The notes under the pieces were generated by a model, which did not search any database, had not been told where the DNA came from, and saw only the letters and a program-made list of their open reading frames with translations. Shown here piece after piece: positions 1 through 41,989 of a stretch of DNA of 41,989 nt. Source of the DNA: Calothrix sp. MO_167.B42 (GTDB lineage: Bacteria; Cyanobacteriota; Cyanobacteriia; Cyanobacteriales; Nostocaceae). The stretch covers positions 1 to 41,989 of the forward strand of contig JASJCX010000014.1 in assembly GCA_030065255.1 (NCBI GenBank), given 5' to 3'. Each line of letters opens with the position of its first letter. Within the stretch, counting starts at the first letter, position 1. Both the position numbers and the translations under genes were made by a program.

Positions 1-2
1 CT

Positions 3-413
3 TATACATGGGCAACAATCGAACAGCAAAATAAGGGTTGGTGGCCTACCCATTGTGAAGCTTTAAGACAGAAAAACAGCGATATTTTAAATAAGGAATA
101 TCATAGTAATCTGGTTTATCTTTGTCAGGATGGACCTTTTGTGGGTACAGAAGCCCAACAAGAACGAGAGGAGCATTGGTGGGCTTTGATTGCACAAGAT
201 GGAGTCACAATGTGTTGGCCAATTGTCTTATTTTGGCGGGAATTTGTTCACTTTGAATGGTACTGTGTGGACAATCTATCAAATGAAACCACATCTAAAG
301 GAACGGTTGCTTGGGTGCGTCGGGGACATCGAGGTGGTTGTTACTACAAGAGCGAACAACTAACCTTTTACCGTGATGTATATGCGTCAGAGGATCTACT
401 CCCACCAAAGTAG
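3..413 (+). CDS. 3' part of an NTF2/SnoaL-like protein (5' end outside window)
   Basis: The reading frame is open from the first complete codon of the window to TAA at 411-413, giving 136 residues, so the gene starts upstream. A GTG at 141 is an internal codon, because coherent protein sequence (KNSDILNKEYHSNLVYL) precedes it. The pattern of an N-terminal helix, a 'Y(H)xNLVYLCQDGPFVG' stretch, a Trp-rich helix (EEHWWALIAQDG) and later strands ending in YKSEQLTFYRDVY resembles NTF2-like or SnoaL-like alpha+beta barrels, which bind or turn over small molecules. The family call is inference from pattern only; substrate and role are unknown. It is followed by a palindromic repeat at 531-560 that could end transcription. 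Confidence 0.55.
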   Translation, partial: YTWATIEQQNKGWWPTHCEALRQKNSDILNKEYHSNLVYLCQDGPFVGTEAQQEREEHWWALIAQDGVTMCWPIVLFWREFVHFEWYCVDNLSNETTSKGTVAWVRRGHRGGCYYKSEQLTFYRDVYASEDLLPPK

Positions 414-1223
414 TCAACAGTAGTGAACTACCTATAGCTTCTGACTACAGGGGGTATTTAGGAAATACTTTCGAGCTTCGGTAAGCTTAGTTTTGTTCTG
501 TTTCGATAAAGTTTATAGAGAATGTAGTTAAACCCAACATTATCAAAGTTTTGTTGGGTTTCGTTTATTAAGTGAACCTTATTGATCATATCCCACATTC
601 CGCAGGTTCATTAGCAAAAGAGATAATATTTACGATAACGAGTACCAAAAAACAGTAGAATCCAACCCCATTTCTCAGTCAGATTAAAAATCTGTGTCGA
701 GAAAGGGTAAGTTAATAAATATTACAATATGATATCCTGTGATTGTGCTTGGTATAAATGCATTATTATTGACATTTTCTCACAATTGGTTTGGGGCAGT
801 TAGAGTTGCAGGAGTTCGAGACACCCATCATAATGAGAGCATCTGTTGCAAATTATCTTCAGTGTAAAGAGCTACATTTGTAACAAATAGAATACTGAAT
901 CAAGCAATTTCACCGCATCCCTACCCGACACGAAAATCTTGCTACAAATTATACTATCATTATTGCGTGAGCGGAGCTTCCCAAAGGTATCGCCTGTATT
1001 TGTGATGATTGACGAGTTGGAAGGTTAACATTCTTAAACACTTCTGAAACAACGTGTTTTCGTTTAAATGGGATCTTGTTTCCAGCTCTAATAATCTTTG
1101 TATAGCAAACATTTTAGAGAAACTTCCCAGTCGTATATGGTTATAGTTTGAAAACACACCCTAGTCACCAAAAGCCTTTATTTAGTTTGCCACCATCCGT
1201 ATTACGGTGAAGCAACTGGCATC
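414..1223. other. Gene-poor intergenic stretch
   Basis: About 0.8 kb without a convincing gene. It holds the palindromic repeat at 531-595, a short repeat-like piece near 966-990 (GCGGAGCTTCCCAAAGG, a common cyanobacterial scattered motif) and AT-rich sequence. A minus-strand 65-codon frame at 960-1157 has no recognisable features and crosses the repeat piece, so I do not call it a gene. Confidence 0.5.
531..595. repeat. Palindromic repeat, copy A (AACCCAACA / TGTTGGGTT)
   Basis: The arms AACCCAACA (531-539) and TGTTGGGTT (552-560) form a 9-bp stem with a 12-nt loop. The following ~35 bases (TCGTTTATTAAGTGAACC, then TCATATC) match the sequence after the same arms at 4311-4340, so the two are copies of one dispersed element. 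A related palindrome lies at 30297-30376. The hairpin may also act as a weak terminator for the gene ending at 413. Confidence 0.75.
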
Positions 1224-1268
1224 ATATTTGACTTCTATTTAATTGTCAAATATAATACAATTGACAAT
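1224..1268 (+). promoter_or_regulatory. Near-consensus sigma-70 promoter inside nested palindromes
   Basis: TTGACT (1228-1233) and TATAAT (1251-1256) are separated by exactly 17 nt, a near-perfect housekeeping promoter reading rightward. Two overlapping inverted repeats cover it: ATATTTGAC (1224-1232) with GTCAAATAT (1245-1253), and ATTGTCAA (1242-1249) with TTGACAAT (1261-1268). Palindromes over the -35, the -10 and the expected start site are typical of operators. The first gene downstream is the small ORF at 1377, then the cupin at 1669. The regulator is unknown. Confidence 0.6.
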
Positions 1269-1376
1269 CACCATAAGGTTCATATTCATGGTAAGTAGAA
1301 AACTTTATGTGTAACAAAGCTTTTGTGAAAAAAATTCTCAGCCTATGTCTGGATGTAATGTTCTTTCTAATATCTT

Positions 1377-1580
1377 ATGGTGGGATATTTAACGGGACAA
1401 GAGATTCACGATTTGGACAGTGAATTATACTTTGCATTCAAAAACGACATATCAGCTCCTGATAACACTCAACTCTGTCCCTATACCTATGCGGCTAAAG
1501 TCAAATCAGTTGTTCCATTATCATCTGGATCAATTACTGGTTATGGAAAACAAAAAATAACCTTTACTGACATTCGCTAA
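1377..1580 (+). CDS. Small hypothetical protein (67 aa)
   Basis: ATG at 1377, TAA at 1578. An in-frame stop (1368-1370) lies just upstream, so the frame cannot extend further. I do not recognise the protein: it begins MVGYLTGQEIHDLDSE, has a mixed polar composition and no membrane segment or signal peptide. No clear ribosome binding site precedes the ATG. It lies about 110 nt downstream of the strong promoter at 1224-1268 and upstream of the hairpin at 1592-1626 and the cupin gene, so it may be a leader gene of that unit or the remnant of a longer gene. The reading is tentative. Confidence 0.35.
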   Translation: MVGYLTGQEIHDLDSELYFAFKNDISAPDNTQLCPYTYAAKVKSVVPLSSGSITGYGKQKITFTDIR

Positions 1581-1591
1581 AAACTCAAACT

Positions 1592-1626
1592 CAAGGCATA
1601 GTTGTCTGAAGTACAACTATGTCTTG
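1592..1626 (+). promoter_or_regulatory. Palindrome ATAGTTG-N9-CAACTAT upstream of the cupin gene
   Basis: A 14-bp stem (1592-1605 with 1613-1626, one G-T wobble) and a 7-nt loop. Its core ATAGTTG (1598-1604), 9 nt, CAACTAT (1614-1620) occurs with identical spacing at 2321-2343 before the ankyrin/DJ-1 gene. It ends 43 nt before the cupin ATG. No T-run follows, so an operator or 5'-leader hairpin fits better than a terminator. Confidence 0.55.
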
Positions 1627-1668
1627 CTTAAATTATGATTATTTCCCTGCAATTAGGAAGACAAGTTT

Positions 1669-2187
1669 ATGACTATCGAGAAGTTCAAGTTTTTTACAGA
1701 TGGATTAAAGCCTGAAGAGAGGTTGCGCCATGAATACATGGCCAACACCCGTATAGATGATGAGCGTTATTGGATTCCTTATGGAGAAGGAACCTGGTTT
1801 CAAGCTTGTTACTTTAATGTCACTACTGGTGGATTTGCTAACGTCTTGAAGATTTTACCAGGGCGACAACTTGATACTCACTACCATATCAGTACAGTAC
1901 ATGGCTTTACTCTCCGAGGTAAATGGGGATATCGCGAACATGATTGGATTGCTACTCCTGGATCTTATATTTTTGAGCCTCCTGGAGAACTGCACACACT
2001 ATATGTACCAGAAGATTCTCCAGAGCCAATGATCACTTTCTTTGTCCTTTCCGGTGGTCTGATCTATACCAAGTCTGATGGTTCTTTCGCTGGTTATGAC
2101 GATGGTTTTACTCTGTTGGAACTGGCACGAGAACATTATCTAGAAGTTGGTTTAGATGAGTCTTTGATTGATGCCATGATTCGTTAG
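1669..2187 (+). CDS. Cupin protein, 2,4'-dihydroxyacetophenone dioxygenase family
   Basis: 172 residues, starting at ATG 1669 behind a plausible AGGAAG ribosome binding site. A single cupin barrel spans roughly residues 50-130: the first cupin motif gives PGRQLDTHYHISTVHGF with His71, His73 and His78, and the second gives PPGELHTLY with His109; these are the likely metal ligands. The layout resembles the 2,4'-dihydroxyacetophenone dioxygenase/ChrR-like cupins, small cytoplasmic Fe or Zn proteins that cleave C-C bonds in aryl ketones, though most cyanobacterial members are untested. The gene follows a palindrome shared with the next gene, suggesting co-regulation. The substrate is unknown; the fold is the firmer claim. 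Confidence 0.75.
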   Translation: MTIEKFKFFTDGLKPEERLRHEYMANTRIDDERYWIPYGEGTWFQACYFNVTTGGFANVLKILPGRQLDTHYHISTVHGFTLRGKWGYREHDWIATPGSYIFEPPGELHTLYVPEDSPEPMITFFVLSGGLIYTKSDGSFAGYDDGFTLLELAREHYLEVGLDESLIDAMIR

Positions 2188-2315
2188 GGTCATATCATAC
2201 ATAGTTCAAAGAATTTAGTAGCTAGTAACTCTATGCAGAAGTCAAAAGTATTTTATTCTCTAGCTTTGACTTTTGATAAATAGCTTGCACTAGTAACAAC
2301 AAAAAACCAGTATCA

Positions 2316-2348
2316 AAAATATAGTTGTTCGACTCGCAACTATATTTT
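2316..2348 (+). promoter_or_regulatory. Perfect 12-bp hairpin, second copy of ATAGTTG-N9-CAACTAT
   Basis: AAAATATAGTTG (2316-2327) and CAACTATATTTT (2337-2348) are perfect inverted repeats around a 9-nt loop. The core ATAGTTG-N9-CAACTAT is the same as at 1598-1620. It ends 49 nt before the chosen ATG (2398) of the ankyrin/DJ-1 gene. The right arm followed by only four T residues could give weak termination after the cupin gene, but conservation of the core favours a protein or RNA-fold signal. Confidence 0.6.
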
Positions 2349-2397
2349 GATTAATTTGCTGCTGGTAGTAGAAGCAAAAAAATTTGTCCATAATTGC

Positions 2398-4176
2398 ATG
2401 AAACAAACAATGAGTGTCAATATACAAGACCTTGATTTGGCATTACTAAAAGCAGTGGAAAACAATGATTTATCCACTGTCACTGATTTGATCCAAAAAG
2501 GAGTTAATGTCAATAAAAGAGGACCTTTACCCTATACTCCATTGATGATTGCAGCTGGTCGTGGGTATGTCCAGATGACCCAAACCCTTTTGGATGCCGG
2601 AGCAGATGTAAACGTTATCGATAGTGTTACCGGAGCATCTCCATTACATAAGGCAGCTCAAAGCGGTATCATTGATGTAGCTAAATTACTACTCAAAAAC
2701 GGAGCTTTCCTTAATCTTCAATCTGCGATCGTTGGACACACACCTCTCATTGATGCAGTGTGGTCGAAAAAGCCACCGATGGTAAAATTTTTGCTAGATC
2801 AAGGGGCAATTATCAACATCAAGGGACATCATGGTGCTGACGTTTGGGAATTTGTCAGTAATCAAGAAACTTGGACTGCTGGTTTCACTACCCCAGGTGA
2901 AGAAAGTTGGGGTAAATCGATTCGGCATATGTTAGAGGAGCGTCAAAAGGCAGATGAAGAAGCCTTAAAGCAGCCATTAATGCAAGCTGTATTAGATGGT
3001 AATCTAGCTGCTGTAAAAACTCTGATTGCTCAAGGGGCAGATGTAAACGAGTCTTCACCAATTGTTGGTGGAGGTAATGATGGGCAAACACCTCTGTTAG
3101 TTGCCTGTTTCTATGGTCACACTGAGATTGTTTTAGAACTCTTAAAGGCAGGAGCTAGTCCTCATATTGTTGACTACTTGATGAAAGCAACTCCCTGTCA
3201 TAAAGGTGCTTATGGCGGCAGACCAGAAGCTGTCAAAGCTTTGATTGAGAATAGCGACGTTGATATTGAAGCTCAAGGTCCATACAACGGCTATAGTGCC
3301 CTCCATGATGCTACTTGGCATGGTCATACGGAAGTTGTGCAAGTACTTCTGAATGCTAATATTCCCTTAGATCTTCAAGGACATGATGGCAAAACTCCAC
3401 TAGACCTAGCTATTGAGTATGGCTATAAAGATATTGAGGCATTAATTCGGATGAAAATGGAATTTCCCAGTACACCATTAAAAGGCAAAAAAGTAGCTGT
3501 CCTCGTAGAAACAGAATATATCCCTGAGGAAATTGAACGTTACAAAAATGGATTTGCTGCTTTGGGTGCAGAAGTAGACTTTTTATCTTACCTCTGGGGT
3601 GCACAAAGTCGTACCATTGTTAGTGATATAGATCATCCTGACAAGCAACTGCATACCATGGTAGTTACTAAGGATGTTGCTAACTACGATCCGAATGATT
3701 ATGACATCGTATTGATGGCAGCTAATTATTGTGCTGTCAGACTACGAGAAATTCCTCCCATGGGAAGTTTAGGTAGTCCAAAAGAATTGCAAAAGCCACC
3801 AGCTGTAGAATTCTATAAAAAAGCTATGGCAAACAAACGCATTATCAAAGGCGCTCTTTGTCATGGTTTGTGGATTTTAACTCCTTGTCCAGAAGTATTA
3901 ACAGGACGCAGAGTGATTTGTCATACTGTTGTGTTGGCTGATATCGTTAATGCTGGTGCAACCTTTATCCCAGATCCAAGTTACGTTTTTGTTGATGATG
4001 ATTTAGTAACTGCACGTTCAGCAGCGAATCTCAACGAATATTTCAACACCATTGTGAAAGAAGCTAGCAAGGATAGAAGTTGCTACGATAGAGGTAGCTA
4101 TGATAGAGGTGGCTACAGCTATCCAAATTACGAACGTTATACAAATGGGCAATCCCAATATCAGAGGGTATTGTAG
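2398..4176 (+). CDS. Ankyrin-repeat protein fused to a DJ-1/PfpI (class I amidotransferase-like) domain
   Basis: 592 residues from ATG 2398; a second ATG at 2410 is equally possible, while the longer TTG-initiated frame starts inside a hairpin and is rejected. Residues ~10-360 hold about eight ankyrin repeats (for example TPLMIAAGRGYVQMTQTLL and GHTEIVLELLKAGA) in two blocks separated by a charged linker, a protein-binding scaffold. Residues ~362-560 form a DJ-1/PfpI domain with the nucleophile elbow GALCHG at Cys488 next to His489. DJ-1/PfpI members act as proteases, glyoxalase/deglycase-like enzymes or redox chaperones. The last ~35 residues are a Gly/Tyr/Arg-rich low-complexity tail (YDRGSYDRGGYSYPNYE). 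No signal peptide is visible, so it is probably cytoplasmic. The binding partner and reaction are unknown. Confidence 0.8.
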   Translation: MKQTMSVNIQDLDLALLKAVENNDLSTVTDLIQKGVNVNKRGPLPYTPLMIAAGRGYVQMTQTLLDAGADVNVIDSVTGASPLHKAAQSGIIDVAKLLLKNGAFLNLQSAIVGHTPLIDAVWSKKPPMVKFLLDQGAIINIKGHHGADVWEFVSNQETWTAGFTTPGEESWGKSIRHMLEERQKADEEALKQPLMQAVLDGNLAAVKTLIAQGADVNESSPIVGGGNDGQTPLLVACFYGHTEIVLELLKAGASPHIVDYLMKATPCHKGAYGGRPEAVKALIENSDVDIEAQGPYNGYSALHDATWHGHTEVVQVLLNANIPLDLQGHDGKTPLDLAIEYGYKDIEALIRMKMEFPSTPLKGKKVAVLVETEYIPEEIERYKNGFAALGAEVDFLSYLWGAQSRTIVSDIDHPDKQLHTMVVTKDVANYDPNDYDIVLMAANYCAVRLREIPPMGSLGSPKELQKPPAVEFYKKAMANKRIIKGALCHGLWILTPCPEVLTGRRVICHTVVLADIVNAGATFIPDPSYVFVDDDLVTARSAANLNEYFNTIVKEASKDRSCYDRGSYDRGGYSYPNYERYTNGQSQYQRVL

Positions 4177-4257
4177 TATTTTTTGTTTGTTGTGGAAAAA
4201 GGTATACAAAACACTTTACTTTTTCACATTTAAGCTTTTTGCCCATATCATAATACC

Positions 4258-4357
4258 GTTCAGTTAAGCCTAAAAACTTAAATTGCCCTAGGTTGGGTAG
4301 AAGGTTATGGAACCCAACAAAATGTTGATCATGTTGGGTTTCGTTTCTTAACTGAAC
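4258..4357. mobile_element. MITE-like palindromic element, copy B
   Basis: Outer inverted repeats GTTCAGTTAAG (4258-4268) and CTTAACTGAAC (4347-4357) enclose an inner stem AACCCAACA (4311-4319) / TGTTGGGTT (4332-4340). The right half matches the repeat at 531-595. Imperfect direct repeats CATATCATAATAC (4244-4256) and CATATCACTAATAC (4368-4381) flank it and may be a degraded target duplication. There is no coding capacity. It sits between the ankyrin/DJ-1 and amylase genes. Confidence 0.6.
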
Positions 4358-4417
4358 CTGATTGGCTCATATCACTAATACTGACAAATTTCACCGATCA
4401 AAATCGAGAGTGGTTTG

Positions 4418-5821
4418 ATGTATAAATCAATTCGGTCTTTCTACAAAAAATGCACAACTTTTGTGGCGATTTGTTTGATTGCTTCGACAATTGCCCTTAC
4501 TTCTTACACTTTACCTGCTAAAGCAGACTTAATCTATCACGCTTTTGATGAATGTTTTGCTAATGTCAAAGCGAAACTACCCCAAATTAAAGCAGCAGGA
4601 TACGATTACATCCAACTTTCACCTGCTAATAAAACCATCTCACGGGAGGATGATGCTTGCACTTCAGACAAATACTGGTATTTCCAGTATCAGCCCCTTG
4701 ATTATGTCCTAGGAGGAAATCTAGGAAACGAGCAAGATGTAAAAGATGTGATTAACGCGGCTCACGAACAAGGTATTAAGGTGATTGCTGATGTAGTCTT
4801 AAATCATCTGGCTAAGTACAAAAATGTTCCGAACGAAGACAATAAACCTTTCCCTGAAGCCTATCCCATATACCAGAGTCGGGAATACTTTCATGACGGA
4901 GCCTGTATCCAAAACTATAATAACCCCTCAGAAGTTACAGATAAGTGGTTATGCGATCAAGGCGACGGATACGAAGGGGGATTGCCGGATCTGAAAACGG
5001 AATTGCCTTATGTGCAACAACAAGATCAAAACTATCTGAAACACCTGTTTGACATTGGATTCGATGGTTTACGCTTTGATGCTGCCAAACACATTCCTCA
5101 AGAGGATATGCAAAAGATCCTCGCAGTTATCCCTGAGGATAAGTTTTACTACGGTGAGGTCATCGGTCAAAGTTATGACGAGAGCATGAGTTATATTTCA
5201 GTTTATCCGAAGTTATCAGATTTTCAACTGGTCAATACCTTAAAAGACGCTTTTAATATAGGGGGAGACTTACGCTCTTTAGTCAATCCATCAGATACCA
5301 AACGTGCTTTGCCTGGTAAGGATGCTGTTATCTTTGCTCGCAATCATGATACTTGGGCTCCAGGACAGTTTGATAATTGGAAATTTGATGATGGGGATTT
5401 ACCTTTAGCAACGGCTTACGTTTTGGCGATTAAAGAAGGAACACCCCTGATTTTGAATTTTGATGCCTTCAATCCTACAGTTGTTGCGGCTAGCCAATTT
5501 AACAAAAAAATGTTGGGACAACCCCAATATTTTCGTAAGGGAAATGAGATAGCCCAAGGCGCTAACATCCCTAATTTACTCTTTATTGAGCGGGGGGACA
5601 AGGGCATTGCCATGATTAATAAGTCTGGTGGAACTTTTGATGTCAAAGCAGCTAAAATGCCTGCTCTGGAAGTCGGATGTTATGACGAATTACAGTATAA
5701 CTTCAAAATGTGTGTTGATAAGGGTGGTGATGGTCAGAAATACATCACTCAGTGGGGCAGCCCTGAGCGTGGAGGAATTCAGATTGGACCGCGTACTGCG
5801 CTTTTGTTTGTCAAAGATTGA
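4418..5821 (+). CDS. Secreted alpha-amylase family (GH13) glycosidase
   Basis: 467 residues. ATG 4418 is chosen over the adjacent TTG 4415; GAGAG lies at a suitable distance upstream. Residues 1-36 are a signal peptide (KK-rich start, hydrophobic core, LPAKA cut before Asp37), so the enzyme is exported. The GH13 barrel shows region I DVVLNH, region II GLRFDAAKH (nucleophile Asp221), region III YYGEVIG (acid/base Glu247) and region IV RNHDTW (His310, Asp311), so the catalytic triad is intact. It should hydrolyse alpha-1,4-glucans such as starch, glycogen or extracellular polysaccharide. It lacks an obvious starch-binding domain beyond a short C-terminal beta region. The oxidoreductase gene follows after 23 nt, so the two may be co-transcribed. 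Confidence 0.88.
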   Translation: MYKSIRSFYKKCTTFVAICLIASTIALTSYTLPAKADLIYHAFDECFANVKAKLPQIKAAGYDYIQLSPANKTISREDDACTSDKYWYFQYQPLDYVLGGNLGNEQDVKDVINAAHEQGIKVIADVVLNHLAKYKNVPNEDNKPFPEAYPIYQSREYFHDGACIQNYNNPSEVTDKWLCDQGDGYEGGLPDLKTELPYVQQQDQNYLKHLFDIGFDGLRFDAAKHIPQEDMQKILAVIPEDKFYYGEVIGQSYDESMSYISVYPKLSDFQLVNTLKDAFNIGGDLRSLVNPSDTKRALPGKDAVIFARNHDTWAPGQFDNWKFDDGDLPLATAYVLAIKEGTPLILNFDAFNPTVVAASQFNKKMLGQPQYFRKGNEIAQGANIPNLLFIERGDKGIAMINKSGGTFDVKAAKMPALEVGCYDELQYNFKMCVDKGGDGQKYITQWGSPERGGIQIGPRTALLFVKD

Positions 5822-5844
5822 TCTACCAATAGGAAATAGTAAAA

Positions 5845-6834
5845 ATGAAGGCACAAGTAATCAAGCAATTTGGTGATGCTAGCATATTCCAAACAATGGA
5901 ATTACCTCGTCCTGAAGTAATTACCGGCCACGTTCTCATTCGTGTTGCAGCAACTAGTGTTAACCCAGTTGATTACAAAATTAGAAGGGGTTCAGCATCG
6001 GCTCTGGCACCAGCTTTCCCAGCAGTATTACAAGGTGATGTTGCTGGGGTAATTGAAGAAGTTGGGGAAGGTGTTACATCTTTTAAACCTGGTGATGAAG
6101 TTTATGCTTGCGCTGGTGGTGTTAAAGGAACCGGTGGAGCCTTAGCTGAGTATATGTTAGCTGATGCAGATTTGGTGGCATTAAAACCTAAATCTCTCAC
6201 AATGCTAGAAGCGGCTGCCCTTCCCTTAGTATCTCTTACAGCTTGGGAGGGACTAATTGACAAAGCACAAATCCAGCCAGGACAAACAGTATTAGTACAT
6301 GCTGCTACTGGTGGTGTTGGTCATATTGGTATCCAACTAGCAAAAGCTTTTGGTGCGAAAGTTTTTGCTACAGCTTCTTCCGATCAAAAGTTAGAACTGG
6401 CACGTAAACTCGGGGCTGATGTTGCTATCAATTACCGCCAACAAACTGTGGAAGAGTATGTTGCTGAATATACCAATGGCAAAGGATTTGACGTAGTATT
6501 TGATACCGTTGGTGGTGAAAACCTGACTAAGTCTTTTGCAGCAGCAAAATTAAACGGGAAAGTGGTATCTATATCCACTAGTCAAACATACGACTTATCA
6601 CCCCTCCACCGTAAAGGACTTTCCTTACATGTCGTCTTTATGCTGATTCCCATGCTTCACAATCTGGGCAGGGCACATCATGGCAAGATATTAACCGAAC
6701 TTGCCAAACTTGTAGACGAAGGTAAAATATATCCTTTAATCGACCCAAAAGAATTTAGTTTTGATCAAGCTGAACTTGCCCACCGCCATCTTGAATCTGG
6801 TCAAACGATTGGGAAAGTTGTTTTGAAGGCTTAG
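5845..6834 (+). CDS. Zinc-independent medium-chain reductase (quinone oxidoreductase/zeta-crystallin type)
   Basis: 329 residues from ATG 5845 with AGGAAA upstream. The N-terminal GroES-like domain (VLIRVAATSVNPVDYKIRRG, PGDEVYA) is followed by a Rossmann fold whose glycine motif HAATGGVGHIGIQLA starts at about residue 152; FDTVGG and the C-terminal GKVVL match NADPH:quinone reductases of the MDR superfamily. The catalytic-zinc GHE motif of alcohol dehydrogenases is absent, so it should be zinc-free. Such enzymes reduce quinones or alpha,beta-unsaturated carbonyls in the cytoplasm, consistent with carbonyl or redox detoxification. A hairpin terminator lies 184 nt downstream of the stop. Confidence 0.85.
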   Translation: MKAQVIKQFGDASIFQTMELPRPEVITGHVLIRVAATSVNPVDYKIRRGSASALAPAFPAVLQGDVAGVIEEVGEGVTSFKPGDEVYACAGGVKGTGGALAEYMLADADLVALKPKSLTMLEAAALPLVSLTAWEGLIDKAQIQPGQTVLVHAATGGVGHIGIQLAKAFGAKVFATASSDQKLELARKLGADVAINYRQQTVEEYVAEYTNGKGFDVVFDTVGGENLTKSFAAAKLNGKVVSISTSQTYDLSPLHRKGLSLHVVFMLIPMLHNLGRAHHGKILTELAKLVDEGKIYPLIDPKEFSFDQAELAHRHLESGQTIGKVVLKA

Positions 6835-6975
6835 TGCAATCTCGTTGACCATATCTTACTCCCTGGTTCTAAGGCTCAGATTCCCGGAATTGTTAGATGG
6901 GAACTTCTTGTTTCAGTATATACTCTGTATTTTATAAAACATCCAGATCAGTATAAGTCGCGCTGAAATGTATTG

Positions 6976-7000
6976 ATAATGTGTACTTGTTGCACATTAT
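6976..7000. repeat. Small inverted repeat ATAATGTG / CACATTAT
   Basis: 8-bp perfect arms (6976-6983, 6993-7000) around a 9-nt loop, just upstream of the terminator at 7018. It may be part of the 3' end structure of the oxidoreductase transcript or an unrelated palindrome. Confidence 0.4.
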
Positions 7001-7017
7001 TTCAACTTCTGTCAGTC

Positions 7018-7047
7018 AAGCCCTATCAGCCAGATGGGGCTTTTCCT
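7018..7047 (+). terminator. Rho-independent-like terminator
   Basis: AAGCCCTATC (7018-7027) pairs with GATGGGGCTT (7033-7042) with one G-T wobble around a 5-nt loop, followed by TTCCT. This is a GC-rich stem with a short pyrimidine tail, and it lies downstream of the oxidoreductase gene, ending the likely amylase-reductase transcript. Confidence 0.65.
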
Positions 7048-7085
7048 ATGTAAATTTTGCCTCCGTGAAAACTCTTGTATTTTAT

Positions 7086-7190
7086 ACTAATTCAAAGAAT
7101 GTTTACGACATATAAGTTCTTCGTCAGGGCACGGCATCGGTCAATCTCTTAATATATAAAATTATTTTACTGGTGCTGTGCCCCTACCTA
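7086..7190. repeat. Dispersed repeat with GGGCACGGCA / TGCTGTGCCCC arms, copy 1
   Basis: The sequence from TACTAATTCAAAGAATGTTT to CCCCTACCTATCTG closely parallels 26570-26690: AATGTTT, then CTTCGTCAGGG, ACGGCA, an AT-rich middle, TGCCCCTACC and ATCTG in the same order. The arms are partly self-complementary, so it is a palindromic non-coding element. It fills most of the gap before the DUF4870-like gene. Confidence 0.65.
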
Positions 7191-7338
7191 TCTGCTCACA
7201 GAGGTAAGTAATTATGCAAAATTAATCGATTCTTTAAGAAAATCAATCTCTACATTTGATGTACGGTAAACTCCAATATAAAATCCCTGGCTTACCCATT
7301 AAAATCAAAAGTGTCAAGGTTCTTAAGGAGCGACTCGA

Positions 7339-7719
7339 ATGCAAGTCACGTATAATTCCGACAAGCGCAAACTTCTATCCTGTTTATGTCATGGAGCAAT
7401 TTTTTTTAGTACTACCCTACTTTCCGTTGGCGTTCCCATTGTGATTAGTATTATTTCTGACGATCCAGTAGTTAAAAGTAATGCCAAGGAATCAATTAAT
7501 TTTCACTTCAATGTTTGGTTTTGGGCGACTGTAATTGGAGTACCCATTGGGATTATCTCTTGGATTACTTTTGGCATTGGTGGTATTTTATTTTTCCCTG
7601 TGATTGCCCTTGGTTTTGCCATTCATTGGGGACTGACAATTGTGGCATTAATCCATTGTTTAACTAATAGTGATGAACCTTTCCGTTATCCATTCATCTT
7701 TCGCTTACTATCAGTTTGA
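7339..7719 (+). CDS. DUF4870-like small membrane protein
   Basis: 126 residues. ATG 7339 is supported by a strong AAGGAG ribosome binding site 8 nt upstream. Three hydrophobic segments (about residues 14-37, 58-80 and 82-104) are linked by a short polar loop containing NAKESINFHFN, the signature I associate with the DUF4870 family (related in topology to Tic20). The function of the family is not established. It lies 61 nt upstream of the DinB-like gene on the same strand; the two may be co-transcribed. Confidence 0.7.
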   Translation: MQVTYNSDKRKLLSCLCHGAIFFSTTLLSVGVPIVISIISDDPVVKSNAKESINFHFNVWFWATVIGVPIGIISWITFGIGGILFFPVIALGFAIHWGLTIVALIHCLTNSDEPFRYPFIFRLLSV

Positions 7720-7780
7720 TATCTTTATCAGGCATCATATTATACCTTGTTCGTAAGTCGAATCGATAGGAATAGGGGAA

Positions 7781-8293
7781 ATGGTTGACAAAAATTACTT
7801 GGAGTTGATGGCTGGCTATAACCAATGGATGAATGACAAGCTGTATCGGGTTTGTGCAGATATCTCAGATGAGGATCGCAAAAAAGACATGGGTGCATTT
7901 TTCAAATCCATTCATGGTACCTTAAACCATCTTCTCTATGGCGATAAAGCATGGATGGGGAGATTCGTCGGCAAGCCTTTTCAGGTAAAAATTATTGGTC
8001 AACATCTATATGAAGATTTTGAGGAATTGCGTTCAGAGCGAATAAATACTGACCAGGAAATTCTCGATTGGTGCCAAGATTTATCTGATGAGTGGCTGGA
8101 GTCAGAGTTTGAGTATAGCAGCAATGTGGATGGCAAAACTCATATTCTTCCAGCTTGGGTTTTGGTTACCCATATGTTTAATCATCAAACCCATCATCGC
8201 GGCCAAGCAACCACCCTGATTAAGCAACTTGGTTACGAACCAGGGATTACAGATTTGCCTTGGCTCCCTGAGTTTGAAGCCAATATAATCTAA
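7781..8293 (+). CDS. DinB/YfiT-like four-helix bundle protein
   Basis: 170 residues from ATG 7781, with AGGGGAA just upstream. Features of the DinB superfamily are visible: an N-terminal YNQWMN helix, His50 in SIHGTLNHLLYGD, and HMFNHQTHHRGQ with His135 and His139, the usual three-histidine metal site. Family members include bacillithiol/mycothiol-dependent S-transferases and damage-inducible proteins of unknown role; the thiol partner here is not known. It is cytoplasmic, with no signal peptide. A short palindromic repeat follows it. Confidence 0.82.
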   Translation: MVDKNYLELMAGYNQWMNDKLYRVCADISDEDRKKDMGAFFKSIHGTLNHLLYGDKAWMGRFVGKPFQVKIIGQHLYEDFEELRSERINTDQEILDWCQDLSDEWLESEFEYSSNVDGKTHILPAWVLVTHMFNHQTHHRGQATTLIKQLGYEPGITDLPWLPEFEANII

Positions 8294-8330
8294 AATAATA
8301 CACCATATTTCATCTTAGTAAAGTACATTC

Positions 8331-8363
8331 AGACGGGCAGGGATGCCCATCCCACAAGAGATT
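8331..8363. repeat. Short palindromic repeat GGGCAGGGATGCCC
   Basis: GGGCAGGGATGCCC followed by ATCCCACAAG resembles the right half of the repeat at 11069-11124 (AGGCAGGGATGCCT followed by GAACCACAAG). It lies between the convergent DinB-like and porin genes and could serve as a bidirectional 3' hairpin. Confidence 0.55.
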
Positions 8364-8409
8364 TTGTATGTAGCCTTGTACTTCATTTATCTGTACAGTG
8401 CTGTATCTA

Positions 8410-10320
8410 TTAAAATGAAACCACAGTTCTCAAGGTAGTTTGCCAAATAGTATCCTGGTTGCGATCGTTATCTGGATTCGTCACAAATGAGAATGCGGGG
8501 GTAATACTGAAATTTTCTTTCAATGATAAGTTGTAGAAAACCTCAAAATTGGTTTGAGTTGCATTACCCAATCCATTGGTGACAAAAGGCTGTCCCACTG
8601 CGATACCAGCCACACTACTGGGAATTAACAGATTGCGAAGTCCCAAACCTACCATCCAGGTGAAAGGATGTAAATCTAAATCTCGATCGATGGCGGTGTT
8701 AAATCCTTGGTAGCTACCAACTCCCCAACGGGTAAAAAGTCCCATATTTTGATTTAAAGCATATTCAGCATTAATCCCCAACGCATTTATATCAGTATTA
8801 TTAACTAAAGCATTTGTATATTGTAGCTTCAGGGATAAGCGATCGCTAGCTAAATATTCCACTTCCACAGTAGCTTGATACCTGTCGCCAAATAAACCAC
8901 CATTATTACCATCAGTTTGGTTTGCATCCCCAGCAATGTAAAGCGATCGCCAAAATAATTGACTATTTTCAGGATGCCAGACAACAGCCACCCCCGCACC
9001 ACCAGTATTATCGATTTGGTTTTGCACTATCAGGGGATTGTTGAGAAAAAAGCTGGAACTAAAATCCACTGCTTCATTATTGCCATAGGAATTGCGATCG
9101 ATAAAATCTCGGGGTGACATCTTTGCTCCCACAGTCATCTCCACATCCTGGAAAGGGCGAAAACTATAGTACAGTCGCCGTAACCGCAGACTTGATTCTA
9201 CCCCCACAATATCAAGTCCTCCACCATTAGCAATCAAGCCATTAGTTCCCAATAGATTGAGATTTTCTGACTGGGATTTAGTAATTGCATCGGTTCCATT
9301 ATTCCCAGCTTCTAATTGAGTTACCAGTAAATCCTCACCTTGGAAACTGGCATTGAGACTTAATCGGGTGCGGTTAATTACGGTAGTACTGGCTTGACTA
9401 CCATCAGTAAAAGCAAAAATTGCCTGTCCTTGTAACTTAGTAGTAGGAGAAAACCGTTGTGCTTGCAGACGATTAGCTCGTTCCTCTATTAAGCGTGTCC
9501 GCAAACGCAATTCTTTCAAAGCCACAGCAAAGTCTGTTTGTAACCGTCTGACAACCACCGCATCACTTTTGATATATTCATCACTAATATCTTCTGCCAA
9601 CCGGTCTAGATTATTTAGAGTAGCAAATAATACAGTGGTAAATTCGTGACGACTGAGGGGGCGATCGCCACGAAAGGTGTTATCTTCATAACCAGAGAGC
9701 ACACCATAACGTTCTACTAGAGCTTTCAAAGCTTGGTAAGCCCAGTGGGTGGGTTGAATATCTGATAGTTGGTCAACCGATGGTTGGGGAGTTACGGCCT
9801 CAGACTGGGTTTCTACAGAAAGCGGAGAGTCACTTGGCTCTCCGCTAGATGAAAATTCTGCGATCGAGAAACTTGGTTGGGTTTCTGGTGGGGAGCATCG
9901 CTTTGTCAGCGACACCCCTTGGGAGTATGGCAAATTAGTATTTCTGATGTCTGTTTTTAATCCAGTATTTTGCTCGGGAATTTTGCGGTGAATGTCGGTG
10001 TGTTTGGTGTCTGAATTGCGTTCAGTAATTTCCGGTGGTAGTGAATAAGTCGGAGATGAGCAACACATTAAACTAAATATACTGGGGAGCATCCCAATTT
10101 TGAAAAAATATGCCGTAGTGGGAGCATCTTGCTCCCTCGATATCAAACGCGGGCAAGATGCCCCAAAGTCGCTACAACGGGGGGAACCCCCGCAACGCGC
10201 TTCTCTGCGCACTACAGATTTAAACGTTTGGGATGCTCCGAATATACTGCAACCGACTAAACCAGCCGCCAAAAATTTATGAGAGTTAACGATCTGCTCA
10301 AAACTTTTTCTGACACTCAA
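8410..10320 (-). CDS. Cyanobacterial outer-membrane porin (SLH plus OprB-type barrel) with an in-frame insertion in its signal peptide
   Basis: 636 codons starting at TTG 10320 (no in-frame ATG upstream). Residues ~183-238 are an SLH domain (IQPTHWAYQALKALVERYGVLSGY), residues ~240-285 a helical linker, and ~290-636 an alternating beta-barrel ending in Phe, as in cyanobacterial carbohydrate/iron-uptake porins. Residues 28-82 derive from a 156-bp palindromic element plus a 9-bp target duplication; deleting that copy restores a smooth signal peptide, KFLAAGLVGCSIF joined to SLMCCSSPTYS. With the insert the hydrophobic core is split. A possible rescue is initiation at ATG 10092 (Met77), which lies in the element's end and would give MLPSIFSLMCCSSPTYS. 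Whether it is still exported is uncertain, so it could be a functional gene or an early pseudogene. Confidence 0.82.
   Translation of the reverse strand: MSVRKSFEQIVNSHKFLAAGLVGCSIFGASQTFKSVVRREARCGGSPRCSDFGASCPRLISREQDAPTTAYFFKIGMLPSIFSLMCCSSPTYSLPPEITERNSDTKHTDIHRKIPEQNTGLKTDIRNTNLPYSQGVSLTKRCSPPETQPSFSIAEFSSSGEPSDSPLSVETQSEAVTPQPSVDQLSDIQPTHWAYQALKALVERYGVLSGYEDNTFRGDRPLSRHEFTTVLFATLNNLDRLAEDISDEYIKSDAVVVRRLQTDFAVALKELRLRTRLIEERANRLQAQRFSPTTKLQGQAIFAFTDGSQASTTVINRTRLSLNASFQGEDLLVTQLEAGNNGTDAITKSQSENLNLLGTNGLIANGGGLDIVGVESSLRLRRLYYSFRPFQDVEMTVGAKMSPRDFIDRNSYGNNEAVDFSSSFFLNNPLIVQNQIDNTGGAGVAVVWHPENSQLFWRSLYIAGDANQTDGNNGGLFGDRYQATVEVEYLASDRLSLKLQYTNALVNNTDINALGINAEYALNQNMGLFTRWGVGSYQGFNTAIDRDLDLHPFTWMVGLGLRNLLIPSSVAGIAVGQPFVTNGLGNATQTNFEVFYNLSLKENFSITPAFSFVTNPDNDRNQDTIWQTTLRTVVSF
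10085..10240. mobile_element. 156-bp palindromic MITE-like insertion with a 9-bp target duplication
   Basis: AATATACTG occurs at 10076-10084 and again at 10241-10249, directly flanking 10085-10240. The ends of the insert are perfect 12-bp inverted repeats: GGAGCATCCCAA (10086-10097) and TTGGGATGCTCC (10228-10239). Inside are a second inverted pair GTAGTG (10115-10120) / CACTAC (10210-10215) and three hairpins (GGGAGCA/TGCTCCC, GGGCA/TGCCC, GGGGG/CCCCC). No transposase is encoded. Insert plus duplication equals 165 bp, exactly 55 codons, so the porin frame survives. Confidence 0.85.
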
Positions 10321-10347
10321 TTACATCACCTAAATTCTAGTTCCAAG

Positions 10348-10782
10348 TTACTGAGACACTAGCTGTTGTTGAGTTTGTTCCTGGTCCTTAGCATCTTGAT
10401 TCTTGGTTTGAATCAGTTCAACTTTATACCCACTGGGGTCTTCAACAAAAGCAATTACCGTAGAACCATGTTTCATGGGGCCTGGTTCTCTTACAACTTT
10501 TCCACCGCACTTTTTGATATCCTCACAAGTGGTGTAAATATCATCAACTCCAATGGCGATATGCCCATAAGCATCCCCTAAGTTATACTCTTCTACACCC
10601 CAGTTGTAAGTTAGTTCTAAAACTGCATTATCAGTTTCATCACCATAACCAACAAATGCGAGGGTAAATTCACCCCCTGGATAATCCTTTCTTCGCAACA
10701 ACTTCATTCCCAGAACATCACAATAAAACTGTAAAGATTCTTCAAGATTGCCGACTCGTAGCATTGTGTGTAGTAAGCGCAT
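10348..10782 (-). CDS. gloA: Lactoylglutathione lyase (glyoxalase I)
   Basis: 144 residues from ATG 10782 (AGG shortly upstream). It isomerises the hemithioacetal of methylglyoxal and glutathione to S-lactoylglutathione, a cytosolic detoxification step. The sequence follows the small bacterial Ni/Co-type enzyme: [61 protein letters not shown]. The four metal ligands fall at His5, Glu56, His74 and Glu122, matching the E. coli numbering as I know it. The extra C-terminal tail (~18 residues, Gln-rich) is unremarkable. It is separated from the porin by only 27 nt on the same strand, but the functions are unrelated. Confidence 0.95.
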
Positions 10783-10871
10783 ATTTACCTGTTGTCCCTG
10801 TGGGTTGAATTTTATGTGACAACAATATTCTACAAAGAGATTTGAAGATAATGGGTTGAGATTGGGTTTCT

Positions 10872-11033
10872 ATCACACCCGCCTGGGACTATAAGTCCCA
10901 GTCTAATAGTCAAAGTCATATAAATATGACTATAAAAATAGCCATCAGAGCATTAATTATGAGGGGTATTTTCCAGTCGTCTTTAGACGACTTTAGCTAT
11001 TAGGCTGGGGTTTTCAACCCCAGGCGGGTGTGA
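10872..11033. mobile_element. 162-bp MITE-like element with 16-bp terminal inverted repeats
   Basis: ATCACACCCGCCTGGG (10872-10887) and CCCAGGCGGGTGTGAT (11018-11033) are perfect inverted repeats. Within lie several nested hairpins: GGGACTATAAGTCCC, AGTCGTCTTTAGACGACT and TGGGGTTTTCAACCCCA. No coding capacity and no clear target duplication. It occupies the gap upstream of gloA. Confidence 0.75.
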
Positions 11034-11068
11034 TGTAAATCTCATTTCACCACATTAGTTTTGAGGAG

Positions 11069-11124
11069 TTGTGGCACAGCCATCCTGGCTGTGCAATATT
11101 CAGGCAGGGATGCCTGAACCACAA
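11069..11124. repeat. 56-bp double-hairpin repeat
   Basis: TTGTGG (11069-11074) and CCACAA (11119-11124) bracket two hairpins, GCACAGCC/GGCTGTGC and CAGGCA/TGCCTG. The right half matches the shorter repeat at 8331-8363. Located just downstream of the small membrane-protein gene on the minus strand, where it could act as a 3' end structure. Confidence 0.65.
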
Positions 11125-11145
11125 GTCATTTTGTTACCAGCAAAA

Positions 11146-11433
11146 TTAATGCGATAGAGTAGTAATGGGGTTGCTTTGCTGGTTAATTAATGGTGGGTTA
11201 GCCGGAGATGTTGCCGGTTTTAATACCAGTATGGCGAATCCAAAGAACATGGCAGCTAAAGCAACAATAGCAATATTATTGCTACTTTCTTTGCTCATAG
11301 CAGCAGTAAGACTCAGCAATAGTGAGTAAAACTGGTGTTCTTTGCAGGTAGTAGGTAAAGAATTTGTTACCCGTAAAAATTTTCCAGCAGAAGTTGATTT
11401 ATGATCAGAGGTACGGGGTCTACGACGTTGCAT
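11146..11433 (-). CDS. Small hypothetical single-pass membrane protein (95 aa)
   Basis: Starts at ATG 11433, preceded by AAGG about 9 nt upstream, which supports the long form. The N-terminal ~45 residues are basic and polar (MQRRRPRTSDHKSTSAGKF). One hydrophobic segment, IAIVALAAMFFGFAILVL, spans about residues 54-71, and the tail is Pro/Asn-rich. The basic N-terminus predicts that end in the cytoplasm. I do not recognise a family. A shorter start at MSKESSN (residue 46) is possible. It is isolated between repeats and the divergently oriented pentapeptide gene, whose start lies 211 nt away; the gap may hold both promoters. Confidence 0.5.
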   Translation of the reverse strand: MQRRRPRTSDHKSTSAGKFLRVTNSLPTTCKEHQFYSLLLSLTAAMSKESSNNIAIVALAAMFFGFAILVLKPATSPANPPLINQQSNPITTLSH

Positions 11434-11644
11434 AATTTGTAACCTTGTGATGACTTTCGATGTAATACCTAGAGCAAATCCAGGTTTTTTGTGGAAGCTG
11501 TAACCCTTCCTTGTTTACACTTCCATTCTCCCAAGTGCCCGTCGCACATCCTGTATAAGATTGTTTGCGTATTGTATGACTTTGACTGCGTTAGCGTGTA
11601 ACTTTGAATTTAACTGTCTTTAAAGTTAACTACCCCGTAACTCA

Positions 11645-13087
11645 ATGAGTAAAAGGTCGGTTTATGCATCTCTAGGAGGGATCACAAGAGCAAATCAAGC
11701 TTTAGTCCATAACCAACTTTCCATCAAGTCTCTGGCGGTAGAATTAGACCTGAGTCGGTCAACGGTCAGCAAATTTTTTAATGGTAAATCAGTAGACCGC
11801 TTAAATTTTATAGAAATTTGTGAAAAGCTAGATCTAGAGTGGGAGGAGATAATTGATAAATCTTCGCTACCAAATCAGGAAGAAATTGTGCGTTCTACTG
11901 GGATAAAACAAGAGACAACCGTTTCTGTAGGTGCTATGAAATCAGAAAGGGGTGAAGGTAGCGTCATAGTTTTGCTTGATGAAATAAATAATTCTCAAAA
12001 AGCAAGTGTCACCCAAGGACAACAGGTAAATACCCAATCTCAGACACAATTCACAGTAGTTAAGTTAAAAGGCAAGTTAAAAACCAATATCGATATAAGT
12101 TTGGAAAGCACATTTACAGAAGATACTAATATTCAAATACAATATGAAGATATTTTAAGAAAAGTACAAAACCTTGTTAAAGAATTAGAGAAGACTGTAA
12201 GCGAACACACTAATCTTGAACTACGTGATGTCAAAGAAGGTTGTGTCAGATTAATCCTATCCGGTACGCAAGAAGACCTGAAAAGATTAGAAGAATTATT
12301 CAACTCAGGGCAACTAATTGAAGTACAAGGCATTCCCATTGAAAATATCCAGCTAATAGCTAGGGGTAAAGATTTAAGTAATATTGACCTGAGTAATGCC
12401 AACTTAAGTGATGCTGACCTTAGAGGTGCTAATCTCAGCAATGCTAATCTGAGTGGTGCCAATTTAAGTGATTCTAGGTTAAGCCGTGCCGTGCTGACGG
12501 GAGTTGACCTGAGCAATGCCAACCTAAGCGATGCTGACTTGGGTGATGCTGACCTCAGTAACGCTAACCTAAACGGTGCTGACCTCAGTGATGCAGATTT
12601 AAGTGGTACTAATCTGTGGGGTGTGAAAATCAACTCCAAGATAAAGTTAGACAGTAAATGGCGGCTAGTATGGGAGATTGTTAATCAGGAGGCTGTAGGT
12701 AAAAACTTGAGTAATGCTGACCTGAGTGATGCCAACTTGGAATATGCTAACCTGGAAGGTGCCTACCTGCGTGGTGCCAACTTGGAATATGCTAACCTGG
12801 AAGGTGCCTACCTGCGTGGTGCCAACTTGGAAGGTGCCTACCTGCGTGATGCCTACTTGGAATATGCTAACCTGGAAGGTGCCTACCTGCGTGATGCCTA
12901 CCTGGAAGGTGCCAACTTGGAATATGCCAACCTAGAAGGTGCCAACCTGGTACGTGCAAAGGTGAAAAACGCTAGATTCGCAAGTAACCCAGGAATTTCA
13001 AAGCAAATGAAGCTTAATCTAATTCAACGGGGAGCAATTTTTGATGATTCTTCAGGTAACCCCTCAAAAGTTCTAATCCGTGCTTAA
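11645..13087 (+). CDS. HTH plus alpha/beta adaptor-like domain plus pentapeptide-repeat protein
   Basis: 480 residues from ATG 11645. Residues ~10-70 are a helix-turn-helix-like module (SIKSLAVELDLSRSTVSKFFNGKSV, then EICEKLDLEWEEI) of the type found at the N-terminus of cyanobacterial STAND/NB-ARC and other signalling proteins. Residues ~165-240 (CVRLILSGTQEDLKRLEELF, GIPIENIQLI) look like a small alpha/beta adaptor domain common in the same proteins. Two pentapeptide (A[DN]LXX) blocks follow, ~244-325 and ~357-442, separated by a linker with KWRLVWEIVNQ. Pentapeptides form a right-handed quadrilateral beta-helix. Function is not established; a role in cytoplasmic signalling or conflict response is inference. 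The second block is encoded by near-identical DNA repeats. Confidence 0.8.
   Translation: MSKRSVYASLGGITRANQALVHNQLSIKSLAVELDLSRSTVSKFFNGKSVDRLNFIEICEKLDLEWEEIIDKSSLPNQEEIVRSTGIKQETTVSVGAMKSERGEGSVIVLLDEINNSQKASVTQGQQVNTQSQTQFTVVKLKGKLKTNIDISLESTFTEDTNIQIQYEDILRKVQNLVKELEKTVSEHTNLELRDVKEGCVRLILSGTQEDLKRLEELFNSGQLIEVQGIPIENIQLIARGKDLSNIDLSNANLSDADLRGANLSNANLSGANLSDSRLSRAVLTGVDLSNANLSDADLGDADLSNANLNGADLSDADLSGTNLWGVKINSKIKLDSKWRLVWEIVNQEAVGKNLSNADLSDANLEYANLEGAYLRGANLEYANLEGAYLRGANLEGAYLRDAYLEYANLEGAYLRDAYLEGANLEYANLEGANLVRAKVKNARFASNPGISKQMKLNLIQRGAIFDDSSGNPSKVLIRA
12731..12955 (+). repeat. Near-identical tandem repeats coding for pentapeptides
   Basis: 12731-12775 and 12776-12820 are identical 45-bp units; further 15- and 30-bp permutations (TTGGAATATGCTAACCTGG, AAGGTGCCTACCTGCG) continue to about 12955. 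The identity at synonymous positions points to recent duplication, so copy number is likely to vary between strains. Confidence 0.85.
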
Positions 13088-13176
13088 ACAAACCCACCTC
13101 CACCACAACATCTAATGAATAAAAGCGTTTTTAGCAAGGAATTTGCGATCGCAACTCAAAATACAAGGTTCTGATT

Positions 13177-13374
13177 TCATAGAACCATATGCAATCTTCC
13201 CTGAATTTCCGAATCAGATGCAGTTTCAAAAAATAATTCGAGTGCTTCAACTAAATTATCCCGTGCTGATTCAATTGTCTTCCCTTGGCTAACAATATCA
13301 AATTCAGGACAAAGTGCTACGTACCAATCATCTTCGCGTTCAATAATAGCGGTTAACTGCTTTGTCTGTTTCAT
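13177..13374 (-). CDS. HicB-like antitoxin-family protein, short and without an adjacent HicA
   Basis: 65 residues from ATG 13374. LTAIIEREDDWYVALCPEFDIVSQGKT and SARDNLVEALELFFE match the partial RNase-H-like fold of the HicB family. The usual end (RLHREV...) is replaced by GRLHMVL and a stop, so it may be truncated by a few residues. No HicA-like dsRNA-binding toxin gene is found on either side: upstream is the RPGMYLG-motif protein, downstream only 90 nt of non-coding DNA before the pentapeptide gene's end. It is probably an orphan HicB-like regulator rather than a working toxin-antitoxin pair. Confidence 0.72.
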   Translation of the reverse strand: MKQTKQLTAIIEREDDWYVALCPEFDIVSQGKTIESARDNLVEALELFFETASDSEIQGRLHMVL

Positions 13375-13454
13375 AATTATTATCTAGACGCTTGCTCTCC
13401 ACAACGATTTTTTTCAAATTTATAAGGTAAGGATTTAACCTGAAATCTATTGCC

Positions 13455-13805
13455 TCATTTTAGTCGTGTCAGTCTATTATTAAATTCTTCAAACAATTCA
13501 AAAAACTTATTCAAAGCATCTCTTTCATCAGCAGAATCAAACAAAATAATATCATTCCAACTATGAGATGACTTGATATCAAATCTCTCTTGTACCCATT
13601 CTTGAAATTTATCAAATTCAGTTTCTTGTTCAGTGGTAGGTAAACCTAAATCTTGCCTTGCCCCCACATATCCGATTAAAAATGAATGCAAACGGGTAAT
13701 AGAGCATTTCCCCAAATACATCCCTGGACGCTGTTTAATACTTTGCAGCATTTCGTTAAAATATTCGGATTTAATTTCTAATTCAATAGTATTTGTTTCT
13801 TGCAT
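13455..13805 (-). CDS. Uncharacterised protein with an RPGMYLGK motif (116 aa)
   Basis: ATG 13805 has AGAGG 4 nt upstream, supporting the start. Residues ~20-45 read MLQSIKQRPGMYLGKCSITRL, followed by LIGYVGARQDLGLP, FDKFQEWVQERF, SWNDIILFDSADERDALNKF and FELFEEF. I have a general memory of small bacterial proteins with RPGMYLG and a ...W.....DERAALDRFFEL.. pattern, often in variable regions, without an assigned function. RPGMY also occurs in GHKL ATPases (GyrB), but no ATPase fold fits here. The gene is transcribed toward the HicB-like gene 80 nt away. An immunity-like role is only a guess. Confidence 0.6.
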   Translation of the reverse strand: MQETNTIELEIKSEYFNEMLQSIKQRPGMYLGKCSITRLHSFLIGYVGARQDLGLPTTEQETEFDKFQEWVQERFDIKSSHSWNDIILFDSADERDALNKFFELFEEFNNRLTRLK

Positions 13806-13874
13806 AAAACCTCTATTTATTTAAAATATTTCTTCTGTTATACCGTTTTAATCTGAAGTTACATATAATAAATC

Positions 13875-14019
13875 GTCATTGCGTTCACGGAGTGTTCCCT
13901 CTTAGGGAAGGAGGGACGACGTTCGCGGAGCGTGTCCGAAGGACTTAGCAATCCCATAATCTTCATAATCAACGAGTTGATGAGATTGCCACGCTCCACT
14001 TCGTTACGCTCGCAATGAC
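13875..14019. repeat. 145-bp element ending in GTCATTGCG / CGCAATGAC
   Basis: GTCATTGCG (13875-13883) and CGCAATGAC (14011-14019) are inverted ends. The interior contains pieces such as TTCGCGGAGCGTGTCCGAAGGA, typical of cyanobacterial scattered repeats. A left-end relative lies at 19673-19725. Non-coding. The following ~90 bp (14034-14098) contain G/C-run hairpins (CTCCCCCAGAATTGGGGG) before the alaS stop. Confidence 0.65.
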
Positions 14020-14139
14020 AAACAATAAAATTGGGGGGGGTGAGAGGGGCGGAGGACTTTAAATTATTTTTCTCCCCCAGAATTGGGGGTTGGGGGGCAA
14101 AATCATATTTGTATTCAGCAATGCCACAAAACCAATTAA

Positions 14140-16782
14140 CTACCCCAAACCAGTTCGCAAACCACCCCGCGCCTTCTCCAACGCCTCCGGTAACTTACTC
14201 CCATCCCTTCCCCCAGCCTGGGCTAAATTCGGTCTTCCACCACCGCCACCGCCACAAATCTTGGCAACAGCACCGATAAATTTACCCGCTTGTAACCCCT
14301 TCTTATTCACCTCTGGGGAGAATGCAGCCACCAAACTAACCTTCCCAGCTTCGGGAATAGAACCCAACACCACAGCCGCACCACCACCGATTTTCTGCTG
14401 TAACCTTTCAGCTGCGGTTTGCAAAGAAGCTGGATCAACATCTTCCATTTGGGCGACTAATATCTGAAACTCGCCCACAGTTTCCACCGTTGAGATTAAA
14501 CTATCAGATTTTGCGATCGCTAATTGCGACTTCAAACTATCTATTTCCTTCTGACTATTCCTCAGTTCTGTTTGCAGGGTAGTAATTCTTTCTGGTATTT
14601 CTTCTGGTTTGACTTTAAACCTATCACTTAAATCCTTAACTACCACGTCCCTAACATTGAGATAGTCGAGGATTGCCGGACCAGAAACCGCTTCTATCCG
14701 CCGTACCCCGGAAGATACACTAGCCTCAGAAATAATTTTAAATACACCAATCTCCGCAGTATTACTGACGTGGGTTCCCCCGCATAATTCCATAGACACC
14801 CCGGGGAAATCAATTACCCGCACCACCTCAGAGTACTTTTCCCCAAACATTGCGATCGCACCTTTGGCTTTAGCTTGTTCTAGGGGCATACTTTCTATCT
14901 TAGCTGTATGTGCTTCCCCAATCCAAGTATTTACCTGGGCTTCGATTTGGGTAATTTCCTCGGGGGTTAAACCACGGGGAGAGTTGAAGTCGAAGCGCAA
15001 TCTGTCGAAGGATACCAAGGAACCAGCTTGGGAAATGCCATCATCCACAATGTTTTTTAACGCTGCCTGTAGCAGGTGAGTTGCGGTATGATTTGCTTTG
15101 GCGCGACGACGGCAACTGCCATCGATTTGGGCGGTGACTGTATCCCCCACCCTGATGGTACCCCGTCCCACATATCCAAAGTGGACGAAGAAATCCGACT
15201 CTTTCTGCACATCGTCAATGGTAACAACAAAACCATCACCGGATAAATAACCCTTATCCCCAATTTGTCCCCCAGATTCGGCATAAAATGGGGTTTGATT
15301 GAGAACTATTTGCACTTGGGTTCCCGCTTCCGCCTCTTCTTGGGAAATACCATCTACTAACAATACCTCAACTGTGGCGGATGTAGATGCTTGGGTATAG
15401 CCGAGGAATTCCGTTCCTTGGATATGTTCTGCTAATTTATCCAGGGAACCTTGAACCGTTAAATCGATGGTTTCGTGGGCAGATTTGGCCCGTTCGATTT
15501 GCTTTTGCATTTCCACGTTAAAGCCATCACCATCAATGGTTAAACCCTCTTCTTCAGCAATTTCCTGGGTTAATTCCAAGGGGAAGCCATAGGTATCATA
15601 AAGTTTAAAGGCTGACTCGCCACTAATTACGGTTTTACCTTGCTGCTTTAACTGGGCAATAATGTCCGCTAAAATCTTCTCACCCCGTTCCAAAGTCTTC
15701 AAAAAGCGCGATTCTTCCCGTTGCAACTCAGCTATAATGGCACTTTCCCTCTGGCGGAGATTGGGGTAAGCCGACTCACCCAGAGCGATCGCATTTTCCG
15801 CAACTTTGGTGGTAAATTCTCCTTCAATCCCAATTAATCTACCATGGCGTACCACCCGGCGAATCAATCGCCGCAACACATAACCCCTGCCCACATTAGA
15901 AGCGCGAATTTCATCGGCAATCATATGCACCACAGCCCGGATATGATCGCCAATTACCTTCAGGGAAACTTTAGTTTTCTCATCGCTGGTAGTGTAATCA
16001 ATCCCAGCTATATCTGCTGCTGCGTTAATAATCGGTAAAATTAAATCAGTTTCATAATTATTGGGAACCTGTTGGAGAATTTGCGCCATCCGCTCCAAAC
16101 CCATTCCCGTATCAATATTTTTATTCGCCAGGGGTGTTAAATTACCTGAACCATCCTGGTTCGATTCCATAAACACCAAGTTGTAGAACTCAATAAACCG
16201 GGAATCGTCTTCCAAATCAATATTATCGTCCCCTAATTCCGGGTGGAAATCATAGTATATTTCCGAACAGGGACCGCAAGGACCAGTGGCACCGGAAGCC
16301 CAAAAATTATCATCTGCTCCCAAGCGTTGGATACGCTTTTCTGACACTCCAATTTTATCTCGCCAAATATTATAGGCTTCGTCATCTTCCTGATAAACAC
16401 TGACAACCAGCCGTGATTTTGGTAACCCAAATAATTGTGTAGAGATTTCCCAACCCCAAGCAATAGCCTGTTCCTTGAAATAATCCCCAAAGCTGAAATT
16501 ACCCAACATCTCAAAAAACGTATGATGGCGTTTCGTGCGTCCAACATTTTCAATATCATTAGTACGAATACACTTTTGAGAAGAAGTAGCTCGGGGATAT
16601 TCAGGGGTGCGCTGTCCCAGAAAGATTGGTTTAAACGGTAGCATCCCCGCGATTGTCAACAGCACCGTTGGATCTTCTGGTACCAGGGACGCACTTGGGA
16701 TAATTTGGTGTCCTTTTTGGGCGTAGAAGTCAAGGAATTTTTGGCGAATTTCGTTACCGCTAAGTTTCTGGGGATAATCCAT
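14140..16782 (-). CDS. alaS: Alanine--tRNA ligase
   Basis: 880 residues from ATG 16782 (MDYPQKLSGNEIRQKF); the longer TTG start at 16809 adds nine residues unlike the family and is rejected. It charges tRNA(Ala) in the cytoplasm. Visible are the class II catalytic core (motif 2 region RTKRHHTFFEMLGNFSFGDYF), the editing domain with HTATHLLQAAL and CGGTHVSNTAEIG zinc ligands, and the C-terminal Gly-rich C-Ala domain (KICGGGGGGRPNLAQAGG). Length matches bacterial AlaS. It stands alone; about 590 bp of AT-rich DNA separate it from the metallochaperone gene upstream. Many short frames over it on the other strand are shadows. Confidence 0.97.
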   Translation of the reverse strand: MDYPQKLSGNEIRQKFLDFYAQKGHQIIPSASLVPEDPTVLLTIAGMLPFKPIFLGQRTPEYPRATSSQKCIRTNDIENVGRTKRHHTFFEMLGNFSFGDYFKEQAIAWGWEISTQLFGLPKSRLVVSVYQEDDEAYNIWRDKIGVSEKRIQRLGADDNFWASGATGPCGPCSEIYYDFHPELGDDNIDLEDDSRFIEFYNLVFMESNQDGSGNLTPLANKNIDTGMGLERMAQILQQVPNNYETDLILPIINAAADIAGIDYTTSDEKTKVSLKVIGDHIRAVVHMIADEIRASNVGRGYVLRRLIRRVVRHGRLIGIEGEFTTKVAENAIALGESAYPNLRQRESAIIAELQREESRFLKTLERGEKILADIIAQLKQQGKTVISGESAFKLYDTYGFPLELTQEIAEEEGLTIDGDGFNVEMQKQIERAKSAHETIDLTVQGSLDKLAEHIQGTEFLGYTQASTSATVEVLLVDGISQEEAEAGTQVQIVLNQTPFYAESGGQIGDKGYLSGDGFVVTIDDVQKESDFFVHFGYVGRGTIRVGDTVTAQIDGSCRRRAKANHTATHLLQAALKNIVDDGISQAGSLVSFDRLRFDFNSPRGLTPEEITQIEAQVNTWIGEAHTAKIESMPLEQAKAKGAIAMFGEKYSEVVRVIDFPGVSMELCGGTHVSNTAEIGVFKIISEASVSSGVRRIEAVSGPAILDYLNVRDVVVKDLSDRFKVKPEEIPERITTLQTELRNSQKEIDSLKSQLAIAKSDSLISTVETVGEFQILVAQMEDVDPASLQTAAERLQQKIGGGAAVVLGSIPEAGKVSLVAAFSPEVNKKGLQAGKFIGAVAKICGGGGGGRPNLAQAGGRDGSKLPEALEKARGGLRTGLG

Positions 16783-16809
16783 GGGTGTTGACAAAAGGGT
16801 TTTGAGCAA

Positions 16810-17376
16810 AAATTAGGACTTATGCAAATAAACCAGATTTATAGCTGACTATGGGTAAGTCCCGCAAATCAATATTATAGATTATCAGTCATAGGTCATT
16901 GATTTTGAACCATCAACCAACAGTTACACACTTAAAGTATGCCGTACAATTGGATATCCGTATCACCAACTAAGTAATAACTCTTAAGTTAAATTAACTA
17001 CTAAGAGTATTATTATCAGTATCTAAAAATTACTTATATAATATATAAATTTAACCTATTGTTAACGAAAATCGTGATGGTTTGGGTTTAAAATAGATAA
17101 AAAACAGTATTATGGTTCCTTATAGTTAATTAATCGCTTTTTCTCTTGTAAATAACTTTTTTCATGCTTTTATAACCAAACTATATTTAAATTATGTCAA
17201 ATTCATCACCACTTAACTTGAAGTTAAACTAAAATTAATTTAAAGTTGGTGTGTGCAGCTTTACATAGTGGCACAATTTCCCCCATGTGTTTATATGAGG
17301 AATTAAACTTTTGCATAAAGATACTGAATTGTTTACTGATCCAGGCTAACGTAAGTTAGAAGAACAATAGCGACTT
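16810..17376. other. AT-rich divergent intergenic region alaS / metallochaperone
   Basis: About 570 bp, very AT-rich, no gene. It must carry the promoters of alaS (leftward) and of the small metallochaperone (rightward). I see runs such as AACTTGAAGTTAAACT but no recognisable metal-responsive operator. Confidence 0.5.
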
Positions 17377-17574
17377 ATGACCTTTAAATTGAAAGTTCCT
17401 GATATTGCCTGCCAAGGATGTGCTGACACAATTACACAATCCCTGCTGAATCTAGAGCCCAGCGCCAAGATCCAGGTAGATGTGTCTGCCAAAATGGTTA
17501 CCGTAGAATCCGCAACATCATCCCTTGAAAATATTAAACAGGCAATAATCAGTGCTGGATATAAGATTGAATAG
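17377..17574 (+). CDS. HMA-domain copper chaperone-like protein
   Basis: 65 residues from ATG 17377. It is a single heavy-metal-associated ferredoxin-like domain: the metal loop reads PDIACQGC with Cys12 and Cys15 (CxxC; the usual Met before the first Cys region is Ile/Ala here), followed by ADTITQSLLNLEPSAKIQVD and the closing AIISAGYKIE. Such proteins carry Cu(I) in the cytoplasm to P-type ATPases. No ATPase gene or metalloregulator is adjacent, and large non-coding gaps lie on both sides, so it is a monocistronic gene. Confidence 0.88.
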   Translation: MTFKLKVPDIACQGCADTITQSLLNLEPSAKIQVDVSAKMVTVESATSSLENIKQAIISAGYKIE

Positions 17575-18460
17575 CTTATGATAGGAAAATAATTGCAAGT
17601 GAAATTATCAGCATTTAGATGTCATCTATTGAGTTGTCTTCTATGTGAATTTTCTTAGTCAGTAAATTCACACATAGATAGATTTAGTAGCCAACTCATA
17701 TTTTTAGGTGCGATCGCAATATTTGTTGGCTAATTTATTTGTTTAATCTGCCAAGCTTTAAAAGGCAGGGTTATCCATCTTAATATTTGATAAACTTATT
17801 TTTTTCCAATTACAGTTTGTATATCGCATGAAATGACTCCACAAAAAAGATGATGCAATCTTCTTTTGATGGGTATCCTGTTCGTGCTTGTATGATTAAC
17901 GGGCAAGATGGCTGCACTGCAATAAGTTTTGGCATATTTTTTATTGGGGAAAACTTCTAGTTATAAGCAATTCCTGTTGATTGTACTGAGTACGTAAAAT
18001 TATCGGGGTGTAAATATACCGAAATTATTACAGAATATTCCTGATTACCAAAGGTAAAAACTTTTTCTGTTAAGATTATGGTTTCTAGAAACCCAAGGAG
18101 ATCCAATCATACTCCCATTCCTGGAAATTACAGTAACACTTTTATACTTGGAAAAAATATTCAGTATTTCCACTGTTTGAAATCAATAATGTCAGGACAG
18201 ACATTAGTTATCAGAAATTCAACGGGTAACTACTGTAATTTCACTAAGTATTGATAGGTGGTAAAAATGTTTAAAATTCAAATGCTAAAACCTATAATTT
18301 ATTGCTTCAGTAGATTTATGGAGATATTAATTATAGGGATATAACTACTTAAGGAAGAATACGTATGTATTTTGAACATTCATTAATATTATGGAGATGA
18401 CCTAAATATTTTATTGAAGTTTATACCCAAAGCAGTTTAAATAAGGCACAAAATAAAACA
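17575..18460. other. Long non-coding stretch upstream of the diguanylate cyclase
   Basis: About 890 bp with no convincing gene. A 36-codon frame at 17850-17960 (MMQSSFDGYPVRACMING) has no family resemblance and no ribosome binding site. One HIP1 octamer lies near 17711. The region may include a long leader or unseen small RNA; sequence alone does not show one. Confidence 0.45.
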
Positions 18461-19477
18461 ATGAATATTTCTATTCTGGTCTTTGGAAGCGACCATTTTT
18501 TGACTACACTTCCAGATCAGATCCATGATACAAATACTTTTAATTTAGAAGCGATCGCTAATCTTAATCAAGCGGTATCTCAAATTCAATTGAATCCGCC
18601 GGATATTTTACTTGTACAGGCTAGTTTAGATGGCAGTATGGAACTATGCTGCTGGCTAAAAGAGCAAACCAAGCTATCTTGGTTACACTGCATTTTGTTG
18701 GAGGAGCGTCCCGAACTGATTTCTCTCAAAGCCCAAAATGACTGGGAATGGGAAGTCGAGATGAATGCTGCTGCACTCCAACAAGGAGCAGATGCTTATA
18801 TATGGCAAATGCCAGCAAAAACAATCAGCCATACCAATGCTAATCATCGCTTATTATTGGCTCAATTAACCGTAGGTATACGTAAAGCACAAAAATATCG
18901 GGATTTGGTTCGTACCAATGATTTATTATCAGCAATCGCTCTAGCAGATTCCTTGACAGAACTCAATAATCGTCGAGCTTTAGAATGGGATTTACCCAGA
19001 CAAATTAACAAGGCTCGTAGTAACAACACTCCATTGAGTCTGATTATTTTGGACGTAGATTACTTTAAGAGTGTTAACGATACCTACGGACATTTGGTAG
19101 GCGATCGCCTGTTACAATTGATGTGTACCCGGATTCGACACAATTTGCGTTTTCAGGACACCCCTTTCCGCTATGGTGGTGAAGAATTTGTGATTCTTTT
19201 GAGTAATACTAGTTGTCAAGAAGCACTAGTAGTAGCCCATCGTCTCAATCGCATAGTCTATGAGCAACCATTTGCAATTAATCATACACTAGCAATCAAC
19301 GTTACCATTAGCCTAGGTATGTCTTGTTTGCAGGCTGAAGATGATGCTAAAGGTGTGAGCCTATTAGGTCGTGCCGATAAATACTTGTTACAAGCAAAAT
19401 CCACTGGACGCAACCGTGTAATCAGTTGCGATCGTCACTTATCACCTACTCCCCATCTCAAGGTAATGTCTTCCTAA
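18461..19477 (+). CDS. Diguanylate cyclase with a degenerate receiver-like N-terminus
   Basis: 338 residues from ATG 18461. Residues ~1-140 have the alternating strand-helix pattern of a response-regulator receiver, but the phospho-acceptor position in ILLVQASLDG is not Asp, so phosphorylation is unlikely. A helical linker leads to a GGDEF domain (~165-325) with DSLTELNNRRAL, DVDYFKSVNDTYGHLVGD and the active-site motif GGEEF at 239-243. The inhibitory I-site RFQD (230-233) sits exactly five residues before it, so product inhibition should be intact. It makes cyclic di-GMP from two GTP. No EAL domain is present. An IS605-like hairpin follows the stop. Confidence 0.92.
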   Translation: MNISILVFGSDHFLTTLPDQIHDTNTFNLEAIANLNQAVSQIQLNPPDILLVQASLDGSMELCCWLKEQTKLSWLHCILLEERPELISLKAQNDWEWEVEMNAAALQQGADAYIWQMPAKTISHTNANHRLLLAQLTVGIRKAQKYRDLVRTNDLLSAIALADSLTELNNRRALEWDLPRQINKARSNNTPLSLIILDVDYFKSVNDTYGHLVGDRLLQLMCTRIRHNLRFQDTPFRYGGEEFVILLSNTSCQEALVVAHRLNRIVYEQPFAINHTLAINVTISLGMSCLQAEDDAKGVSLLGRADKYLLQAKSTGRNRVISCDRHLSPTPHLKVMSS

Positions 19478-19509
19478 GACAATAAATGGTTGTTATTGGT
19501 TATGAACTA

Positions 19510-19542
19510 CCCACACTGGTCTTGCTTGCGGTACAGTGTGGG
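19510..19542. mobile_element. Solitary IS200/IS605-type end hairpin
   Basis: CCCACACTG (19510-19518) and CAGTGTGGG (19534-19542) form a 9-bp stem preceded by GAACTA and followed by CTTTT. The same sequence arrangement (GAACTACTCACACTG, CGGTACAGTGTAGGCTT) occurs at the 3' end of the tnpB relic at 22769-22806. This looks like an isolated transposon end (a palindrome-associated relic), and it could double as a terminator for the cyclase gene. Confidence 0.65.
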
Positions 19543-19672
19543 CTTTTAGAATGTGATTAACTTCATATAGCCGTAGCCAGGTAATATCAAGTTAGCTTAA
19601 TTACTTATAATTTCTGCTTGATTCACCCCAATCCTCTCTTATATCATGTCCGCTAAATTAGTTACGATATGT

Positions 19673-19732
19673 CATTGCGTTAGCGTAGCTCCTCACCAAA
19701 GAGGCGTGGAACGAAGTGAAACGAAGCATATG
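19673..19732. repeat. Partial relative of the GTCATTGCG repeat
   Basis: GTCATTGCGTTAGCGTAGCT followed by GTGGAACGAAGTGAAACG resembles the left part of the element at 13875-14019. It abuts the stop codon (19733-19735) of the M41-like gene and may have supplied its last codons. Confidence 0.5.
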
Positions 19733-20419
19733 TTAGCGCGTAGTGCTATAAGTCTCAATTGCTTCTATACAAGCTGACACAGACAAACCCAGACTCATTG
19801 CCCTTACCAGGGCTTGATATGCTGACCAATTTTCTTGGATCAGGTTTTTTGCTTGCAGTGCATAAAACCTTTTTTTCTGTGTATATGCTAGCTCTGAAAA
19901 TCCTAAACCTTGCAAAATAGCTGCTAATTTTTGTCTATCATCTAACCCACCTACAGCATCATTAAAAACAAGTTCTTCTGCCACAATACCCGCCATCCAA
20001 ATAGTGCAGTATCGATCTAAAATATGGGTATTTAAATTAGCCTGTTTTAATTGAGAAGTAAATTGGTGCTCCTCAATGGTTACTCCCCCCTGTCCAGATT
20101 GATTTTGCTTCAGTGTATCCCAAACAGTAAGCGTATAATCTAAAACCTGGAATTCAAGTAAGTGAGCTACAAGAAAGTGACCAGCTTCATGGTGAATAAT
20201 CCTTTGTCTATGTTGAGGAGAAAAATTAGCTATCCAATCTTGTATCAATCTCATACCTTTATTTTGCCAGTTCAAGGTGTCAACAGTGGCAACGGCTAAA
20301 ACAGCAAAAGTGGTAAGTGCAGGTATTGTGGGAGATAAGTGAATTAATGGTCCCAATAAAATAGAAAAGGTGATTAAAAAGACAGATATTGCAATTAAAT
20401 TGAGGCTATTTTGACTCAT
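19733..20419 (-). CDS. Membrane-bound M41 (FtsH)-like peptidase lacking the AAA ATPase domain
   Basis: 228 residues from ATG 20419. Two hydrophobic segments (about residues 7-24 and 30-48) precede a cytoplasmic domain with the zincin motif HEAGH at 77-81 (IIHHEAGHFLVAHLLE). [10 protein letters not shown] (143-152) and the following GGLDDRQKLAAIL (Asp160/Asp161) correspond to the GRxAEE and third-ligand region of FtsH proteases. The AAA module of FtsH is missing, so unfolding power must come from elsewhere or the substrate is already unfolded. Similar short FtsH-like zinc proteins occur in cyanobacteria without an assigned role. The last codons run into a repeat at 19673-19732. Confidence 0.8.
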   Translation of the reverse strand: MSQNSLNLIAISVFLITFSILLGPLIHLSPTIPALTTFAVLAVATVDTLNWQNKGMRLIQDWIANFSPQHRQRIIHHEAGHFLVAHLLEFQVLDYTLTVWDTLKQNQSGQGGVTIEEHQFTSQLKQANLNTHILDRYCTIWMAGIVAEELVFNDAVGGLDDRQKLAAILQGLGFSELAYTQKKRFYALQAKNLIQENWSAYQALVRAMSLGLSVSACIEAIETYSTTR

Positions 20420-20577
20420 CAGAAGACCGTTTATGTATTAATATGACTTAAGAGTAAGAGCCGCTTTAGGGCGAATGCTATATTTATAAATAATATAAGA
20501 GATGTATCGCAGATTTCCCAGGGGCAGGTTACGATGCTTGAGTCGGGGTAAATTCATTGGAATCGAGCGAGACAAGA

Positions 20578-20604
20578 ACTCCCCTGCCTTTAGGCGTGGG
20601 GAGT
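20578..20604. mobile_element. IS605-like end hairpin (ACTCCCC / GGGGAGT)
   Basis: ACTCCCC (20578-20584) and GGGGAGT (20598-20604) flank TGCC...GGCG with the sequence CTTTAGGCGTGGGGAG, a form often found at the ends of cyanobacterial IS200/IS605 elements. No transposase is adjacent, so it is a relic. It lies 39 nt upstream of the next gene. Confidence 0.5.
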
Positions 20605-20642
20605 GTCAAATTGATTGAAAAGCAAAATCATATTGCAAAACC

Positions 20643-20915
20643 ATGTCGCACAATATATTCATATATGGCGCAATCACAGTTTACTTGTTGATGATGGTAT
20701 GTTTTTTTCGGAAATGGCTATTTTTTTTGAAGTCAGATGAACAAAGCAATTTAGAACAGCCAATATTCAATGGGTTTTTTTTAGTCTTGGCTAGTATTCT
20801 TTGGCCATTAATAGTCCCATTTGCTTATTTAGAACTGTTGAATTTTCATCAAAAACACCGGGAAGTAATTGATATGCTGATCAATGTGTCCCACTGCCCA
20901 ACACCAGATGATTAA
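20643..20915 (+). CDS. Small two-helix membrane protein (90 aa), function unknown
   Basis: ATG 20643; residues ~7-28 (FIYGAITVYLLMMVCFF) and ~44-66 (GFFLVLASILWPLIVPFAYLE) are hydrophobic and separated by a basic/acidic loop. The C-terminal 20 residues are polar with His/Lys (NFHQKHREVIDM). I do not recognise a named family. Its stop codon lies 6 nt from the stop of the convergent ProA-like gene. Confidence 0.65.
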   Translation: MSHNIFIYGAITVYLLMMVCFFRKWLFFLKSDEQSNLEQPIFNGFFLVLASILWPLIVPFAYLELLNFHQKHREVIDMLINVSHCPTPDD

Positions 20916-20921
20916 GGGACT

Positions 20922-22187
20922 TTAGAATCGCCCATTACCTTGGACAATGTGCTTGACAGTAGTTAAACTCTCCAAACTAATTAATCCTCGACGATTCCCC
21001 TTTTGGTTGGACATACCTAAAAATACAGAATCTCCACGGGAAGGGTTACGGGAAAAACGCGGTGAAGCATTGATATATGTGGAAGCACTATTAACACCTA
21101 GGGCAAATTGACGGCTTTCTTGGTAAGAATCAGTCACAATGCTATCAGCATGGCCGCTGCTGTATTGATTAATCCAAGCGATCGCATCTTCCAAATTATC
21201 CACTAATTTCAAAGCCACCGTATTATTTAAATAGGCACATCCCCACTCATTATTTTTGACCAATTGCAGCTGGGGGAAAGTCTCAACTAGTTCCGCATCT
21301 CCTCGCAAATAGAATCCTTTTTCTTGTAAAGAATTACACAACATTGCCAGGGAAGACGGCAAGGTTTGGCGGTGAACTAGTACCTTTTCGATGGCATTCA
21401 CCGGATCGGGTTTGCTGGCATGGCTATCGACAATCATCCAGCTAACCATCTCCATACTGCCATTAGGTGACCAGTAAAGGTAGCAGTTACCCATAGCTGA
21501 TTTAAGAACGGGGCAGGTAGATTGCCTGACTACCTGTTGAATTAAACTAGAACGTCCATAGGGAATAATTAAATTTACATATCGATCTTGGGTAACTAAA
21601 TCCCGTACAGAAGCACCATTTTCCGTTGTAATTAACTCCAAACTCCCTGGTGGTAAACCAGCCGATCCTACGGCCATTGATAGGGCATTACCAATGGCTG
21701 CATTGGAATGGCTGGCCTCCGTACTGCCTTTGAGAATAATACTGTTACCAGTTTTGATGCATAAACCTGCTGCAATTGCTGCCATTTCGGGGAATGCTTC
21801 ATAAATCAAGGCAATTACACCCAAAGGCATTAATTGTGAATAGGTTTGGGAATCTTGCAACTGATAGTCAGCACTTCTTACCCGGCGCAAGGGATCTGAT
21901 AGCTCCCCTAACCGTTGTAGAATTTCTACGGTTGTTTCTAAACGGTTGGGGGTCAGCTTCAGCCAATCTAAAATTAATTCTGGCACAGCCATTTCTCGAC
22001 TAGCTTCTAGATCCAAAGTATTTGCTTCTAGAATCTCATCAAAAGAATTTTTTAGTGCTTGGGCCATAGCCAACACAGCTCTACTGCGATCGCTTCCTTT
22101 GGCAATGCCTAAATTTAAAGCAGCATGGTAAGCACGCTGGGCACTAGTAATTGTTTCCGGACTAATGTCAAAAGCATCCACTGTCAT
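20922..22187 (-). CDS. proA: ProA-like glutamate-5-semialdehyde dehydrogenase paralogue lacking the catalytic cysteine
   Basis: 421 residues from ATG 22187. The overall sequence matches gamma-glutamyl phosphate reductase, which makes glutamate-5-semialdehyde for proline synthesis: PLGVIALIYEAFPEM, ILKGSTEASHSNAAI, GLPPGSLELI, NLIIPYGRSSLI. However the active-site segment, normally of the form RPxVCNAxE, reads KPDPVNAIEK (259-268), with Val263 where the nucleophilic Cys belongs; GNCYLYW (233-239) also departs from the usual GNCHVYV. The end (SNQKGNRRGLISLESLTTVK) fits the cyanobacterial variant. It may be inactive, moonlighting or use another residue. The upstream gene ends 4 nt before this start, indicating an operon. 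Confidence 0.85.
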   Translation of the reverse strand: MTVDAFDISPETITSAQRAYHAALNLGIAKGSDRSRAVLAMAQALKNSFDEILEANTLDLEASREMAVPELILDWLKLTPNRLETTVEILQRLGELSDPLRRVRSADYQLQDSQTYSQLMPLGVIALIYEAFPEMAAIAAGLCIKTGNSIILKGSTEASHSNAAIGNALSMAVGSAGLPPGSLELITTENGASVRDLVTQDRYVNLIIPYGRSSLIQQVVRQSTCPVLKSAMGNCYLYWSPNGSMEMVSWMIVDSHASKPDPVNAIEKVLVHRQTLPSSLAMLCNSLQEKGFYLRGDAELVETFPQLQLVKNNEWGCAYLNNTVALKLVDNLEDAIAWINQYSSGHADSIVTDSYQESRQFALGVNSASTYINASPRFSRNPSRGDSVFLGMSNQKGNRRGLISLESLTTVKHIVQGNGRF

Positions 22188-22191
22188 CGAG

Positions 22192-22659
22192 TTAACGCCT
22201 GTAAGTAAACCAGACCATAAGTGCTGGCAGAACAGCCAAAAGTACTGCTACCAATGCCCAAGCGATGATATTGGAGCCACTGGCTAATCGCAGAGCCAAT
22301 GGTAGCCATATAATCACTAGCACGAAAATAATACCAAGCGCCACTGGCATGTAGCTTTCTCCTAACCGAGAATGAACTACCTGCCAATTAGAACCATTCC
22401 ACCGCCAAGCTCGTTTATAAGGATAGGTTGTGGAAAGTTGCTCCAATGCATGGCCATGATCTTCAAGCACAAAAATCTGCTGACAGCGATCGCAGCCAAA
22501 TGCCTCTGTCAGTATAATGGGAATTAGTTTACCCCGGCGACGACAAGGACAAGGGTATTCCGTATTTAAGTCTATTTTGTCAGATTTTTTAGATTGCACA
22601 AGCGTTCTGATAATTTCAGATAATTTGTTCACAGCTGCAAAAGCAGAATCCCTAGCCAA
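22192..22659 (-). CDS. Conserved-type membrane protein with a zinc-ribbon-like N-terminus
   Basis: 155 residues from ATG 22659. Residues ~35-62 contain paired cysteines (YPCPCRRRGK then GCDRCQQIF), resembling a zinc ribbon. Residues ~85-92 (WRWNGSNWQ) are aromatic, and two hydrophobic helices follow (~104-126 and ~131-151). A soluble N-terminal domain anchored by a C-terminal hairpin is predicted. Function unknown. It is 4 nt upstream of the ProA-like gene on the same strand and is probably co-transcribed with it. Confidence 0.7.
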   Translation of the reverse strand: MARDSAFAAVNKLSEIIRTLVQSKKSDKIDLNTEYPCPCRRRGKLIPIILTEAFGCDRCQQIFVLEDHGHALEQLSTTYPYKRAWRWNGSNWQVVHSRLGESYMPVALGIIFVLVIIWLPLALRLASGSNIIAWALVAVLLAVLPALMVWFTYRR

Positions 22660-22776
22660 GTGGTTTTGTTGGCATAAAATAGTTTCATAATGCTTTTTGA
22701 TAACACTTAGTTGCCTAGGGTGATTGTTCCCCTAAAATATATTTTGACTCAATTTAGTCACAAAAGCGTGAACTAC

Positions 22777-23037
22777 TCACACTGACCTGACGGTACAGTG
22801 TAGGCTTCTGTACTCATAGGCTAATGCCTTAGATGAGACTTTCGCCCCATTTTTGGTCTTACTTCCCCTCCTACAGCAACAGACGGCTGAACCTTCCGCC
22901 TTTAGCATTCTAACCCCTTCTGCTCTAATATTGATTGCTGCATTTCCATCACGGTCATGGCGAGTGCCGCAGTGGGGACAAATCCATTGCCTCACATCTA
23001 GTGGCATTTCTCCCATTTATAGAAACAATGCCTCGGC
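22777..23037 (-). pseudogene. tnpB: 3' relic of an IS200/IS605 tnpB gene
   Basis: The frame 22777-23016 encodes [20 protein letters not shown] then [12 protein letters not shown], the C-terminal zinc finger and final RuvC segment of TnpB. Just before its ATG, a +1 frame reads RHCFYK, so restoring one lost base would give [14 protein letters not shown] in continuous frame. The rest of tnpB and any tnpA are absent. The end hairpin (ACACTG 22779-22784 / CAGTGT 22796-22801) overlaps the last codons, as in intact elements where this end also encodes the omega-RNA scaffold. It is a decayed remnant, not a functional nuclease. Confidence 0.85.
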
Positions 23038-23158
23038 AATTTAGCCATAGCTTCTGTTAATATACATCGCAAAACTTACTACTAATTGAAATGGCAGCTA
23101 ACGTGCTTGCAAGCTATAAATTAGGTGAAGATAAACATATTTAAGAGGTAAAATCTGT

Positions 23159-23650
23159 ATGGCAACTTACCAAGCCGACTTAGATTCTTCATCAACATCA
23201 GAAGAAGTAATTGACGAACTAATCCCAGATACTAGAACCATCAACCACATAGAAGTCATCGAAAACGTCATCGATACCGTGGCACAAAAAGATAGTGCGA
23301 TGGTAAATCATCTGCCAGAAGGTGGATATTTATGGAAATTTAACTATGGCAGCGTGGAAGTGTTTGTTCAGTTGACGGGTACTACAGATGAAGATACCTT
23401 AACTGTTTGGTCTGCGGTACTACCTTTACCAGCTAAGGATGAACCCAAACTGACTCGACAACTTTTAGAAATGAACTGTACTAGTACCTTTGAAGCTCGT
23501 TTCGGTATTATAGAAGATAAGGTAGTTGTATTAGCAACCCGCACTTTGGCAGAAATATCTCCTGGAGAGGTTTCCCGTTCGATTACCATAGTCGCAACCA
23601 TTGCTGACGATCACGATGAAGCTTTTCAAGCTGAATTTGGCATGAATTAA
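23159..23650 (+). CDS. YbjN domain-containing protein
   Basis: 163 residues from ATG 23159 (AAGAGG upstream). After an acidic ~30-residue N-terminus, the domain shows HIEVIENVIDTV, GGYLWKFNYGSVEVFVQLTG, LTVWSAVLPLPAKDE, LLEMNCTSTFEARFGIIEDKVVVL and TRTLAEISPGEVSRSI, the pattern of the YbjN/type III secretion chaperone-like fold widespread in cyanobacteria. Role unknown; likely protein binding in the cytoplasm. The lipoate-ligase-like gene starts 25 nt downstream, so they may form an operon. Confidence 0.82.
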   Translation: MATYQADLDSSSTSEEVIDELIPDTRTINHIEVIENVIDTVAQKDSAMVNHLPEGGYLWKFNYGSVEVFVQLTGTTDEDTLTVWSAVLPLPAKDEPKLTRQLLEMNCTSTFEARFGIIEDKVVVLATRTLAEISPGEVSRSITIVATIADDHDEAFQAEFGMN

Positions 23651-23675
23651 GAACTTTTAGTTATGGTTTTGAGTT

Positions 23676-24434
23676 ATGAGTCACGAATTAAATATACAAT
23701 TCCAAACTCACAACTCCAAACCAGTTTGGCGACTAATTCCCCTACTTGATGCCCCTGGAAAGGTGCAAATGGCAATCGATCGCTGGTTACTAGAGCAACA
23801 TGAATGTGGCAAACACCCACCTACTTTAAGATTTTATACTTGGTCGCCAATAGCTATTTCCTTGGGCTACCACCAACATAAGTACCCCCAAGAGTGGCAG
23901 CAACTAACCTGGAAAGGGCAGAAATTAGATTTAGTCCGTCGTCCTACAGGGGGGAGGGCTGTACTGCACCAAGGGGATTTAACCTATGCTGCGATCGCAT
24001 CTGGACTACCTCATAGCCGAGTCCAGGCTTATGTAAAAATTTGTGAATTTTTGGTTAAAGGTTGGCGATCGCTAGGTATTGATTTGCACTATGGTCAAGC
24101 CCGGAGGGGTTATATTCACAATCCTAACTGTTTTGGTACTGCTACTGGTGCGGATTTAGTCACTACTGATGGTTATAAGTTTATTGGTAGTGCCCAGTTA
24201 AGAAGGGGCGACTTTATTTTGCAACATGGCTCTATGCGTTTGCACCCAGATGCTCATCTTTTTGCTCGGGTATTTGGTACAGAATCTGATAATAATATTC
24301 AACTCCCCGAACACCTAAGTATAGATAATATTATTACCGCTTTAGTTACAGCAGCTCAAGATTGTTTTTCTATAAACCTCCAGTTGCAACCCTTTTCTGA
24401 GGAAGAGTGGAAGGAGATTGCACAGAAGAGTTAA
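23676..24434 (+). CDS. Lipoate--protein ligase / octanoyltransferase family protein
   Basis: 252 residues from ATG 23676. The BPL/LplA/LipB fold is shown by MAIDRWLLEQ, FYTWSPIAISLGYHQ, the substrate motif RRPTGGRAVLHQGDLTYA and YKFIGSAQLRRGDFILQHGS, whose Lys matches the invariant lysine of the family. It probably attaches lipoate or octanoate to E2 or GcvH domains in the cytoplasm; exact donor cannot be decided from sequence. The final codons and stop (AAG AGT TAA) lie in the first heptamer of a repeat array, so the original C-terminus may have been trimmed. Confidence 0.82.
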   Translation: MSHELNIQFQTHNSKPVWRLIPLLDAPGKVQMAIDRWLLEQHECGKHPPTLRFYTWSPIAISLGYHQHKYPQEWQQLTWKGQKLDLVRRPTGGRAVLHQGDLTYAAIASGLPHSRVQAYVKICEFLVKGWRSLGIDLHYGQARRGYIHNPNCFGTATGADLVTTDGYKFIGSAQLRRGDFILQHGSMRLHPDAHLFARVFGTESDNNIQLPEHLSIDNIITALVTAAQDCFSINLQLQPFSEEEWKEIAQKS

Positions 24435-24560
24435 GAGTTAAGAGTTAAGAGTTAGGAGTTGACAGTTGACAGGCAGGAGTTAAGAGTTCAGAGTTAATTG
24501 TTGGGTTATCAACTATCCGTGTCATCAGTATCATCCATTTAATCCGTGTTAATGGTTTTG
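24427..24560. repeat. Heptamer array plus ~55-bp composite module, copy A
   Basis: Several AGTTAAG-type heptamers, then GTTGACA units, lead into TTATCAACTATCCGTGTCAT / CAGTATCATCCATTTAATCC. The same module occurs at 37861-37914, 37948-38001 and, inverted, at 41099-41153, each time next to AGTTAAG heptamers. Non-coding apart from the stop codon of the preceding gene. Confidence 0.8.
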
Positions 24561-24623
24561 GTGCGCTACGCTACGCGATAACACACCCTACGTGTTTTCC
24601 CAAAAGTAAAAAAGCTATTTTTT

Positions 24624-26552
24624 ATGTGTGGTATAGTGGCATTGTTTTCAAATGATGAGGAAATTGCTGAATCATCTTTGAAACTAGGCATGAATTGCTT
24701 AAAACATCGAGGTCCAGATGGATTTGGATTTTGGATTTCTCCCAAACACCAAGTTGGTTTAGGACATACAAGACTTAGTATTATCGATATTGATCGTGGT
24801 CAACAGCCAATTGCCAACCTAGATAAAACTCTACATATAATTGTCAATGGAGAGTTTTATGACTTTGAAAGTATACAAGGTGATTTGCGACTTAAAGGGT
24901 ATAAATTAACAACTAATTCTGATAGTGAAATAGCCCTTCATTTATACGATGAGTTTGGAATACAATGCTTACATCATCTCAGAGGTGAATTTGCTTTTGT
25001 TCTTTGGGACGAACGTAATGAATTATTTTTTGCAGTGCGAGACCGTTTTGGTATAAAACCCCTTTACTATAGTAATTATCAAAATACTCTTTATATTGGC
25101 TCAGAAATTAAAGCTTTACTAGCTATGGGAATTCCAGCGTCCTGGGATTATGAAGCATTTTGGCAAAATGAATACAATATCTTAGCTCCAGACAGAACTC
25201 TATTCACTAATGTTTATCAAGTACCCCCGGGTCATTTTCTCCTAGCATCTCGCTCTGGAATAAAACTGCAACGCTATTGGGATTTTGATTATCCGCGAAT
25301 TGATGATTATTCATCAAAAAATACTCCATCCGATTGGATTGAGCAGCTTCGCTATACATTAGATGAAGCTGTCAAACTTCGCTTGAGGGCTGATGTACCA
25401 GTTGCTTTTTATCTTAGTGGTGGACTTGATTCATCTACAATTTTAGGATTAGCAGCAAAAAATAGTGTTCAACCACTTCAAGCATTTACTGTCGCTTTTG
25501 ACGATGAAGATTATAACGAAGAATCCTTTGCTCGTGAAACAGCAGCATATACTGGTGCCAATTTAGATGTTATTCCCATTACTCAATTAGACTTAGCGGA
25601 ACACTTTGCCGATTCAATTTGGCACGGTGAAAGACTTGCTATCGATGGCAGTTTTATCGCTCATTATCTGTTAAATAAATCCGCTGCAAATGCAGGTTAT
25701 AAAGTTGTACTTACAGGGGAAGGTGCAGACGAAATATTTGCAGGTTATGTTCATTTTCGCCAAGATATGTTGCGCTATAATCAACAAGAATATGACAAAG
25801 AAACAGTAAAAATTTTACTAGAATATTTAAAGCAGAATAATAAGGTTTCAGCGAGTTTCTTAATGGCGAATAATAACTCAAATCAACCTTTCAATACTGT
25901 TGAGCGTTTGTTAGGCTTTGTTCCATCTTGGATGCAAGCTTTTGCTAGGGGATATTTCACATCTATTCCTTTGTATTCACCATCTTTTGTTGCGTCATTT
26001 TCCCAAAAGGACATATATCGTATCTTTTTTAATCAAATAGATGTACAAGGACAACTTGCTAACAGAGAACCTGTTCACCAATCTCTTTATTTGTGGTCTA
26101 AAACCTTACTCTCTAATCACATTTTGCGAATTTTTGCAGATGGTGTTGAGATGGCACACTCAATTGAAGGGCGACTACCATTTTTAGACCACAAAGTTGT
26201 GGAATTAGTTCGTAATATGCCTGTTGTACTAAAAATTCGTGGCCTTACAGAAAAATATGTCTTGAAAGAAGCTGCAAAGCCATTTATCACGGAAACTGTA
26301 TATAAGCGGCAAAAACATCCGTTTCTGACTCCTCCCTCAACTTTCAAGCTAAATGAAGCATTACAAGAACTCGTCCAAGATACCCTGCGAAGTTCGCTGA
26401 TGTCTAACGTACCTTTCTATAACCATGCTGCGGTAATTCATTTGCTTGATCAATTACCAAAAATGGATGAAAGCGAGCGTTCTTCTTTGGATGTAGTCTT
26501 GATGAAGATGTTGAGTGTTTATTTTTTTCAAGAAAGATTTGGACTAGTTTAG
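24624..26552 (+). CDS. asnB: Asparagine synthase (glutamine-hydrolysing)
   Basis: 642 residues from ATG 24624. The N-terminal class II amidotransferase has the catalytic Cys2 (MCGIVALFS) and the RLSIID, NGEFYDFE and SDSEIALHLYDEFG motifs. The C-terminal synthetase has the PPi loop FYLSGGLDSST and LTGEGADEIFAGY. It converts aspartate to asparagine using glutamine and ATP in the cytoplasm. Length is near that of longer bacterial AsnB enzymes; relatives sometimes act in secondary metabolism, but no such genes are adjacent. The non-coding gap before it is a heptamer/composite repeat, and another dispersed repeat follows the stop. Confidence 0.92.
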   Translation: MCGIVALFSNDEEIAESSLKLGMNCLKHRGPDGFGFWISPKHQVGLGHTRLSIIDIDRGQQPIANLDKTLHIIVNGEFYDFESIQGDLRLKGYKLTTNSDSEIALHLYDEFGIQCLHHLRGEFAFVLWDERNELFFAVRDRFGIKPLYYSNYQNTLYIGSEIKALLAMGIPASWDYEAFWQNEYNILAPDRTLFTNVYQVPPGHFLLASRSGIKLQRYWDFDYPRIDDYSSKNTPSDWIEQLRYTLDEAVKLRLRADVPVAFYLSGGLDSSTILGLAAKNSVQPLQAFTVAFDDEDYNEESFARETAAYTGANLDVIPITQLDLAEHFADSIWHGERLAIDGSFIAHYLLNKSAANAGYKVVLTGEGADEIFAGYVHFRQDMLRYNQQEYDKETVKILLEYLKQNNKVSASFLMANNNSNQPFNTVERLLGFVPSWMQAFARGYFTSIPLYSPSFVASFSQKDIYRIFFNQIDVQGQLANREPVHQSLYLWSKTLLSNHILRIFADGVEMAHSIEGRLPFLDHKVVELVRNMPVVLKIRGLTEKYVLKEAAKPFITETVYKRQKHPFLTPPSTFKLNEALQELVQDTLRSSLMSNVPFYNHAAVIHLLDQLPKMDESERSSLDVVLMKMLSVYFFQERFGLV

Positions 26553-26569
26553 CTCCATTCAGCTACTTT

Positions 26570-26697
26570 TTCAAATAATGTTTGCGACACATACATTCTT
26601 CGTCAGGGTACGGCACCAGTCAAATAATTTATATATCAAGCAGATTGTGGATGCCGTGCCCCTACCCATCTGTCCCATTCTTTTTTCAAATTGGTAT
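26570..26697. repeat. Dispersed repeat with GGGTACGGCA / TGCCGTGCCCC arms, copy 2
   Basis: It parallels 7086-7190 (AATGTTT, CTTCGTCAGGG, ACGGCA, AT-rich middle, GCCGTGCCCCTACCCATCTG) and is better preserved on the right, ending in TTTTTTCAAATTGGTATA. TTTTTCAAAT recurs near both ends. Non-coding. Confidence 0.7.
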
Positions 26698-26746
26698 AAA
26701 ATCCAAAATCTAAAATCTAAAATCTAAAATCTAAAATCTAAAATTG
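26698..26746. repeat. Seven AAAATCT-type heptamers
   Basis: AAAATCC, five AAAATCT units and AAAATTG run directly up to the ATG at 26748 of the DUF3288 gene, leaving no ribosome binding site in the usual place. The same heptamer on the other strand (TTTAGAT) is at 41004-41037. Confidence 0.9.
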
Positions 26747-26747
26747 T

Positions 26748-27032
26748 ATGAGTGGCAAAGAACAACAACATCCCTTGTATAATCGCGATCGCCCTTTGGT
26801 AGATAATTTACTGGTAGCACAAGCGACGGATTTACACTTAGCAGAATTAGCTCGATTGCGAGTTCGTTACCAAGGTTTTCCCGGTGCTAAAGATATCCAG
26901 CAAGATTTGGACAAAGTTTTGCAACAATGGGGCTTAACAGAAGCAGAATTGTTTGAAAAAACCCGTTCTATCCATGATGCGGGAGGTATTTATAAAAGTC
27001 GTGGCAAAAAAGAAGAACAGGATTGGAATTAA
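26748..27032 (+). CDS. DUF3288-family small protein
   Basis: 94 residues from ATG 26748. QQHPLYNRDRPLVDNLL, LHLAELARLRVRYQGFPGAK and IQQDLDKVLQQWGLTEAELF match the cyanobacterial DUF3288 family as I remember it. It is helical, soluble and of unknown function. Its leader is a heptamer array, so translation may be leaderless or low. It converges with the putative regulator gene ending at 27059. Confidence 0.7.
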   Translation: MSGKEQQHPLYNRDRPLVDNLLVAQATDLHLAELARLRVRYQGFPGAKDIQQDLDKVLQQWGLTEAELFEKTRSIHDAGGIYKSRGKKEEQDWN

Positions 27033-27058
27033 AAAAATGCACCCTGAAGTAATTTTGC

Positions 27059-27739
27059 CTAAGCTGAAGCAAAAGCCCTTGATGGAATGGGAACTAATTG
27101 GGGAGTAGACAAGCAAGTTCCTTGCCTATACCACACACCTTCAACCTCAAAAGCCTCAAAGTGAGTCGTCAAGATTGCCCAAGCTTGTTCATTTAATCCA
27201 GCTGAGTAAGTCCAAGTAAATTGGTTATTATTACGAAGTTTTTGTTCGAGTTCTGCTAAATCTTCTGGTAGCCAAAATTGACTCATAATTCTTTGGGTAG
27301 CAACCTCAGGAGGAGTCTCTAACATATCAGCCATGGGCTGATTAATAATGATTTGTTTACGGCTATCTTGGCGCACAATACTAATTGGACGCTCGTTTTC
27401 CGCTGCATTCACCATCCGACACAGTAAGTCTACTGGGACATGCAATTGGCTACAAAACACAGAACCACCACAACGTAGGATAGTTTCCGCAGTTTCCGAA
27501 GGTGTAGGTGCGTCCGTTGATGCCATCCATCCATAAAATTCGATTGGTTGTTTACAACGCCGCCATCCTATCCTGACTTTGCCTTTAATTTTGGCAGCAG
27601 TCTCACTGAGGGCATCTCCGTAGCTTTGGGCTAAATCTGTAGCATCTCGTTTGGTTGGTGCAAGAATAGATACACCTTCATAGGAGATTTTATAATTCCA
27701 ACCCGGTAAGTTTAATACCTTAAGAATACTCGCACTCAC
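27059..27739 (-). CDS. Putative PAS-like sensor/regulator, second gene of an overlapping pair
   Basis: 226 residues from GTG 27739, whose start lies inside the last codons of the upstream gene (20-nt overlap), pointing to translational coupling. The N-terminal half (NLPGWNYKISYEGVSIL, KGKVRIGWRRC) is unfamiliar. The C-terminal part from about residue 118, PISIVRQDSRKQIIINQPMA then LETPPEVATQRIM and NQFTWTYSAGLNEQAW, has the layout of a PAS domain (question, fixed-position Asn-rich loop, core strands). No DNA-binding motif is evident here; the partner supplies one. Both domain calls are inference and the family is not identified. Confidence 0.55.
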   Translation of the reverse strand: MSASILKVLNLPGWNYKISYEGVSILAPTKRDATDLAQSYGDALSETAAKIKGKVRIGWRRCKQPIEFYGWMASTDAPTPSETAETILRCGGSVFCSQLHVPVDLLCRMVNAAENERPISIVRQDSRKQIIINQPMADMLETPPEVATQRIMSQFWLPEDLAELEQKLRNNNQFTWTYSAGLNEQAWAILTTHFEAFEVEGVWYRQGTCLSTPQLVPIPSRAFASA

Positions 27740-28241
27740 CTTCTCTTGATCCTCCAGAATCTTTATATACTTTTACACTAGTAGAATTGCTAGATACGGA
27801 AAGTTTAAAAGTTTCTTGCCAAATTTTTTTTCTTTCCTCCTCAGTAATGGATAAAGCCGATGTAATAATCGCAAAATCCCCTGGTGTCGGTAGTACTTCC
27901 CCTTTAGATAAGGCTGATAGGTTTTTTACCCCACAACGCTTAAGTTTTGTCATATTCGATCGCACTAAACTCGCAATGGTTTTCGGAGGTGTGGGTTCTG
28001 GCTTATAGGAGTTAGAGCCTGTAGTTTTGGCTACCCACTCATACAGCATTTCTTCCAATACCTCACTTTGAGAAAACCCTTGCTTCGCGCAAATACTTTT
28101 GAATTCCCTCGCCAGCTCTACCGGAACGTAGCCGCTGACTTGCTTGTAATCATCTGAACGCCTTCTGTCAGTCATATGCCGGACTGTATTAATATCATAC
28201 TTACTTCTATTTTCTATCATGACATCTAAAAAACAAGACAT
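27720..28241 (-). CDS. Ribbon-helix-helix / HTH-like transcription regulator, first gene of an overlapping pair
   Basis: 173 residues from ATG 28241; other starts are Met8 (28220) and Met23 (MTDRRRSDDYK, 28175), none with a clear ribosome binding site. Residues ~33-70 (VSGYVPVELAREFKSICAKQ, SQSEVLEEMLYEWV) fit a MetJ/Arc-type ribbon-helix-helix DNA-binding domain. Residues ~88-145 (KNLSALSKGEVLPTPGDFAI, then LSITEEERKKIWQETF) recall the second half of an XRE-like HTH. It should bind DNA, possibly its own promoter in the 390-bp gap upstream, which contains repeated TGACA/TGTCA half-sites. The overlap with the next gene suggests they act together. Confidence 0.65.
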   Translation of the reverse strand: MSCFLDVMIENRSKYDINTVRHMTDRRRSDDYKQVSGYVPVELAREFKSICAKQGFSQSEVLEEMLYEWVAKTTGSNSYKPEPTPPKTIASLVRSNMTKLKRCGVKNLSALSKGEVLPTPGDFAIITSALSITEEERKKIWQETFKLSVSSNSTSVKVYKDSGGSREGECEYS

Positions 28242-28260
28242 TTTATTATTTATTTTTTAA

Positions 28261-28298
28261 ATGACGTGTTGACATGAAAAAATGACAAGAGTTAATAT
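28261..28298 (+). promoter_or_regulatory. Candidate sigma-70 promoter with TGACA half-sites
   Basis: TTGACA (28269-28274), 18 nt, TAATAT (28293-28298) read rightward toward the gene at 28630. ATGACG, TTGACATG and ATGACAAG repeat the same core within 30 nt, a possible binding site for the regulator encoded divergently. The 330-bp distance to the next gene is long, so the assignment is tentative. Confidence 0.4.
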
Positions 28299-28629
28299 AT
28301 AGTTATTAATAGGCGTAGACAGGTAAATGAGCAAAAAAAGGTAGCGCACCCTAGTAGCTAGCTTCCGGCTATGATGCTAGCTTAATAACTTCAATTAGGA
28401 ATCCGAGGGTTTTATCCCCTCTGGTATTTAGTATATATGATTGCATCCACTTACGCAATCCTTGTCAACATAAGTACTTAATTTTAATGAGAAACAGGCC
28501 GCACTACGGAGAATTATTGAATTAATATTCAGATAATAAATTTTATATTGCTTTGCTAAATCCATAACAGGTAAAGTTTATTGCTTTCCTGGGGCTTGAC
28601 TCACTTGAAGGTATCGATCCAATAAAAAT

Positions 28630-28944
28630 ATGACTCCATTAACCTTTGAACAATTTATTCATCCCTTATCTGAGTTCCCTCAGGTTGAAAATATTGCTGG
28701 GACGGATGAGCCTGTATTAGATCTTTACACTATGGCAGGGGTAATACTGTATACAGCTTGCGCCCATGGTAATCGCAAAGCGAAGGAAAAGGCCTTGGAA
28801 ATATCAGGGATGAATGCGGGATTGGTAGATGTGAATTTGTTATTTAGGCGATGTCAAAAAGGCGACCGCGGGGCAATTTTAGAAATGATTAGTTTAATTG
28901 TTTCAGGCATGGAAAGTAGTTTTGAGGAAGTGCAAACAGCGTAA
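28630..28944 (+). CDS. Small hypothetical protein (104 aa)
   Basis: ATG 28630 to TAA 28944. The protein is mildly acidic and mostly helical (LDLYTMAGVILYTACAHGN, RRCQKGDRGAILEMISLIVS), with no signal peptide or convincing membrane helix. I do not recognise a family. A good terminator lies at 29081-29115, supporting that this is a real, independently transcribed gene. It faces away from the regulator pair and could be its target. Confidence 0.55.
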   Translation: MTPLTFEQFIHPLSEFPQVENIAGTDEPVLDLYTMAGVILYTACAHGNRKAKEKALEISGMNAGLVDVNLLFRRCQKGDRGAILEMISLIVSGMESSFEEVQTA

Positions 28945-29080
28945 ATAACAATTTGTTTTATAGCATAGGAAGTTTTTGATGTTGACAGTTGATAGTTGAC
29001 AGTCCTTGGGTGGAACAATACTGTCCTAACCAATATGTCCATTGCTATAAAAATTAACGAAATAACAAAGAGCAAATAAT

Positions 29081-29115
29081 CAGCCTTACTTTGATTTAAG
29101 TAAGGCTGTTTTTTT
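29081..29115 (+). terminator. Strong Rho-independent terminator
   Basis: CAGCCTTACTT (29081-29091) and AAGTAAGGCTG (29098-29108) form a perfect 11-bp stem with a 6-nt loop, followed by seven T residues (29109-29115). It is oriented to end rightward transcription of the gene at 28630-28944. Confidence 0.9.
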
Positions 29116-29145
29116 CAACAGTAAACTTATTAAGTTGTTAGGTAA

Positions 29146-29206
29146 AACCTCACCCCCAGCCCCTCTCCTTATTAAGGAGAGGGGTGCCGTCAGGCGGGGT
29201 GAGGTT
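29146..29206. repeat. Palindromic repeat AACCTCACCCC / GGGGTGAGGTT
   Basis: 11-bp perfect arms (29146-29156, 29196-29206) enclose an inner hairpin CCCTCTCCTT/AAGGAGAGGG. This is a form seen widely in Nostoc-like genomes. Non-coding. Confidence 0.75.
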
Positions 29207-29228
29207 CGCCTCTTACATTTAATTACGC

Positions 29229-29283
29229 CTACCTACTTACTTATTACTTGTTACTCATTACTCATTACTCATTACTCATTACT
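29229..29283. repeat. TTACTCA-type heptamer array
   Basis: About six TTACTCA/TTACTTG units. Its right end covers the stop codon and last three or four codons of the Nudix gene (29272 onward), whose C-terminus TSNE comes from the repeat. Confidence 0.8.
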
Positions 29284-29715
29284 TGTGCGTAGGGCCATAA
29301 AGTCTGAGAGAATACGTTGATGTACAGGTCCTAATGGTCTGACTTGATTAGCAACAGCTGAGTAACAATTACCACGACGGATATCATCGGCGGTAACTAA
29401 GCCCATATCCCAGCCTTCATTGAGTACGAGCTTGTCTAGTCCAACGGACAATGGAGCATGGAAAACATGACGTAACACACTTTCATCGCTATAAATGCCG
29501 AACTCCGAAAATGTAGGTGGTAGCTCATAGGTAATTTCTTCTAAAATTTCCCGTTTGACGGCTTCATGGGGAGTTTCTCCGGTTTCTATGTGCCCTCCAA
29601 ATAGTGCCCAATAGCCAGGATAGAGAATACCGGGAATATTATCTCGCAGTTGCATTAAGAACTTATCATCTTGATGAAGAATTGCGATTGCTACTGGTAC
29701 TAGTTGGTTATTCAT
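29272..29715 (-). CDS. Nudix hydrolase
   Basis: 147 residues from ATG 29715. The Nudix box is complete: GHIETGE, seven residues, REILEEITYE, with the catalytic Glu residues present; WALFGG precedes it as expected. It hydrolyses a nucleoside diphosphate linked to another group, Mg-dependent and cytoplasmic; the substrate cannot be told. The C-terminal half (GLVTADDIRRG) is typical of small family members. The last codons and the stop lie in a heptamer repeat, so the original end may have been replaced. Confidence 0.88.
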   Translation of the reverse strand: MNNQLVPVAIAILHQDDKFLMQLRDNIPGILYPGYWALFGGHIETGETPHEAVKREILEEITYELPPTFSEFGIYSDESVLRHVFHAPLSVGLDKLVLNEGWDMGLVTADDIRRGNCYSAVANQVRPLGPVHQRILSDFMALRTSNE

Positions 29716-29748
29716 AAAAGTTTATAATTACGAGATACGGTTTAATTA

Positions 29749-30168
29749 TTACTCTTCCTCTAGATAAACGTCTCCATAATCTTTCCCACCCAAAGGAATA
29801 CTTTTGTAGCGAACTTTACCTTTGAACACTACAGATTTTCCTTTTTTAATGCCAGTTTGATTCGTCACCACCCAGATTTTTCCAGTGCCGTCATTGATTT
29901 GATATGCTTGTCTCTTGACAAGGGGAATAGCCCTTTCGACTTTTCCTTGGATATAAACGGTATTTGGTTCTTGTTTAGGTTGTGCCTGCAATTGTTTAAT
30001 GGGAGTCACATTGGCACCAATAGGTTTAAAACCTTGTGGGGTAAAGTCTCCACAACTAACAGTTCCAATCAAGAAAAAACAGATAAACATCCAGCGTAAA
30101 CTGGCAGAATCAATGTAAAAAATATTCACTTTTTGTACGAGAGGTACTAGTAGAGACGATTTTTGCAT
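29749..30168 (-). CDS. Small envelope protein with an OB-fold-like domain
   Basis: 139 residues from ATG 30168. The longer open frame reaches 30369 but its start codons come from a palindromic repeat (30297-30376), so I reject that part. Residues ~27-41 are hydrophobic (WMFICFFLIGTVSC), ending in a Cys that could be a lipidation or cleavage site, though the lipobox is imperfect. The C-terminal ~70 residues (NTVYIQGKVERAIPL, YQINDGTGKIWVVTN, GKSVVFKGKVRYK) look like an OB-fold beta-barrel as in YgiW/BOF-type periplasmic proteins. Ligand unknown. An alternative start is Met at 30090. Confidence 0.6.
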   Translation of the reverse strand: MQKSSLLVPLVQKVNIFYIDSASLRWMFICFFLIGTVSCGDFTPQGFKPIGANVTPIKQLQAQPKQEPNTVYIQGKVERAIPLVKRQAYQINDGTGKIWVVTNQTGIKKGKSVVFKGKVRYKSIPLGGKDYGDVYLEEE

Positions 30169-30296
30169 AAATGTGTGGTCACACTTTACCGTAGATTTTG
30201 TAAATTTCACTGTAGACTTGTCAAATCTAAAGAAAGTGACGAAATTCATCTGAATTTTGATTGTCAACGGATTCTTTCTTAATCCTTTTTTGTCAC

Positions 30297-30376
30297 ATGT
30301 AGGTTGGGTAGAACGAAGTGAAACCCAACAACAAAATTTTTGGTAGTTGGGTTGAGGGACGAAACCCAACCTACAT
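30297..30376. mobile_element. 80-bp palindromic element ATGTAGGTTGGGT / ACCCAACCTACAT
   Basis: Perfect 13-bp terminal inverted repeats (30297-30309, 30364-30376) with an inner GAAACCCAAC / GTTGGGTT stem. The core GTTGGGTTTCG relates it to the elements at 531 and 4258. Non-coding; it lies upstream of the OB-fold gene and beyond the end of the sensor operon. Confidence 0.75.
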
Positions 30377-30421
30377 CTAAATTCATAAAAGTCCTGAAAA
30401 ATAAGGATTTTAGATTTTTAT

Positions 30422-31861
30422 TTAGTGAGAGTGATTAAAGAGGTTTAATTGTGGGGAATCCTGGTTACTGTCGATGATAGGCTGTTGGGTATTATGAATT
30501 GGTAGCTCAATAATAAATTCTGTTCCTTTTCCTGGTGCAGAAATGCAGGTCAATTTTCCTTTGTGTTTTTCTTGCACAATTTGACGGGAAATAGATAAAC
30601 CTAAACCAGTTCCTTTGTTTATGCCTTTGGTAGTAAACAGGTATTCAAAGACTTTTTCTTGCAGTTGTTCTGACATTCCAATTCCATTATCTTTAATGCG
30701 AATCGCAATCCTACTATTGTCAGATAAAACTTCTGTGCTAATGTTAATTTGATGGGGATTAGCTTTTAATTCCTTCCAAGAGCGACCCTGTATTGATTCA
30801 TCTAAAGCATCAATGGCATTGGCAATAATATTCATAAATACCTGGTTAAGTTGTTCTGGATAACAATCTACCTCAGGTAAATGTTCGTATTCTTTGATAA
30901 TCTCAATGGCAGGACGAAAATTATTGGCTTTGAGGCGATGCTTGAGGATCAACAAAGTGCTATCTATCCCTTCATGCATATTAGCTTTTACCAAATTAGT
31001 TGTATCTGCACGAGAAAAAGTTCTGAGAGAAGTACTAATACTTTCTATACAATCAGTTCCTACTTTCATTGAGTTAATTATATTTGGTAAATCTTCCATT
31101 AGGAACTGCAAATCAATTTCCTCAGCATTATCTTCTATTTTTGGTACAGACTGGGGATATTGCTGTTGGTAGAGTTTCAGGTGGTTGATTAGGTCTTGAA
31201 TATATTCTGAGGCGTGAGTCAAATTGCCAACAATGAAACTGATAGGATTGTTGATTTCGTGAGCAACACCAGCCACTAACTGACCTAGGGTTGCCATTTT
31301 TTCACTTTGTACTAATTGTAATTGTGTTTGCTGTAGTTGATTGTATTTTAATTTTAGTTCTTGATTAATTTTTTGCAACCTATTATTCATTAACTGAAGT
31401 TGGGCATTTTGTGCTTCCAGTTGTTTTGCTTGCAGATAGTTTTCCTGTTTTAGCATTTTTTGTAAGTTACTTAATTGTAAGTGGGTATTAACACGAGCTA
31501 AAACTTCTTCTGCCTGAAAAGGTTGAGTAATATAGTCTATTCCACCAACACTAAAAGCTTTAACTTTATCTAGACCTTCATTTAAAGCACTAATAAAAAT
31601 TATGGGAATATCGCAGCTTATTTCATCGATTTTTAGTTGTTCGCATACTTGATAGCCATCCATATTTGGCATTTGAATATCAAGCAAAATTAAATCTGGT
31701 TGAGAATGCTTAATACCAGCTAAAGCTAATTTACCGCTAGGGAAAGGTCGGACTTTGTAGCCAGATTCTTTGAGAAGATTGGCAAGTAAGTGTAAGTTAG
31801 CAGGAGTATCATCAATAATGACAATTTCACCTTGGCAATTAGTTGAAAAATCTTTAGTCAT
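30422..31861 (-). CDS. Soluble receiver-histidine kinase (REC plus HisKA/HATPase)
   Basis: 479 residues from ATG 31861, 14 nt after the hybrid kinase stop. Residues ~11-125 are a receiver with acidic pocket IIDD and phospho-acceptor Asp61 (LILLDIQMPNMDGY); the invariant Lys is replaced by Gln113 (YITQPFQ). A long coiled coil (~135-185, Gln/Leu-rich) leads to the kinase: H-box GVAHEINNP with His201, N-box FMNIIANAIDAL, G1 IKDNGIGM, G2 [11 protein letters not shown]. No transmembrane segment, so cytoplasmic. It probably receives phosphate or a signal from the upstream hybrid kinase and relays it; no output DNA-binding domain is present, so the final target lies elsewhere. Confidence 0.92.
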   Translation of the reverse strand: MTKDFSTNCQGEIVIIDDTPANLHLLANLLKESGYKVRPFPSGKLALAGIKHSQPDLILLDIQMPNMDGYQVCEQLKIDEISCDIPIIFISALNEGLDKVKAFSVGGIDYITQPFQAEEVLARVNTHLQLSNLQKMLKQENYLQAKQLEAQNAQLQLMNNRLQKINQELKLKYNQLQQTQLQLVQSEKMATLGQLVAGVAHEINNPISFIVGNLTHASEYIQDLINHLKLYQQQYPQSVPKIEDNAEEIDLQFLMEDLPNIINSMKVGTDCIESISTSLRTFSRADTTNLVKANMHEGIDSTLLILKHRLKANNFRPAIEIIKEYEHLPEVDCYPEQLNQVFMNIIANAIDALDESIQGRSWKELKANPHQINISTEVLSDNSRIAIRIKDNGIGMSEQLQEKVFEYLFTTKGINKGTGLGLSISRQIVQEKHKGKLTCISAPGKGTEFIIELPIHNTQQPIIDSNQDSPQLNLFNHSH

Positions 31862-31875
31862 TAATTTTTTCCCTT

Positions 31876-34074
31876 TTAAACCTGATGTGCAGGAATTAAA
31901 TTCAAAACCTTCTCATATTCAAAGTTATGCAAACAATTCTTAATTGCCTCGGCTAATGGTGGATTTTTTTGGTGAATTTCCTCTGTTACAGCATCAATTA
32001 AATCCAGATTAGAAGTTACAATTGCCTCTTCAAGTTGAGTAATTAAATCTGTTGGTAGTGCTTCAATTGCCTTTGCTGTGAGCACATCACCAATATTTAC
32101 CCCTTCTGTATTTGTGGGTTTTAAATCCTCATAGACATAACGCACTCCCAAATGTTTGTGCATCGCATCAAAAATCTCTGCTTCTCGGAAAGGCTTACGC
32201 AGAAAATCATCACAACCTGCTGAAAGTACTACTGCTCTTTCTTCTTCAAGTACACTGGCTGTTAAGGCAAGAATTACCGTGGCTTGTCCTTTAGTTGTCC
32301 CTTTAATCTTTTGCGTAGCGGTGTACCCATCCATCACAGGCATTCGCATATCCATCCAAATCAAGTGTGGCTCCCACTCAGAGCAAATTTCCACCGCTTC
32401 TTGACCATTTTTGGCTGACTGGAGTTGAAAACCAAGAGGATTAAGGAGTTTGATTAGTAGTTGGCGGTTGAGGGGTTTATCATCCGCAATCAGGATACGG
32501 TAAGGGGGTTGATTAGGTTCAAGGGCTATGACGGTTTGCTTTGGCTGACTTGTGATAATTTCACTCCCATCAACTTGAATAACTTGAATCTCAAATTTGA
32601 AGGTAGTCCCCACTCCCACTTGAGAACTAACTTTCATTTCACCCCCCATCAGTTGCACAAATTTACGGCTAATGGATAAACCTAAGCCTGTACCTTCCTG
32701 GGCTTGTTTTCCAGTTTCCGTTTGCGTGAAGGCTTCAAATAAGGTATCTAATTCCTCTGCTACAATCCCTGCACCTGTATCTTCTATTTCAAAAACAAGG
32801 GTGCGATTTTTATTTTCCCTATCTCCCCCTGCGACTCTCACAGAAACACTGCCTGCTTGAGTAAACTTGAGGGCATTATTAATTAGGTTAATGAGTATTT
32901 GGCGCAGTTTCACTTCATCGCTGTGGACATAACGAGGCACTTCGGGAGTGTATTCCAACAGCAGCTGTAAGCCTTGTTCTGCGGCTTGAAGTTGGAACAT
33001 ATCATGAATATGCTCCAGTAAGCGATGGAGGTCAAAGTTTTTACCGTTCATGGTAGTTTTCCCAGCTTCAATTTTGGATAAATCCAAGACATTGTTAATC
33101 AGAGTTAGTAAGTGTTCGCCACTGCGGGAAATAATCCCTACACTTTCTTGGTGTTCTATAGGCAGAGTTTGGGAGCGAGTCATGAGTTGGGAGAAACCAA
33201 GGATGGCATTAAGGGGAGAGCGTAACTCGTGACTCATGTTAGCAATAAAGCTGCTTTTGGCCTTGTTAGCAACCTCAGCTTTTTCTGTAGCTTGATGGAG
33301 TTCATCTACTTTTTGCTCTAAGGAGGAGTAAGATTGAGCCAATGTAGCTGCCATATGATTGAAATCACTCGCTAGTTGCTCAATTTCATCCCCGGTGTGA
33401 ATATGTAAACGATAGTCTAAGTTCCCTGTAGCAATAGTTGCTGTCCCCATCTGTAACTTTTGGATGGAGCAAATTACTGGCAAGAGAATTAAGTAAAATT
33501 GAGCGATTGCCACCAAGAAGATACCAGCCATAATGATGTACTGAATCAAATAAACTGTTTGCTTGAATTGGTTAGTTGCTTGTAGCCCTAAAGCATCTTT
33601 TTTCTGGGCATTATGAATTAGTACATTCAAGTAGAATTCGATATCTTTCCCGTAGGAATTGATGGCTCGAATACTTTGCTGGAGATGGGGTAAAGTTGAA
33701 GGCGTATCCCTTAGTCCCATTGCAAGATGGACGAGTTTTTGATGACGACGATGAATGGAAGAAATATTTTTATTTTCCGGTATCAAGCTTTCTAACTCTT
33801 TCAGGTTAGCGAGAAACTGAGTGTTAGCTTTTTGGTATCTCGCCATGTCAGACTGATTGCGATTGAGCATGAGAAAGTCCTTGAGGGTGACAATTTGATC
33901 TCGCAAAGAAACTTGTAACTGCATAGCAATCTCAAGGGCTTGCCTAGTTTGGTTACGACTTTCTTCTACTGAGTTTTCCGCACGTCTCAATAAAAAATTA
34001 CTCCCACCAATTAAGAAAATACTTAAGCCGACGGTGAGAACAGAAGAACTAATAAATTTAGTTGCAATCTTCAT
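31876..34074 (-). CDS. Membrane hybrid histidine kinase (sensor-HAMP-HisKA-HATPase-REC)
   Basis: 732 residues from ATG 34074, 5 nt after the binding-protein stop. TM helices at ~10-29 and ~178-202 frame a ~145-residue helical periplasmic sensor. HAMP follows (~205-255, [17 protein letters not shown]), then HisKA with His282 ([16 protein letters not shown]), HATPase ([31 protein letters not shown]) and a receiver with Asp575 ([15 protein letters not shown]) and Lys in FLRKPF. The last ~75 residues are helical ([21 protein letters not shown]), a tail common in cyanobacterial hybrids but without an obvious HPt His. The four-helix-like sensor should contact the PhnD-like protein encoded just upstream. 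Confidence 0.93.
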
Positions 34075-34079
34075 TTTCT

Positions 34080-35093
34080 TTAGTTAGCTTCTTGTTCGAG
34101 AAATTTTTGTAATTTCCTAATGGGTTCGTAATCTTCATCTTGAACTAAAGTATAGCCATCTGACTTAGCACCACTGACAGCAATTAAGTCTTTGGGAGCA
34201 TCAATGAAGGCTTTTTGTAAATCAGTTTTTAACTGGGAAGGTAGCTGACTGGAGATGACTATGGGAGCATTGGGAATGGGGTCAGATTCCCAAATCAACT
34301 TGTATTTTGTGGTAGGAAGTTTTCCTGCTTTTACGGCATTAAGATAGGTTGGTTGATTAATGGTAATTGCCTGTACTTTTCCCGTTTTCAAAGCATTGAC
34401 ATTTTTGTTGTGGCTACCAGCAAATTGGAGAGTTGTAAAATCCTGTTTGGGATTGATACCTACGGTTTTCAAGTAAACTGATGGCACCAGATAACCAGAG
34501 GTAGACGAGGGATTGACAAAACTAAAACTATTCCCCTTTAAATCCTTGATTGTATTAATTCCACTTCCGGCATTCACAACAATCACACTCTTATACCAAG
34601 GTTGATCTGTTCCTTTTTCAATGGGAGCAAGAATAGGTTCAATTTGGGGATTGCGTTTTCGCGCCTTAACATAAGTAAATCCTGATAAAAAAGCTATTTC
34701 GACTTTCCCTTTCACCAGCAAATCAATGGATTGCTCGTAGTCCTCAGTAGTCTGAAAATTAACAGGTATTCCTAGGGTTTTTTGCAAATAATCAGCTAGT
34801 TTTTGCCGCTGTTGGCTTTGTTCTGGGGAATCTTGGGAAGGAATCATGGCAACATTCAATTTTTCCCATTTTTGCCCTCTATTAGTTGTTTTTTTGACTT
34901 GAGAACCAGTAGTCTGAGGATTCTGAGGCTGGGACTGACAACCCATATTCACCAGCATAATTATGGCAACTAGAGTAAAATAAGTAGCCACTTTAGTTGA
35001 GAAAAGCAGCTTTTGTAAGAGCCACAGTAAATCGAGTTGCTCAAACTTGTACCGTTTTAAATTGTCGATTGCACAAAGAAAATTAACTGCCAT
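34080..35093 (-). CDS. PhnD-like (phosphate/phosphite/phosphonate-type) substrate-binding lipoprotein
   Basis: 337 residues from ATG 35093; the longer TTG start at 35138 is disfavoured. The N-terminus ends in [12 protein letters not shown], with Cys52 as a lipobox-like Cys, so it is probably a membrane-anchored periplasmic lipoprotein. The mature part shows [66 protein letters not shown] and [12 protein letters not shown], characteristic of the PhnD family of type II binding proteins. No permease or ATPase genes follow; the next two genes are kinases, so a sensing role rather than transport is inferred. The ligand is not determined. Confidence 0.88.
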
Positions 35094-35283
35094 GAAACTA
35101 CTTTTGATGTAGAAGACTATAGTTACAGAATTCCCCAAAAAATTAGGGTACTAACTCGATACTCAGTAATCTAAAATCAAACTAGGGCAACCATCTGAGA
35201 AAATAAATAATGTGGCATTGTTGTCAAAACACTACGACTTACCGAAAACAATGCCAGGGAGTAGCGTAATTCTGGAAACTCGA

Positions 35284-36162
35284 ATGGAAAAACAAACTGC
35301 CAAATTGCTTGATGGTAAAGCTTTAGCTACCAAAATTCATCAAGAACTATCACAAACAATTACAGAATTACAACCCAAAATAGGCAGACCCCCGGGTTTG
35401 GCTGTACTAATGGTAGGAGATAATCCTGCTTCTGCGGCTTACGTACGTGGTAAAGAAAAAGCTTGTGTCAAAGTTGGCATTGCTTCCTTTGGCAAACATT
35501 TTCCCACACAAACTAGTCAAGAAGAAATTGTCGCAGCCATAGAACAGCTGAACCAAGATGAAAGAGTAGATGGCATCCTAGTACAACTACCTTTACCAAA
35601 ACACTTAGATTCTGTAGCTATTTTGCATCACATTACCCCAGAAAAAGATGTTGACGGATTACACCCAGTCAATTTGGGTAAATTAATCCGCCAAGAGCCA
35701 GGTTTACGCAGCTGTACCCCTGCAGGAGTGATGCGACTTTTACAGGAATATGACATCCCCCTACAAGGAAAACAAGCTGTGGTGGTGGGAAGAAGTATTC
35801 TGGTGGGTAAACCACTGGCACTAATGCTATTAGCAGCTGATGCCACAGTTACAATAGCCCATTCCCGTTCCCAGAATTTGCCTGCGATCGCTAAAAATGC
35901 TGATATCCTAATTTCAGCAGTGGGTAATCCAGAATTTATTACCGCTGAAATGGTGAAACCGGGCGCAGTTGTGGTAGATGTGGGAATAAATCGTATTACT
36001 GATGTTAATGGTAAAAGCCGTTTAGTTGGTGATATTGATTTTGCATCAGTACGAAGAGTCGCGGATTTTCTCACCCCCGTTCCTGGCGGTGTTGGCCCGA
36101 TGACTGTTGCAATGTTGTTACAAAATACTGTGACTAGTTGCGTTCAAAGGTTCACTAGTTAA
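35284..36162 (+). CDS. folD: Bifunctional methylenetetrahydrofolate dehydrogenase / cyclohydrolase
   Basis: 292 residues from ATG 35284 (GGAA upstream); a GTG frame from 35212 adds 24 residues unlike the family and is rejected. It interconverts 5,10-methylene-, methenyl- and 10-formyl-tetrahydrofolate with NADP. Signatures: [11 protein letters not shown] (catalytic Lys), [34 protein letters not shown] and the end signature [16 protein letters not shown]. Length is that of bacterial FolD. It is followed by crtE after 130 nt on the same strand, an order I recall from other cyanobacteria. A heptamer array separates them. Confidence 0.96.
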
Positions 36163-36183
36163 TAGTTGTGAATCAGGAATAGG

Positions 36184-36224
36184 AAACTTTTAACTCTTAA
36201 CTCCTAACTCTTAATTCTTAACTT
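36184..36224. repeat. TTAACTC-type heptamers between folD and crtE
   Basis: TTTTAACTCTTAACTCCTAA and the following CTCTTAATTCTTAAC are about five units of the TTAACTC heptamer (the complement of AGTTAAG), the same family as at 24427, 37797 and 41160. Confidence 0.8.
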
Positions 36225-36292
36225 TAACAGCACCAAACACCCTTAAAATTGTGATACTGGTCACAAAAATCAAGACATTTAAGGATTTGAGG

Positions 36293-37219
36293 ATGATAGC
36301 AGCGGACAATCTTCCAGAAACTACCAGGGATGGCGACTTTGACTTATTAGTTTATTTGCAGGCAAGACAAAAGCTGTGTGAAGCGGCTTTGTCACAATCA
36401 GTTCCCCAGCAGTATCCAGAGACAATTTATGAATCCATGCGCTACTCCTTGTTAGCCGGAGGTAAGCGTCTGCGTCCCATTCTTTGCCTCGCAAGTTGTG
36501 AAATGATGGGTGGCACTATGGAAATGGCAATGCCAACGGCTTGTGCCTTAGAAATGATCCACACCATGTCTTTAATTCACGATGATTTACCGGCAATGGA
36601 TAATGATGATTATCGCCGTGGTAAGTTGACAAATCACAAGGTTTATGGTGAAGACATTGCCATTTTAGCTGGCGATGGTTTATTGGCTTACGCTTTTGAA
36701 TACATTGCTGCCCAAACGGAAAATGTACCTGCACCACAGGTGCTGCAAGTCATAGCCCAATTAGGAAAAGCCGTGGGAGCAGCTGGTTTAGTTGGTGGAC
36801 AAGTGGTGGATTTAGAATCGGAAGGGAAATCTGATATTTCCTTAGAAACCTTAGATTTTATTCACAAGCATAAAACGGGGGCGTTGTTAGAGGCTTGTGT
36901 GGTTTGCGGGGGAATTTTAGCTGGAGCCACACCGGAAAATTTGCAGAGATTATCTGCCTATGCTCAAAACATTGGACTGGCCTTTCAAATTATTGATGAT
37001 ATCCTGGACATCACAGCTACCCAGGAACAATTAGGGAAAACCGTGGGCAAAGACCAACAGGCTCAAAAAGTAACCTATCCTAGTTTATGGGGTATTGAAG
37101 AATCCCAAAAGCAAGCACAGCAGTTAATTGAAACAGCTTGTGCCCAACTAGAACCCTTTGGAGCCAAAGCCCAACCCCTATTAGCACTTGCCCATTTTAT
37201 CGTGAATCGCGATCGCTAA
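36293..37219 (+). CDS. crtE: Geranylgeranyl diphosphate synthase
   Basis: 308 residues from ATG 36293, which has AAGGA 7 nt upstream; the longer GTG start (36251) has no such site. It condenses IPP with allylic diphosphates to C20 GGPP for carotenoids, chlorophyll phytol and quinones. Motifs: [11 protein letters not shown], the first Asp-rich motif [25 protein letters not shown], and the second Asp-rich motif [11 protein letters not shown]. The DDxxxxD first motif is the bacterial/plant type. The order folD-crtE-divergent PAP2 protein fits known cyanobacterial synteny. Confidence 0.94.
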
Positions 37220-37342
37220 TTTCCAGCCTTCTATCCAAGGAAAATCAAACCTATTCCCACCATCTACTGGGGATTTTTCGATTTATAACTTTGCTTGTAC
37301 AAACACCACTGAAGATTGTTTACTAATCTCATCCAAAAAACC

Positions 37343-37798
37343 ATGCAGGACATTGGCAACATATTAGACAACCGGGTGCTGCTGGTTGCCCTTATAGCTT
37401 GTGTAATTGCTCAATTATTAAAGCTGATTATCGAAGTCATTCAGAATAAAAAATTAGATATGCGAGTCTTGGTGACTACAGGGGGTATGCCTAGTGCCCA
37501 TTCTGCCCTAGTCACTTCCTTAGCTGTTGGTGTGGGACAAACTATTGGCTGGTCATCTTCTGAGTTTGCCCTAGCGACTGTGTTTGCTATTATTGTCATG
37601 TATGATGCCGCAGGGGTACGTCAAGCTGCGGGAAAACAAGCTCGCATTCTCAACCAAATGATAGATGAATTATTTTACGAGCATCCAAAATTCAATGAGG
37701 ATCGTCTCAAAGAATTATTAGGACATACACCATTCCAAGTAATTGCGGGTTCAGCTTTGGGTATCACTATCACATGGCTGGCTAAATACGCTTATTAA
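37343..37798 (+). CDS. Divergent PAP2 family (DUF212) membrane protein
   Basis: 151 residues from ATG 37343 (MQDIGNILDNRVL); the longer TTG start at 37316 adds nine residues and is rejected. Hydrophobic helices at ~10-30, ~50-72, ~78-96 and ~128-147. The signature GMPSAHSALVTSLA and the following MYDAAGVRQAAGKQARILN define the DUF212/divergent PAP2 family, whose acid-phosphatase-like histidines suggest action on a lipid diphosphate, fitting its place next to crtE; activity is unproven. The stop codon adjoins a heptamer array at 37797. Confidence 0.88.
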   Translation: MQDIGNILDNRVLLVALIACVIAQLLKLIIEVIQNKKLDMRVLVTTGGMPSAHSALVTSLAVGVGQTIGWSSSEFALATVFAIIVMYDAAGVRQAAGKQARILNQMIDELFYEHPKFNEDRLKELLGHTPFQVIAGSALGITITWLAKYAY

Positions 37799-38013
37799 GA
37801 GTTAGGAGTTAAGAGTTGACAGTTGACAGTTGACCGTTGACAGTTGACAGTTAAGAGTTAATTGTTGCCTTATCAAGCATCCGTGTCATCAGTGTCATCT
37901 ATTTAATCAGTGTTCACAAGTTAAGAGTTGACAGTTGACAGTTAATTAATTGTTGCTTTATCAACTATCCGTGTCATCAGTGTCATCTATTTAATCAGTG
38001 TTAAGAGTGAGGA
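37797..38013. repeat. Heptamer arrays with two direct copies of the composite module
   Basis: AGTTAAGAGTTGACAGTTGAC-type units surround two ~54-bp modules, 37861-37914 and 37948-38001, both reading TATCCGTGTCATCAGTGTCA / TCTATTTAATCAGTGTT with few differences (the first has GCATCC for CTATCC). The module also occurs at 24496-24552 and inverted at 41099-41153. Confidence 0.85.
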
Positions 38014-38077
38014 GTTGTGAGTTTAAGTCGGGGGCGTTCAGGTTTTCTGGTGCTTAATTACCAAACATTGGCAAATA

Positions 38078-38755
38078 CTACAAACTGACAATTGAGCGTA
38101 GTAATACAACTTTGCGACTATCTACTATTAAAGCAAAAAAGCCGCGATCGCTCAATTTTTGTAATGTCTGATATGCGTCCTTTTGATTGGTGGTATAAGC
38201 TGCTAGCAAATAAGGACGTTGCCCATAGGAAGCAAAACCAACATCGCCACCCACTGCTGATTGTACATCTTTGACCATTTCTGGGCGTTTTAAATAGTCA
38301 ACTAAAACAGCAAAACCATTTCCTAGTTGTCGTGGTTTGTATGCAGTATTTTCTGCCTGTGCTCTGGTATTATTAGGTCTAGTATTACCAGTAGGTTGGG
38401 TAGAAATAATAGCGGATAAACCGGCTGAATCTTTCACATATCTTGCCCAGCGATTAGCATCCTCTATTTTGCGAAAACCGCCTATGCGCGTCACAGTGTC
38501 CTTGAGATAGGTACAGACAACGCTCTGAGTTTTTGCAGGTAAAACGCGACGCAATTGCTCCTGGTTGTTTTTGTTAGGACTAATTACTAGTAACAGGTAT
38601 TCCCCAGGATTTGGTGCTTGACAAACAGGAATAGGTTTTTTATTGGTTTGAGCAGTAACGGGATTGACGCTACTAATTACGCCCAACATGGATAGCAAAA
38701 AACCATTAACTAGAATCTTTGGTAATTGATGAAATTGTTTCAAAGATAAGTACAT
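38078..38755 (-). CDS. Exported protein with two SPOR-like segments
   Basis: 225 residues from ATG 38755; a GTG at 38785 is an alternative. Residues ~1-35 are a signal peptide (KQFHQLPKILVNGFLLSMLG, then VNPVTA cut). The mature protein has two halves of similar style, YLLLVISPNKNNQEQL...FRKIEDANRWARYVKD and FAVLVDYLKRPEMV...LLAAYTTNQKDAYQTLQKL, resembling SPOR-type beta-alpha-beta units that bind denuded peptidoglycan. Cys residues at PVCQAP and SVVCTY could form a disulfide in the periplasm. The SPOR assignment is by pattern; function unknown. Confidence 0.68.
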   Translation of the reverse strand: MYLSLKQFHQLPKILVNGFLLSMLGVISSVNPVTAQTNKKPIPVCQAPNPGEYLLLVISPNKNNQEQLRRVLPAKTQSVVCTYLKDTVTRIGGFRKIEDANRWARYVKDSAGLSAIISTQPTGNTRPNNTRAQAENTAYKPRQLGNGFAVLVDYLKRPEMVKDVQSAVGGDVGFASYGQRPYLLAAYTTNQKDAYQTLQKLSDRGFFALIVDSRKVVLLRSIVSL

Positions 38756-38928
38756 AGATGTTGTTGTCTGAAAAATTTTATTCACAAAAATTTTTGCTAG
38801 TAACTTAGAAGGCTCTGAATAAACCAGAGATATACTGTATTTTTATTTACAGTCCATTAACCTCGAACTCATAATATCAAACCACTCTTCATAGGCAATT
38901 ATGAGTTTTAGACTAAGGGTTATTCTGG

Positions 38929-39258
38929 TCAAGAAACAGTAGCTAATGATGCTAATGGATCGGAAATATCTTCAGTGGGAGCCTGAAATTCTCCTGTGAG
39001 GACGTATTCTAATCGCAACTTTAACCAGGTAATAAATTGGGGATTGGTAGAAATAATTGCTGCTGCTGGCTGGGGACATTTTGCCTTGATTTGTGCCATG
39101 GATGATGATTCGAGAAAAGCAGGTTGCTTAACTAGCCAAAAATCAATTTCTTTTTCTTGCTCATGGTAGTTACGGATGCGCTCCTGTAATACCTCTTCTA
39201 AAGGTTCTTCTTCTAATAAAAAGTGTTGGCTTGCCAAAACGTAATAGTATGTTTGCAT
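38929..39258 (-). CDS. ycf54: Ycf54, Mg-protoporphyrin IX monomethyl ester cyclase accessory protein
   Basis: 109 residues from ATG 39258. QTYYYVLASQHFLLEEEPLE, EQEKEIDFWLVKQPAFLE, KCPQPAAAIISTNP and FITWLKLRLEYVLTGEFQAP agree with Ycf54 (DUF2488; Slr1780 in Synechocystis) as I know it. The protein binds the AcsF/CycI oxidative cyclase and is needed for ring E formation in chlorophyll synthesis. It is thylakoid-associated but lacks membrane helices. The neighbours (SPOR-like, SnoaL-like) show no obvious functional link. Confidence 0.95.
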   Translation of the reverse strand: MQTYYYVLASQHFLLEEEPLEEVLQERIRNYHEQEKEIDFWLVKQPAFLESSSMAQIKAKCPQPAAAIISTNPQFITWLKLRLEYVLTGEFQAPTEDISDPLASLATVS

Positions 39259-39330
39259 TTTTTGATGTTGCTCACTATATAAATAATTTAAACTTAAGGG
39301 TACAGTGAAAACTACTGTACCCCAAAAAAA

Positions 39331-40056
39331 TTAACTCTTTTTGAATTTATTTAACCAACCGCTAAACGGACAACCACTGGTAAGGTTGGATTTGTCTTCC
39401 TGTTTACCTCCAGCAGTTAACTTTTCTAGGAACAAACTGTTGTCAAAGTAATGTTCCATAGAACTAATTTTCAAATCATCAGTAACATGGGCAACACTCA
39501 TACCCACAATTTCTACTGTTTCTCCCGTGGGTGCAAAGCCTTTGTATTCCCCTCGAAAATGACCCCAGTGCCGCCACTTAAAGGTAACATGGGGTGGGCC
39601 AGAGTAAACCTCTATTAGTTCCCAGGGAAATCCTTGGGGGAATGTGGAGTGGAATATTTGGTGGGATGATTCAAAGGTTTCTTCAGAAGACTTGTAATGT
39701 TCTGAATCTGCCATGAAAACGTTGTAGGTGCCTTTTGCTCCTAATTCCTCAGCTGTAAAATCCCTTCCACCATTAGTGCTGACGCGGAATTTATCCTTAA
39801 CTACGGATAACCATTGTTGAGGATTAGTTTTAAAAGATACCTCCATTTCAAAGGTTCTCACCAAATTTTGCACAATTCCTTCTAGGGAACCTTCAAGGTG
39901 ATTGTATAAGCTTTCTTGGGCGAGATTCTGTTTAGAGCGGCTGTAGTCTGGAGATTTGCCATTGCGCCACTCTACATTAGTCTCAGTGCTGTGTGCAATC
40001 ACCTTATCCCTATCTTGTACCCAAAGTGGTAGTTCGTTTGATTGTGTTGCGCTCAT
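39331..40056 (-). CDS. SnoaL/NTF2-like polyketide-cyclase-fold protein
   Basis: 241 residues from ATG 40056 (MSATQSNELPLWVQDRDKV); the TTG-initiated extension to 40089 is rejected. Residues ~10-60 are polar; from ~90 the sequence shows a cone-like alpha+beta pattern with WELIEVYSGPPHVTFKWRHW, GHFRGEYKGFAPTGETVEIV and DLKISSMEHYFDN, typical of SnoaL-like proteins (compare the E-x-Y-F-D ending). The tail LTSGCPFSGWLN has a lone Cys. The family includes cyclases and many proteins of unknown role. It lies 72 nt upstream of ycf54 on the same strand. Confidence 0.75.
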   Translation of the reverse strand: MSATQSNELPLWVQDRDKVIAHSTETNVEWRNGKSPDYSRSKQNLAQESLYNHLEGSLEGIVQNLVRTFEMEVSFKTNPQQWLSVVKDKFRVSTNGGRDFTAEELGAKGTYNVFMADSEHYKSSEETFESSHQIFHSTFPQGFPWELIEVYSGPPHVTFKWRHWGHFRGEYKGFAPTGETVEIVGMSVAHVTDDLKISSMEHYFDNSLFLEKLTAGGKQEDKSNLTSGCPFSGWLNKFKKS

Positions 40057-40127
40057 AGAATTGTGTACTTTTGATGGGATACAGGACAAATTTTGCTGAT
40101 TCCGCAGTGAAAACCCCTCTTTTTAGT

Positions 40128-40218
40128 TGATGGTTGACAGTTGACAGTTGACGGTTGATGGTTAAACCTCCCACACTCCCCCTGCCTCTTCGGTGACGGT
40201 TGACGGTTGACAGCTGAG
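40128..40218. repeat. GTTGACA/GTTGACG-type short tandem units
   Basis: Two clusters of GATGGTTGACAGTTGACAGT-type units (near 40128-40160 and 40194-40212) flank a C-rich spacer, downstream of the pdxJ stop. Same family as the GTTGACA units at 24460 and 37820. Confidence 0.75.
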
Positions 40219-40221
40219 AGA

Positions 40222-40947
40222 TTATAATTCTCCTCTCATGGCTTGCTTCATTTCCCGTACAGCCCGTTCCATTCCTACTAGTGCTGCTCTACTGACAATG
40301 GTATGACCAATATTTAGTTCTTCCATACCCGGGAGAGAAGCTACAGGATGAATATTCCAGTAAGTGAGTCCATGTCCAGCATTAACCCGTAATCCTGCTT
40401 TAATTGCTTGTTCGCATCCCGCAGCTAGGAAGGCTAATTCTTGTTTGCGAGTAGTTTCATCCTTAGCCTCAGCATATTGTCCAGTGTGCAGTTCAATAAA
40501 CTTTGCTTTTACCGTTTGAGAAGCTTCAATTTGTGCTGGTTCGGCATCGATAAATAAGCTAACTGGGATTCCAGCACCCTGCAATTTATCCACAACTTCA
40601 CCTATTCTAGCAATTTGACCAGCAATATCTAGTCCCCCTTCCGTGGTTACTTCTTCCCGCTTTTCTGGCACTAGAGTCACATAATCTGGTTTAATATCAA
40701 GAGCGATGGCTACCATCTCATCAGTGGCCGCCATTTCCAAATTTAAGTGAGTTCTGACTGTTTGACGCAATAGACGCACATCCCTGTCTTGAATATGTCG
40801 CCTATCTTCCCGTAAGTGGGCAGTAATCCCATCTGCACCCCCTAGTTCTGCTAGTACCGCAGCTGCAATGGGTTCCGGTTCCACCGTCCTGCGTGCTTGG
40901 CGAATAGTGGCAATGTGGTCGATATTTACGCCGAGTGTAGGAGCCAC
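40222..40947 (-). CDS. pdxJ: Pyridoxine 5'-phosphate synthase
   Basis: 241 residues from GTG 40947, with GGGAG upstream. It condenses 1-deoxyxylulose 5-phosphate with 3-amino-2-oxopropyl phosphate to pyridoxine 5'-phosphate (DXP-dependent vitamin B6 route). Motifs: [82 protein letters not shown] and [14 protein letters not shown], all typical of the TIM-barrel PdxJ. Length is standard. It appears monocistronic, bounded by heptamer repeats on both sides. Confidence 0.97.
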
Positions 40948-41003
40948 CCTGGTTTCTCCCTATACTGAATGTTTAGAACTTGATTTTACCGGAAATATCC
41001 AAT

Positions 41004-41037
41004 TTTAGATTTTAGATTTTAGATTTTAGATTTTGGA
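41004..41037. repeat. TTTAGAT heptamer array
   Basis: Four TTTAGAT units and variants, the complement of the AAAATCT array at 26698-26746. Lies upstream of pdxJ. Confidence 0.85.
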
Positions 41038-41084
41038 TTGTAACTGACATCTTTTTACCGTTACTCCTTCCTTCTTTCACTCTT

Positions 41085-41262
41085 CACTCTTAACTTGTGA
41101 ACACTGATTAAATGGATGACACTGATGACACGGATAGTTGATAACCTAACAATTAACTCTTAACTCCTATGTGTCAACTGTCAACTGTCAACTCTTAACT
41201 CTTAACTCTTAACTCTTAACTCTTAACTCTTAACTCTTAACTCTTAACTCTTAACTCTTCAC
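41085..41262. repeat. Heptamer arrays with an inverted composite module
   Basis: The module at 41099-41153 (AACACTGATTAAATGGATGA, then CACGGATAGTTGATAA) is the reverse complement of those at 24496, 37861 and 37948. It is followed by GTCAACT units and about ten TTAACTC heptamers up to ~41262, which run into the 3' end of the Uma2 gene. Confidence 0.85.
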
Positions 41263-41890
41263 CCTTCACCCATTGGCGAAAAGCTCTCATGGTGGCATTT
41301 CTTCCTGCTGTTCTACTTTGTTCTAAATATTGGGGAATGATATCCACTAGAGGCAAATTGGGGAAATTAAAACTCTCCGTGGATTCTACATAAACACCGT
41401 CTTGCAAGATATTTATTTGTAACTTTCCTTTATCAAATTGCCACAGTTCAGGAATTTGCAAAGCTTGGTAAATGCTGGGATGGGTGCGGGAAGTGATATC
41501 TATCTCTAATGCTAAATCTGGAGGGGGATCAATGGTTAAATCTAGTCGTTTCTTGCCACGAATTTTGTGTTCGTTTTGAATATAAAAACACTGATCTGGT
41601 TCTATACCTTGAGCCATTGCTTGGTTTTTGAAGGTTGTAGAACCCAAGCTCCTGAATTCAATATCAAGTTCTTCTAGTAATGCTTTCACCAAATCGCCAA
41701 TAATTTCCTTATCACCTTCATGCTCTGGTAGTGGTGTCATAATCTCCAACATCCCCCGATTATAGGCAATTCTAGCTGCGCGATGTTCTCCCAACTCTTG
41801 TAGAATTGTTTCTAATTCTTGCCAAGTTACATTTTGCAACAGTACTCTTTGCCCTGGTGGAACATGGATGCGTTTGAGTTCCAACAACAT
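41237..41890 (-). CDS. Uma2-family (PD-(D/E)XK-like) endonuclease-fold protein
   Basis: 217 residues from ATG 41890. TWQELETILQELGEHRAARI, AYNRGMLEIMTPLPEHE, DLTIDPPPDLALEIDITS and LQIPELWQFDKGKL fit the Uma2 family (DUF820), abundant in cyanobacteria and carrying a restriction-endonuclease-like core with Asp/Glu residues in PDLALEID. Biological role unknown. The last residues EELRVKS and the stop are encoded by TTAACTC/AGTTAAG heptamers, so the original C-terminus has been replaced or extended by the repeat. Confidence 0.88.
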   Translation of the reverse strand: MLLELKRIHVPPGQRVLLQNVTWQELETILQELGEHRAARIAYNRGMLEIMTPLPEHEGDKEIIGDLVKALLEELDIEFRSLGSTTFKNQAMAQGIEPDQCFYIQNEHKIRGKKRLDLTIDPPPDLALEIDITSRTHPSIYQALQIPELWQFDKGKLQINILQDGVYVESTESFNFPNLPLVDIIPQYLEQSRTAGRNATMRAFRQWVKGEELRVKS

Positions 41891-41989
41891 TTATCTACTC
41901 CTTGAACTAGGTTTGAGGGAGGGGAAGAGGAAAGGAGGGAAGGTGACTATAGCAATCCTAAATCATTTGTGAAAAGTTAGATCCCCGAC
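41891..41989. other. Window end, no gene seen
   Basis: About 100 bp upstream of the Uma2 gene, A/G-rich on the plus strand (GGGAGGGGAAGAGGAAAGGAG); presumably includes its promoter on the minus strand. Confidence 0.4.

Follow-up and report, generated by a model that had tools for sequence, protein, structure and literature searches.

The porin gene on the window (the whole stretch of 41,989 nucleotides that was analysed) of Calothrix sp. MO_167.B42 is interrupted by a palindromic element of 156 bp (10085-10240), and this insertion was confirmed. We regard the element as a non-autonomous MITE whose mover was most likely a transposase of the ISKra4 type. The MITE entered codons 24-27 of the gene and left the reading frame open, probably by chance, with impaired export as the likeliest consequence for the protein. 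To this reading as a whole we assign a probability of roughly 0.8. The features are compiled in Table 1.

Table 1. Features of the porin gene and of the element inserted into it (positions in the window)
Feature	Position	Strand	Basis
Porin gene (por_somb, iron uptake porin) with SLH and OprB domains, starting with TTG, 636 codons including the insertion	8410..10320	-	domain and profile matches
Target-site duplication, copy 1, AATATACTG	10076..10084		direct sequence; 8-9-bp duplications also at copies elsewhere
Terminator-like stem plus T-rich tail, from the element's end	10081..10098	-	consensus match, function not implied
MITE, 156 bp	10085..10240		ends, genomic copies, empty site in three congeners
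Terminal inverted repeat, GGGAGCATCCCAA	10085..10097	+	first 12 bases recur at right ends of ISKra4-family IS
ATG (Met77), proposed new start, judged unlikely	10090..10092	-	hydropathy, RNA fold
Nested 45-bp insert, edges +/-1-2 bp	10163..10207 (about)		common to the copy at G000:C76:7590-7746
Terminal inverted repeat, 12/13, outermost base changed	10228..10240	-	comparison with other copies
Target-site duplication, copy 2, AATATACTG	10241..10249		direct sequence

The element is short, has terminal inverted repeats of 12-13 bp and lacks a transposase gene. Its perfect 12-bp inverted ends lie at 10086-10097 and 10228-10239. In most of the other copies read, the end comprises 13 bp (GGGAGCATCCCAA), while base 10240 of the porin-gene copy is a G and not a C. 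The intact 9-bp duplication described by the first-pass annotation was found on both sides (9 of 9 bp), and all coordinates, lengths and residue numbers given there were exact to the base. Together, element and duplication add 165 bp or 55 codons to the porin frame, so that the residues SIF occur at positions 25-27 and again at 80-82. The annotation had proposed a transposase-less mobile element and a true insertion with target duplication, which was borne out by the ends, the duplication and the empty site in relatives.

The interrupted gene encodes an SLH domain (residues 186-227 of the 636-residue frame) followed by an OprB barrel (residues 258-636), and its product matched the iron uptake porin profile NF033921 with 234 bits, above the curated cut-off of 100, as is characteristic of por_somb. 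TTG was taken as the start codon because a stop codon lies immediately upstream. By eye, the same codon was recognized at this place in 11 out of 15 orthologues whose start region is visible, while L026 and L028 possess TTC there and an ATG two codons upstream, and L036 and L037 differ in their start region. Residues 21-24 of the porin (10249-10260) read LVGC and are kept in three congeners. We take this sequence to resemble a lipobox, but it is probably not one, as the more distant orthologues L025 and L027 carry LVGW. In the neighborhood of the porin gene, past the start of a glyoxalase gene, another large palindrome was found (10849-11057; 89-nt arms, 74% complementary, 31-nt loop), which is perhaps a further MITE-like repeat.

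Sixteen orthologous loci were read (L022-L037), one of which (L032) is truncated by the end of its contig. In all other 15 orthologues the 55 extra residues were absent by eye, whose presence in distant species the annotation had named as evidence against its reading. The empty site with a normal signal peptide, which it had expected in relatives, was found in all three congeners. The alignment of their proteins is gapless at the site (GLVGCSIFSP, GLVGCSILSP and GLVGCTILSP), and their DNA contains CAGCATATT, CAGTATATT and CACTATATT, respectively, at the position of the two CAGTATATT copies of the window. One of the congeners, G001, was identical to Calothrix rhizosoleniae SC01 in a comparison of 300 bases. 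As the three congeners are empty, the insertion postdates the split from the C. rhizosoleniae lineage (dS about 0.39). Thus, the event, which had been called recent, can be bounded only: the duplication is still intact and the split sets an older limit. That the element is an assembly chimera or a misplaced repeat is hardly credible. Such errors might occur in a genome draft as fragmented as the present one (384 contigs, 80% complete), but the duplication is exact at both junctions, both flanks are collinear with the porin gene of the congeners, and the element should be short enough to be bridged by ordinary read pairs.

We also searched for further copies of the element. In its own genome 77 matches were obtained at E values up to 10 (self included), the next best of which showed 89% identity over 155 bp. 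The 13-bp end has 40 exact occurrences there and 94 if one mismatch is allowed, compared to three for the reversed control. The 77 matches and the excess of ends place the element beyond chance. Among the loci read, 24 copies with paired ends were counted in this genome, the porin-gene copy and 23 others; the absence of any other genomic copy, a second observation that would have contradicted the annotation, was thus not encountered. Six of the 24 copies have a length of 111-113 bp, the simplest form, while the rest are mostly longer and contain nested repeats of several kinds. The porin-gene copy is such a composite. Its 45-bp insert was found at the same position in only one other copy (on C76), and a 35-bp part of this nested repeat lies alone, without the MITE, at C153:15830 and C74:297 (100% identity), indicating that small repeats insert into one another in this genome. 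With a 111-bp query, 48 out of 60 genomes of the bacterial family gave matches, many of them to the inner palindrome only. A plasmid search with the MITE returned two records, and no RNA family reached its gathering score.

Duplications were studied in 79 end-paired copies from G000 (the own genome), G002, G003 and G005, which were picked from the listed matches and not at random; a boundary slide of one base was allowed. At 34 copies exact duplications of 8 bp (23 copies), 9 bp (10 copies) or 10 bp (one copy) were present, while 45 copies had no exact duplication. Many of the other copies, for which the annotation had suggested a search, thus carry duplications of 8-9 bp. In G005, the 13 bases adjoining the end were identical in 20 out of 22 copies read, which suggests that the MITE family has recently been active there. 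Nine copies of G005 (L158, L159, L160, L163, L164, L167, L171, L174 and L176) share their flanks and an intact duplication, AAATTGTT; they account for nine of the 22 copies read in this genome and for nine of the 34 with exact duplications. The flanks of L165 from the same genome are alike, but the duplication is absent. Perhaps the nine copies go back to a single event, in which a MITE residing within another repeat was spread as a composite.

Attempts were also made to identify the transposase moving the MITE. A profile search for ISKra4 was the entry point. At contig ends of G005, a transposase frame was detected that ends a few bases ahead of AAAAAATGGGATGCTCCC, and relatives of the C-terminus of this transposase are encoded by 90 out of 218 genomes of the bacterial family. 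Thirty IS loci of this family were fetched, 25 of which had a readable right end. Compared with the left-end form of the MITE family, GGGAGCATCCCAATTTTT (not the porin copy's own end), the right ends agreed at 16 out of 18 positions (13 loci) or 17 out of 18 positions (12 loci); the other five loci had no anchor (two) or a changed end (three). The porin copy, with G and not T at base 18 of its left end, agrees with the IS at one base less, and the right end of the MITE agrees with the IS ends over its first 12-13 bases only. A left end, in some IS beginning with GGGTGCA, was found in 13 loci, nine of which are flanked by exact 8-9-bp duplications and have a length of 1.16-1.22 kb. The partner IS contains two overlapping frames, the longer of which matched the ISKra4 profile (NF033572) with 287-300 bits (cut-off 205).

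With the right ends of these ISKra4-family IS, GGGAGCATCYCANTTTTT, the MITE shares its first 12 bases (or 11 of them), and the duplication lengths match as well (8-9 bp at nine IS copies, 8-10 bp at 34 MITE copies). It differs from them by the lack of a transposase and by its interior, for which palindromes and nested repeats of the MITE itself were found. Because of the shared ends and the duplication length, the element is most likely a MITE mobilized by an ISKra4-type transposase. A complete partner IS was not found in the own genome, of which an 80% complete draft was searched; the single ISKra4 fragment detected there (on C4) did not match the partner transposase. The congener G001 carries the 3′ end of an IS of the partner type.

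Other candidates were discarded. Some end pairs lie farther apart (414-2289 bp; L065, L066, L067 and L051, the latter from the own genome) and might have been autonomous elements, but no transposase was recognized by eye in the translations of these four. Of the PF01609 transposases of G002, G003 and G005, none was seen within 2 kb of the ends listed, which for G002 and G005 are a part of the total. A longer ISKra4-like IS had initially been considered as the partner, but the shorter IS of 1.16-1.22 kb fits the ends better. The longer IS (L085-L114), relatives of which occur in 70 out of 218 genomes, mostly ends with GGGAGCAAYGCG and exhibits exact 8-9-bp duplications at 12 out of 30 loci, with lengths of 1.8-2.3 kb; its transposase scored 113 bits, below the curated ISKra4 cut-off of 205.

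A copy was regarded as spanned if a frame of 100 or more codons was open across it and reached more than 60 bp past both of its ends. Four of the 79 copies were spanned, three of them by frames that are not gene-like by eye, the fourth being the porin copy, the only one within a recognizable gene. In the own genome the spanned copies were 2 out of 24, the porin copy and L063 with a 102-codon frame, while frames touch several further copies at a single side, among them L020 with a frame of 528 codons. Over all copies 72 out of 474 frames lack stops. From these values, about 4% (with an 8-bp duplication) to 6% (with a 9-bp duplication) of random insertions into a gene would leave it open and in frame; the own copies without the porin copy gave 4.3% and 3.6%, respectively. 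Since only one in 79 copies is genic and the odds of an open insertion are low, the porin insertion looks like a chance survivor rather than the work of an element built for entering proteins. The stop-free variant of the porin copy recurs in one copy of Calothrix sp. MO_167.B12 and is absent from the rest of the 79 copies. A requirement for selection after the insertion, which might have created the stop-free frame, was dropped on account of this second copy.

The opposite view, that the element has been selected for inserting in frame into proteins, is very improbable. It would explain why the porin copy is palindromic, stop-free and in frame, but besides the rarity of genic copies and of open frames, the inserted peptide is broken by stops in 36 out of 41 other matches listed in the genus (E below 1e-6; many of them partial). 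Palindromic elements of Rickettsia, the foremost example of in-frame fusions by intragenic MITEs in a review (PMC10969869), are similar in that a palindrome of about 150 bp is read in frame within a protein gene. They are described there as being often in frame in genes, in contrast to one out of 79 copies of our family, and frequent in-frame genic insertion with a conserved encoded peptide was not observed here. QMITE1 and QMITE2 of a different host, Coxiella burnetii, which we liken by their description, sometimes lie in frame within ORFs as well, according to PMC5896051; QMITE2 measures 150-190 bp and has direct repeats of 7-11 nt. Thus, in-frame insertion of a MITE is a known kind of event elsewhere, to which the porin gene adds a well-documented member.

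Within the Nostocales, Nezha and the MITEs of Anabaena PCC 7120 are likewise short, palindromic, multi-copy and mostly intergenic, as cited in PMC10969869, Nezha being likened by description. The same features apply to the MITEs of Anabaena sp. 90, for which PMC3542288 gives 147 complete or partial copies, 15 of them within disrupted ORFs that have become pseudogenes, and states that no IS of that genome has ends in common with the MITEs. The present case differs from that description by a porin ORF that stays open and by the IS partner type found. The literature searched did not contain, by title, a matching case of a MITE with a signal peptide or a porin, and a search for the end sequence of the MITE gave one unrelated paper. 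Nor did an earlier link between ISKra4 and palindromic repeats of Nostocaceae turn up in this literature, to which most subscription papers did not belong; for ISKra4 together with MITEs, one general paper was obtained. In PMC2246112, MITE appears in the title of a reference only.

Combining these data, we propose that the MITE copy carrying the nested 45-bp repeat was most likely mobilized by the transposase of an ISKra4-family IS. This copy transposed into porin codons 24-27 under duplication of 9 bp, and the porin gene stayed open because the length of the element and its stop-free frame happened to fit.

What the insertion does to the signal peptide was judged from the predicted properties of the N-terminus. 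The strongest hydrophobic core of 12 residues, FLAAGLVGCSIF, comprises residues 16-27 and has the same position in the porin with the insert and in the three congeners (hydropathy 2.20 with the insert, 2.02-2.11 in the congeners). The element starts directly after this core, so that what used to be the second half of the core, together with the former candidate cleavage region, now lies 55 residues away. For that reason impaired export is our first guess and, with odds a little better than even, the likeliest outcome. A loss could be borne since at least five other near-full-length por_somb genes exist in the genome.

Next in likelihood, at about one in three by our estimate, the signal may still work: its n-region and 12-residue core are intact, a candidate (-3,-1) cleavage site created by the element (GAS|QTF) follows residue 30, and the insert would lengthen the linker ahead of the SLH domain, which is variable among orthologues. 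Basic residues just after the core hinder Sec export. For the 25 residues past the best core, the net charge is +3 with the insert and -1 in the empty-site form, which speaks against a working signal, but this charge argument is weak as the congeners exhibit +2, 0 and +1. The retained frame and the low dN/dS are in favor of function. Between the empty-site form of the window porin and the congeners dN/dS was 0.23 overall and 0.17-0.18 beyond column 120, similar to 0.20-0.23 and 0.15-0.16, respectively, among congener pairs, so that no clear decay was recognizable in this comparison. On the other hand, amino-acid and silent changes were equally frequent on the window branch (27.5 each), compared to 21 and 39, respectively, on the G001 branch (p 0.09, rounded counts), at most a hint at relaxed selection. 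The annotation had seen a clear case of an element reshaping protein export. This was not supported; that the insertion built a working altered export signal, either by an N-terminal extension or by a start encoded by the element, is conceivable, but less likely than not.

The start in question, CAT/ATG at 10090-10092, corresponds to Met77 of the 636-residue frame and had been put forward as the beginning of a new signal peptide. Translation from this codon, or from the TTG at codon 59, would give a shorter signal peptide and restore the ancestral mature protein. In favor of this, the ATG is located ahead of what was once the second half of the core, and the former candidate cleavage site (TYS|LPP) has been preserved. 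We consider this quite improbable. The core after Met77 lacks a positive n-region and has a hydropathy of 1.64 compared to 2.21 for the empty-site form, no purine-rich ribosome site was seen by eye ahead of Met77, and the codon is paired within the terminal stem of the predicted mRNA fold, which for the inserted stretch amounts to -79 kcal/mol (shuffles -49.8, sd 3.8; z -7.8).

The same stable fold may have another effect. The end of the palindromic element might stop transcription or translation early and thereby silence the porin despite its open frame, in agreement with the terminator-like site on the gene's strand (10098-10081). However, this site is a consensus match, and two such sites were observed in the kilobase scanned where 0.7 are expected by chance (promoter-like sites in the region: 2 observed, 2.2 expected). 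Early termination is therefore, in our opinion, unlikely, albeit less so than the internal start.

Impaired export by a MITE that survived in frame by chance remains the preferred reading. With an insert in frame in the middle of a signal peptide and the empty allele known from close relatives, the porin gene provides a clean natural experiment. Should the export signal indeed be altered and functional, the gene would be an example from nature of a bacterial signal peptide that was remodelled by a MITE. Moreover, a widespread family of palindromic repeats of the Nostocaceae is tied to the ISKra4 transposase family, most likely its mover, and by this tie the movement of these repeats becomes testable.
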